Positions 1 through 43,828 of a stretch of DNA of 43,828 nucleotides are shown here, in pieces. Origin of the DNA: Desulfobulbaceae bacterium (GTDB taxonomy: Bacteria; Desulfobacterota; Desulfobulbia; Desulfobulbales; VMSU01); assembly GCA_015231515.1 (NCBI GenBank), contig JADGBM010000013.1:1-43828 (forward strand), read 5' to 3'. The translations under genes were made by a program, and so were the position numbers. Under the pieces are notes generated by a model. That model saw nothing but the letters and a program-made list of their open reading frames with translations, was not told the origin of the DNA and made no database searches. How positions within the stretch are numbered: the first letter of the stretch is position 1; every line of letters begins with the position of its first letter.

Positions 1-84
1 GAGAACGAGGAAAAGCTCCCTGCCTTAGAGCTACTGTTTGCAATTCTCCAAAAGGCCCTTTCCCCATTTATAGCCAAGGACTGA
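1..84 (+). CDS. 3' end of an unidentified protein (partial)
   Basis: The frame starting at base 1 is open to a TGA at 82-84 and gives 27 residues, ending LSPFIAKD. The residues are typical of a soluble helical protein tail (ENEEKLPALELL...). It would run convergently toward tmk. The piece is too short to identify a family, and a 27-codon open frame can occur by chance, so this is a tentative call resting on the open frame at the window edge. Confidence 0.4.
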   Translation, partial: ENEEKLPALELLFAILQKALSPFIAKD

Positions 85-112
85 GTAAAATGGAAGAAAG
101 CAATACCATTCT

Positions 113-185
113 TGTTGTAAATAGTGTTGTAAATAGGGTCTGTTGTAAATAGTGTTGTAAATAGGGTCAGAGTGTAAATAGGGTC
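113..185. repeat. 28-base tandem duplication plus partial third unit
   Basis: The unit beginning TGTTGTAAATAGTG and ending AATAGGGTC occurs perfectly at 113-140 and again at 141-168. Each unit itself contains two copies of TGTTGTAAATAG. A shorter variant, GTGTAAATAGGGTC, follows at about 172-185 and then AGAGTAAAATTAATC. From memory, the strings GGGTCAGAGTAAAATT and GGGGTCGGACC resemble sequences that flank REP-associated Y1 transposases in proteobacteria, but no transposase is present here, so that origin is an inference. Confidence 0.8.
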
Positions 186-295
186 AGAGTAAAATTAATC
201 CATGAATTACTTTACTATGTGTGGAGCGGGGTCGGACCAAGCTGATGCATAATAACCTTTCGATATTACAAAGTAAATTTTCAAAATAAGCTGAA

Positions 296-375
296 TTTCT
301 TTTCTTAGATGGCCCATTTCATAGCCACAATGGACGTTCTAAGGTATTCTTGGCTATGGGAAATGCAAGAAAAGA
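296..375. repeat. Long imperfect inverted repeat (MITE-like or cruciform)
   Basis: Two paired segments are visible. TCTTTTCTT (298-306) pairs with AAGAAAAGA (367-375). CATTTCATAGCCA (315-327) pairs with TGGCTATGGGAAATG (351-365) with a two-base bulge. Together they make an approximately 80-base foldable unit with a 23-base central loop. It lies in non-coding DNA next to the tandem repeat. No target-site duplication was recognised. Confidence 0.6.
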
Positions 376-597
376 GAACGGATTTTTTTAATCCCTCGCC
401 AGCAACAAATAAATTGGACAGAGACTGAAAATAACAAACAGCACGTTAGGTACATAGAAAAACGAGAATGAAAATCACATATCAAAGCGCTGCACCGGAC
501 AAACCGGTAAGCGTAATGGGTGACCCAACAAATTGTTGACCACAAAAATTTGTTAAAAGAAAACTGGGAAGTGTCCCTAGTTTTTTCCTTTTGCAGC

Positions 598-627
598 GAT
601 GCCCCTTGTTGCCAAGGCATTAGCATC
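598..627 (-). terminator. Stem-loop downstream of tmk
   Basis: On the minus strand GATGC..TGCCTTG pairs with CAAGG..GCATC around a GCAA loop, about 30 bases past the tmk stop codon. No U-run follows the stem, so classical intrinsic termination is doubtful. It may only protect the transcript end. Confidence 0.35.
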
Positions 628-655
628 GAGTCTTGCTGCAGAATAAAAATCAAAA

Positions 656-1258
656 TTACTCAAGCAGTTGTTCAACATATACCATGATTTCTTGATGCAC
701 AGCGTCAATATTTTTAAGCCCATCAACTCGACGAATAAAATCCCGTTTCATGCCTGAAAATGCCTGTGAAACTCGACGCAGAGACTCTTCCTGCTCAAAA
801 TCGTTCAAGGACTCCTTTCTATACTTCTCGATTCTCAGCACCGACTCTTCAACTGGTAATTCAATAATAATTGCCAGATCCGGGCGTGGAGCAAACTCCT
901 CATTTATTTTAAGAATAGACTCAGAATCGATGCCGGCAGCACCTTGATAGGCAGCCGTTGAGAGATAATACCGGTCAGTCAGAACAACCTTACCTTGACG
1001 CAGAGCTGGGTTAATAAGCCTTTCAACATGTTCCTTCCGGTCGCGAATAAACAGTGCCAACTCTTCCTCTTTTGTTACCGAGTTACGATTTGAATAAAGC
1101 GCTCGAATCTTCTGCCCATAGGTTCCATCTGTTGGCTCTCTGGTCGCAATCACATCCAAACCACGTTTATGTAATTGTTCGGCCAACAATCGTATCTGCG
1201 TTGTTTTCCCGGTGCCATCAATGCCCTCGAAAACAATTAAAAGACCTGTTCGTTTCAT
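656..1258 (-). CDS. tmk: Thymidylate kinase
   Basis: Phosphorylates dTMP to dTDP with ATP in the cytoplasm, the last specific step of dTTP supply. The 200-residue product has the P-loop FEGIDGTGKTTQ right after the N-terminus, the DRYYLSTAAYQGA segment that follows the DR(Y/H) motif of the family, and an REPTDG motif, all at usual spacing. I start it at the ATG at 1258 because AGGA lies a good distance upstream and the protein then begins MKRTGLLIVFEG as the family does. An in-frame GTG at 1282 would add eight residues without a clear ribosome site. It is the last gene of a minus-strand run behind pdxA (57-base gap) and is followed by repeat-rich non-coding DNA. Confidence 0.96.
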   Translation of the reverse strand: MKRTGLLIVFEGIDGTGKTTQIRLLAEQLHKRGLDVIATREPTDGTYGQKIRALYSNRNSVTKEEELALFIRDRKEHVERLINPALRQGKVVLTDRYYLSTAAYQGAAGIDSESILKINEEFAPRPDLAIIIELPVEESVLRIEKYRKESLNDFEQEESLRRVSQAFSGMKRDFIRRVDGLKNIDAVHQEIMVYVEQLLE

Positions 1259-1315
1259 TACTATTCCTGCAACGGCTGACACCGGTGGTTAAAAAAATTG
1301 AATATCTCTTTGTGG

Positions 1316-2356
1316 CTATAACAGAATCTTTAAACGATTATTGGCGATCTCAGCCGCCATTTGGAATGCTGCAAGCAAGCTTTCCGGACTGGCAACACCC
1401 TTCCCTGCTATATCATATGCAGTCCCATGATCAACTGAGGTTCGCACAATCGGTAGTCCGATAGTCACATTTACGCCATCAGCAAAATGCAGTAATTTAA
1501 AAGGAATTAGCCCCTGGTCATGGTACATGCAGACCACAGCATCAAATTTACCACTGACAGCGTGATTAAAAACAGTGTCCGGAGGAAAAGGGCCTTTTAC
1601 ATTCCACATATCAGATGATCTCGTTACCGCTGGGCCAATAACTCTTTGTTCTTCATCACCAAAAAGTCCATCTTCACCGGCATGAGGATTAAAACCTGCG
1701 ACTGCTATCCTGGGGCTGGCAATACCAAAATCCGTCTGTAACGAACGAGCTGTAAGGTCAATTAATCGACAGACCGCGTCCACAGATAAATGCTTTGCAA
1801 CCTCGCTTAAGGCTTGATGAATTGTAACCAGTGTCACCCGTAAAGATTTACCAGCCATCATCATCGCATACTCTGTGCTATGGCACAAGTCCGCCAGCAT
1901 TTCAGTATGACCTGGGTATTTATAGCCGGCGGCATTCAAAGCTGTTTTGGTAATCGGACAGGTCACAAGAGCTGCAACCTGCCCCTGTTGAACTGCGGCA
2001 ACAGCCCGGATTATGTAAGATGCCATGGCTTGGCCTGTAGTCGTATCAGGCTTTCCCCAGACGAGCTTATGCCGGCTCAAATCAACCCCGTTATCAGTCT
2101 CTGGAACCTGACAGACGTAGATCGCCTCCTTACCACAACGCTCGCCGGGCAACCAAGGAATAAACTTTACCTCCAGACCCATGGCGGCGGCGCATTTTTG
2201 CAGAACATGAATATCGCCAAAAATTACCGCCCTTGCCGCAAAAGAGTTACTATCCCGATAACTTTTCAGGATAATTTCAGGTCCGATCCCAACCGGACAG
2301 CCCATAGTGATTGCAATTGGCAGAGGCCGATGCATGTCGTCTGAAAGTTTAATCAT
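1316..2356 (-). CDS. pdxA: 4-hydroxythreonine-4-phosphate dehydrogenase
   Basis: NAD-dependent oxidation of 4-phosphohydroxy-L-threonine in the DXP-dependent pathway to pyridoxal phosphate. The 346-residue length fits the family. Recognisable family blocks are ITMG.P.GIGPEI at the N-terminus, GHTEMLADL (first metal-binding His), NPHAGEDGLFGDEE, and YHDQGLIPFKLLHF (metal-binding His). The N-terminal block reads TMGCPVGIGPE where most members have TMGDPAGIGPE, so Asp is Cys and Ala is Val. The gene overlaps the end of yraN by eight bases, which supports co-transcription and translational coupling. An internal ATG seven codons in is an alternative start. Confidence 0.95.
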   Translation of the reverse strand: MIKLSDDMHRPLPIAITMGCPVGIGPEIILKSYRDSNSFAARAVIFGDIHVLQKCAAAMGLEVKFIPWLPGERCGKEAIYVCQVPETDNGVDLSRHKLVWGKPDTTTGQAMASYIIRAVAAVQQGQVAALVTCPITKTALNAAGYKYPGHTEMLADLCHSTEYAMMMAGKSLRVTLVTIHQALSEVAKHLSVDAVCRLIDLTARSLQTDFGIASPRIAVAGFNPHAGEDGLFGDEEQRVIGPAVTRSSDMWNVKGPFPPDTVFNHAVSGKFDAVVCMYHDQGLIPFKLLHFADGVNVTIGLPIVRTSVDHGTAYDIAGKGVASPESLLAAFQMAAEIANNRLKILL

Positions 2357-2717
2357 AGCTTAGGTCAAATGCATTTTTAATGAGATCAAACTGTGGCTTT
2401 TCGTTCGCTTTAATCATGACGGAAAGTACATCAAACCGGGCATCGCAGTCGTGTAACTCGTACTGATTGATATATGCCAATGCAGCTTTAGAGATCTGTT
2501 GCTGTTTTTTGTAGGTAACTGCTTCTGCTGGAACACCATAGCACAGACCAGTTCTGGTCTTCACCTCCACAAACACCAGTACATCGTGATCTAGAGCAAT
2601 AACATCAACCTCTCCAGCACGAACCCTGAAATTCATTTCTTTAATACAATACCCTTTCTTTTCAAGGTATCGAGCAGCAAGTTCTTCGCCATGCATGCCC
2701 AGTTGCTTATTAGTCAC
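2349..2717 (-). CDS. yraN: UPF0102 (YraN-family) endonuclease-like protein
   Basis: Small protein with the restriction-endonuclease-like fold of the YraN family. Its cellular role is not settled. The 122 residues show the family sequence GEELAARYLEKKGY, then NFRVRAGEVDVIALD and FVEVKTR, the E..D..EVK pattern of PD-(D/E)xK nucleases. I choose a GTG at 2717 that overlaps the rnhB stop region, with GGTGG nine bases upstream. An ATG at 2696 (MHGEELAARY) is the main alternative, and a TTG at 2762 would extend far into rnhB. The neighbours rnhB and yraN are paired in many bacteria. Confidence 0.88.
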   Translation of the reverse strand: MTNKQLGMHGEELAARYLEKKGYCIKEMNFRVRAGEVDVIALDHDVLVFVEVKTRTGLCYGVPAEAVTYKKQQQISKAALAYINQYELHDCDARFDVLSVMIKANEKPQFDLIKNAFDLSYD

Positions 2718-3396
2718 CGGCAACAACCACCTTTGGCGCGAAAAACTCCTTAACCCCGGCAAACGATTTGCGGTGGATAGGACAGGGGCCGTGAACCTCC
2801 AGTGCCTTACGATGCTCCGCTGTCGGATAGCCTTTGTTTTTAAGAAAATTATAGTGCGGATATTGCCGATGATACGCAGTCATCAAGGCATCACGAGTTA
2901 CCTTTGCAACAATCGAAGCTGCCGCGATTGAAGCACTACGCGAATCACCCTTAATAAGCGCGTGCTGAGCAAGAGCGACAGGAACTGGAAACTTGCCATC
3001 AACTAAAAGAAAATCTGGTTTAAGTGCTAATTGCTCTTGGGATTTTTTCATAGCCAATAGCGATGCCTGCAGAATATTGACGCGATCAATTTTGGCTTCG
3101 GATATAACGCCAACACCGATTATCGCACCATTTGCTTTAAGAACATCATAAAGATGTTCACGGGTTTTAGCTGACAATTTTTTGGAGTCATCAAATACGG
3201 AAAAATCACAGGAAGGAGGAAGAATCACACTGGCGGCAACAACTGGCCCGGCCAAGGGCCCACGTCCGACCTCATCAACCCCGGCGATTGCCCGATAGCC
3301 TTGTCGGGCAAGTTCTCGCTCAAAAGAAAACGTATCTTTTTCTTCGAATAAGGGGAATAAGAATTGAGGCTCTCCACGTAAATTTCCGTTTTTCAT
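2710..3396 (-). CDS. rnhB: Ribonuclease HII
   Basis: Cleaves the RNA strand of RNA-DNA hybrids and nicks at single ribonucleotides in DNA. The 228-residue product carries the diagnostic GVDEVGRGPLAGPVVAA block with the catalytic DE pair, LLVDGK, and KGDSRSASIAAASIVAKVTRD. The closing PHYNFLKNKGYPTAEH segment is also typical. About 30 residues precede the first catalytic block, a modest N-terminal extension. I start at the ATG at 3396. A TTG at 3408 is also in frame. The gene is separated from rplS by a stem-loop and a possible promoter, and overlaps yraN downstream. Confidence 0.95.
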   Translation of the reverse strand: MKNGNLRGEPQFLFPLFEEKDTFSFERELARQGYRAIAGVDEVGRGPLAGPVVAASVILPPSCDFSVFDDSKKLSAKTREHLYDVLKANGAIIGVGVISEAKIDRVNILQASLLAMKKSQEQLALKPDFLLVDGKFPVPVALAQHALIKGDSRSASIAAASIVAKVTRDALMTAYHRQYPHYNFLKNKGYPTAEHRKALEVHGPCPIHRKSFAGVKEFFAPKVVVAGD

Positions 3397-3425
3397 CAAC
3401 GTAACCAACCGGACACCTTACAAGG

Positions 3426-3454
3426 ATTATAGGAGGCAAACTGAAAGAAGAACA
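3426..3454 (-). promoter_or_regulatory. Possible sigma-70 promoter for rnhB
   Basis: On the minus strand a perfect TATAAT (complement of 3426-3431) lies about 30 bases before the rnhB ATG. The hexamer 17 bases upstream is TGTTCT, a poor -35. Its place just after the stem-loop that ends the rplS transcript supports a fresh start here. The weak -35 keeps confidence low. Confidence 0.35.
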
Positions 3455-3471
3455 GCGGACATTATATAACA

Positions 3472-3504
3472 AAACCTGCCGGCATTAAAAACGCCGACAG
3501 GTTT
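3472..3504 (-). terminator. Intrinsic terminator after rplS
   Basis: Minus-strand AAACCTGTCGGC and GCCGGCAGGTTT pair around a nine-base T-rich loop, with one mismatch. TTTTGTTAT follows the stem. It lies between rplS and rnhB and probably ends or attenuates the ffh-to-rplS transcript. Confidence 0.75.
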
Positions 3505-3649
3505 AATGATAATTGCGTATCTCCGAACCAAATACAGTCGCCCAAACCGAGCGAATCAGGCTGACCTTGGAAACCGGAACCCCACAAAAGCTAAGCCCTT
3601 GACAGTATCAAGGAGCTCGGGGTTATTAGGGGCAAAATTACGCAGTCTA

Positions 3650-4003
3650 TTACCGCATACCCCTTTCTTTAATTCGAGCTGCTTTACCACGTAAATCCCT
3701 GAGGTAGTAAAGACGAGATCGTTTTACACGACCCAGGGTATCAACCTCAATCTTTTCAAGACGAGGTGAATGTAAGGCAAAGGTTTTTTCCACGCCTACA
3801 CCATGAGACATTTTACGTACTGTAAAATGAGCACCCATGCCACCACGTTTGCGTTTCAAAACAACACCTTTAAATATCTGCACACGTTCTTTCTCACCCT
3901 CAATGATTCTGATGTGAACACTGACGGTATCACCTGGACGGAAATCCGGCAGGTCAAAACGCATACTTTCTCTTTCAATTTTGTCTAACATATTCATAGC
4001 CAT
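3650..4003 (-). CDS. rplS: 50S ribosomal protein L19
   Basis: Large-subunit protein at the 30S-50S interface. The 117 residues match the whole family: [42 protein letters not shown], the [22 protein letters not shown] block, and [16 protein letters not shown] near the C-terminus. The ATG at 4003 is preceded by GGGTGAG at good spacing. An in-frame GTG at 4012 lies inside that ribosome site and is less likely. It closes the rpsP-khpA-rimM-trmD-methyltransferase-rplS set, a classic ribosome-assembly operon. Confidence 0.97.
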
Positions 4004-4063
4004 AATACTCACCCTGTAACTGTTATTTGATCAATATTTGATATACTTTATTAAAAGTCGGTA

Positions 4064-4615
4064 TTAAACACCCAACAACCTATCCAAGATTATAGACACA
4101 GCCGAACGCACAGAAAGATGATTATAACTTCCAACTCCGCCAAGTGGAGGAAGTACTGCATCAACGTGATCAAAAAGTTCCACCGACATTCCTGATGCAG
4201 TGCCAAACAACAGCAATACAGGTTCATCTCGTTGAAGCCTTTCTTTAACCTCGTCATACCCATGTCGATTGGGCATTTCGCGGGCCGAGGTAGCAAGTAT
4301 CAGTGGCTTCGTCCCCCACTTTTCTTGCGTTACTGCAAATAACTGCTCAACATCATCAACCAACTGGATTAAAGAAAAAGCCTCTTTTCTATCAGGGTTG
4401 TGTCGTGAACCATGACCAGTCTGCCAGTGATCAATTATCTCCTGAACCAATTTTTGCTGGTCAGCAAAAGGGGTAACGACATAAAACGTATCAACCCCAT
4501 AAGTACGACTTGCACGAGCAATATCATGCAAGTCAAGATTTGTTACTGCTGAGCCAATGAGCTCATTATTCCTATTACAAACCGGATAATGAATGAGTGC
4601 AACATCAACCTTCAA
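4064..4615 (-). CDS. SPOUT-class RNA methyltransferase (TrmD-associated family)
   Basis: Likely S-adenosylmethionine-dependent RNA methyltransferase of the bacterial tRNA_m1G_MT-like SPOUT family. The substrate is not known to me. The 183 residues open [20 protein letters not shown] and show [20 protein letters not shown]. The C-terminal half has the trefoil-knot signatures [11 protein letters not shown], a proline-rich loop and [19 protein letters not shown], which should form the cofactor pocket. The TTG start overlaps the trmD stop in a TTGA junction, so translation is coupled. Fusions of this family to TrmD are known in some bacteria, which fits adjacency here. Confidence 0.85.
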
Positions 4616-5367
4616 ATCTTCGTATCCAGCAGAGTTAACTGACCGGCAATACCACTGGAAGCCAACAGCTTCTTTTCTTTCTTACTGAAGGTCACTTCCT
4701 TCAAAAGCTCCGGCCGTCGTTCGATCGTTCGTTTCACAGATTCCAACAGCCGCCACTCTTCAATCTTCTTATGATCGCCGCTAAGCAGTACATCCGGCAC
4801 ATCAACACCGGCAAATGATCGCGGCCTTGTATACTGCGGATGTTTCAGCAATCCGCGACTAAATGTATCATTATCGACCGAATCTTCACAGCCCAAGACA
4901 TCAGGCAGCAAACGAGTAATCGAATCCACAACAATCAAGGCCGCAAGCTCGCCACCAGTTAAGATGAAATCACCAATTGAAATTTCATCATCGACGTAGG
5001 CGCTAACTCGCTGGTCAATCCCTTCATAACGCCCACAAAGTAAAATTATATGATCTTTCTTGGCGTACTCCTGGGCCACATTCTGGTTATACAGCCTCCC
5101 CTGGGGAGTCATCTGCACAACAAAACCACCAGGATGCAAATTGTCAACATGCTGTAAAGCCGCGACTATCGGCTCGGGCTTCATTACCATCCCCTCACCG
5201 CCTCCAAATGGCCGATCATCGGTCATGGAGTGTTTATCAACGGCAAAATCCCTTATATTATGTGCCGCAACTTCAAGCGCCCCACTTTCCTGTGCCCGCT
5301 TCAAAATACTCTCTTCAAGAGGAGAGGCCAGCAGATCAGGAAAAATGGTTAATATATCAATCCGCAT
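4612..5367 (-). CDS. trmD: tRNA (guanine-37-N1) methyltransferase
   Basis: Methylates G37 next to the anticodon and so prevents +1 frameshifting. The 251-residue product begins [13 protein letters not shown] and has [30 protein letters not shown] and [21 protein letters not shown], which are the cofactor-binding knot motifs of Trm[11 protein letters not shown] and the [10 protein letters not shown] segment follow. It sits in the conserved rimM-trmD order with a 28-base gap and shares four bases with the downstream methyltransferase. No strong ribosome site is visible before the ATG. Confidence 0.97.
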
Positions 5368-5395
5368 TGTAATTATTCAGGCAGCTACTCACCAC

Positions 5396-5944
5396 CTAAT
5401 CCACATCAGGGTCATTTATCTCTAAAAGTCCCGGCAGTGGCGCAATTACCACGGTTTCCGTATCCCAATTAACATCGACAATTATTTCATCAATCGCTGG
5501 AATAAGATACTCTTTTCCTTTACCAGCAACCACCAGCACATCGTTACTGCCAGTGGCAATAAGTGCTATTACTTTTCCCAGATCAACACCTTGTTCCGTT
5601 ACTACTCGAAGGCCCTCAAAGTCGTGCCAGTAAAACTCATCATCTGGCAACTCCGGCATCGCATCTCTGGGAACAGATATTTCAAGTCCAACAAGCTGCT
5701 CGGCATCATCCCGACTGTCTATCGACGCCAGTTTTAGAACACAGAATTTACCATGAACCCTGGACTTATTAACAGCAAACGGGGCAATTTCAAGACCACG
5801 ACTGATAAAAAACTCGCCGTAGCAAAGCAAGTCATCCGCATGGCCAGAGAAAGGCAAAACCTTAACTTCACCTTTGACGCCCTGAGCCTTCACAATTTTA
5901 CCAACAGACAATAAATCTTCTGGAGTTGTTGATCGATCTGCCAT
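5396..5944 (-). CDS. rimM: 16S rRNA processing protein RimM
   Basis: Assembly factor that binds S19 and helps mature the 30S head. The 182 residues divide into an N-terminal beta-barrel (LLSVGKIVKAQGVKGEVKV) and a C-terminal PRC-barrel (FYWHDFEGLRVV...GKVIALIATGSNDVLVV..KEYLIPAIDEII..VN), the standard layout. I use the ATG at 5944 with AGG upstream rather than the TTG at 5956. It lies between khpA and trmD as in most bacteria. Confidence 0.95.
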   Translation of the reverse strand: MADRSTTPEDLLSVGKIVKAQGVKGEVKVLPFSGHADDLLCYGEFFISRGLEIAPFAVNKSRVHGKFCVLKLASIDSRDDAEQLVGLEISVPRDAMPELPDDEFYWHDFEGLRVVTEQGVDLGKVIALIATGSNDVLVVAGKGKEYLIPAIDEIIVDVNWDTETVVIAPLPGLLEINDPDVD

Positions 5945-6002
5945 TGCCTGCCTCAACGGTCCATATCCAGCCTGAATTAAATACCCACAGTAGCCTAAAA
6001 AG

Positions 6003-6233
6003 CTACTCTATAATTTCAAGCCTTGCCCTTTTATCAGCCTTACTGGCTGTTGCAGTCAAAAGTGTCCTGATTGCCCGTGCAGTTCGACCCTGTTTACCTA
6101 TAACCTTACCGAGATCTTCCTTGGCAACACGAAGTTCTTCTACAACCATATCATCCTTGTCAACTTCTTCAACCTGAACCTCTTCAGGCTTGTCGACCAG
6201 GGCTTTAGCAATAAAAGTAACGAGTTCTTTCAT
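6003..6233 (-). CDS. khpA: KH-domain RNA-binding protein KhpA
   Basis: A 76-residue single-KH protein (YlqC/UPF0109 family). The core [20 protein letters not shown] contains the GKQG loop that contacts RNA, and the C-terminus ARLEIIE is typical. Family members associate with KhpB/Jag in some bacteria and affect cell division and RNA fate, and the role here is inferred from that. It lies between rpsP and rimM, its standard place. The ribosome site is weak, so coupling to rpsP translation (11-base gap) is plausible. Confidence 0.93.
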
Positions 6234-6244
6234 GACAAAGTTCG

Positions 6245-6502
6245 TTATTCGGCTACTGGCTGTGGGGCAGCATTCTTGGCTAAAATGCTCTTCACTGTCG
6301 TGGTTGGCAGTGCACCTCGATCAAGCCAATACTGAACTTTGTCGTGTTTGAGTTCAACAGAATTAGTCTCAACCATTGGATTATATGTTCCAACAACTTC
6401 CAAAAAACGACCGTCACGTGGAGACTGAGAGTCCTGCACAACTATTCGGTAGAAAGGTTGTTTCTTGCGGCCAAACCGACTTAATCTAATTCGTACTGCC
6501 AT
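6245..6502 (-). CDS. rpsP: 30S ribosomal protein S16
   Basis: Small-subunit assembly protein. The 85 residues begin [20 protein letters not shown] and continue [22 protein letters not shown], then [19 protein letters not shown], covering the whole family. A full AGGAGG lies nine to ten bases before the ATG, consistent with high expression. It follows ffh by 48 bases. Confidence 0.98.
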
Positions 6503-6550
6503 TACCTTGTATCCTCCTGATATATATATCGATATAAAAACAGTTAAAAA

Positions 6551-7912
6551 CTATCTACGCATGCCCTTGGGCCGCTTTCTTTTTTTCTGACCACTTACAG
6601 GCCCACCACCAAACATTGGACCTTTCATTTTTTTCATCATCTTAAGCATATCACTATAACTTTTAATGACCTTATTAACATCCTGCACTGAGGTGCCGCT
6701 TCCGGCGGCAATTCGCTGTCGTCGACTGGCATTAATGATCAAGTGCTTACGCCGTTCTTCCGCCGTCATTGAATTTATAATTGACTCAACCTTAACAAGC
6801 TCTCTCTCGTCAGGTTTAGGCATATTTTTCATCTGCTTGAACTTATTCAATCCTGGAATCATCCCCATGATCTGTTCAAGACTTCCCATCTTCTTAATCT
6901 GCTGAATCTGGTCCCTGAAATCTTCAAGAGTAAAGGCATTTTTCTGAAGCTTTTCAGCAAGTTTTTCCGCCTGCTTCTTGTCAACGACCTCTTCGGCTCT
7001 TTCAATGAGAGAGAGTACATCTCCCATGCCCAGTATTCTTGAGGCTAGACGGTCTGGGTGAAAAACCTCCAGAGCATCCAACTCTTCGCCAACACCAACA
7101 AATTTGATTGGGCAATCTGCTACTTTCTTTATGGAGAGTGCCGCACCACCACGCGCATCACCTTCCATCTTAGAGAGAACAACGCCAGTAATACTCAGCT
7201 GTGCGTGAAACTTCTCGGCAACTGAAACTGCATCCTGACCTGTCATAGCATCAGCAACCAGCAGAATTTCCGCCGGTGCCAACACCTTTTTAATATTTGA
7301 CAATTCGGACATTAACGCTTCATCTACATGAAGACGACCGGCAGTATCTATTAAAAGTGTGTCGTATTTGTAGTGCTTTGCCGCCTCTAAAGCATTGCGG
7401 CATATATCAACAGGGTCATGCTCACTTTTTGAAGGATGAACAGGAACCTGGATCGCTTTACCAAGAACAGTAAGCTGCTCAATAGCAGCTGGCCGATAGA
7501 CATCTGCCGGGACAAGATAGGGACTACGCCCCTTCTTCTTAAGCAATTTGGCCAGCTTAGCAGAGGTCGTGGTCTTCCCGGAACCCTGCAGACCAACCAT
7601 CAAGATAATTGCAGGCGGTGAACCCGCCAGCATCAACTCTTCCGTCTTACCGCCAAGAAGCTCAATAAGAGCCTCGTGAACCAGCTTTATTATCTGCTGA
7701 CCAGGAGACAGGCTCTGCAACACCTCGTGCCCGACAGCCTTTTCTGTAACTGACGCTATGAACTCTTTAACAACTTTAAAGTTAACATCAGCCTCAAGCA
7801 AAGCGATTCGAACTTCACGTAAAGCGTCTTCAATATTGGCCTCGGTCAGTTTCCCGTGACCACGCAACTTCTTAAAAACACCTTCTAACCGATCTGAAAG
7901 AGTATCAAACAT
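6551..7912 (-). CDS. ffh: Signal recognition particle protein Ffh
   Basis: GTPase subunit of the signal recognition particle, which brings membrane proteins to the Sec translocon with 4.5S RNA and FtsY. The 453 residues have the N domain (MFDTLSDRLEGVFKKLRGHG), the G domain with GLQGSGKTTTSAKLA, DVYRPAAIEQL, DTAGRLHVD and KMEGDARGGAALS, and a methionine-rich M domain ending PKGMRR. I start at the ATG at 7912 because Ffh proteins begin with FDTLSDRL. A TTG at 7948 would add 12 residues. It heads the ffh-rpsP-khpA-rimM-trmD run, with a promoter at 8109-8137. Confidence 0.97.
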   Translation of the reverse strand: MFDTLSDRLEGVFKKLRGHGKLTEANIEDALREVRIALLEADVNFKVVKEFIASVTEKAVGHEVLQSLSPGQQIIKLVHEALIELLGGKTEELMLAGSPPAIILMVGLQGSGKTTTSAKLAKLLKKKGRSPYLVPADVYRPAAIEQLTVLGKAIQVPVHPSKSEHDPVDICRNALEAAKHYKYDTLLIDTAGRLHVDEALMSELSNIKKVLAPAEILLVADAMTGQDAVSVAEKFHAQLSITGVVLSKMEGDARGGAALSIKKVADCPIKFVGVGEELDALEVFHPDRLASRILGMGDVLSLIERAEEVVDKKQAEKLAEKLQKNAFTLEDFRDQIQQIKKMGSLEQIMGMIPGLNKFKQMKNMPKPDERELVKVESIINSMTAEERRKHLIINASRRQRIAAGSGTSVQDVNKVIKSYSDMLKMMKKMKGPMFGGGPVSGQKKRKRPKGMRR

Positions 7913-8108
7913 AGTATCTACTATTGTATTTCTGGCATCAAGCAACAAAAAGCATAGAACTCAAAGTATGGCGCTTTTCGGTATCTCAATCAAACCAAAA
8001 GAGAGCCACATCGAGTTCACAGAAGATTGTTACCGAGCTTGCCAAAACCCTTTGAGCAGCTTGCCCTGTAAGGATTTACGTCAATTATGCACCATTTGAG
8101 AATCGGCA

Positions 8109-8137
8109 ACAATAAATCTATCTAGCAAAATTGTCAA
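8109..8137 (-). promoter_or_regulatory. Sigma-70 promoter for the ffh-rplS operon
   Basis: Minus-strand TTGACA (complement of 8132-8137) and TATTGT (complement of 8109-8114) are separated by exactly 17 bases. The position just downstream of fabD and about 190 bases before ffh suits an operon promoter with a long leader. The -35 is a perfect consensus and the -10 matches four of six. Confidence 0.65.
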
Positions 8138-8149
8138 GCTTCAACTCGA

Positions 8150-9094
8150 TCAGGCCGTTTGATCCATGAACTTTTGCAGTAGTTCCGGGGTGTCAATCTG
8201 AAAGCATCTGTGCGCTCCCCCCTTAGGCAACAAGCGTTTCATAAGCCCAGTCAAAACTTTTTTCGGTCCGATTTCAACAAAGGTCTCAACACCCAGATCA
8301 ACCAATCCATTAATAGTTTCATACCACCTCACCATTGAAACAATCTGTTCAACCATCACAGAGCGAATCTTCTGCATGTCTGTTTCAATTGCACCTGTCA
8401 CATTGAAAAAAACCGGGACCTCAGGATCACGCATCTCGACGCTGGCAAATTCACACTCAAACTCCGCCACAGCCTCATTCATCAACGGACTATGGTTGGC
8501 AATACTCACATTTAAAGCAACAGCTTTGCCACCTCTTTCAACAGCAATATCCCCCGCTTTGGCCAGCGAGTCCTTTGTTCCAGACAATACTATCTGTTGA
8601 GCCGAATTATAATTCCCTATACTGATTTGGTCGGGGCAGGCCAACACCTTGAGAATACCTTCAACTTCGGCAATCGACAGTCCCAGTATAGCCATCATGG
8701 CACCTGGATTCCGTGCTCCGGTTTCACCCATAATTCGACCTCGAGCCGCTACAAGTCTGAGGGTGTCTTCAAGAGTTAAAATTCCTGCCGCACATAGCGC
8801 CGAATATTCACCGAGACTGTGTCCGGCAAAATAATCTGCTTTCAAACCAGCTTTTTGAGCAACCTTCCAACTCAACAGATTGACAGCGGTAAGTGCCGGC
8901 TGAAGACATACTGCTGCAGTCAACTCTTCCATCGGGCCTTCAAAACACAGTGATTTCAAGGGAAAACCACTAATAGCTTCTGCCTGCGCCAGAATTGCTG
9001 CCGCATCAGTATCTGCTTGAACAAACTCACTTCCCATTCCAATATATTGGGACCCCTGCCCAGGAAACAATACCGCAACTTTTCCAGAGTTCAT
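8150..9094 (-). CDS. fabD: Malonyl-CoA:ACP transacylase
   Basis: Transfers malonyl from CoA to acyl carrier protein for fatty acid synthesis. The 314-residue product starts KVAVLFPGQGSQYIGMG, has the nucleophile in GHSLGEYSAL (Ser93), an ARG..M segment near residue 118, and the catalytic His in SIANHSPLM (His201). The C-terminal VETFVEIGPKKVLTGLMKR is standard. A GGTGA ribosome site precedes the ATG. It follows lspA by 34 bases, away from the usual fab cluster, so other fab genes must lie elsewhere. Confidence 0.97.
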   Translation of the reverse strand: MNSGKVAVLFPGQGSQYIGMGSEFVQADTDAAAILAQAEAISGFPLKSLCFEGPMEELTAAVCLQPALTAVNLLSWKVAQKAGLKADYFAGHSLGEYSALCAAGILTLEDTLRLVAARGRIMGETGARNPGAMMAILGLSIAEVEGILKVLACPDQISIGNYNSAQQIVLSGTKDSLAKAGDIAVERGGKAVALNVSIANHSPLMNEAVAEFECEFASVEMRDPEVPVFFNVTGAIETDMQKIRSVMVEQIVSMVRWYETINGLVDLGVETFVEIGPKKVLTGLMKRLLPKGGAHRCFQIDTPELLQKFMDQTA

Positions 9095-9128
9095 CGCTTA
9101 TTTCACCTTTATTTCAAAACGAATCTTG

Positions 9129-9611
9129 TTAAAACTGAAGTTTCTTCTGCTTTTTACTAAGAAAGAGATGCCCCATGACAAACAAGGCAACACCGACAGT
9201 GATAGCCGAATCAGCAACATTGAAGACAGGCCAATGATAGTCATTCACATAGAAATCCAAAAAATCGATCACCGCCCCCAAGCGCAGGCGATCAATAAGA
9301 TTGCCGATAGCCCCGCTGGCAATAAGACAAATCGAAAAACCGTACAGACGCGACTCGTCCTTAAACTGTTTATAGGCGGTGACCAGAAAGACCAGAGCTA
9401 CAATTGCCACAACCACAAAAAAGATATGCCGCCAAGGGCCATAATCACCATTTAAAAATCCAAAAGCCGCGCCGCGATTGGTAATAAAAGTCAGATTGAA
9501 AAAACCTGGCACAATTATTTTACTCTCGTAAAGCGCAAAATTATCAACAATCCACAACTTGGTAAGCTGATCACAGGCGATAATTAAAAATATCAGGAGT
9601 GCTGCATACAT
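9129..9611 (-). CDS. lspA: Lipoprotein signal peptidase (signal peptidase II)
   Basis: Inner-membrane aspartyl protease that removes signal peptides from prolipoproteins. The 160 residues have four hydrophobic segments (about 2-14, 60-80, 90-107 and 131-150). The catalytic pair is expected at Asp116 in GNLIDRLRLGAVIDFLDF and Asp134 in NVADSAI. The TNRGAAFGFL motif is also present. It starts five bases after the ileS stop, with an AAAAGG site inside the end of ileS. The ileS-lspA pair is common in proteobacteria. Confidence 0.97.
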   Translation of the reverse strand: MYAALLIFLIIACDQLTKLWIVDNFALYESKIIVPGFFNLTFITNRGAAFGFLNGDYGPWRHIFFVVVAIVALVFLVTAYKQFKDESRLYGFSICLIASGAIGNLIDRLRLGAVIDFLDFYVNDYHWPVFNVADSAITVGVALFVMGHLFLSKKQKKLQF

Positions 9612-9616
9612 GCGTT

Positions 9617-12421
9617 TTAGCCTTTTATGATATCGACAAACCCGATCTCGGCCAGGACGCCCACACAGCGTTCACAGGCGACGGGGTGCAAAGCATCCAG
9701 CCCTACCGACTGGCTTCGAGTCCAACAGCGTTCACATTTTTCACCACTGGCAGCCTCAACTAAAACTTCTACCCCTGTAAACTCACCAGTATCAACTTCC
9801 CCACCCAACGCATCAACCTTTACCAGTTCAGAAACAATGCAAATATTCTGCAATGTCTCCCATTTATCAGCAAGAAACTCTTCTAACTTCTGGGGCACCT
9901 TCACAGAAACTCGTGCTTCAAGGGAGTGACCAATAACCTTCTCAGCACGAGCAACCTCAAGGGCCTTGGTAATATCTTTTCGAACCTGAATTAACTCCTC
10001 CCATTTTTCGTCCAGATCGGCACGTACATATTCCTTGTGAGCTGCCGGAAATGCAGCAAGAGCCGGATCTTGTTCACGATCTGGCGACTCCGGCAGGTAC
10101 TCCCAGGCATCGGCGACAGTAAAGGCCAGAACAGGTGCCATCAAGCGCAAAAGACCTTCGGCCAGATCGTAAAGCACAGACTGCGCCGCCCGGCGACTTA
10201 CTGATTTTGGCGCTGAGGTGTACAACCTGTCTTTTTGAATATCAAGATAAAAAGAGCTCATCGTTACCACACAAAAATTCTGCAAAGCCTGAAAAATTGA
10301 ATGAAACTCAAAGGTTTCATAGGCTCTCATTATCTTTATCCGCAACTGTTCAAACTGCGACAAAGCCCATTTATCAATTTCCGTCAACTCATCATAAGCC
10401 ACAACATCGGTTGCCGGGTTGAAGTCATTCAAGTTACCCAGGAGATAGCGAATAGTATTACGAATCTTGCGATAGGCATCTGAGAGATGGCCTAGAATTT
10501 CATCTGAAATTTTTACCTCATCCCGGTAATCCTCTGAGGCAACCCAGAGGCGAAGAATCTCAGCGCCATACTTATTTATAACCTTTTCAGGGGCAACGAC
10601 GTTACCCACACTTTTAGACATCTTCTTGCCTTTAGAGTCCACCACAAAACCATGGGTTAACACCCCTTTATACGGCGCCCTGCCTCTGGTGCCAACTGAT
10701 GCAATAAGCGAACTCTGAAACCAGCCACGATGCTGATCACTGCCCTCAAGATACAAATCTGCCGGTGAGTCAAGCTCCGGCCTATCCTCAAGGACTGCGG
10801 CATGGCTGGTACCTGAATCAAACCAGACATCAAGAATATCCTCTTCTTTCTGAAAAGTCTGGCTACCGCATTGACAGGTAAGTTCGCCGGTAAACTCCTT
10901 CACATCTTTAGAAAACCAGGCGTCAGCACCCTCTTTAAGGAATAGCTCATCAATCCGTTTGTTTATGGCCTCGGTATTAGCAACTGTGCCACACTGACTG
11001 CATAAAATAGCAGTAATCGGCACACCCCAGGCACGTTGACGAGACAGGCACCAGTCCGGCCTCGACTCCACCATTCCGTATATTCGCTCCATGCCCCATT
11101 TTGGGGTCCAGTTAACCGTCTCAATAGCCTCCAAGGCCTTTTTGCGAAGATCATTTTCATCCATGGAGATAAACCACTGCTCGGTGGCCCGAAACATCAC
11201 CGGCTTCTTGCATCGCCAACAATGCGGAAAACTATGCGACATTTTTGCCTGGGCAACTAAAGCTCCGCTGTCTCTGAGGTCATCACAGATTAACGAATTT
11301 GCCTCCGTGGTTTTCATGCCCGCATATCTGCCCGCTTCCGAGGTAAAAACGCCGCAGTTATCAACTGGGGAGAGCACCTCAAGCCCGTACTTCAAACCAG
11401 TGATATAATCCTCTCGACCATGGCCCGGGGCAGTATGTACACATCCGGAGCCTGTATCAAGCGTCACATAATCAGCAAAAACTATGAGCGATTCTCTATC
11501 AATAAATGGATGTCGGCATTTCAAACCCTCAAGTTTTGCAGATGGAAAATCAGCCACTTTACTGTACTCATCAACTCCTGCCGCTTTCATTACCGACTCA
11601 ATCAGTTCTTCTGCAACAATTAATACCTCACTGCCTACTTTAACAGCAGCATAGGTGAAATCCTGATGCAGGGCCACGGCCAAATTCGCCGGCAACGTCC
11701 ATGGAGTCGTGGTCCAGATAACAACAGAAACTGTTTCTCCGGCAAGTTCAGGGATTCGATCTCCAAGGTCTTCAGCGAACTTGAATTTCACAAATATTGA
11801 GTACGAAGTATGATCAGCATAATCAACTTCAGCCTCAGCCAAGGCCGTGGCGCATGAGGAACACCAATGAACAGGCTTCTTACTGCGAACCACTGCCCCG
11901 GAGATCAAAAACTGATTAAACTCACGGGCAATTGCCGCTTCATAACGATAGTCGATGGTAAGATAGGGGTTCTCCCAATCACCAAGAACTCCAAGACGCT
12001 TAAACTCATCGCGCTGCGCCTTGATCCATTTTCCGGCATACGTCCGACAGGCATTACGGAAAGCAAGTTTGCTGATAACCTTCTTCTTTTCGCCTAACTC
12101 CTTGTCGACATTGTGCTCAATCGGCAAGCCATGGCAATCCCAGCCCGGAATATAGGAACAGTGGTGGCCCGACATTCGCTTGGAGCGAAGGATAATATCC
12201 TTTAAAATTTTATTTAAGGCATGACCGATATGAATATGCCCGTTAGCGTAAGGAGGGCCATCATGAAGTATATAGGCAGGACGACCTTTGGTGCTTTGCT
12301 GAACCTTTTCGTAAAGGTGTTCTTTTTCCCATTTCGCCAGAAATTCAGGCTCACGCTGGGCAAGATTTGCCTTCATTTTAAACTTTGTATCAGGTAGATT
12401 CAGAGTGGATCGATAATCCAT
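9617..12421 (-). CDS. ileS: Isoleucyl-tRNA synthetase
   Basis: Charges tRNA-Ile. The 934-residue class I enzyme has GHIHIGHALNK (HIGH motif, near residue 64), WDCHGLPIE, the CP1 editing region (TTTPWTLPANLAVA and TGSGCVHTAPGHG), DVWFDSGTSH, and KKMSKSVGN (KMSKS motif, near residue 600). A C-terminal zinc site C..CW.......C..C is seen near residues 893-920. All regions are intact and the length is that of the bacterial type. It is transcribed away from the cooC-like gene, with a 266-base spacer. Confidence 0.98.
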   Translation of the reverse strand: MDYRSTLNLPDTKFKMKANLAQREPEFLAKWEKEHLYEKVQQSTKGRPAYILHDGPPYANGHIHIGHALNKILKDIILRSKRMSGHHCSYIPGWDCHGLPIEHNVDKELGEKKKVISKLAFRNACRTYAGKWIKAQRDEFKRLGVLGDWENPYLTIDYRYEAAIAREFNQFLISGAVVRSKKPVHWCSSCATALAEAEVDYADHTSYSIFVKFKFAEDLGDRIPELAGETVSVVIWTTTPWTLPANLAVALHQDFTYAAVKVGSEVLIVAEELIESVMKAAGVDEYSKVADFPSAKLEGLKCRHPFIDRESLIVFADYVTLDTGSGCVHTAPGHGREDYITGLKYGLEVLSPVDNCGVFTSEAGRYAGMKTTEANSLICDDLRDSGALVAQAKMSHSFPHCWRCKKPVMFRATEQWFISMDENDLRKKALEAIETVNWTPKWGMERIYGMVESRPDWCLSRQRAWGVPITAILCSQCGTVANTEAINKRIDELFLKEGADAWFSKDVKEFTGELTCQCGSQTFQKEEDILDVWFDSGTSHAAVLEDRPELDSPADLYLEGSDQHRGWFQSSLIASVGTRGRAPYKGVLTHGFVVDSKGKKMSKSVGNVVAPEKVINKYGAEILRLWVASEDYRDEVKISDEILGHLSDAYRKIRNTIRYLLGNLNDFNPATDVVAYDELTEIDKWALSQFEQLRIKIMRAYETFEFHSIFQALQNFCVVTMSSFYLDIQKDRLYTSAPKSVSRRAAQSVLYDLAEGLLRLMAPVLAFTVADAWEYLPESPDREQDPALAAFPAAHKEYVRADLDEKWEELIQVRKDITKALEVARAEKVIGHSLEARVSVKVPQKLEEFLADKWETLQNICIVSELVKVDALGGEVDTGEFTGVEVLVEAASGEKCERCWTRSQSVGLDALHPVACERCVGVLAEIGFVDIIKG

Positions 12422-12582
12422 TTGTGTAACTCCAATATGTGATGGAAAACGTTAATTTGCAAAACAGAGAAAGATACCAGCAACGGCTTAATTTGCAAGG
12501 CTAAAATTATGGTTTTCAGATCAATGTTTGCGGGCTATAGTTTTAAAGCAAATCGTGAAATCTATCCATGCACCACCGAGTG

Positions 12583-12644
12583 CACAGAGATCGCAGAGAA
12601 ATATTTTTTTATCCCAACCCTCTGTGTTCTCCGTGATCTCTGTG
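12583..12644. repeat. Inverted repeat, CACAGAGATC type
   Basis: CACAGAGATCGCAGAGAA (12583-12600) and TTCTCCGTGATCTCTGTG (12627-12644) pair at 16 of 18 positions around a 26-base loop with a run of seven T. It lies in the spacer between divergent ileS and the cooC-like gene, ending about 43 bases before the latter. Its sequence style recalls short palindromic repeats scattered through some environmental proteobacterial genomes. That is a recollection and not shown by this window, which has one copy. Confidence 0.75.
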
Positions 12645-12687
12645 TTAAGAAATAATAATTTCATACTATTCAACTACGGAGAGAATA

Positions 12688-13443
12688 ATGCCGAAACTAA
12701 TTGCTATGGCTGGTAAGGGAGGGGTTGGCAAGACTACAATAACCGCCCTGCTTATCAAATATATGGTCGAGAACAAACTGACCCCTATTTTAGTGGTCGA
12801 TGCCGATCCCAATACTAACTTAAATGAGCTCCTGGCTTTAGATGTGCGGACGACCATTGGCCAGATCCGTAAAGAGATAAAAGGTGAGATACCAGCACAC
12901 ATGAGCCGTGACCAGTATATGGAGATGAAAGTGCACCAGTCGCTTATCGAGGAGTCCGGTTTTGACCTGATGGTCATGGGTCAACCTGATGGCCCAGGCT
13001 GTTATTGCGCCGCCAATCAGTTTCTGTCCATGACCATGGATCACCTGACCGACAACTACAAATACATTCTGGTGGACAACGAAGCAGGCATGGAACATTT
13101 GAGCCGCATGAATCTTACCCTTATTGACCACCTTCTGGTTATCTCTGATCCTTCCGCTCGTGGCATCATGACTGCTGGCCGAATTTCTGAGATAACCGAG
13201 CCCTTAAAACTTGATGTTCGAAACAAAAAACTTATCGTCAACCGCGTACCAGACCCTGAACCGGAACTGCTCATTGCTAAAATCAATGAGACCGTTGAAC
13301 ACTCCGGCCTGCAGTTGGGCGGCCTTCTTCATGCCAGCCCTGAATTGGTTGAGCAGGAGCTGAGCGGCGGATCATACCTTGAACTGAGCAGTGATATACC
13401 GGCAATCAAAGAGGCCTATAAAATATTTGATTCTCTATTCTAA
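12688..13443 (+). CDS. cooC: CooC-family nickel-insertion ATPase
   Basis: Predicted P-loop ATPase that helps load nickel into carbon monoxide dehydrogenase or acetyl-CoA synthase. The 251 residues begin with the deviant Walker A AGKGGVGKTTI, then VVDADPNTNL. The family Cys-x-Cys pair is present in GPGCYCAAN (Cys105, Cys107), which in CooC binds metal at the dimer interface. LVDNEAGMEHLSR is the Walker B/switch region. A good GGAG site precedes the ATG. No CODH gene lies in the window, so the client is unknown. A related MinD-like ATPase with another client is possible. Transcription likely ends at the hairpin at 13534-13572. Confidence 0.85.
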   Translation: MPKLIAMAGKGGVGKTTITALLIKYMVENKLTPILVVDADPNTNLNELLALDVRTTIGQIRKEIKGEIPAHMSRDQYMEMKVHQSLIEESGFDLMVMGQPDGPGCYCAANQFLSMTMDHLTDNYKYILVDNEAGMEHLSRMNLTLIDHLLVISDPSARGIMTAGRISEITEPLKLDVRNKKLIVNRVPDPEPELLIAKINETVEHSGLQLGGLLHASPELVEQELSGGSYLELSSDIPAIKEAYKIFDSLF

Positions 13444-13533
13444 TAGCGGATAGCGGAATTTGGCCCGCAGCCATACTCTTATCAACAGCAATTTAGAGTT
13501 TCTCTGAATTCCCCAACAGGCTCATAATAAAAA

Positions 13534-13572
13534 AGAAACCCCGAGCAATGCGTTGCATGTCTCGGGGTTTCT
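13534..13572. terminator. Bidirectional terminator between cooC and flgE
   Basis: AGAAACCCCGAG (13534-13545) pairs perfectly with CTCGGGGTTTCT (13561-13572). The plus strand continues TCTAAATCTC, and the minus strand continues TTTTTTATTATG after the stem. The convergent genes cooC and flgE end on either side, so it probably stops both. Termination should be stronger for flgE because of its U-run. Confidence 0.88.
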
Positions 13573-13598
13573 TCTAAATCTCAATTCCGAAATCAAAA

Positions 13599-16565
13599 CT
13601 AGCGCTTGATATTAATGAGGTCATTTAGCATATCATCAGTTGTGGTGATAATTTTTGAGTTAGCCTGAAAACCACGCTGCACAGTTATCAATTTAACAAA
13701 TTCGGTTCCCAAATCTACATTGGACTGTTCCAAAGCATTCGGCGCTATCGACCCTAAACCGTTTGATCCCGGGGCGCCTGTCACCGGCGCACCTGATTGG
13801 GTCGTTTCAGAGAAGATATTGCCACCCTCTTTCCGCAGTCCTGCCAGATTACTGAAATTGGCCAGAGCCACCTGGGCCTTTTTCAAGACCTGCCCGTTTG
13901 AGTAATGCCCGGTAATAACCCCTTCCACATCCACGGAAACTGACTGCAAAAAGCCAGAAGAAAAGCCGTCTTGATCCTGAAAAACAGTCGTTGAGCTATT
14001 GGCGTACTGAGTTGAAGAAAGTGCCTCAGGCTCAAAATTGATGGTCACCACATCTCCGGACTGACTGCCATCCTCGCTGCTTATATCGGCGGCAATAAAT
14101 TCAAAGGAACCCATGCTTGCAGAGGCAGGTGTTGCACCAGCAACATCTGTCACGGTGGTCCATGCCCCGAAAATATCATGCTGAAAATCCACTTCCGTTG
14201 CTGGAGCAATTAATGCTGCAACTTGAGCTGCGGTATAGCCATAGGTTATATCAACAGCGCTTATTCCAAGTTGACTTACAGACGAAACTGTATCAGCTGT
14301 TCGCTCAGTCAATACAAGACGACCGGCATTATCAATTGAGGCCTCACAATCAAAATCACTTTCAAGTTGGTCTAACATACCCTGCACTGTTTTTGGCGGT
14401 GCCGCACCTGTATCGATAACATAGGTGCTTGTTATAGAAGAGCCATCTGTCTTTGTACCGGAAAAGACAATACTGTCGCCATCGTTTACTCCCCTGGGAA
14501 GACCACTATTTACGGCTGACGCACTGTTATCATCATAGACACTGTCCCACTGGGTTGTTGCGGAAATAACTGTTGAGTCACCAGTATTTGTACTAAAGGC
14601 CCGCCCTGGCGAATACACCATTCGTTTCGAAGTAGTTATGTTAATTTGCCCTTCAACAGTATCAGCCTTTACCAAAGTAGTTGCGGCGGCATTATCGATA
14701 AGGCCCCAGGGGTTTGCTGTGCTGGCCCCAACAGCATTATCATACGCTACCGTGACCTCAAGCACTGTCGATTGAGTTACATCAATCACCCGGATATTTC
14801 CCGTAGAGTCCAGCACAGCCTTAACGGTAGAACTTGCCACGGGAGGTGAGCCTGCTGTCCCATCAGCATAAAGATCCGACAAAAATGTTAACAGGTCACT
14901 AATCGTATCACCCACGCCTACAGTAAAGGTCCGCGTTGGATCTGCCACATTTGCAGCAAAAGCTGCCGACCCATCCACAGGCCTTCCTGAAAAGGCAAAC
15001 GTGTCACCCACACCAATTAACTCTGTATCTGTCCCCCGCAACCCAATCAGAGCTGTAGAGGAATCGGTCACTACCGTCGTTCCATTACTGGTAATTCCAG
15101 TGCCTGTTTTAGAATAGGTATTTACATTTGTCTGATATGCACCTCCCCAGGGCGTTGCATTATTGCCTGATATTGTCTCAAAACGAGTGATATACAGACT
15201 TGAATCACCAGAGGTATTATCACTGAGCTTCAGACGACCAGCTGAGTCAATCGAGGCAGAAACACCAAACGTATTTTCAATCTGGGTCAGCATGTCACCA
15301 ATGTTTTTGGTTATGTTGACAGTATAGGTGAGGCGATTCGCCACATCGGAACCATTATCGTAGCCTTCAAAGACAAACATATCCCCTTGAACAATCGTGT
15401 TACCGTTCGAGTCCGCTACATTACCCCAGGTAGTTGCTGAGGTTACAGCTGAAGACACAGACCCACCGGCAGCCAGAACGCGGGCCCCGGAATCACTTAC
15501 TAATATCTGGCGTTCAGTCGTGCTGAGACCCTCATAGCGCCCACCAAAATTTATTTCAACCTGCTGATTTGTTGTATCACCGGTGAAGTTGCTTGGAAAT
15601 TTATAATACGAATCCCCAGCCTCAAGTAAAAGACGATTATCATTTTTGGCCGGATCAACAAAGCCATCTGGCGGAACAGTGAAGGCATCAACCTGAGTCA
15701 GGTTTCCAGAGGTATCAAACTTAATTGTGCCGTAGAGAAGGGCTCCTGCCCCTTTATGATTTTCGTAATTATACCGAGTATCAGGATTATAAATAACTTG
15801 TTCAGCAGCGCTTAATATCCGTAAATCTTCACTGGGGTCACAGGTTATAAGATACTCCCACTCATTATCATTGACTGTACGATCATAAAATATCGAAATA
15901 TCATGACTGGCACCCTTTGAGTCGTAAATCTTGATGGCAGTAGTATAATCATATTTGGTCGAATCAATCGGATCAGAGGGATTAACCGCCGCCGCATTTG
16001 TCCCGTTCCAGTTTGCAAACAGTCGATCTTCGCTTGTCTCGTTGCTCTCCCTTGAGTCTAGGTTCGCTATAACTTCAATAGTCTGAGTAGCAACAGGTGG
16101 GGTATTGGTGCCAATGCCAATATCGCCAATTGTTCCTTCGCGCTCACCGGTTTCAGTAGAAACCTGCCAGCCCTGCACAAAATTACCGACTGGAGTGATT
16201 AAAAACCCTTCCTTATTAAAGCGAAATTCACCCGCCCTCGAATACTGGTCTGCCTCAGTGCTGTCAGCCGCACGCAGCATAAAAAATCCCTGACCGCCAA
16301 TAGCCAGATCGGTTGCCGTTGATGAACTCTCAAAGGAACCCTGGGCAAAAAGCCCGTCAATGGCGCTTAACGTTACACCGCGACCAACCTGGGCCGAACC
16401 AGCGGCTGTCGATACCGACTGCGACAAAACATCCTGAAATGTTGAGCGGCTTGACTTGAAGGCTACTGTATTGACGTTGGCAACGTTATCGCCCAACACT
16501 GTCATTGCCTCTCCCATAGTGCTTAGCCCGCTGATACTTGCATACAAGGAACTTGAAACTCCCAT
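13599..16565 (-). CDS. flgE: Flagellar hook protein FlgE, enlarged
   Basis: Subunit of the flagellar hook, exported by the flagellar type III system. The N-terminus (SLYASISGLSTMGEAMTVLGDNVANVNTVAFK) and the C-terminus (EFVKLITVQRGFQANSKIITTTDDMLNDL) are the D0/D1 segments of hook proteins. DLAIGGQGFFML is also typical. At 988 residues it is more than twice the roughly 400 of enterobacterial FlgE. The extra mass is residues about 365-790, which hold three related units (near 375-475, 500-620 and 665-775). Each unit has a GD.F.F(S/E)G stretch, and units 1 and 3 also share a (S/A)SID.AGRL.L stretch. It is the last gene of the fliK-flgD-flgE run. Confidence 0.95.
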   Translation of the reverse strand: MGVSSSLYASISGLSTMGEAMTVLGDNVANVNTVAFKSSRSTFQDVLSQSVSTAAGSAQVGRGVTLSAIDGLFAQGSFESSSTATDLAIGGQGFFMLRAADSTEADQYSRAGEFRFNKEGFLITPVGNFVQGWQVSTETGEREGTIGDIGIGTNTPPVATQTIEVIANLDSRESNETSEDRLFANWNGTNAAAVNPSDPIDSTKYDYTTAIKIYDSKGASHDISIFYDRTVNDNEWEYLITCDPSEDLRILSAAEQVIYNPDTRYNYENHKGAGALLYGTIKFDTSGNLTQVDAFTVPPDGFVDPAKNDNRLLLEAGDSYYKFPSNFTGDTTNQQVEINFGGRYEGLSTTERQILVSDSGARVLAAGGSVSSAVTSATTWGNVADSNGNTIVQGDMFVFEGYDNGSDVANRLTYTVNITKNIGDMLTQIENTFGVSASIDSAGRLKLSDNTSGDSSLYITRFETISGNNATPWGGAYQTNVNTYSKTGTGITSNGTTVVTDSSTALIGLRGTDTELIGVGDTFAFSGRPVDGSAAFAANVADPTRTFTVGVGDTISDLLTFLSDLYADGTAGSPPVASSTVKAVLDSTGNIRVIDVTQSTVLEVTVAYDNAVGASTANPWGLIDNAAATTLVKADTVEGQINITTSKRMVYSPGRAFSTNTGDSTVISATTQWDSVYDDNSASAVNSGLPRGVNDGDSIVFSGTKTDGSSITSTYVIDTGAAPPKTVQGMLDQLESDFDCEASIDNAGRLVLTERTADTVSSVSQLGISAVDITYGYTAAQVAALIAPATEVDFQHDIFGAWTTVTDVAGATPASASMGSFEFIAADISSEDGSQSGDVVTINFEPEALSSTQYANSSTTVFQDQDGFSSGFLQSVSVDVEGVITGHYSNGQVLKKAQVALANFSNLAGLRKEGGNIFSETTQSGAPVTGAPGSNGLGSIAPNALEQSNVDLGTEFVKLITVQRGFQANSKIITTTDDMLNDLINIKR

Positions 16566-16658
16566 TGCCTACCTCCTGTTTTCCCTATAAAATAAATTCA
16601 CGTTAGTATCTGTTTTTAGTGCTTCAAGGATTTCGCTTAACAATAAGCAAAGTCCTCA

Positions 16659-17315
16659 TTACTTAACTTTAATAATGTCTGAAACTCCGGCCTCGATGGA
16701 GTCATCCAAAATCATGCTGACGATGCCACCTTCAAAATTTATTCCCGTAACTTTCCCCGTCGTGCGGTAGTCAACATCAACAATCTCACCGGTTGATTTC
16801 ATTGCCTTCACCTTGTACGTGTATGGACCGTCTTTTACCTGATTGCCGGCCAAATCAAGACCATCCCATTCAATTTCATAGGTCCCAGGGCCCTGACGAC
16901 CTTGAGTATCCTGCCAAACGATATGATCCCCGACATCATAAATCTCAACTACTACGCTTTCGGCATTATCGATTAGAACAAACTCTGTCGGGTTAGCCTT
17001 TCCATCTACCACACCAATCGAATTACCGGAGATCTGTACTTCGCTATCAAGCAGAGTTAGGAGTTGCAAATTATTCTGTGAGGTCTGGTATTCGAGGAGT
17101 TTTTCCATATTCTCGCTCATCTGCATCGTTGCTTCCATGTTACTGAACTCTGCAAGCTGTGAGGCCATCTCGTAACTGTCCATGGGCTTCATAGGATCTT
17201 GATACTGCAACTGGGTTATGAACAGCGTCATAAAGTCACTCTTCTGAAGATCCTTTTGCCCTACAGCATCTTTAGGCTGCACTAAGGCTGACTGTGTAAC
17301 ACCTGTAATTGACAT
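16659..17315 (-). CDS. flgD: Flagellar hook-capping protein FlgD
   Basis: Scaffold that caps the growing hook and is then discarded. The 218 residues include the conserved N-terminal stretch KSDFMTLFITQLQYQDPMKP followed by MASQLAEFSNMEAT. Further on are a tudor-like and an FnIII-like region (GPGTYEIEWDGLDLAGNQVKDGPYTYKV). Length and order match FlgD. It lies between fliK and flgE, with a long hairpin in the fliK-flgD gap. Confidence 0.96.
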   Translation of the reverse strand: MSITGVTQSALVQPKDAVGQKDLQKSDFMTLFITQLQYQDPMKPMDSYEMASQLAEFSNMEATMQMSENMEKLLEYQTSQNNLQLLTLLDSEVQISGNSIGVVDGKANPTEFVLIDNAESVVVEIYDVGDHIVWQDTQGRQGPGTYEIEWDGLDLAGNQVKDGPYTYKVKAMKSTGEIVDVDYRTTGKVTGINFEGGIVSMILDDSIEAGVSDIIKVK

Positions 17316-17354
17316 CTCATATCTCCCTAAGATTTAACCCCGATGAACGGGATA

Positions 17355-17414
17355 AGTGCCTTTCGCAGAGTATTTTCTTGTAAAAAAAAACAAGAAAATA
17401 CTCTGTAAGGCACT
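17355..17414 (-). promoter_or_regulatory. Long AT-rich hairpin between fliK and flgD
   Basis: The minus strand contains CAGAGTATTTTCTTGT, nine T, then its exact complement ACAAGAAAATACTCTG, giving a 16-base perfect stem. AGTGCCTT and AAGGCACT extend it beyond a small internal loop. It begins two bases inside the fliK stop codon and ends about 40 bases before flgD. The U-run is in the loop and not after the stem, so it is not a standard terminator. A role in mRNA processing or stability is possible. Confidence 0.7.
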
Positions 17415-19200
17415 AAACGAAAAGGCTGATTGTGCCGCCCTGGTTCATCTGGACGTACCGTTCTCCGACCGTGCCCATAGTCTCATTTGGCAGACCACCG
17501 TCTTTTTCATGTCCGGTTTGGGCCACCAATCTCTCCCAAGCCTCTTCAAATCGCTGCCTGGCATCATCGGAGTTATTCTGCTGATCAACAGACACAAAAC
17601 AGTCTTGCAAAGAAAATCCCTGCCTATTGAGGTTATCTTTAAAATCCTGCATGGTACTTTCAAGCGCTTCCTTGACTCGGGAGTTCTGCATTACAAAGGA
17701 GACTGATATGTGACTCTCCCTGATCTGCATGTCGACCTTGACCTCGCCTAGCTCTTTTGGATACATCGTTAAGGTGAGTTGATGCAGATTATTGCGCAAC
17801 CCCCGCATCACGCCTTGAGAAATCTGATCCATAGCAAACTGTTGCATTTCAGGAGCAAGCCTTACACGTGTCAGTGGTACACGCGGTTCAGTCAAGGTTG
17901 TCTGCTGCTCTGGAACCGGCTGCGCTTCCTGGGTGCCTAAATGCGAGATGAAGCTCTTCGATTGATTGCCGTCCGTATTCTGCAAACTGCTCGGCAAAAG
18001 TTCTTCTTCAACCGCCTGGTCAGATGAACTCGGCGTAAAATCCGACAGATTCATCTGCGACTTCTCTGCGCCCTCGATAACAACTTTTTTACCAGAGTTT
18101 AACCAATCACTGGCAAGCCCCTCTTCGATGGTTCGGGTCTCCGTGACTTTTTCAATTTTAACCTTAGCAAGATCAACCATCTTCTGGAGTTCCCGGTAGA
18201 CAGTAGACATCGATTCCTGGACCACCGGTGTCCAACCAACATCCTTACCCTCAAAACCGGCCTGGGAAAGCATCCCCTTAAGCTCGTCAAGAAAGCCCGG
18301 CACGTTCGCTTTTGCTTTAGCGGTGTCTGCGTCTGCTATGGCCTGTTCCAAGAGATTTTTAAGTCTCTCAACAGACAACTGCACGTCTGCATCTGCAGTA
18401 GCCAGACCAAGTGCCTCTAAACTCTTTCTCAGCAGAGCATTAGCCTCTGGAAAAAGATCATGCAGGCTTTCTTCCGTCATACCGGCCTGAGAGAGCATGC
18501 TTTGTAACTGTTCAAGTTCCCAACTGGAGAGGGTTACCCCTTGCTTGTTCTCACCAGCCAGCTGTTCTACGCCCTTCAGATAAGCAATCAAATCCAATTC
18601 ACTCAAGCCATTGACCGCCTTATCTGATAAAGCAGATACCTGTTCAGCAGATATTCCCATTTTTGCGAGCAGGGTCTCCAGGAATGCAACATTCGTTTCC
18701 GGTACGGTGACCTGGAGATCAGTATTCAACATTGAAAAGTGTTTTTCCAAGGCCGCAAAAAGATCAGTCAGTCCGAGGCTTCCCTGCTCTGCCATCTGTT
18801 TTTTCAAGAGAGCGAGTTCAGCATCATCCATACCGGCAAAGGCTGCTAATTTGTCCAGCATATCCGAACCTTCAAGGGTCCACTCACCGGCCTTGCTATT
18901 AGTATCATCAGCAAGCATTTTTTGAAGTTCAGCCATTAAACCCTGAAGATATGTTGCTTCTGTCTCTTCAGGTTGCACGGATTCGGCTTTCGCTGGTTCA
19001 GGTGCCCGTGTCGTTTTCTGGGGGGCAGTTTTTTCCTGGACCCCGAGCATAGCCCTTTTTTCTCTTTGCTCAGTGCGGATTTTCTTATCCATATAATTGG
19101 AGAATGAAGCTTCTCGATCCGGCTCTATCTGGCCCTTTTGCTCAGGTGCTTGTGCAGGCGACAGAGACTTTGATATGGGGGGCATCATTATGTTGGCCAC
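17413..19200 (-). CDS. fliK: Flagellar hook-length control protein FliK
   Basis: Secreted molecular ruler that ends hook growth and switches export specificity. The C-terminal domain (about residues 445-545, with LHQLTLTMYPKELGEVKVDM and the LNRQGF segment) is the conserved FliK/Flg_hook domain. The 595 residues exceed the 405 of the Salmonella protein. The N-terminal part is Gln/Glu-rich, then has a recurring helical motif L..(L/M)L...G.....(L/V) near residues 114, 174, 232 and 307. The GTG start is chosen because GAGAGG lies eight bases upstream. A sigma-54 promoter precedes it at 19322-19337. Confidence 0.92.
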   Translation of the reverse strand: MANIMMPPISKSLSPAQAPEQKGQIEPDREASFSNYMDKKIRTEQREKRAMLGVQEKTAPQKTTRAPEPAKAESVQPEETEATYLQGLMAELQKMLADDTNSKAGEWTLEGSDMLDKLAAFAGMDDAELALLKKQMAEQGSLGLTDLFAALEKHFSMLNTDLQVTVPETNVAFLETLLAKMGISAEQVSALSDKAVNGLSELDLIAYLKGVEQLAGENKQGVTLSSWELEQLQSMLSQAGMTEESLHDLFPEANALLRKSLEALGLATADADVQLSVERLKNLLEQAIADADTAKAKANVPGFLDELKGMLSQAGFEGKDVGWTPVVQESMSTVYRELQKMVDLAKVKIEKVTETRTIEEGLASDWLNSGKKVVIEGAEKSQMNLSDFTPSSSDQAVEEELLPSSLQNTDGNQSKSFISHLGTQEAQPVPEQQTTLTEPRVPLTRVRLAPEMQQFAMDQISQGVMRGLRNNLHQLTLTMYPKELGEVKVDMQIRESHISVSFVMQNSRVKEALESTMQDFKDNLNRQGFSLQDCFVSVDQQNNSDDARQRFEEAWERLVAQTGHEKDGGLPNETMGTVGERYVQMNQGGTISLFV

Positions 19201-19588
19201 TTCACGGTCCTCTCTTGCTTTTTGTTACGAGTCCATTATCTTTTAGTTACTCTGCGTCCATCGTATAGGAAGCACTGTTTCGCATTTCACAACGGCATAT
19301 TCCATTTCTGCTGATCTCTTTAGCAATGGGTATGCCAACACGATTGGCAAACCTTTCCCTGCCAACAGTTTGCTCCGCCACAACACTGAAAACCCCTCTG
19401 AATCAAGGCCCTTCAAGCGCTACCCGAAGCACGACAAATGCTTGTCAAATTATTTCATTCGGTATTTTATTGACCATCACCGGCCATAAGCTGGAATAAT
19501 GTTCCGTGATACAAAGGGAGAAAAAATCTTGAAAGAAAACCAATAGGAAAGAATTGCCACTTGCGTTATACGGAAAGGAAAGAGATCA
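19201..19588. other. 388-base spacer between motE-like gene and fliK
   Basis: No coding frame here looks real. The stretch holds a sigma-54 promoter (19322-19337), and just upstream of it on the minus strand an inverted repeat TTGGCAGG...GGTTTGCCAA (complement of about 19344-19365). A small palindrome GACAAATGCTTGTC lies near 19433-19446. Space exists for activator binding sites, but I cannot assign one. Confidence 0.7.
19322..19337 (-). promoter_or_regulatory. Sigma-54 promoter for fliK-flgD-flgE
   Basis: The minus strand reads TGGCATACCCATTGCT. It has GG at -24 and GC at -12 with exact spacing, and fits TGGCAnnnnnnTTGCT. Transcription would start near 19310, about 110 bases before the fliK start codon. 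Two sigma-54 activator genes lie in the same cluster. Confidence 0.85.
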
Positions 19589-20095
19589 CTACTGAGAAAC
19601 GTTTTGCTCCATCATGCCAAGACGTTTCGAGATAGTAACTGCTTGTTGGGGGGGGAACTTAGGAATAATCTTAATGACTTGCTCAAACTTCATTGCCCGC
19701 ATTATCTTGACAATTTCGTCTTCTTCCATTTTTTCAAAAAGTGCCACTACTTTTGAAGCGCTCAAAGCGCTATAGATCTTTACCAACTTCTTGAACTCTT
19801 CAGATTGCATGGTTTTAAACTCATCCACATACCCTTCAACCTCTTTTTGTAAGGCAAGCAGTTTAACAAGTTTTTCATCCACTTCTTTTTGGACATCGGC
19901 TAAAACCTGCTCTTTTTCCTGTAACTCTTTTTCCTTTACAGCAAGCGCCTCTTCCCTATCTTTAAGGGCAATTGCTTTTTCAACATCGGCAGAAGTGATC
20001 CTGATCGGTTTCTGCTCTGCCGCACTGGCAACTCCGAGTACAATACAAAGAACAACTCCGCACAGACTCAGTATTTTCAGTATTTTTTTCGTCAT
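19589..20095 (-). CDS. MotE-like flagellar periplasmic protein
   Basis: A 168-residue protein with a signal peptide (KILKILSLCGVVLCIVLGVASAAE), a charged coiled coil (about 40-90, REEALAVKEKELQEKEQVL), and a C-terminal domain with ASKVVALFEKMEEDEIVKIMRAM and FPPQQAVTISKRL. The last part resembles the MgtE N-terminal/FliG-middle superfamily, the pattern called MotE. In Sinorhizobium MotE chaperones a motility protein. The exact role here is inferred from domain type and position. It is two bases after fliJ and so translationally linked. Confidence 0.78.
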   Translation of the reverse strand: MTKKILKILSLCGVVLCIVLGVASAAEQKPIRITSADVEKAIALKDREEALAVKEKELQEKEQVLADVQKEVDEKLVKLLALQKEVEGYVDEFKTMQSEEFKKLVKIYSALSASKVVALFEKMEEDEIVKIMRAMKFEQVIKIIPKFPPQQAVTISKRLGMMEQNVSQ

Positions 20096-20097
20096 AA

Positions 20098-20544
20098 TTA
20101 CACCAGTTCTGTTCTGCCAAAACGCATCACAGCCATTTCATCACTCTCTATCTGGGCCTTGCGCTGCAACTCTTTCGTATAGGCCAGAAAGTCTTTTTCT
20201 TTAAGCCGTTCAACAACCTTTCGTTCCCTTAGTTTTTGGGCCAACTCTTTACGAATATCGGTAACAGCAGCTTTTTGGGCCTCTATGGCATTTTCCTGAA
20301 AAGAGATCTGCCTGTTTCTGTTATGGATTGCTTCCACGTAAAAGCTAAACATTGCCACGCTCATAGCCTGCTTCTTTTTTTCTTCCAGTGTTTCAAAAAG
20401 ACCTAAGCGCTGTGCTTTCAGGTCAACAAGGTGTTGTTTATGGTTCTCCAACACGAAAAGCTCATGGGCCAGCCTATTCTGGCACTGTTCTTCAATATTA
20501 CGACGCACAGTAAGCAAGGTTTCGAGTTTATAGTGATAGGCCAT
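20098..20544 (-). CDS. fliJ: Flagellar export protein FliJ
   Basis: Coiled-coil cofactor of the FliI ATPase that also contacts FlhA and escorts export chaperones. The 148 residues are nearly all charged helix with the family opening YHYKLETLLTVRRNIEEQ. Sequence conservation in FliJ is low, so the call depends on length, helix pattern and its place directly after fliI (44-base gap). Confidence 0.88.
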   Translation of the reverse strand: MAYHYKLETLLTVRRNIEEQCQNRLAHELFVLENHKQHLVDLKAQRLGLFETLEEKKKQAMSVAMFSFYVEAIHNRNRQISFQENAIEAQKAAVTDIRKELAQKLRERKVVERLKEKDFLAYTKELQRKAQIESDEMAVMRFGRTELV

Positions 20545-20588
20545 TACATGGGGTCGCTGATTTTATTTTAGTCATACGTTAATCAACA

Positions 20589-21896
20589 TCAGTGAATCAA
20601 CGAGCTTAAACCGGCACCGCTATCGGCCAGAGAAACTTTTTCGTCAACATCCTGTTTCAAATACATATTGAGACCGTCAATCATCTTAATTGCATGATCA
20701 ATTTTCGGATTACTACCAGAGGCATAGGCCCCGATATTAATCAAATCTTCAGAACGTTTATAGACCGCAAGGGTCTCTAAAAATCGATGTACCCGCATTA
20801 CATGATCTTTTGGCATAACGTCACTCATGCAGCGGCTGATACTGTCAAGAATCTCAATAGCCGGATAATGACCACGACTGGCCAAATCACGACTCAAAAC
20901 GATATGTCCATCAACTATTGACCTTACAGCGTCGGCAATGGGCTCATTCATATCATCCCCCTCAACAAGCACCGTATAAATGCCGGTGATGCTGCCCTTT
21001 CCCGAACAGGTTCCGGCCCGCTCAAGCAATTTAGGAAGTTGAGAGAAAACCGAAGGGGTATAGCCCCTTGAAGTAGGAGGCTCCCCGATGGCAAGACCTA
21101 CTTCTCTGCTGGACATAGCAAAGCGGGTCACCGAGTCCATCATCATCACGACATCACGACCTAAGTCCCGGAAATATTCCGCTACAGAAGTCGCCATATA
21201 GGCTCCGCGCATTCGAACCAGGGGGGGCTGGTCTGAGGTTGCAACAATAACAACAGAACGGGCAAGTCCCTCCGGCCCCAGATCTCTTTCTATAAAATCT
21301 TTTAACTCACGCCCACGCTCGCCGATCAAGGCAATTACGCTGATATCTGCGGCTGTGTGCTTGGCAATCATGCCAAGCAAAGTACTCTTTCCAACCCCAG
21401 AGCCCGCCAGGATGCCAATTCGCTGCCCCTTTCCCAGGGTCAGCAAACCGTTAATCGCCCGAACGCCGACATCAACGGGTTCCAGTATTCTATCCCGGGA
21501 CATTGGATTTAATGGTTCGGCATAGAGCGGATAAATACTCTCTGTCGGAATAGGCCCTTTACCATCAACCGGATTACCAAACCCGTCAATCACTCGTCCC
21601 AGCATTGCCTCGGAGACCGGAACCGAAGCCTGTCCAGCCACTTGCTTGATGGTGCTTCCAGGCTCTATGCCCCGCATCTCGCCCAGAGGCATTAACAGGA
21701 CTTTTCCCTCACGAAAGCCAACCACTTCGGCAGGAACCGTGCTCCGGCCACGGAAAGTACCGATTTCGCACATACTGCCAACAGGAATTCCGGGGCCATT
21801 GCTCTCAACCACCATACCAATAACCTGACTGACACTGCCACGAATTGAAACAAGATCGAGACTCTCAACAGCCTTTAGGCAATTTTTAAATTTCAT
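20589..21896 (-). CDS. fliI: Flagellum-specific ATP synthase FliI
   Basis: Hexameric ATPase energising flagellar protein export. The 435-residue protein contains the Walker A GILAGSGVGKSTLLGM (about 161-176), ALIGERGRELKDFIERDLG, Walker B DVVMMMDSVTRFAMSSREVGLA and LLERAG, all typical of the F1-beta-related FliI/YscN family. Its ATG overlaps the fliH stop in an ATGA junction. Confidence 0.97.
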   Translation of the reverse strand: MKFKNCLKAVESLDLVSIRGSVSQVIGMVVESNGPGIPVGSMCEIGTFRGRSTVPAEVVGFREGKVLLMPLGEMRGIEPGSTIKQVAGQASVPVSEAMLGRVIDGFGNPVDGKGPIPTESIYPLYAEPLNPMSRDRILEPVDVGVRAINGLLTLGKGQRIGILAGSGVGKSTLLGMIAKHTAADISVIALIGERGRELKDFIERDLGPEGLARSVVIVATSDQPPLVRMRGAYMATSVAEYFRDLGRDVVMMMDSVTRFAMSSREVGLAIGEPPTSRGYTPSVFSQLPKLLERAGTCSGKGSITGIYTVLVEGDDMNEPIADAVRSIVDGHIVLSRDLASRGHYPAIEILDSISRCMSDVMPKDHVMRVHRFLETLAVYKRSEDLINIGAYASGSNPKIDHAIKMIDGLNMYLKQDVDEKVSLADSGAGLSSLIH

Positions 21897-22714
21897 TGAG
21901 CATCAGCGGGCAGAGGTTCAGAATCACGAATAGCCTTCTCTGCAGATTCCGCATCACGAGCATCCCTATCGGCTAAAGCCTTAACAAAAATGACATCCAG
22001 GGCTTTATAGATTTTGTCCCGCCTGGTCTCAAGCGTAGCATCTATCTCACCAAAACCTGTTTCTAAAAAACAACCGCCCCTTGAAATTGCCGGGTCTTCA
22101 GTCAGCTCAACCTGTGAGACCCTGTCAAGCAGTTGCGGCCTCTCAAGCGTCGCCTGCTGAATCACTGTCAAATCATCCTTATGGAGATTGATCTTCACCT
22201 TCGAGTTCTGGACAACGTAAGACATTGCTGTCTTCAGACAGGTCTCAATAACTAAAGGGTTAACTGTCACTTCATGAAACAAAACCCTCTCCACCATGAG
22301 TTTAACTAATGACAGAATATCCAGCTCGTAGTGCTCATGAAGCCGCTCCCGGTCTTTGTTAAAATCAGCCACAAGTTTATCGAACTGCGCACTGGCCTCC
22401 TGCTGTTTTTTTTGTTCCACAGCAAGAGCCTCCGCTTTTCCAGCCTTAAATCCTTTGTCGTAAGCCTCTTTTTCGATCGTGGCAACTTGGGCCTTGGCCG
22501 TTTCCAACATCTCACGAGTCAGACGTTCAACTCGCTCCCGTTCTTCCTTCAAACGATCAACAGTCTCAATATATTCAGTGTCTGATGACTGCCACAATGA
22601 GTCCAAAGAGCGAAAACTATCATCGTTTGGATCTCCGGATCCGGGTTTAGTCCGAAAAATCTCACTTTTGCGCAGAACATTCCTGTCCAGTTTGTAAATC
22701 TTAGACAAACTCAT
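21893..22714 (-). CDS. fliH: Flagellar assembly protein FliH
   Basis: Negative regulator and stator partner of FliI. The 273 residues carry a central charged coiled coil (KEERERVERLTREMLETAKA) with family-like A/G pattern in KEAYDKGFKAGKAEAL, and a C-terminal E-subunit-like region (DLTVIQQATLE..., RGGCFLETGFGEIDATLETR). ISRGGCFLET with GEIDA is conserved. Start choice: GGTGG sits five bases before the ATG at 22714. Another ATG (22717) and a GTG (22723) are in frame. It overlaps the end of fliG. Confidence 0.9.
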   Translation of the reverse strand: MSLSKIYKLDRNVLRKSEIFRTKPGSGDPNDDSFRSLDSLWQSSDTEYIETVDRLKEERERVERLTREMLETAKAQVATIEKEAYDKGFKAGKAEALAVEQKKQQEASAQFDKLVADFNKDRERLHEHYELDILSLVKLMVERVLFHEVTVNPLVIETCLKTAMSYVVQNSKVKINLHKDDLTVIQQATLERPQLLDRVSQVELTEDPAISRGGCFLETGFGEIDATLETRRDKIYKALDVIFVKALADRDARDAESAEKAIRDSEPLPADAQ

Positions 22715-23714
22715 CATCACCACCGCTGGTCAACTGAACTTTACCTTCCTGCTCCAGACGCTTAGCAATTTTAAGAATTGCCTGCTGGGCCGCTTCAACA
22801 TCTTTAAGCCGAGTTGGCCCCATAATTTCCATATCTTCTCTGAGCATTTCAACCGCACGCTGAGACATGTTCTTGAATATCTTTTCTTGAATCCCTTCAG
22901 AACCAGTTTTAAGGGCAAGTTTAAGGTCGTCAGTACTTACCTCTTTCAAGATAGCCATAACGCCACGATCATCAACATCAATAAGATCTTCAAAGACAAA
23001 CATGAGCCGCCTGATTTCGTCGGCAAGTTCCTCTCGCTGTTCTTCAATTCCTTCAAGAATAGAGGCTTCAAGAGCACGATCTGCATTATTTAATATTTCA
23101 GCAACTGCCTCAACACCACCTAAGCGCTGACCCTCCATACCCTCAACTGAGAGTAGTTCTTCCTGAAGCACCCGGTCAATATCAACAAGAATCTCAGGAC
23201 TGACCTTGTCCAACTCGCTCATCCGCATGATAACTTCTATGCGCTGATCTTCCTTAAGTTCTCCAAGTATGTGTGCTGCCTGCGTGTGTTCAAGGACTGC
23301 CAGAAGCAAAGCGATGGTTTGCGGGTGTTCGTTTCTCAGGAAGTTCACCAGAACAGGTGGTTCAAGCTTGCGTGCTTTTTGAAAAAGGGTAAGCCGCCAA
23401 TCAGATCGAATATCATCAAGAATTTCAGTGGCCTTGTCAGACATCAGTGCCTTCTTCAAGGCCGACTCAAGCATATCATCACCGGAAAGGAAGATATCAT
23501 CCCCGCCGGCATCTCCCCTAAACTCCTTCAGAAGACCAGCAATATCCTCTTTATCAACATGGTCGATTTTGGCCATCTGTCGACCAACAATCTTAATGTC
23601 ATCCTCTTCAAGACGCTGAAATACCTGTGCCGCGAAATCATCGCCCAAGGTCAGCAGAAAGATAGCTGCCTTTTCCGGACCGGTAAGATCTGATTCCTGC
23701 TCTTTCTTTGCCAT
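22701..23714 (-). CDS. fliG: Flagellar motor switch protein FliG
   Basis: C-ring component that receives torque from MotA. The 337 residues span the three FliG domains: N-terminal (LTGPEKAAIFLLTLGDDFAAQVFQ), middle with the EHPQTIALLLAVLE motif, and C-terminal (MFVFEDLIDVDDRGVMAILKEV...LKLALKTG and FKNMSQRAVEMLREDME), where charged torque residues lie. Its stop overlaps fliH. Length is standard. Confidence 0.97.
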   Translation of the reverse strand: MAKKEQESDLTGPEKAAIFLLTLGDDFAAQVFQRLEEDDIKIVGRQMAKIDHVDKEDIAGLLKEFRGDAGGDDIFLSGDDMLESALKKALMSDKATEILDDIRSDWRLTLFQKARKLEPPVLVNFLRNEHPQTIALLLAVLEHTQAAHILGELKEDQRIEVIMRMSELDKVSPEILVDIDRVLQEELLSVEGMEGQRLGGVEAVAEILNNADRALEASILEGIEEQREELADEIRRLMFVFEDLIDVDDRGVMAILKEVSTDDLKLALKTGSEGIQEKIFKNMSQRAVEMLREDMEIMGPTRLKDVEAAQQAILKIAKRLEQEGKVQLTSGGDDEFV

Positions 23715-23788
23715 AATATGTGTTTACCCTTAATGACTATTCAGCCAGATATTTAAGACTACCAAAAACAATCAGACTACAACGAACA

Positions 23789-25387
23789 TTACCTCTTATC
23801 TTCTCTAAGCCATCGTTTAACAAGATCTGCTGCACGATCCGGATCACTTTGGGCGAGTTTATATATCCTCTCTTTATCTGACATCCCTAATGGCTTGAGG
23901 GCCAACTCTTCTTCCGACAGATGAGTTTCCTCTGCATCAACTTTCGCTAGCATGGCTCTTCTTTGTTCCTCAAGCTGTTTGCTGGAGAGTAGTCGAAAAA
24001 AGGGCCTGACAACAAAGAATATAAAACACACAGAAATTAAGAGGTAGATAATTGGTTGCGCCATTCTATCTAACACCTCCTGATATTTTGCCATAACATC
24101 TTCTTGGGGTTCAGAGGCAATTGACGCCGCAAAACTCAAACCAACAACTTCAAGCTTATCACCTCGCTCGCTGTCAAAACCAACCGCATTTTGGGCCATG
24201 GAGGCAAAACTTTTCAACTCTTCGTCTGACCGTGCTCTATATTTTATTTGAGCATTGCCATCTTTGTCAACTTCCTTATCATAGGTACCATCGACCATCA
24301 CGGCAACAGATAAACGTTTTATCGCCCCAGACCGGGTCTTGACATGTTTGATCGTCTTGCTTATCTCATAGTTCCTGGTCACATTATTACGGGTATTAGA
24401 ATTTCCGCCAGCTGCCCCATCCTGCCCTTCGTTGAAGGTCGCCAGATTCCCTTTAACCCCTGGGATACCGGACGGCTCCTGACCGGCTTCCAGGTTTTCT
24501 TCATTAAGCAACTGCTCACTGCGAACAACCTGGGCCTCCGGATCAAATAACTCTTCAGTTGTATCAACCTGGTCAGTATCAAGTTCTACCGACACTCGGG
24601 CTATCGCCTTGCCAACACCGACGATCTCTTCAAACATCGTTTCCAGCTTATTACGCATATCACGCTCAATATTAAGCTGGTGCTCAAGTTGCGTTGCCGA
24701 CAACATTGAGGGATCATCTCCTCGTTTTCGAAACAACAACCTTCCGGCCGTATCAACAACAGTAATATTTTCTTCCGTTAACCCTGGCACAGCACTGCCG
24801 ACCAGGTTAACAATGGCCTGAACCTGCTTTTGAGATAATTGATTACTGCCCCGCATTTTCAGACTGACAGAGGCTGAGGGTGGACGCTGATCCTCAATAA
24901 AAACCGAATCTTTAGGCTTAGCAATGTGCACTCGTGCTTCCTGAATCTGCTGAAACTGCCGTATGGTTCTGGCAAGTTCTCCCTGCAAAGCACGCTGGTA
25001 ATTTAATTTCTGGACAAAATCAGTAGTTCCCAGGCTGTTACGGTCAAAAATCTCAAAGCCAACACCACCGCCACGCGGTAACCCTTCCCCGGCAAGACTT
25101 AGCCTGGTGTCCAGCACCTTATCCGCCGGCACCTTGATTGCAGAACCATTCATGTCAAGCTGGTAGGGAATGCGCAACTCTTTTAGTTTAGCAACAACTT
25201 CAGAGGCATCATCTTCACTTAACGATGAGTACATAACAGCATAACTGGTCGAACTCTCTTTGGTACTGAGCATGATAATCCCAGTCAGGACAACAGCAAA
25301 AACTAACCCGCCAACCATCTTTTGAATGGGCGTCAAATCTTTGACAACAGAAAGAACCTGATCTACCATTTCCTTTGCACTGGCCAT
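23789..25387 (-). CDS. fliF: Flagellar MS-ring protein FliF
   Basis: Forms the MS ring in the inner membrane. The 532 residues have a first membrane segment at about 24-41 (MVGGLVFAVVLTGIIML), a large periplasmic ring-building part (SSLSEDDASEVVAKLKEL, LARTIRQFQQIQEARVHIA, and a late NEISK-type NYEISKTIKH), a second membrane segment near 440-460 (IIYLLISVCFIFFVVRPFF), and a short cytoplasmic tail that docks FliG. It is followed by fliG after 74 bases. Confidence 0.97.
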   Translation of the reverse strand: MASAKEMVDQVLSVVKDLTPIQKMVGGLVFAVVLTGIIMLSTKESSTSYAVMYSSLSEDDASEVVAKLKELRIPYQLDMNGSAIKVPADKVLDTRLSLAGEGLPRGGGVGFEIFDRNSLGTTDFVQKLNYQRALQGELARTIRQFQQIQEARVHIAKPKDSVFIEDQRPPSASVSLKMRGSNQLSQKQVQAIVNLVGSAVPGLTEENITVVDTAGRLLFRKRGDDPSMLSATQLEHQLNIERDMRNKLETMFEEIVGVGKAIARVSVELDTDQVDTTEELFDPEAQVVRSEQLLNEENLEAGQEPSGIPGVKGNLATFNEGQDGAAGGNSNTRNNVTRNYEISKTIKHVKTRSGAIKRLSVAVMVDGTYDKEVDKDGNAQIKYRARSDEELKSFASMAQNAVGFDSERGDKLEVVGLSFAASIASEPQEDVMAKYQEVLDRMAQPIIYLLISVCFIFFVVRPFFRLLSSKQLEEQRRAMLAKVDAEETHLSEEELALKPLGMSDKERIYKLAQSDPDRAADLVKRWLREDKR

Positions 25388-25468
25388 TACTTTTCCTCTT
25401 TAGGTATCGGATAGCTGATCTCTGCTTTAGCAGATAGGTATGGATACAAAGTTTCCATCGCCAGAAAC

Positions 25469-25777
25469 CTATAACTGAATACGCATAACTTCTTTATAGG
25501 CATCAAGCACTTTTGCCTGAACCTTACTTAACATCTTAAAGGAAATACTCGATTTCTCCATGGCTATCATCGTTTCATGAATATTCGAGTGCTGCCCTGC
25601 TACCAGACCCGTGCTCATTGCGGCCGACTCTTTCATCGTACCGTCCACCGACTCGATAGACCGCTTGAGCAGATCCCCGAAACCAGTTGGGTCAGATTTT
25701 GCGGTTTGCTGAACTCCGCCAACAGGCGAACCAGCGCTGATGCCTCCAGTTACAGGCTTTAATCCTATAGTGTTCAT
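25469..25777 (-). CDS. fliE: Flagellar hook-basal body protein FliE
   Basis: Adapter between MS ring and proximal rod. The 102 residues show the family C-terminus: QHSNIHETMIAMEKSSISFK, KMLSKVQAKVLDAYKEVMRIQL. Length and position (flgC-fliE-fliF) are canonical. Confidence 0.95.
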   Translation of the reverse strand: MNTIGLKPVTGGISAGSPVGGVQQTAKSDPTGFGDLLKRSIESVDGTMKESAAMSTGLVAGQHSNIHETMIAMEKSSISFKMLSKVQAKVLDAYKEVMRIQL

Positions 25778-25852
25778 GATGAATCCTCTTCTGAAATTAT
25801 CGATCTACAAAGATCATTCGTTAACTGTTCAATTATCGCCTTCACAAACACC

Positions 25853-26287
25853 TTATCTGCTGATATCCAATGCCCGGAGTGCCATTGTTTTTATGGAATC
25901 AAGCGCTGCAACATTTGCTTCAAAGTCACGCCTGGCACTCATCAAATCAACCATCTGTTCAACGACATTGACATTCGGCATTTTAACAATGCCATTAGCA
26001 TCCGCATCAGGGTGAGAGGGGTCGTAAATTTCCTTGAAAGGTGTTTTGTCCTCGACGACTTTAACCACCTCAACCTTACGAAGTTTGTCGGATACTGAGT
26101 TGTAGGTTTCCTGAAAACTGCCCTCAAGGCGTTTGGCTCCAAAAATTACCGATTTGGCTTTATATGGCCCACCCTCAATTGTTCGGGTGGTATTGGCATT
26201 CGCCAGATTCATTGAGGCAATATTCGCCCTGGTACGCTCGGCCTTTAAAGCGCTACCGCTGATTTTCATAGCTGTTAAAAAATCCAT
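25853..26287 (-). CDS. flgC: Flagellar basal-body rod protein FlgC
   Basis: Proximal rod subunit. The 144 residues start MDFLTAMKISGSALKAERTR and have NIASMNLANANTT near residue 25, the rod/hook signature, and end with VVEQMVDLMSARRDFEANVAAL. It begins four bases before the end of flgB, so the two are coupled. Exported without a cleavable signal by the flagellar apparatus. Confidence 0.96.
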   Translation of the reverse strand: MDFLTAMKISGSALKAERTRANIASMNLANANTTRTIEGGPYKAKSVIFGAKRLEGSFQETYNSVSDKLRKVEVVKVVEDKTPFKEIYDPSHPDADANGIVKMPNVNVVEQMVDLMSARRDFEANVAALDSIKTMALRALDISR

Positions 26288-26290
26288 TTA

Positions 26291-26680
26291 CTATTTCCCT
26301 CCTTCGTCAATTGCAGCACGCAACCCTTCGAACTTTTTAGCCAACATTTTTGCCGTGACTTGGTACATAAGCTGATTTTCTGAAATCTTCTGCATCTCCT
26401 CATCCAGATCAACAGGCCTTTTATCGGATTTATACTCCATACTTTGTGACAACTCGACAGGATCAAGCTGAATATGTTTTGCATTCGTTCTGGCAAGCTT
26501 TCCCTGCCCACGCAGAGCATTTGCCATAACCGATTCAAAAGAGAAGTCCTGACTGCTATAGCCCGGAGTCTCAATATTAGCGATGTTCGATTGAATCAGC
26601 CCTTGTTTCTCTAATCTGGCGTTAAGCGCGATCTGGCCAGAACTGATAACTCCACCGAACATCTTACTTTCAAATGGCAT
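26291..26680 (-). CDS. flgB: Flagellar basal-body rod protein FlgB
   Basis: Proximal rod subunit and first gene of the basal-body run. The 129 residues contain LNARLEKQGLIQSNIANIETPGY (family signature with NIAN..TPG) and end QVTAKMLAKKFEGLRAAI. The start is the ATG at 26680 with a GGGAG site eight bases upstream. An in-frame extension to 26767 has no such site and would overlap the promoter start region. A sigma-54 promoter lies at 26774-26789. Confidence 0.95.
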   Translation of the reverse strand: MPFESKMFGGVISSGQIALNARLEKQGLIQSNIANIETPGYSSQDFSFESVMANALRGQGKLARTNAKHIQLDPVELSQSMEYKSDKRPVDLDEEMQKISENQLMYQVTAKMLAKKFEGLRAAIDEGGK

Positions 26681-26773
26681 GTGATTACTCCCGTGTTTAA
26701 ATGAATCGCCAATTGCCCTTTCCCCCACGGTTTTCACAAACCAAACCGCAAGAACTGACACTACCACAGATCA

Positions 26774-26789
26774 TGCAATAAGAATGCCG
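26774..26789 (-). promoter_or_regulatory. Sigma-54 promoter for flgB-flgC-fliE-fliF operon
   Basis: The minus strand reads CGGCATTCTTATTGCA. GG at -24 and GC at -12 have exact spacing, and TTGCA is a perfect -12 element. The transcript would start near 26763, about 80 bases before the flgB ATG. Confidence 0.85.
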
Positions 26790-26950
26790 GAAAAATTTTC
26801 TTAGGTAAAAAGAAGAAAAAGAGAGAGTATATGGCCGGAAGTCAGCAGAATTTGGCTATGCAAATAGCTGAAAAATAAGGAAAGGGGCTGCGCCGCAAAA
26901 AGATAATTTTCCTTTAATTACAGCAAGATAAATATCGATCACAGAACCAG

Positions 26951-28423
26951 CTAGACAGAAAAACCTTTGGTTCGGTACTCATTGAGTTTATTGCGCAAGG
27001 TCCTGACACTTATGCCCAGCATTTTTGCTGCATGTGTTCGATTATTGTCAGTTTTATGGAGAGCCTGCATAATCATTTGACGCTCGACTTCCCGCAAAGG
27101 TATCATCTCCCCTGACTGAATTGAGACCTGCGCCACCGAGCCATCTGAGGATGCTTCCGGCTGAGAAGCAGGCAAAACCGGGCTCTCCACCGGCTCCATA
27201 TATTCCGCAGCACCTTCATCCCACAAATCCCAAGGTTCAAGTGTTGGTCCCTGACTCAAGAGAACTGCCCGTTCAATCATATTTTCCATCTCCCTAACGT
27301 TACCAGGCCAGGCGTAGCAGAGAAATTTTTCCAAAGATCGTTCGGACAAACTCTTAACATCCTTTTTGTATCTTTCCGAATAGCGCTTGATAAAAAAATC
27401 CGTCAAAAGTGGGATATCAACTTTCCGCTCACAAAGGGAAGGCAGATTGAGAGGAATTACATTCAACCGGTAAAACAAATCCTGGCGAAACTCGCCTTTT
27501 TCAACCGCCTCAAGCAAATTACGGTTGGTAGTTGCCAGCACGTGAACATCAAATTTTACCGGAGCCTTCCCGCCCAAACGATCAACTTCCTCCTCCTGAA
27601 GAACCCGTAACAGCTTGGCCTGCAGGTGCAGAGGAACCTCGCCAATTTCATCAAGCAGAAGCGTCCCGCCATCGGCATATTCGAATTTCCCTTTTTTGGC
27701 TACCACCGCTCCGGTAAAAGCACCTTTTTCATGACCAAAAAGCTCACTCTCCAATAAACCGTCAGGAAGAGCGGCACAGTTTAAAGCAATAAAGGGCCCA
27801 CCGGAGCGTTCGCTCTCGGTGTGGAGGTAACGGGCCAGAACCTCCTTGCCGGTGCCAGACTCCCCCAAGATGAGAACTGTGGCCTTACTCGAGGCCACCG
27901 CCTTAGCTTTTTCAACGACCTTCAACCACCCCGGGTCTTTACCGACAATCGGCTTGGACGTGCTCTGACTTCGGGATTTTTGGGAGATATCGTGACCGGA
28001 AAAAACCGAATCAGCATTTTGACCGTCACCGACTAGAACAGAGTCGAGCCGCACCTTCTCAATAGTTCGCTTGACCGTTTCCTGAATAACCTCAACAGGA
28101 AAGGGCTTGAGGATATAATCAGAAGCGCCTTTTTTCATCGCTTCAATCGCTGTATCCACAGTGGCAAAGGCCGTAACAACAATTACAGGCAGGCCAGGAC
28201 TAGCCATCTTGATTTTCTGCATAAACTCGAGGCCATTCATTTCAGGCATCCGAATATCGGTGACCACCAAAGCAAATGATTCTTTTTGCAGAAGTTCAAG
28301 CCCCATGACACCATTCTCGGCCACAGCAACCTCATAGCCAATCTTGCTTAACCCTTCAAACAGGGCAATGCGCTGGGTTTGATCATCGTCGACTACCAGT
28401 ATGCGATTCATATTTTCTGACAT
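26951..28423 (-). CDS. NtrC-type sigma-54 response regulator (FlrC-like)
   Basis: Transcriptional activator with three parts in 490 residues. The receiver domain has acidic pocket VVDDDQ and the phosphoacceptor Asp56 in [10 protein letters not shown]. The AAA+ domain has Walker A GESGTGKE (near 187-194), GAFTGA (234-239), Walker [10 protein letters not shown], and a C-terminal Fis-type helix-turn-helix (residues about 450-485, [20 protein letters not shown]). Intact receiver and GAFTGA suggest a functional sigma-54 activator. No sensor kinase is adjacent. The flgB and fliK promoters are its likely targets, by location and not by shown binding. Confidence 0.93.
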
Positions 28424-28434
28424 ATATTTAAGAG

Positions 28435-30537
28435 TTATTGCCCGCTGACCTTTTTCATTTCAACCAGATCGTTATCGATCTCACTCTGACTCAAGCGCTC
28501 CATAGCCATTTTCTGCCAGAAAGCACTTTCCCCATCCTTGGCCTTGATGTAGTGATCAAGACCCTGTCGGGTTTCATTCAGGGCCATATAACAGTCGCCT
28601 AGGTACAAATGCATCGCCTGAGACGAATTGCTGTTTTGGGGATACTCCTGCTGCAGACCTGCACTGTAAACTCCGACAGCACCCTGGTAATTATCTTTCA
28701 GACGCATGGCGTTGCCAATTTTCAAAAACCAATCCTGGGCCACAGTAGCCTCAAGCCCCTTTTCACGCATTTTCAAAAGTGAATCATGTGCCGCCACCTC
28801 TTGATTTAAAAGCAGAAAAAGACGCAAAGCATCGTCAGCGTACTCCGCAATCTTTTCCTTGAATGTTGGTTGCTCAGCGGCCTGGACATAAAAGCCGAGG
28901 GCTGTTTCGTTGTCATCTAAAGCTTCACTGAGTTTGCCGCTGTATGAATATATTTCACCAACCCGATCAGTTCCCTCATAAACTGTACGCAGATGCTTGA
29001 GGAGAAGGTCTGCAGAGGCATAATCGTTTAAGGCCAGATATACTCGGGCCCGCCGATAATATAAATCTATCTTTTCCTCATCGGTTAAAGGCCACTTCTG
29101 GGCCCGGTAATAGACAATCGCAGCTTTATCAAAGAGGTTCAAGGCCTCAAGTGCCTGACCGATCTTGTATAAGATAGTGCCATCGGGGTAATCTTGCACG
29201 TGGCGATATTCGACAAAGTATAAATCATAAATATCCTGATACCGCTTATTTTTCAGAAGCGCCTCGGCAAGGTACAATAAGACCGTACCAACTCTTTCAA
29301 AATCTTGAATTTTATCAGTTTCAGGATCCGTATTACGCAAAAAATCACGGCCGGTTGAGTAGGCCTTGTCCAAATCGCCTCTTGCTTTATACCGATTAAA
29401 CAACCCAAAACGGGCATCCTGAGAAAGCGGACTATCGAAGTATCGCTCCAGAACATTCAAGTAAGGAATATCTCCCTTGCTATCGGTGAGATCATTAGGT
29501 TTCTCCCATTTTGAAAGTTTGATCTCAGGATCATCTTGAATCTGGGCCAATCGCAGCGTACTGAAGAACACCTCTTTTTCCTTTTTCTGCCCCTCTTCAA
29601 TAACTTGCCGGTATATCTTTTGTGCTGAAGCAAAATCCTTCTCCAGCAGATATGATTCCCCAAGTCCAAAGAGTACCTCAACCCGGTATAAAGAAAACCC
29701 ATCAAGACTCAGGTAATGATACAACTGCTTTCTACCACGATCAGTTTTGCCGTAGTGAATATTTGCCAGACCGGCCTTACGCAAAATCTGAGGATCTTGG
29801 AGGTAATAGTTGGGGTAATTAATCACCACCATTTGAAAAAAATCCTTAGCCTGCCGGTACTCCTTTTTCATGTAATGCAAGTCACCCATACCAATGAAGC
29901 CGATCTGTTGTACATTTTTATCGCTATCATTCATAAGCACCTGAAAAAGTTCTTCTGCCTCTTTTGCCCGCCCAACCTTAACCAGGGCCTCTCCTAGCCA
30001 CTGCTTAGACTCTATGGTCAAAGGCGAAAGGGGGAATTTATTCAAGAAAAGCTTGAAATAACTGACGGCTTCGCGATACAAGCGCATAAAATAATAGGTC
30101 TTTCCTAACTCCAGATAGGCTTGCGCGGCGTTGTTTCCAGTGGGGTAGTGGTTGATATAAAGCCTGAACAGATTACGAACGGGATCCCAGTCGGCACCCT
30201 TTGTTTTCAGGGCAAACTTTTCGCGAATAAGGGCTGTATTCCAAAGAGATTCTGCTGCATTCACATCATCAGGAAAGCGTTTGAAAACTGTATAAAAATA
30301 TTGGGCAGCATTTTCCTGATCATCATCCTGGAGATAGGTATTGGCCTTCTCCCAAAGTTCCAGCGCCGTCGGCCCCAGAGGTTCAGTCTCAACTTGACCA
30401 TCAGCCGCTTCTATATGGTTCTGTTCATCAGTGGGGTCGGCAGCTTGCACCATGCCGACGCATAATACCAAAAGAAACAGGCTTACTACAATAGTTCCTG
30501 GAATCGAGTGTATGGTTGGAAATAAAAAAAGTTTCAC
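28435..30537 (-). CDS. Periplasmic TPR-repeat protein
   Basis: A 700-residue protein with a signal peptide (SIPGTIVVSLFLLVLCVGMVQAAD) and a long array of tetratricopeptide-like helical repeats (for example ENAAQYFYTVFKRFPDDV, NAAQAYLELGKTYYFMRLYR, AKDFFQMVVINYPNYY, ASAQKIYRQVIEEGQ, NETALGFYVQAAEQ). It is therefore a predicted protein-interaction scaffold outside the inner membrane. No catalytic domain is seen. The start is a GTG without a strong ribosome site. It lies between the two sigma-54 activators, 12 bases before the response regulator, so it may act in flagellar assembly or signal sensing. That is inference from context only. Confidence 0.82.
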   Translation of the reverse strand: MKLFLFPTIHSIPGTIVVSLFLLVLCVGMVQAADPTDEQNHIEAADGQVETEPLGPTALELWEKANTYLQDDDQENAAQYFYTVFKRFPDDVNAAESLWNTALIREKFALKTKGADWDPVRNLFRLYINHYPTGNNAAQAYLELGKTYYFMRLYREAVSYFKLFLNKFPLSPLTIESKQWLGEALVKVGRAKEAEELFQVLMNDSDKNVQQIGFIGMGDLHYMKKEYRQAKDFFQMVVINYPNYYLQDPQILRKAGLANIHYGKTDRGRKQLYHYLSLDGFSLYRVEVLFGLGESYLLEKDFASAQKIYRQVIEEGQKKEKEVFFSTLRLAQIQDDPEIKLSKWEKPNDLTDSKGDIPYLNVLERYFDSPLSQDARFGLFNRYKARGDLDKAYSTGRDFLRNTDPETDKIQDFERVGTVLLYLAEALLKNKRYQDIYDLYFVEYRHVQDYPDGTILYKIGQALEALNLFDKAAIVYYRAQKWPLTDEEKIDLYYRRARVYLALNDYASADLLLKHLRTVYEGTDRVGEIYSYSGKLSEALDDNETALGFYVQAAEQPTFKEKIAEYADDALRLFLLLNQEVAAHDSLLKMREKGLEATVAQDWFLKIGNAMRLKDNYQGAVGVYSAGLQQEYPQNSNSSQAMHLYLGDCYMALNETRQGLDHYIKAKDGESAFWQKMAMERLSQSEIDNDLVEMKKVSGQ

Positions 30538-30663
30538 AGATGCAGGTTTAGGTTCCGGGGTTAAAGTTTGTTTTGCGACTGTACCAACAATCGAATGCCA
30601 AACAGTCGAACTACGAAAATTCGAACAGTACTGCGGGCACCACCTGAATAGTTACCTGAAAAA

Positions 30664-31674
30664 TTACTGCACCAGTTCAACGGTAGGCTTAACCAGATTA
30701 TGACGTTTCATTTTTTCAATCAACGTTGTTCTGTTTATGTTCAACAACATTGCCGCCTGATTCTTTACCCAGTCAGTCTGGTTGAGGGCTTGAACAATCA
30801 GTTTTTTCTCATAATCGGCAACAACGTTACTTAAGATAAACCCACTGGCAGGTAACTCATTTACTGGGCCTTCACTATCCCCTTTCGACATAAATATCTT
30901 TTCAGGTAAATCATCGGCCATAATTTCCTGGCCGGCAGCAAGAATAACCATTCTTTCGACAATATTCTCCAGTTCACGAACATTCCCCGGCCAAGGATAC
31001 CGGATCATACAGCTCAATGCCTCCTGGCTTATGCCGGTAATCTTTCGTTTTTTGGTTCGATTATTTTTCTGGATAAAATATTCAATCAGAATTGGGATGT
31101 CCGACTGCCTCTCCCTCAGGGTGGGTGCTTTAACCGGGATCACATTAAGTCTGTAAAAGAGATCCTCACGAAATCTGCCAGTCTTCACCTCTTCCTCAAG
31201 ATCTCTGTTCGTGGCCGCAACAACCCTGAAGTCGGATAATATAGGCTGCGTTCCGCCGACTCGCTCAAACTGGCGCTCTTGAAGTACGCGCAAGAGCTTT
31301 ACCTGGAGCATCGGGCTCATCTCAGATATCTCGTCTAAGAAGACCGTTCCGCCATGGGCAAGTTCAAATCGTCCCTGACGAGTTCGTATGGCGTGAGTAA
31401 ATGCCCCTTTCTCGTGGCCAAACAACTCGCTTTCGAGTAATTCGGCGGGTATGGCTCCACAATTTATCGGAATAAACGGTTTGTCAGCTCGAGGCCCCTC
31501 AAGATGAATTGCCCGCGAAATTAGCTCCTTTCCAGTGCCGGACTCACCAGAGACAAGCACAGTTGTGTCTGTGTCTGCCACTTTGCTGATAAGTGAAAAA
31601 AGGTCTTTCATCTTCGCACAGCTGCCGATGATACCAGCATAACTGCAGGAACCGCTTATATCGGTAATTGTCAT
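30664..31674 (-). CDS. Sigma-54 activator, FleQ/FlrA-like without receiver domain
   Basis: A 336-residue protein with an AAA+ domain starting almost at once (GIIGSCAKMKDLFSLI; Walker A GESGTGKE near 43-50; Walker B VFLDEISEM) and a C-terminal helix-turn-helix (AAMLLNINRTTLIEKMKRHNL) close in style to FleQ/FlrA, masters of polar flagella. It lacks the N-terminal FleQ domain. The sigma-54-contact loop reads GAFTHA at 90-95 and not GAFTGA. Position upstream of the flagellar genes supports a motility role. Whether it works directly on sigma-54 is unsure. Confidence 0.86.
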   Translation of the reverse strand: MTITDISGSCSYAGIIGSCAKMKDLFSLISKVADTDTTVLVSGESGTGKELISRAIHLEGPRADKPFIPINCGAIPAELLESELFGHEKGAFTHAIRTRQGRFELAHGGTVFLDEISEMSPMLQVKLLRVLQERQFERVGGTQPILSDFRVVAATNRDLEEEVKTGRFREDLFYRLNVIPVKAPTLRERQSDIPILIEYFIQKNNRTKKRKITGISQEALSCMIRYPWPGNVRELENIVERMVILAAGQEIMADDLPEKIFMSKGDSEGPVNELPASGFILSNVVADYEKKLIVQALNQTDWVKNQAAMLLNINRTTLIEKMKRHNLVKPTVELVQ

Positions 31675-31750
31675 TCTATCCTCTTGTTTTGACCAGAAAA
31701 ATCATACACGGAAATTTCGCCAAACTTTACGACCTTTTCCTGACAATATC

Positions 31751-31775
31751 CATAAAAAAAGTGTCATTTTTTATG
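31751..31775. promoter_or_regulatory. AT-rich palindrome in the fleQ-like/ftsE divergent spacer
   Basis: CATAAAAAA and TTTTTTATG flank a seven-base centre (31751-31775). It sits between the divergently transcribed activator gene and ftsE. The symmetry could be an operator or local cruciform. No protein match is claimed. Confidence 0.4.
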
Positions 31776-31858
31776 AGATTGGGATAATATTTGTAGAATT
31801 ATCATTATGTTGCCGTATTTTAACCTTTCTTCATTCTTTTCACGAAAATGCCGAAGAG

Positions 31859-31909
31859 ATGAAAAACGATACCTGTGAACTATGTAAGCCCTTTTTCTCC
31901 CGGCTGTGA
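31859..31909 (+). other. Possible small upstream ORF before ftsE
   Basis: An ATG at 31859 opens 16 codons (MKNDTCELCKPFFSRL) ending TGA at 31907-31909, just before ftsE. GAAGAG abuts the ATG, too close for a good ribosome site. It may be chance. Confidence 0.2.
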
Positions 31910-31937
31910 TTTCTATCCACTAAACCCTGAATCAGAC

Positions 31938-32669
31938 ATGAATGACATTTCTTCAAAGCTGCCAATTGTCGAGCTCATAAAAATTAACAAGGTCTACCCC
32001 CCCGACATCGTTGCCCTTCTCGACATCTCATGCACCGTCCGCAGAGGTGAAATGCTCTTTCTGACAGGTATGAGCGGGGCCGGCAAGACATCGCTTTTAA
32101 AACTTATCTGTGCCATCGAACACCCGACAAAAGGGGTTATTGAGGTGGACGGCCAAGATCTTTCCAAGATTTCAGCCAGCCGCCTGCAACGAGTTCGACA
32201 ACGTATTGGTATCGCCTATCAAGACTTCAAACTGCTTCCCAAGCATACGGTTTTTCAAAATATCGCCATGCCCATGGAAGTTACCTATAAGTCAAAAAAA
32301 ATCATCAACGACAGAATAGATTTTCTTCTTGACGCCCTGAACCTGACATCCAAAAAAGAGTTTCGCACTGAGATCCTTTCCCGAGGCGAGCAGCAACGGG
32401 TCAGCATTGCACGAGCCGCCGCCAACTACCCACCACTTCTTCTGGCAGATGAGCCAACAGGCAATTTAGACCCGATGCACACCAAACTCGTTATTAACCT
32501 TTTCGAACAGTTAAACCAGGCTGGCACAGCCTTGATCATTGCCACTCACGATGAGTCGATCTACAAAGATTCGACACATCAAATCCTAGACCTGGATCAT
32601 GGAAAAATGAATTTTCTCGGAACTATCGATCAAAAACCTGACGCAGGATATACAGGAGACAGACTTTGA
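31938..32669 (+). CDS. ftsE: Cell-division ABC ATPase FtsE
   Basis: ATPase of the FtsEX complex that controls periplasmic amidases at the septum through EnvC-type activators. The 243-residue product has Walker A GMSGAGKTSLLKL, the Q-loop region GIAYQDFKLLP, the signature LSRGEQQRVSIARA and Walker B LLLADEPTGNLDP, with H-loop ATHDES. The signature reads SRGEQQ where FtsE usually has SGGEQQ. I start at ATG 31938, since the domain normally begins a few residues later (IVELIKINKVYP). A GTG at 31875 would add 21 residues. It overlaps ftsX by four bases. Confidence 0.93.
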   Translation: MNDISSKLPIVELIKINKVYPPDIVALLDISCTVRRGEMLFLTGMSGAGKTSLLKLICAIEHPTKGVIEVDGQDLSKISASRLQRVRQRIGIAYQDFKLLPKHTVFQNIAMPMEVTYKSKKIINDRIDFLLDALNLTSKKEFRTEILSRGEQQRVSIARAAANYPPLLLADEPTGNLDPMHTKLVINLFEQLNQAGTALIIATHDESIYKDSTHQILDLDHGKMNFLGTIDQKPDAGYTGDRL

Positions 32670-33550
32670 ACGCCTTGGCAATTCTCACCCAAACAGGTAG
32701 AAATTTAAAACAGACCTGGGGTGCACAGCTTATGACATTATTAACTGTCAGCCTCTCTGTTTTAATTTTTTCGTTTTTCTTTCTGGTTTTTATAAACCTA
32801 CAAAAAGCCGGCGTTCAATTGAGCAAGCATATTCGGCTTATAGTTTACCTCGAAAATGAGATACCTGTGGCGTTACGTCCACAGATCGAAAAACGGATCA
32901 GAAGTTTCAGCGATGTTGAGAAAGTTGTATTCATCTCCCGCCAAGATGCCTTTAATCATCTGAGCAAACAACTTGGCTCAGAGAGCAACATGCTTCAGGA
33001 CATGACCCCTGACTTTCTGCCTCCATCCATTGAGGTCTACCCCGCTAAAAACCTGGAAACGCTCTCTCGAATCGACCAATTCTCAGACTTCCTGGCAACC
33101 CTGCCAGAGGCTCAAAAAGTAGAGTATGGCCGTGAATGGATAGAGCGCCTGGCACTATTTACCCAGCTCATCAGGCTCATTGTTTTTCTAAGCGGCGGCC
33201 TCCTGGTGCTTACTGCAACATTTATGGTTTCGAGCACCATTCGGCTCACGGTTATCACCAGGCATGCCGAGCTTGAGATTCTTAGACTGCTGGGCGCCAC
33301 AAAATCATACATCCAGGCCCCGCTGGTTCTTGAGGGGATTTTGCAGGGGATCTTTGGCGCAGGATTTGGCTTAATTTGCCTCTATGCACTTTATGCCTGG
33401 ATCAAAACCAAATTCAGTGGCCCTGCACTCCTCAGTATCTTCAACTTCACCTTTATGCCCCAATATATGGTTGCCGCAATTCTCCTGATCAGCATCATCC
33501 TCTGCACCTTCGGCAGTATCGTTTCGATCCGTAAATTTTTACGAATATGA
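32666..33550 (+). CDS. ftsX: Cell-division permease-like protein FtsX
   Basis: Membrane partner of FtsE that transmits ATPase state to periplasmic hydrolase activators. The 294 residues have one N-terminal membrane segment (about 22-46), an extracytoplasmic loop of about 120 residues (RLIVYLENEIP..., VEKVVFISRQDA), and three C-terminal segments with LRLLGATKSYIQAPLVLEG between them, matching FtsX. A TTG start that overlaps the ftsE stop is supported by AGGAG eight bases upstream. Confidence 0.93.
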   Translation: MNALAILTQTGRNLKQTWGAQLMTLLTVSLSVLIFSFFFLVFINLQKAGVQLSKHIRLIVYLENEIPVALRPQIEKRIRSFSDVEKVVFISRQDAFNHLSKQLGSESNMLQDMTPDFLPPSIEVYPAKNLETLSRIDQFSDFLATLPEAQKVEYGREWIERLALFTQLIRLIVFLSGGLLVLTATFMVSSTIRLTVITRHAELEILRLLGATKSYIQAPLVLEGILQGIFGAGFGLICLYALYAWIKTKFSGPALLSIFNFTFMPQYMVAAILLISIILCTFGSIVSIRKFLRI

Positions 33551-33557
33551 CCTCATT

Positions 33558-34781
33558 ATGTCCTTTAACCGTGCTTTCAGTCGAACTCTGCAAAATTTAG
33601 TCATCACGACCTTATTTTTCTTCATATCAACAGGAAGCCTGCCGGTTTTTTGTTTGGCAAATCAACCACCCCCATCGACTATTGACCGCATTCGGCAACA
33701 GATATCCAGTCAGAAAGAGAAAATTCAATCTTCCCAGAAGCATGAGCTTAACATTCACAAAGAACTACAGAGGATGGACAACGAGCTTAAGGTTGGACAG
33801 GAAAAACTGCTCTTTTTGCAAGAACAACTTCTTAGTCAGGAGGAGCGCATTCAGCAAAAAGAGTTAGAAATCAATGCCTTGCAAGCGGAAAAAGAGACTA
33901 TTGCCGAACATGTAAGCAAAAGGCTTCGTTCATTTTACCAGATGGATGAAATCAGTATTATCAACACCTTATTTTCCGCGTCTACCCTGCCCCAACTGCT
34001 CAATTTAAATCACTATTTCCAAGCCATGTTTCAGTATGACAAACAGGTCCTTCATAACTACAGCTCTAAAATCACCCTGCTTTCCAGCGCCCAGGCTGAA
34101 ATTATCAAAGAAAAAGAAAATCTTTTAGAGGTGATTCTGGAAACAAAAAAGCAGGAAGAGTTATTAATTTCTGCTCGACAGGAAAGGGCAGACCTTCTTG
34201 CCCGGGTACAAACCGAAGAGCAACTTTACCGACGTGCGCTTGCTGAAATTCAGGTTGCGGCCGATGAACTGGCCGAAAAAATTGACAGCCTACAGGTCAA
34301 AGTTATCCGCAGCAAAAAACGCAAAATTACCAAGCTGAAATCCACTAAAAAGACACTCCCCCGTGAGAACACCGAGTTCATCTCTATGCAGGGCAGATTA
34401 GCGCCCCCAGTTCAGGGTAAGATAATTAAATATTTCGGGGCTTCGATTGACCGGTTCAACACCGAAGTAATCTCTACAGGTATCAATATCGAGGTGGCTC
34501 AAAAAACTGAAGTTCAAGCCATTTATTCTGGATTCGTCGCTTTTGCAGGTACGATGACAGGCTACGGCAACATGGTCATTATTGATCATGGCCTTCAATA
34601 TCACAGCCTCGTTTCGGGCCTTGACTCGATCCTGATCACAAAAGGCGAGCAGGTCGAAACCGGTCAAACAATCGGACTGATGGGCGACGGCACGACGCTT
34701 TTGTCAAACGGATTGCATTTTGAGATCAGACATGAATCTCAACCAGTTGACCCTCTCCCCTGGTTGATTGACAGCCCCTGA
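33558..34781 (+). CDS. envC: EnvC-like murein hydrolase activator (degenerate LytM)
   Basis: Predicted periplasmic activator of cell-wall amidases. The 407 residues have a signal peptide, a long coiled coil (about 45-270, e.g. KIQSSQKHELNIHKELQRMD), and a C-terminal LytM/M23 domain (about 285-405). The zinc site looks degenerate. Where active M23 enzymes have HxGxD, this protein has STGIN, and the HxH near the end is GLHFEIR with the first His missing. As for E. coli EnvC, activation and not cleavage is expected. Start ATG lies seven bases after ftsX. Placement behind ftsEX is the standard functional set. Confidence 0.88.
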   Translation: MSFNRAFSRTLQNLVITTLFFFISTGSLPVFCLANQPPPSTIDRIRQQISSQKEKIQSSQKHELNIHKELQRMDNELKVGQEKLLFLQEQLLSQEERIQQKELEINALQAEKETIAEHVSKRLRSFYQMDEISIINTLFSASTLPQLLNLNHYFQAMFQYDKQVLHNYSSKITLLSSAQAEIIKEKENLLEVILETKKQEELLISARQERADLLARVQTEEQLYRRALAEIQVAADELAEKIDSLQVKVIRSKKRKITKLKSTKKTLPRENTEFISMQGRLAPPVQGKIIKYFGASIDRFNTEVISTGINIEVAQKTEVQAIYSGFVAFAGTMTGYGNMVIIDHGLQYHSLVSGLDSILITKGEQVETGQTIGLMGDGTTLLSNGLHFEIRHESQPVDPLPWLIDSP

Positions 34782-34858
34782 TAGTGCTTCAGACAATTAT
34801 GGAGAGTTTTTTTAAAGCGTTTTACATATTGTCCTTGAAATCGATAGGTGGTAAACAG

Positions 34859-34900
34859 ATGCAACAGAACAACTACTACTCGTCCTTTAGTCTTTTGTAG
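34859..34900 (+). CDS. Possible 13-residue leader peptide before ctpA
   Basis: A 13-codon frame (MQQNNYYSSFSLL) begins at an ATG with AGGTGG seven bases upstream, a far better ribosome site than chance usually gives. It ends TAG at 34898-34900, 65 bases before ctpA. Whether it is translated or regulatory is unknown. No attenuator stem was found. Confidence 0.3.
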   Translation: MQQNNYYSSFSLL

Positions 34901-34965
34901 TGTAATAATCGTCTCTAGCAGCCCAACAACAATTTCAAGCCTCATATTTACCCTCGAGAGCAATC

Positions 34966-36285
34966 ATGCAAGCAAACGCTTTAAAAAATATATCCATACT
35001 GACTATTCTCACCATCACTCTTCTTTTCCAACCGACCAGCGCCTTCACCAAAGACCAGAACACATACAAGAACCTAGAAACCTTTGCAAATGTCCTGAGT
35101 CTTCTCGAGAAGAACTACGTTGAAGAGATCGACTCCGAAAACGTTATCAATGGCGCCATTAAAGGCATGCTTTCCGCCCTTGACCCCCACTCATCTTACT
35201 TAAAGCCCGAGAGCTTCAAAGACCTGCAGATCGAAACAAAAGGCAGTTTTTCGGGTATCGGTATTGAAATTACCATGAAAAATGATGTTCTTATTGTTGT
35301 TTCGCCAATCGAAGGAACACCCGCCTATGAAAAGGGCATTAAGGCTGGTGATAAAATCATCAAAATCGGCAAAGAGTTCACCAAGGAGATGACCCTGATG
35401 GAGGCGGTCACTCTGTTACGCGGTAAAAAAGGGTCTGAAGTCACTATCTCGATCCACAGAAAGGGCTGGGACGACTTACAGGAATTCACAATTACCCGTG
35501 ACGTTATCCCACTGCACAGTGTCAAGGCATCACTTCTCGAACCGGGTTACGGGTATGTGCGCATAACTAATTTTCAGGCTAAAACTACTCGAGATACCAG
35601 GGAGGCCATCAACAGACTGTCCGCCCAAAAACAGCTAGCCGGCCTTGTGCTTGACTTGAGAAACAATCCCGGGGGGCTGCTCGAACAATCCGTTAACATC
35701 TCAGATCTTTTTCTTAATGAAGGAATGATTGTGTACACTAAAGGAAGACTTAAAAACCAGAACACCGAATATTTTGCCCACTCGGGCGGCTCCAAGTTTG
35801 ACTTTCCATTAATAGTTCTGGTGAACGAGGGCAGTGCCAGTGCCTCTGAAATTGTTGCCGGTGCATTACAAGACCACAAACGGGCCTTAATCCTTGGCGT
35901 TCAAACCTTTGGGAAAGGTTCTGTCCAGACGGTTTTCCCTTTAAATGATGGGGCGGGACTTAGACTGACCACGGCCAGATATTACACCCCAAACGGCACA
36001 TCAATACAGGCCAAAGGGATAACCCCCGACTTGATTGTGCCGCTACAGCCACCAAGTGAGGATAAGGAACTATCGGCATCCGTACTGCGCGAAAAAGACC
36101 TCAAGCATCATATTAAAAACGGTAACGAACTCGGAGAGAAACAACAGAAAACAGATGAAGAGTCAGAACTAAATAGTAGTGGTGATGTGGAAGAACAGCT
36201 CAGCAGGGACAATCAACTTAGTACCGCTTTGATGTTATTGAAAGGACTTAACGTCTTCGGTAAAAAAACGATCCAAGACAATTAA
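34966..36285 (+). CDS. ctpA: Carboxyl-terminal processing protease (S41)
   Basis: Periplasmic serine protease of the CtpA/Prc group. The 439 residues have a signal peptide (to about 27), a CTP N-terminal domain with DPHSSYL, a PDZ domain (about 95-165; IGIEITMKNDVLIVVSPIEG, GIKAGDKIIKI), then the catalytic core with LVLDLRNNPGGLL, the nucleophile Ser292 in NEGSASASEI and the general-base Lys317 in FGKGSVQ. An extra acidic, Gln-rich tail (about 365-439) follows. GAGAG precedes the ATG. It sits behind envC and likely trims cell-wall hydrolase systems. The target is not indicated. Confidence 0.95.
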   Translation: MQANALKNISILTILTITLLFQPTSAFTKDQNTYKNLETFANVLSLLEKNYVEEIDSENVINGAIKGMLSALDPHSSYLKPESFKDLQIETKGSFSGIGIEITMKNDVLIVVSPIEGTPAYEKGIKAGDKIIKIGKEFTKEMTLMEAVTLLRGKKGSEVTISIHRKGWDDLQEFTITRDVIPLHSVKASLLEPGYGYVRITNFQAKTTRDTREAINRLSAQKQLAGLVLDLRNNPGGLLEQSVNISDLFLNEGMIVYTKGRLKNQNTEYFAHSGGSKFDFPLIVLVNEGSASASEIVAGALQDHKRALILGVQTFGKGSVQTVFPLNDGAGLRLTTARYYTPNGTSIQAKGITPDLIVPLQPPSEDKELSASVLREKDLKHHIKNGNELGEKQQKTDEESELNSSGDVEEQLSRDNQLSTALMLLKGLNVFGKKTIQDN

Positions 36286-36300
36286 TAGACAATACACAAA

Positions 36301-36900
36301 CTATTCCGTTTCTTCTTTTTGAATGCGGCGCTGCTTCAACGCCAAGCTCTGCTGCTTGAAGTTATAATGAACAAGCTCTTCACGATCCGCATCCATAATT
36401 AACTTCAAATTTACGGAAACACGGTATCTCTGATCAGGCTTAACTTGATCACCCCGACACGCAACACACTCCACAACAGTTCCAAAACAGCAGATAAATA
36501 CATGTTCCGGCTGTAAAAGAAGATAGATTTCTACAATATCATTTTTGCTAAACTCCTTATCGCTCCAAAATGCTAAACCGTTGGCACCAATGCTGACCCG
36601 TTGAAGAACAAGAGTATCTACAAGGCTCGGCTCGTTATCAACTTTTTTTAAGAGCAGATTGAGTTTACCGTCGATATGCTGCAAAAATGCTGCTAAATCC
36701 TCATCCTTATCCCTTAACCTGGCCAAAGAAGATTGCGCCCCGATGTAGACCTGAACGTCGGCAAGCTCTTCTCTGTTATAAAGTGAAATACCCTCATTAA
36801 AATCAGCCAAAACCTTCTCGAATTTTTCGGTTGAAACACGGCTACACGCAAATGGAATTTTGCCGGTTACACGAACCGCCTGTCGATTATCTATTGTCAT
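36301..36900 (-). CDS. PilZ-like domain protein
   Basis: A 199-residue protein whose N-terminal NRQAVRV fits the RxxxR part of the PilZ c-di-GMP motif and whose middle (VSIGANGLAFWSDKEFSKNDIVEIYLLL) resembles the PilZ barrel. The second motif, usually (D/N)xSxxG, reads SIGANG and so lacks the standard residues. A helical insert lies between the two (about 25-85). It is convergent with ctpA and downstream of motB, which supports a motility-braking or signalling role. c-di-GMP binding cannot be assumed. Confidence 0.6.
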   Translation of the reverse strand: MTIDNRQAVRVTGKIPFACSRVSTEKFEKVLADFNEGISLYNREELADVQVYIGAQSSLARLRDKDEDLAAFLQHIDGKLNLLLKKVDNEPSLVDTLVLQRVSIGANGLAFWSDKEFSKNDIVEIYLLLQPEHVFICCFGTVVECVACRGDQVKPDQRYRVSVNLKLIMDADREELVHYNFKQQSLALKQRRIQKEETE

Positions 36901-36998
36901 AATTAGTGCCCTACCCCGGAAACTCTTCTATAAAAAAAAATCGATTCGCACTCTTGAAATCACCACTTCAGTAACTCAAACCGTTATTGCAGCGGATA

Positions 36999-37748
36999 CT
37001 ATTCAGCGAGAAGCTCTTTGAGCCCCTTAAAAGTAAGGGCGGTTTGAGGAAGTTCTAATTTAAATTCCACGCGCCTATTTTTTGCCCTGCCTTCAGAGGT
37101 ATCATTCCCTGCTAGAGGTTGGCCATCTGCACTTCCCGTTGCGGTCATCCTAAAGTTAGAAATTTTAAATTTATCCTCCCAATATTCGACAACAGCAACA
37201 CTTCGTGCGGCCGAGAGACCCCAGTTAGAACTAAACAACCCACCTTTTCGTAAGGGCACGTTATCCGTGTGCCCATAGACAGTGACTTTGGCTTCAATTT
37301 CTGAAATAACCTTTCCGATTGCGTCTAGAATTGGGAAAAATTGTTTCCGAATGGTTGCCTTACCAAAATCAAAAGCCAAGGAGTCCTTCATCCTCAACAA
37401 GACCGCTCCTTCACCAGCCGCCTCAACCTCTATCAAACCACTGGCCATCTCTTCTGAAACTTCTTCCTCAAGCCGTTTGATTATCTTTACGGCAATTGGA
37501 ATAGAGGGCAGTTCCTGGGAAATAATCTTATCAGAACTCGGACTATCAACAACCTTCACGGTCTTCTGCACACCGAAGGCATTCTTCATCGAACCTTTCA
37601 CCATCTTGTATTTCTGAGCGTCCATGACCGAAAAGGAGAGGAGCAAAACAAAAAAACAAAGCAACAGCGACATCAGATCCGCAAAAGTACACATCCATGC
37701 AGGCGATCCGGCCTTGCATTTTACTTTGGGGCAATCATCATCTGCCAT
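36999..37748 (-). CDS. motB: Flagellar motor stator protein MotB
   Basis: Peptidoglycan-anchored stator subunit. The 249 residues have a single membrane helix near 20-42 with the ion-binding Asp24 in CTFADLMSLLLCFFVLLLSFS, a linker, and a C-terminal OmpA-like domain (about 125-235; VYGHTDNVPL and LSAARSVAVVEYW, ending NRRVEFKL). The Asp that carries protons or sodium is intact. Coupling ion is not determined by sequence here. It follows motA by 102 bases. Confidence 0.95.
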   Translation of the reverse strand: MADDDCPKVKCKAGSPAWMCTFADLMSLLLCFFVLLLSFSVMDAQKYKMVKGSMKNAFGVQKTVKVVDSPSSDKIISQELPSIPIAVKIIKRLEEEVSEEMASGLIEVEAAGEGAVLLRMKDSLAFDFGKATIRKQFFPILDAIGKVISEIEAKVTVYGHTDNVPLRKGGLFSSNWGLSAARSVAVVEYWEDKFKISNFRMTATGSADGQPLAGNDTSEGRAKNRRVEFKLELPQTALTFKGLKELLAE

Positions 37749-37850
37749 ACATACACCATTTGAGGCTCAGCGCAGTCATATACCCGATTTTATCGCGTTT
37801 ATAGGTACCAGAGCTTACGAGGAGTTGTAAAAAAACACCGAAGTGCAGCA

Positions 37851-38606
37851 CTACTGCCCTGCCAGACGATCTTTTGGAGGCAGAAAGGTTTCCAAAAACT
37901 CCTGCATAACCCTGGGATTAATACCCTTCAAAATTCCAAGCACCCCTTCAATTATCAGACGTTTGTTTCTGGCTTCCTGTTCACTGCGCAACGCAAGTTT
38001 ATCGGCGATAGGCAAAAAAACCAGGTTGGCCAGAATAGCCCCATACATGGTTGTTAAAAGGGCGACAGCCATGGCGGGTCCTATCGAAGCCGGATCGCTC
38101 ATATTGCCCAGCATCAAGATCAGACCGATAAGAGTGCCTATCATACCAAAGGCTGGCGCAGCATCACCCATACCGCTGAATACCTTGCGGCCAAGATCAT
38201 GCCGTTCAATGGTCAAACTAACCTCTTTTTTTAAAACCTCTTCAATAAACTCAGCCTCATGCCCGTCAACACAGTACATTATCGCCTTTTTCAAAAAGGC
38301 ATCGTCTATCGGTTGCTGCTCAAGAACAATCAAGCCGTTTTTTCTGGCAATATTAGCCAGGTTAACAACCTCTTTGATAATATCAGATGGATTACTTAAC
38401 GAGGAGAAGAGTGTCTTCATCCCAACTTTTGAAGAATTAATAACATCCTCCATACCAAAACGAATAAAGGCAGTTGAAAGAGTACCACCCAGAACAATCA
38501 GCACTGAAGGAATATTTATAAAGCTCGACAGCGATCCGCCCAGAAATATCGCCGCTAATATTAAAAATGTACCTAACGCCAAGCCTATCGGGGTTGCTAT
38601 ATCCAT
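37851..38606 (-). CDS. motA: Flagellar motor stator protein MotA
   Basis: Transmembrane stator subunit that drives FliG. The 251 residues have four hydrophobic segments (about 4-24, 32-48, 150-170 and 180-200), a cytoplasmic loop, and the family motif region FGMIGTLIGLILML. Its short length and N-terminus (MDIATPIGLALGTFLILAAIF) are closer to PomA-type than to the longer enteric MotA, which raises a sodium motor as a possibility. A 259-codon frame on the opposite strand covers the gene but is an antisense shadow. Confidence 0.93.
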   Translation of the reverse strand: MDIATPIGLALGTFLILAAIFLGGSLSSFINIPSVLIVLGGTLSTAFIRFGMEDVINSSKVGMKTLFSSLSNPSDIIKEVVNLANIARKNGLIVLEQQPIDDAFLKKAIMYCVDGHEAEFIEEVLKKEVSLTIERHDLGRKVFSGMGDAAPAFGMIGTLIGLILMLGNMSDPASIGPAMAVALLTTMYGAILANLVFLPIADKLALRSEQEARNKRLIIEGVLGILKGINPRVMQEFLETFLPPKDRLAGQ

Positions 38607-38618
38607 TAACGTGTCCCT

Positions 38619-39455
38619 TTAATTACTGTTCAACAACTCTTTTACATCAAATTTGAGAGGAAAACTATGCTCGTCTCCGGGATACTCCCCGTCTTTAACT
38701 TCCTGTATAAACACCTGCACGGCCTCTTTTATGGAAGGAGCGAGGCGAGTAAACTGTTTAACAAAACTTGGCGTAAACTTTTCGAACATGCCCAGTAGAT
38801 CATGGGTCACTAATACCTGTCCATCGCAACCCACGCCGGCACCAATGCCTATTGTCGGAATACCTATCTGCTGAGTAATCAACTGCGCCAATGGAGCGGG
38901 AACACATTCCAGAACAATTGCAAAGGCTCCGGCTTGCTCCAAGGCCCGAGCTGCTTCAAGCAGGGCCTTAGCAGAATCGATATCTTTGCCCTGCACTTTA
39001 TAACCACCAAGTTTGCCTGCCGTCTGCGGCGTCAAACCGATATGACCCATTACCGGGATACCAGCCTTATCGATTGCCCGAACAGTCTCACAAACTTCAA
39101 TGCCACCTTCAATTTTAATGGCGTCAGAGCCTGCTTCCTTCATGAAACGGCCAGCATTTTTAATAGCGTCAGGCACTGAGACCTGATACGACATAAACGG
39201 CATATCGCCAACTATCAAGGTATCTGGCGCCCCATTGCGGACAGCCCTTGAATGATGAATCATCTCCTCCATGGTCACAGGAACAGTTGAGTCATATCCA
39301 AGCACCACCATACCGAGAGAATCACCAACCAACAGCATATCCACACCGGCGCCTTCGAGCATCCTGGCGAAACTGGCATCATAAGCAGTCAGCATAGAGA
39401 TACGCTGACCGACAGCTTTCATATTTTTGATATCTGCAACATTTTTTTTGGTCAT
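38619..39455 (-). CDS. panB: 3-methyl-2-oxobutanoate hydroxymethyltransferase
   Basis: First enzyme of pantothenate synthesis. The 278-residue product shows MLTAYDASFARMLEGAGVDM, LVGDSLGMV (metal-binding Asp), GDMPFMSYQ, DAIKIEGG, GHIGLTPQT and GIGAGVGCDGQVLVTHDLLG in the family order. Length is standard. It ends 12 bases before motA, so panB and motA may share a transcript, a linkage I would not predict from function. Confidence 0.97.
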   Translation of the reverse strand: MTKKNVADIKNMKAVGQRISMLTAYDASFARMLEGAGVDMLLVGDSLGMVVLGYDSTVPVTMEEMIHHSRAVRNGAPDTLIVGDMPFMSYQVSVPDAIKNAGRFMKEAGSDAIKIEGGIEVCETVRAIDKAGIPVMGHIGLTPQTAGKLGGYKVQGKDIDSAKALLEAARALEQAGAFAIVLECVPAPLAQLITQQIGIPTIGIGAGVGCDGQVLVTHDLLGMFEKFTPSFVKQFTRLAPSIKEAVQVFIQEVKDGEYPGDEHSFPLKFDVKELLNSN

Positions 39456-39519
39456 GGTTCTCTTTGTATTAGATCGAAAAAGTTGTTTTTAACAGCTTGA
39501 TATAATTACCATAGCAGAA

Positions 39520-39537
39520 TTTTGTGCAGACACAAAA
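39520..39537. promoter_or_regulatory. TTTTGTG-CAGA-CACAAAA palindrome upstream of panB
   Basis: A seven-base perfect inverted repeat with a four-base centre, in the ruvB-panB spacer and about 65-82 bases before the panB ATG. Symmetric size suggests an operator. It could also be a weak hairpin. Confidence 0.35.
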
Positions 39538-39626
39538 AAAAACATGCCGCAAGGTAAAAATATATTTTTTGAGATGTACTGAAAATAAGCGGAGAAACAA
39601 GAAGAAATTAAGAAAGGAACAATGGC

Positions 39627-40664
39627 TTACTCAAAAAGTTTGGGCGCTTGTTGGGGGATGCTGCCGGCATAGGTTCTGCCAAAATGCTCATAAGCGGCGG
39701 GGGTGACCATGCGCCCCCTGGGAGTGCGCATAAGAAAGCCGGACTGAATCAAGAACGGTTCGTAAACATCTTCCAGGGTGTTTTTCTCCTCGCACACAGC
39801 AGTGGCCAGAGTTTCAAGACCAATTGGACCGCCCTGAAATTTGTCAATCATAGTAAGCAGAATACGCCGATCCATATCATCTAGCCCCAGTTCGTCGACA
39901 TTGAGCATCTCAAGGGCTAAACAAGAGACCTTCTTGGTAATTTTACCATCCGCCTTAACTTCGGCAAAGTCACGAACCCGCTTGAGAAGGCGGTTTGCAA
40001 TTCTAGGGGTACCGCGAGAACGCCCCCCCAACTCCTGCGCTCCGCTTTCATCCATCGGAATGCCAAGCATTTTCCCTGACCGCTTAACAATTTCGACTAA
40101 CTCTGTCGATGAATAATAGTCCAGGCGCAGAATAATACCAAAGCGGTCACGTAATGGCGGGGTTAATAAGCCGGTACGAGTTGTTGCCCCCACCAAGGTA
40201 AATCGGGGCAAATCCATTTTAACCGATTTTGCACCGGGGCCCTGGCCTATCACCAGATCGAGCTGGAAATCCTCCATGGCCGGATAAAGAATTTCCTCAA
40301 CAACATGATTGAGACGATGAATTTCATCAATAAACAAAACATCGCCTTCCTGTAGACTTGTAAGAATGGCCGCAAGATCACCTGATTTTTCTATAACCGG
40401 CCCAGAGGTGACCTTAATTTTCGCCCCCATCTCGTTGGCAATAATATAGGCCAGGGTAGTTTTCCCAAGCCCTGGGAACCCATGAAACAAGACATGGTCC
40501 AGCACGTCGTTTCGTGCCAAAGCTGCTTGGATTGAGATCGACAAATTATTTTTCAGGTGATCCTGGCCAATATATTGAGCCAAGTATTGAGGGCGCAGCG
40601 ACACCTCTTCGGCAAGCTCATCTATCACACCCTTTGAAGTGACTATGCGTTCCTCAAAATTCAC
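39627..40664 (-). CDS. ruvB: Holliday junction DNA helicase RuvB
   Basis: AAA+ motor that drives branch migration with RuvA. The 345 residues contain [16 protein letters not shown], Walker [13 protein letters not shown], Walker B FIDEIHRL, sensor I GATTRTG, arginine-finger region LRDRFG and a C-terminal winged helix (GLETLATA..., [25 protein letters not shown]). The GTG start overlaps the ruvA stop in GTGA, so translation is coupled. Confidence 0.98.
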
Positions 40665-41278
40665 GCCAGGGACCTCAATGTCAATCGCAACAACTCTTCA
40701 ATCGGTGGGCTCGGTTCAGCATGTGGAACACTCTTCAAGACATTTCTTAAGGCTTGCCTGGCTTGGGACTGAGGATACCCCAAATTAACCAGTGCAGAAA
40801 TAACGTCACTGGCAACCTGATCGTCAACATCAGAGCCAGCTTGTTCACCATGTGTGGAATCATCAGGATTAACAAAGGCCTGGATTTTATCTTTTAACTC
40901 AAGACACAGCCGTTCTGCCGTCTTCTTACCTATACCAGGCAACTTCGTTAGACGATGTAGATCATCCGTGAGAACAGCGCGAGAAAAATCAGCAGGCGAA
41001 AGCGCCCCGACTATACCCAAAGCAACCTTGGGCCCAACGCCAGAAACCCCCAACAAAACAACAAACAGCTCTTTTTCTTCGCGGCTTATAAAGCCAAAAA
41101 GTTCAATGGCATCCTCGCGCACCTTGGTGTAGATGAAGACAAAAACCTCCCCGCCTATCTCCGGCAAGTGCCGCAGTCCCGATTGGCAAAAAGCAACATC
41201 GTAACCAACGCCACCGCAATCGACAATAATTCGCTCTGGAGTTTTATGTAACAGTGAACCAGTCAGACAGGCGATCAT
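40661..41278 (-). CDS. ruvA: Holliday junction DNA-binding protein RuvA
   Basis: Tetrameric Holliday-junction binder that loads RuvB. The 205 residues open [28 protein letters not shown] (domain I), hold two helix-hairpin-helix motifs ([16 protein letters not shown] and [22 protein letters not shown]), then a flexible linker and the RuvB-binding domain III ([17 protein letters not shown]). Layout is standard for the ruvCAB order. A 112-base gap separates it from ruvC. Confidence 0.97.
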
Positions 41279-41390
41279 TTAGTACCTTATCAGTAATTTT
41301 CGTGTTTTTTATGGCAAGACTTCAAATAACCAGTTTTAAATTAGCAATTTAGAACCTACTTTTAAGGTACTTATCCAGGCCCGCAGTTTA

Positions 41391-41906
41391 TTATAGTTTA
41401 TCTGGGCTAAGGATACCTCCCAGATGATTGGCCATGCAGATGGCTACAGCCAGTGCGTCCGACGCATCTTCACTAGGAGAAGAGGTTAAGCCAAGGAGAA
41501 CTCTTACCATATGTTGAACCTGTGCCTTGCTTGCCTGGCCATATCCGGCAACAGCCTGCTTGACCTGTTTGGCTGTGAACTCATCAACCAGCAGCTGGTT
41601 CGTCACCAGGGCCATTATTACCGCTCCGCGTGCCTGACCAAGCTTCAACGCCGACTGGGGGTTTTTGGCAAAAAAGATATCCTCAACAGCAGCACATTCA
41701 GGCTTATATTCACTAACCACCAAATGAATACCATCAAAGAGTTCTTTGAGGCGTTGGGGAAACTTATGTGATGCCGTCGACTTCACAACACCACAACAAA
41801 CAAACTGAAATTCAGAGCCGGTAACATCAATAATTCCATAACCGGTTATCCTGGATCCAGGGTCAATGCCGATAATACGAAAAGAGTTCCCAGATGTTCT
41901 TGCCAT
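41391..41906 (-). CDS. ruvC: Crossover junction endodeoxyribonuclease RuvC
   Basis: Resolvase that cuts Holliday junctions. The 171 residues have the acidic catalytic set of RuvC: Asp15 in IIGIDPGSRITGYG, Glu in AAVEDIFFAKNPQSALKLGQARG, and the two Asp in PSEDASDALAVAIC. It starts 11 bases after yebC, whose pairing with ruvC is common. Confidence 0.97.
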   Translation of the reverse strand: MARTSGNSFRIIGIDPGSRITGYGIIDVTGSEFQFVCCGVVKSTASHKFPQRLKELFDGIHLVVSEYKPECAAVEDIFFAKNPQSALKLGQARGAVIMALVTNQLLVDEFTAKQVKQAVAGYGQASKAQVQHMVRVLLGLTSSPSEDASDALAVAICMANHLGGILSPDKL

Positions 41907-41917
41907 TATTGACGGTG

Positions 41918-42664
41918 TTATAATTGTTCCATAATTTCATCTGGAATGTCGAAATTTGAATACACATTTTGCACATCTTCGTTTTCTTCAAGGGTTTCCA
42001 TCATGGTCAAAATGCGCTTAGCGGTTTTCTCGTCGGTAATATCAACAGTATTCTGCGGAATCATCGAAACTGAGGCGTCAAGAAAGGCCACGCCATTTCC
42101 CGCAAGTGACTCGCGTACCGCATCAAAATATTCCGGGGCAGTTATTACCTGGAATTCACTCTCTTCTTCCACAACATCCTCGGCACCAGCATCGAGGGCC
42201 AGATCCATCAACTTGTCTTCTGAAATTGTTTCTTTATCGACCAGAATAAGCCCCTTTTTATCAAACATAAAAGCAACACAACCAGACTCCCCGAGGTTCC
42301 CACCGTTTTTGCTAAAACAGTGTCTCACCTCGGATACGGTGCGGTTTCGATTGTCGGTCATACATTCTACCAGGACAGCAACGCCGCTGGGGCCATACCC
42401 TTCATAGACGATCTCATCGTAAATAGCCCCCTCCAGCTCGCCAGTTCCCTTCTTAATGGCACGCTCAATATTATCCTTGGGCATATTCTCTGTTTTTGCA
42501 CCGGCTATTGCCGTACGAAGCCGTGGATTGCCATCAGGATCACCTCCGCCGGAACGCGCAGCTACGGTTATCTCTTTAATTAACCGGGTAAAAATTTTCC
42601 CACGTTTTGCATCAATTGCACCCTTCTTTCTTTTAATAGTGCTCCATTTTGAATGTCCAGACAC
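41918..42664 (-). CDS. yebC: YebC/PmpR-family transcriptional regulator
   Basis: Widespread protein of the TACO1/YebC family. Some members regulate transcription and others help ribosomes translate proline stretches. The 248 residues begin [25 protein letters not shown] and include [16 protein letters not shown] and [27 protein letters not shown]. The GTG start is preceded by GGGGGG. It lies before ruvC as in many proteobacteria. Confidence 0.96.
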
Positions 42665-42722
42665 TGTACCCCCCTAAAATCTATTCCTATTAAACTTTAG
42701 CCAACAAGCTGATCCGTAATTT

Positions 42723-43319
42723 TCAGCTTTTGTATCCCATACCCAAAACAAATATCTCCCGGCTTTCCTTCCGTGAACTTTTGGGTTTAACAATTTTTGT
42801 TTTAGCAAAATATTTCCGCACCATATCATAAAACTCTTTAAAATCCTCGCCCTCAAACACCTTGCAATAAAAAGTTCCGCCCTCTGCCAGCATCAACTTG
42901 GCCAAATCAAAGGCCCGCCGGGATAACTCAAGCGATTTTTGCTGATCTGCCCACTTATTTCCCGTTGTACTTGGGGCCATGTCACTCAATACCGACTGAT
43001 ATTTAGTCGCGTACTTGTAAATTTCTGCCACAGTTTCATCTTCCAGGATATCTCCGACAATAAATTCAATGGCTGCTCGTCCCGATTGCTGCATGCGCTT
43101 AGCTTCCTGCAGATCGACCCCAACAACCTTGCCCTGCGGGCCAAGCACCTTTGAGGCATATATTGACCAACTGCCAGGAAAGGCCCCAATATCTAAAACC
43201 CTATCGCCGCGTTTTAAAAACCGAAATTTAAGCTGGGCCTCTTCAAGCTTATAAACACTTCGGGCGGGGTACCCCTCTTTTTGGGCCTTCTTAAAGTAAT
43301 AGTCCTGAACTTGTTTCAC
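42723..43319 (-). CDS. rlmE: 23S rRNA (uridine-2552-2'-O) methyltransferase RlmE
   Basis: Heat-shock-linked methyltransferase (RrmJ/FtsJ) that modifies U2552 in 23S rRNA during 50S assembly. The 198-residue product has YPARSVYKLEEAQ, VLDIGAFPGSWS (SAM site), VLSDMAPSTTG (catalytic Asp), FYCKVFEG (Lys) and SRKESREIFVLG (Glu), the K-D-K-E set. I start at the GTG at 43319 since the family begins (M)KQVQDYYFKKA. A TTG at 43406 would add 29 residues with no family likeness. No strong ribosome site is seen. Confidence 0.92.
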   Translation of the reverse strand: MKQVQDYYFKKAQKEGYPARSVYKLEEAQLKFRFLKRGDRVLDIGAFPGSWSIYASKVLGPQGKVVGVDLQEAKRMQQSGRAAIEFIVGDILEDETVAEIYKYATKYQSVLSDMAPSTTGNKWADQQKSLELSRRAFDLAKLMLAEGGTFYCKVFEGEDFKEFYDMVRKYFAKTKIVKPKSSRKESREIFVLGMGYKS

Positions 43320-43422
43320 ATTGCACAGTTGGTTAATTGTTATTTGATTGGTTTCTCTTCTGCTAATCCCCAGCCCATACCGCTGCGAAAAACATATATA
43401 CCCCAATGCCTGGTTAAAATCA

Positions 43423-43828
43423 TCATTCTTTATCCCAAATCTTCAAGGCCTCAGCATAGACTTTTGATTTAGACAACCCAAGATCAGTGGCAAGCGCCTT
43501 AACAGAATCTTTTAAACTTTTATCAGTTGAATCCTTGTACCAAAGTAACAGTTCATTAAGATCCTGCGTTTCGGGCTGCACGTCAATGGATGAGTTCTCC
43601 TCTATTAAAACAACATACTCACCCTTAACCCGCAGTTGACCTAACCCATCAATTATATTTGAAATTTTTCCTTTGAGGCATTTTTCGTGAATTTTTGTCA
43701 GCTCCTTGCAAATCGCGACATTTCTATCCCCTAACACATCCAGACAGTCTTTTAATGATACAAGCAGGCGATGAGGCGATTCGTAGAAAACTAGCAACGA
43801 TTGAAGCGCTGCCAGGGATTGAAGTTTT
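43423..43828 (-). CDS. rsmI: 16S rRNA (cytidine-1402-2'-O) methyltransferase RsmI, C-terminal part
   Basis: The frame is open to the right edge, so the start is outside the window. The visible 134 residues begin about 11 residues before LLVFYESPHRLL, the RsmI family motif, and continue ICKELTKIHEKCLKGKISN. A C-terminal LKDSVKALATDLGLSKSKVYAEALK helix-turn-helix segment follows, which is typical. It methylates C1402 with RsmH. The end is 103 bases before rlmE. Confidence 0.92.
   Translation of the reverse strand, partial: KLQSLAALQSLLVFYESPHRLLVSLKDCLDVLGDRNVAICKELTKIHEKCLKGKISNIIDGLGQLRVKGEYVVLIEENSSIDVQPETQDLNELLLWYKDSTDKSLKDSVKALATDLGLSKSKVYAEALKIWDKE

Follow-up and report, generated by a model that had tools for sequence, protein, structure and literature searches.

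The window, meaning the whole stretch of 43,828 nucleotides that was analyzed (contig JADGBM010000013.1 of a Desulfobulbaceae bacterium), contains an ORF of 988 codons that fills exactly positions 13599-16565 of the minus strand. This gene, flgE, forms the end of a flagellar run that also comprises flgC, fliE, fliF, fliJ, fliK, flgD and a probable flgB. The hook-related genes of the run are:

13602..16565, minus strand: flgE, 988-aa flagellar hook protein (stop codon at 13599-13601)
16659..17315, minus strand: flgD, hook cap protein (PF03963 and PF13860), directly upstream of flgE and codirectional with it
17413..19200, minus strand: fliK, hook-length control protein (PF02120, E 2e-17)

Between the flagellar run and ileS, a gene encoding a CooC/ParA-like P-loop ATPase (12688-13443, plus strand) is read in the opposite direction.

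The predicted protein contains the Pfam building blocks of FlgE in their usual order: Flg_bb_rod (residues 7-37), D1 (88-148), FlgE_D2 (185-354 and a second stretch) and Flg_bbr_C (943-986). The respective families (PF00460, PF22692, PF07559 and PF06429) each scored above the cut-off and define the D0/D1 terminal regions and D2; the PF07559 match at residues 185-354 spans positions 1-125 of the 142 in the profile. The first-pass annotation had called the D0/D1 ends normal, and this order of domains agrees with it. The best NCBIfam FlgE equivalog gave 298.9 bits, short of its cut-off of 400; these models describe FlgE proteins without the insert present here. The subfamily model TIGR03506 was passed (279.4 against 70.25). 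The protein was assigned as FlgE on the basis of its domains and genomic context and, judged by its sequence, is the main hook protein of a Desulfobacterota lineage. A plasmid search returned partial matches alone (about 40% of the query), with identity below 60%.

Three IN-like units in the D2 insert

Alignment with Salmonella FlgE revealed an insert of ~470 residues near the C-terminal end of D2, seen as a gap between Salmonella residues 217 and 258. The following parts of the protein were distinguished:

16116..16565, minus strand: N-terminal D0 helix and D1, residues 1-150, ordinary; D0 modelled with low confidence
15486..16115, minus strand: N-terminal part of D2, residues 151-360 (PF07559 match at 185-354)
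14067..15485, minus strand: insert in D2 with the repeat units, residues about 361-833; a gap in Salmonella FlgE and missing in zero-unit relatives
15126..15482, minus strand: unit 1, IN-like domain, residues 362-480 (unit HMM E 2e-38; pLDDT 89.5, pTM 0.83)
14682..15104, minus strand: unit 2, residues 488-628, absent in two-unit relatives (unit HMM E 8e-18)
14211..14603, minus strand: unit 3, residues 655-785 (unit HMM E 5e-33)
13956..14210, minus strand: end of the insert, low-confidence linker and C-terminal strands of D2, residues 786-870 (Pfam, AlphaFold)
13602..13955, minus strand: C-terminal part of D1/D0, residues 871-988 (Pfam; identity to relatives)

The three units had been noticed earlier as degenerate internal repeats, and this observation was borne out. 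In pairwise comparisons (1000 shuffles), units 1 and 3 scored 117 against a shuffle maximum of 71, and units 1 and 2 scored 77 against 66; units 2 and 3, taken as a single pair, were not significantly similar (score 54, equalled in 45 of 1000 shuffles). When profiles built with relatives were compared using hhalign, all three pairs were clear, with probabilities of 99.4% (units 1 and 2), 99.8% (units 1 and 3) and 99.1% (units 2 and 3). A single unit HMM found exactly three domains in the protein, with the E-values listed above. All of the motifs quoted in the first-pass annotation were located, i.e. TTWG (residue 378), TQWDSV (671), GDMFVF (394), GDTFAF (520), GDSIVF (696), LTQIE (426), LDQLE (731) and ASID.AGRL (437 and 742).

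The units evolve faster than the core. They share 47-53% identity with four FlgE proteins of the same family, against means of 79% for the N-terminal D0/D1 part and 92% for the C-terminal D1/D0 part, which fits an exposed surface.

An AlphaFold model of the 988-residue protein, built with 51 sequences, had a mean pLDDT of 81.6 and a pTM of 0.66, the D0 regions being poorly modelled. All three units were predicted with high confidence as one beta-beta-alpha-beta-beta-beta domain, with the same order of elements in each rather than unrelated folds; unit 1 modelled alone with 91 aligned units reached the values given in the list. The best structural neighbour of the unit was a junction chain of Campylobacter jejuni, 9gsx_A (Z 7.3, rmsd 2.6, 113 aligned residues), followed by C. 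jejuni FlgK (5xbj, Z 6.3), domains D2-D3 of FliD (Z about 5) and FliC (4nx9, Z 4.4). Almost all of the nearest solved folds thus belong to outer domains of axial flagellar proteins, at middling Z-scores of 4-7; Foldseek E-values were weak (best 0.24). The unit sequence profile also matched 9gsx_A (E 8e-6), which makes this chain the best match by both sequence and structure. It is a 750-aa filament-type protein with flagellin ends rather than a hook protein, and its record is named Flagellin; we regard it as FlgL, since 11 FlgL subunits are reported in the paper describing the entry, as is a bulky domain of FlgL (PMC12221982). The structures 5jxl, 5az4 and 5npy were not among the fold matches listed for the unit model, an absence that does not prove a different fold. 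A viral structure library gave no useful match for the insert.

A domain family close to the units is Flagellin_IN (PF07196), present in FliD, flagellins, FlgK and FlgL. It weakly matches residues 397-449 of the full protein (8.2 bits, cut-off 22.7) and unit 1 alone (15.5 bits), and units of some relatives reach E 1e-4. Since the scores of the protein studied here lie below the cut-off, the units are called IN-like and not assigned as members. The pattern GD-x-strand-helix-AxxD-G-L-L is common to both, although the Flagellin_IN motif comprises 55 residues against about 120 for the FlgE unit. The outer domains of FliD and FliC probably belong to the same fold class, and the modelled unit resembles Flagellin_IN-type outer domains in fold, at the Z-scores given above.

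The first-pass annotation had suggested that the units might bind carbohydrate or other cells, i.e. that they are adhesive or ligand-binding domains shown on the hook. Flagellar outer domains can serve adhesion in some other bacteria, and the units have a predicted exposed position and evolve rapidly, as noted above. However, no carbohydrate-binding or adhesin family was matched in Pfam, the nearly invariant columns are limited to a few G, L and D residues, which are of a kind that is usually structural, and the closest matches in fold are outer domains with a structural role, in FlgK, the junction chain, FliD and FliC. Nor does adhesion predict the co-variation of FlgK (see below), a protein that meets the hook end to end. 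We consider a binding role highly improbable.

Unit number and origin across the order and phylum

FlgE was sought in 58 genomes representing the window's own genome, its family and its order, and a match was found in 47. These proteins share a conserved core, while the insert varies in steps: FlgE of 415-493 aa lacks the insert altogether (no unit), a second FlgE paralogue of 617-636 aa carries one unit, proteins of 774-828 aa carry two and those of 919-988 aa carry three. One genome (G032) encodes a four-unit FlgE of 1040 aa, and partial matches suggest a fourth unit in the FlgE of another (G047) as well. The hook protein of the window is near the top of this range and its size is ordinary for the lineage. 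Units 1 and 3 are present in every large FlgE of the order's main clade.

Several genomes encode more than one hook protein. The one-unit paralogue of ~630 aa (L042:3489-5390, minus strand, and L056-L065) occurs mostly in genomes that also have a FlgE with two to four units. Two 493-aa paralogues without the whole insert (L047 and L048) fall within the two-unit clade of the core tree, a position that suggests loss of the insert. Genome G024 has two large hook genes, one with three units (L014, C23) and one with two (L039, C62), as well as two FlgK/FlgL pairs, one of which lies beside the three-unit hook gene.

In a tree of FlgE units only, the unit-2 domains of all three-unit proteins group in one clade (0.987) that adjoins the unit-1 domains, and unit 3 stands apart. 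Because the units group by position across families, the duplications are old, and a recent tandem duplication within this gene was ruled out. In the tree of the FlgE core, three-unit proteins are scattered among two-unit ones and six gains or losses of unit 2 are required. This scatter points to an early origin of unit 2 as most likely, followed by several losses or transfers. The FlgE core of genome G008, for instance, lies inside the three-unit clade of its family (support 96-97), yet this protein has two units.

The same domain is not confined to hook proteins. When 395 genomes of the phylum were searched with the unit profile, 63 gave a match. Within the window's order the domain was found in FlgE-type frames only, with none elsewhere at E 1e-3. 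Other families of the phylum carry it in FliD (one to three copies) and FlgK (one to three), and single occurrences were found in a flagellin and in a FlgE from outside the order; nine examples were confirmed with Pfam. FliD units matched the FlgE-unit profile at E-values down to about 1e-28. Some of these filament caps are themselves very large: in other families, FliD proteins of 1020-1190 aa (L149-L153, L157, L161, L162 and L188) contain two or three FlgE-unit domains.

These matches bear on the origin of unit 2, which could have been inserted from a gene for the FliD cap instead of being duplicated within FlgE; the units would then be a mosaic, which is compatible with a function in an outer shell. 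FastTree placed all unit-2 domains among the N-terminal units of FliD (0.955-0.97), the grouping of unit 2 with FliD was not rejected in an AU test (p 0.47), and profile scores of unit 2 to unit 1, unit 3 and FliD units are nearly equal. On the other hand, a mixture-model tree, the best obtained, separates the order's FlgE units from the FliD and FlgK units by a branch (97/91), and in this order FlgE is the only carrier of the domain. A sister relationship of units 2 and 1 was best in the FlgE-only tree (0.981); the wider tree did not recover it, and an AU test did not reject it (p 0.24). We rate origin from FliD as the less probable alternative, although one of some weight.

The earlier view that the outer hook surface was built by domain duplication is thus retained in part. 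One domain has been multiplied, with duplication in situ best supported for units 1 and 3, and this is not peculiar to the gene in the window. For unit 2, duplication in situ agrees with the best tree, and the AU test did not reject the grouping with FliD. Duplication alone does not account for a family that also turns up in FliD, FlgK and a flagellin in other parts of the phylum; its spread indicates that modules moved between axial proteins; judging from these sequences, exchange is needed at some point, whichever origin of unit 2 holds.

Junction proteins and the proposed role of the units

In the window's genome the junction proteins are also very large (ORF lengths of 972 aa for FlgK and 1478 aa for FlgL). 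FlgL (L091:325-4758, minus strand, contig C11) contains at least four copies of a module of ~120 residues, marked by NGGxxNSI at positions 313, 429, 724 and 946. This module is also found in the adjacent FlgK (residues 380-560 of FlgK against 610-774 of FlgL, score 267, shuffle maximum 101). The FlgE units do not belong to the same sequence family as these modules, as no pairwise score was significant and no HMM match was obtained. Flagellins of very different size are encoded in the same genome: one of 286 aa (C32), an 833-aa frame with two Flagellin_IN matches (L138, C63) and a further one cut by the end of a contig (L139, C69).

Across the order, giant FlgK and FlgL accompany a FlgE with units, and small ones a FlgE without. 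Trimmed FlgK lengths fall into three classes of 459-476, 826-870 and 933-965 aa, the smallest being found in all eight genomes with a zero-unit FlgE. The largest class is due to a module of ~110 residues (at about 585-700 in FlgK of the window's genome, L091:4731-7646, minus strand), which in members of the order is either wholly there or wholly missing. The module occurs in 7 of 11 sets with at least three FlgE units and in 1 of 21 two-unit sets (Fisher p 0.0007, without correction for kinship); a plain comparison of trimmed FlgK lengths between two- and three-unit FlgE gave p 0.054. Length contrasts of FlgE and FlgK calculated on trees were correlated (r 0.61-0.63, p 1e-4 to 2e-4), and independent pairs number only three to six, so that a pairs test cannot reach significance. 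Genome G008 lacks both unit 2 of FlgE and the FlgK module and is nested among relatives with both, an apparent co-loss. The sequences thus suggest that the FlgK module tends to accompany unit 2 of FlgE, over few independent events. For FlgL, the size trend beyond the contrast between zero-unit and unit-bearing FlgE is weak (contrast p 0.05-0.2).

We propose that D0, D1 and D2 form an ordinary hook tube, as their conservation suggests, and that the three IN-like units near the C-terminal end of D2 make up a third, outer layer of this tube. The insert lies within D2, which in an ordinary hook subunit is the outermost part, so the units are most likely a further outer layer; this radial layout is putative, the model having an overall pTM of 0.66 and poorly modelled D0 regions. 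By analogy with Campylobacter, such a layer would add FlgE-FlgE contacts, making the hook thicker and stiffer. A change of hook stiffness, already envisaged in the first-pass annotation, is plausible in the light of the D3/D4 domains of that genus (PMC5097172, PMC5069557). The domain itself belongs, as its sequence shows, to a pool of modules that lineages of the phylum use in FlgE, FlgK, FliD and sometimes the filament, and it was multiplied inside FlgE in this order, with unit 2 later lost or gained. FlgK and FlgL, seen to co-vary with FlgE, may have grown alongside so that the adjoining surfaces still fit, and the simplest explanation of their growth is that they had to match a thicker hook end. 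Taken together, a stiffening outer shell of FlgE units, drawn from a module pool and matched by growth of the junction, is in our judgement the probable explanation.

The changes in unit number could instead reflect neutral or antigenic drift, with the units as tolerated ornaments that are gained and lost by recombination, perhaps in escape from phages or grazing, and have no mechanical role. The tree, with at least six changes of unit 2 and one lineage that has a fourth unit, would suit this, as would the fast evolution of the units, and the variability of C. jejuni D3/D4 has been partly ascribed to antigenic selection (PMC5097172). Drift does not, however, account for the retention of units 1 and 3 throughout the large FlgE proteins of the main clade, for the co-variation of FlgK with FlgE (contrast r about 0.6, p about 1e-4) or for the breakage of flagella when the analogous C. 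jejuni domains are lost (PMC5097172). It is an unlikely explanation, and a structural outer shell remains the one that we prefer.

A possible modular coat and the Campylobacter hook

On a broader scale, the flagellar surface in this phylum might be a modular coat, in which IN-type modules are duplicated and exchanged among FlgE, FlgK, FlgL, FliD and the filament, and their copy number is jointly adjusted in neighbouring proteins, which would keep hook and filament surfaces in register. We put this forward tentatively, as an idea with somewhat less than even chances. Outer domains of FlgE and IN-type repeats are already known kinds; in the open-licence literature no description was found of this FlgE architecture, of the series from zero to four units or of a domain shared by FlgE, FliD and FlgK. 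Hooks have to be flexible yet unbreaking, and how they are tuned is understood in very few species. Relatives with 0, 1, 2, 3 or 4 units provide a natural dose series in which outer domains can be set against hook stiffness and diameter. As the FlgK module is partly in step with FlgE, the series also offers a test of whether adjoining parts of a nanomachine have to change jointly, which has been proposed for one species, in Campylobacter (PMC5691160).

The closest known parallel to this architecture is the FlgE of C. jejuni (5jxl, 5az4), also a giant protein, of 851 residues in 5jxl, in which D0-D1-D2 are conserved and D2 carries inserted outer domains. There, D3 and D4 add contacts between subunits, and their deletion leaves stubs in more than 90% of cells (PMC5097172); D3-D4 moved into Salmonella gave a wider hook and near-normal motility (PMC5069557). 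The likeness extends to the junction, as FlgK is structurally different and FlgL large in the same organism, and both have been argued to fit the thicker hook end (PMC5691160). The two inserts differ in position. C. jejuni D3-D4 enter D2 before the IYDSxGxxH strand (Salmonella T167/P168) (PMC5069557), whereas in the window FlgE this strand (residues 208-247, aligned to C. jejuni residues after D3/D4) precedes the insert, which corresponds to Salmonella residues of about 217-258. In addition, D3/D4 were reported to have no structural relatives in the PDB, while the units described here resemble IN-type outer domains. Homology to D3/D4, whose structures are missing from the fold list of the unit, appears unlikely given the different insertion site, and the two extended-hook designs appear, from their points of entry into D2, to have arisen independently.
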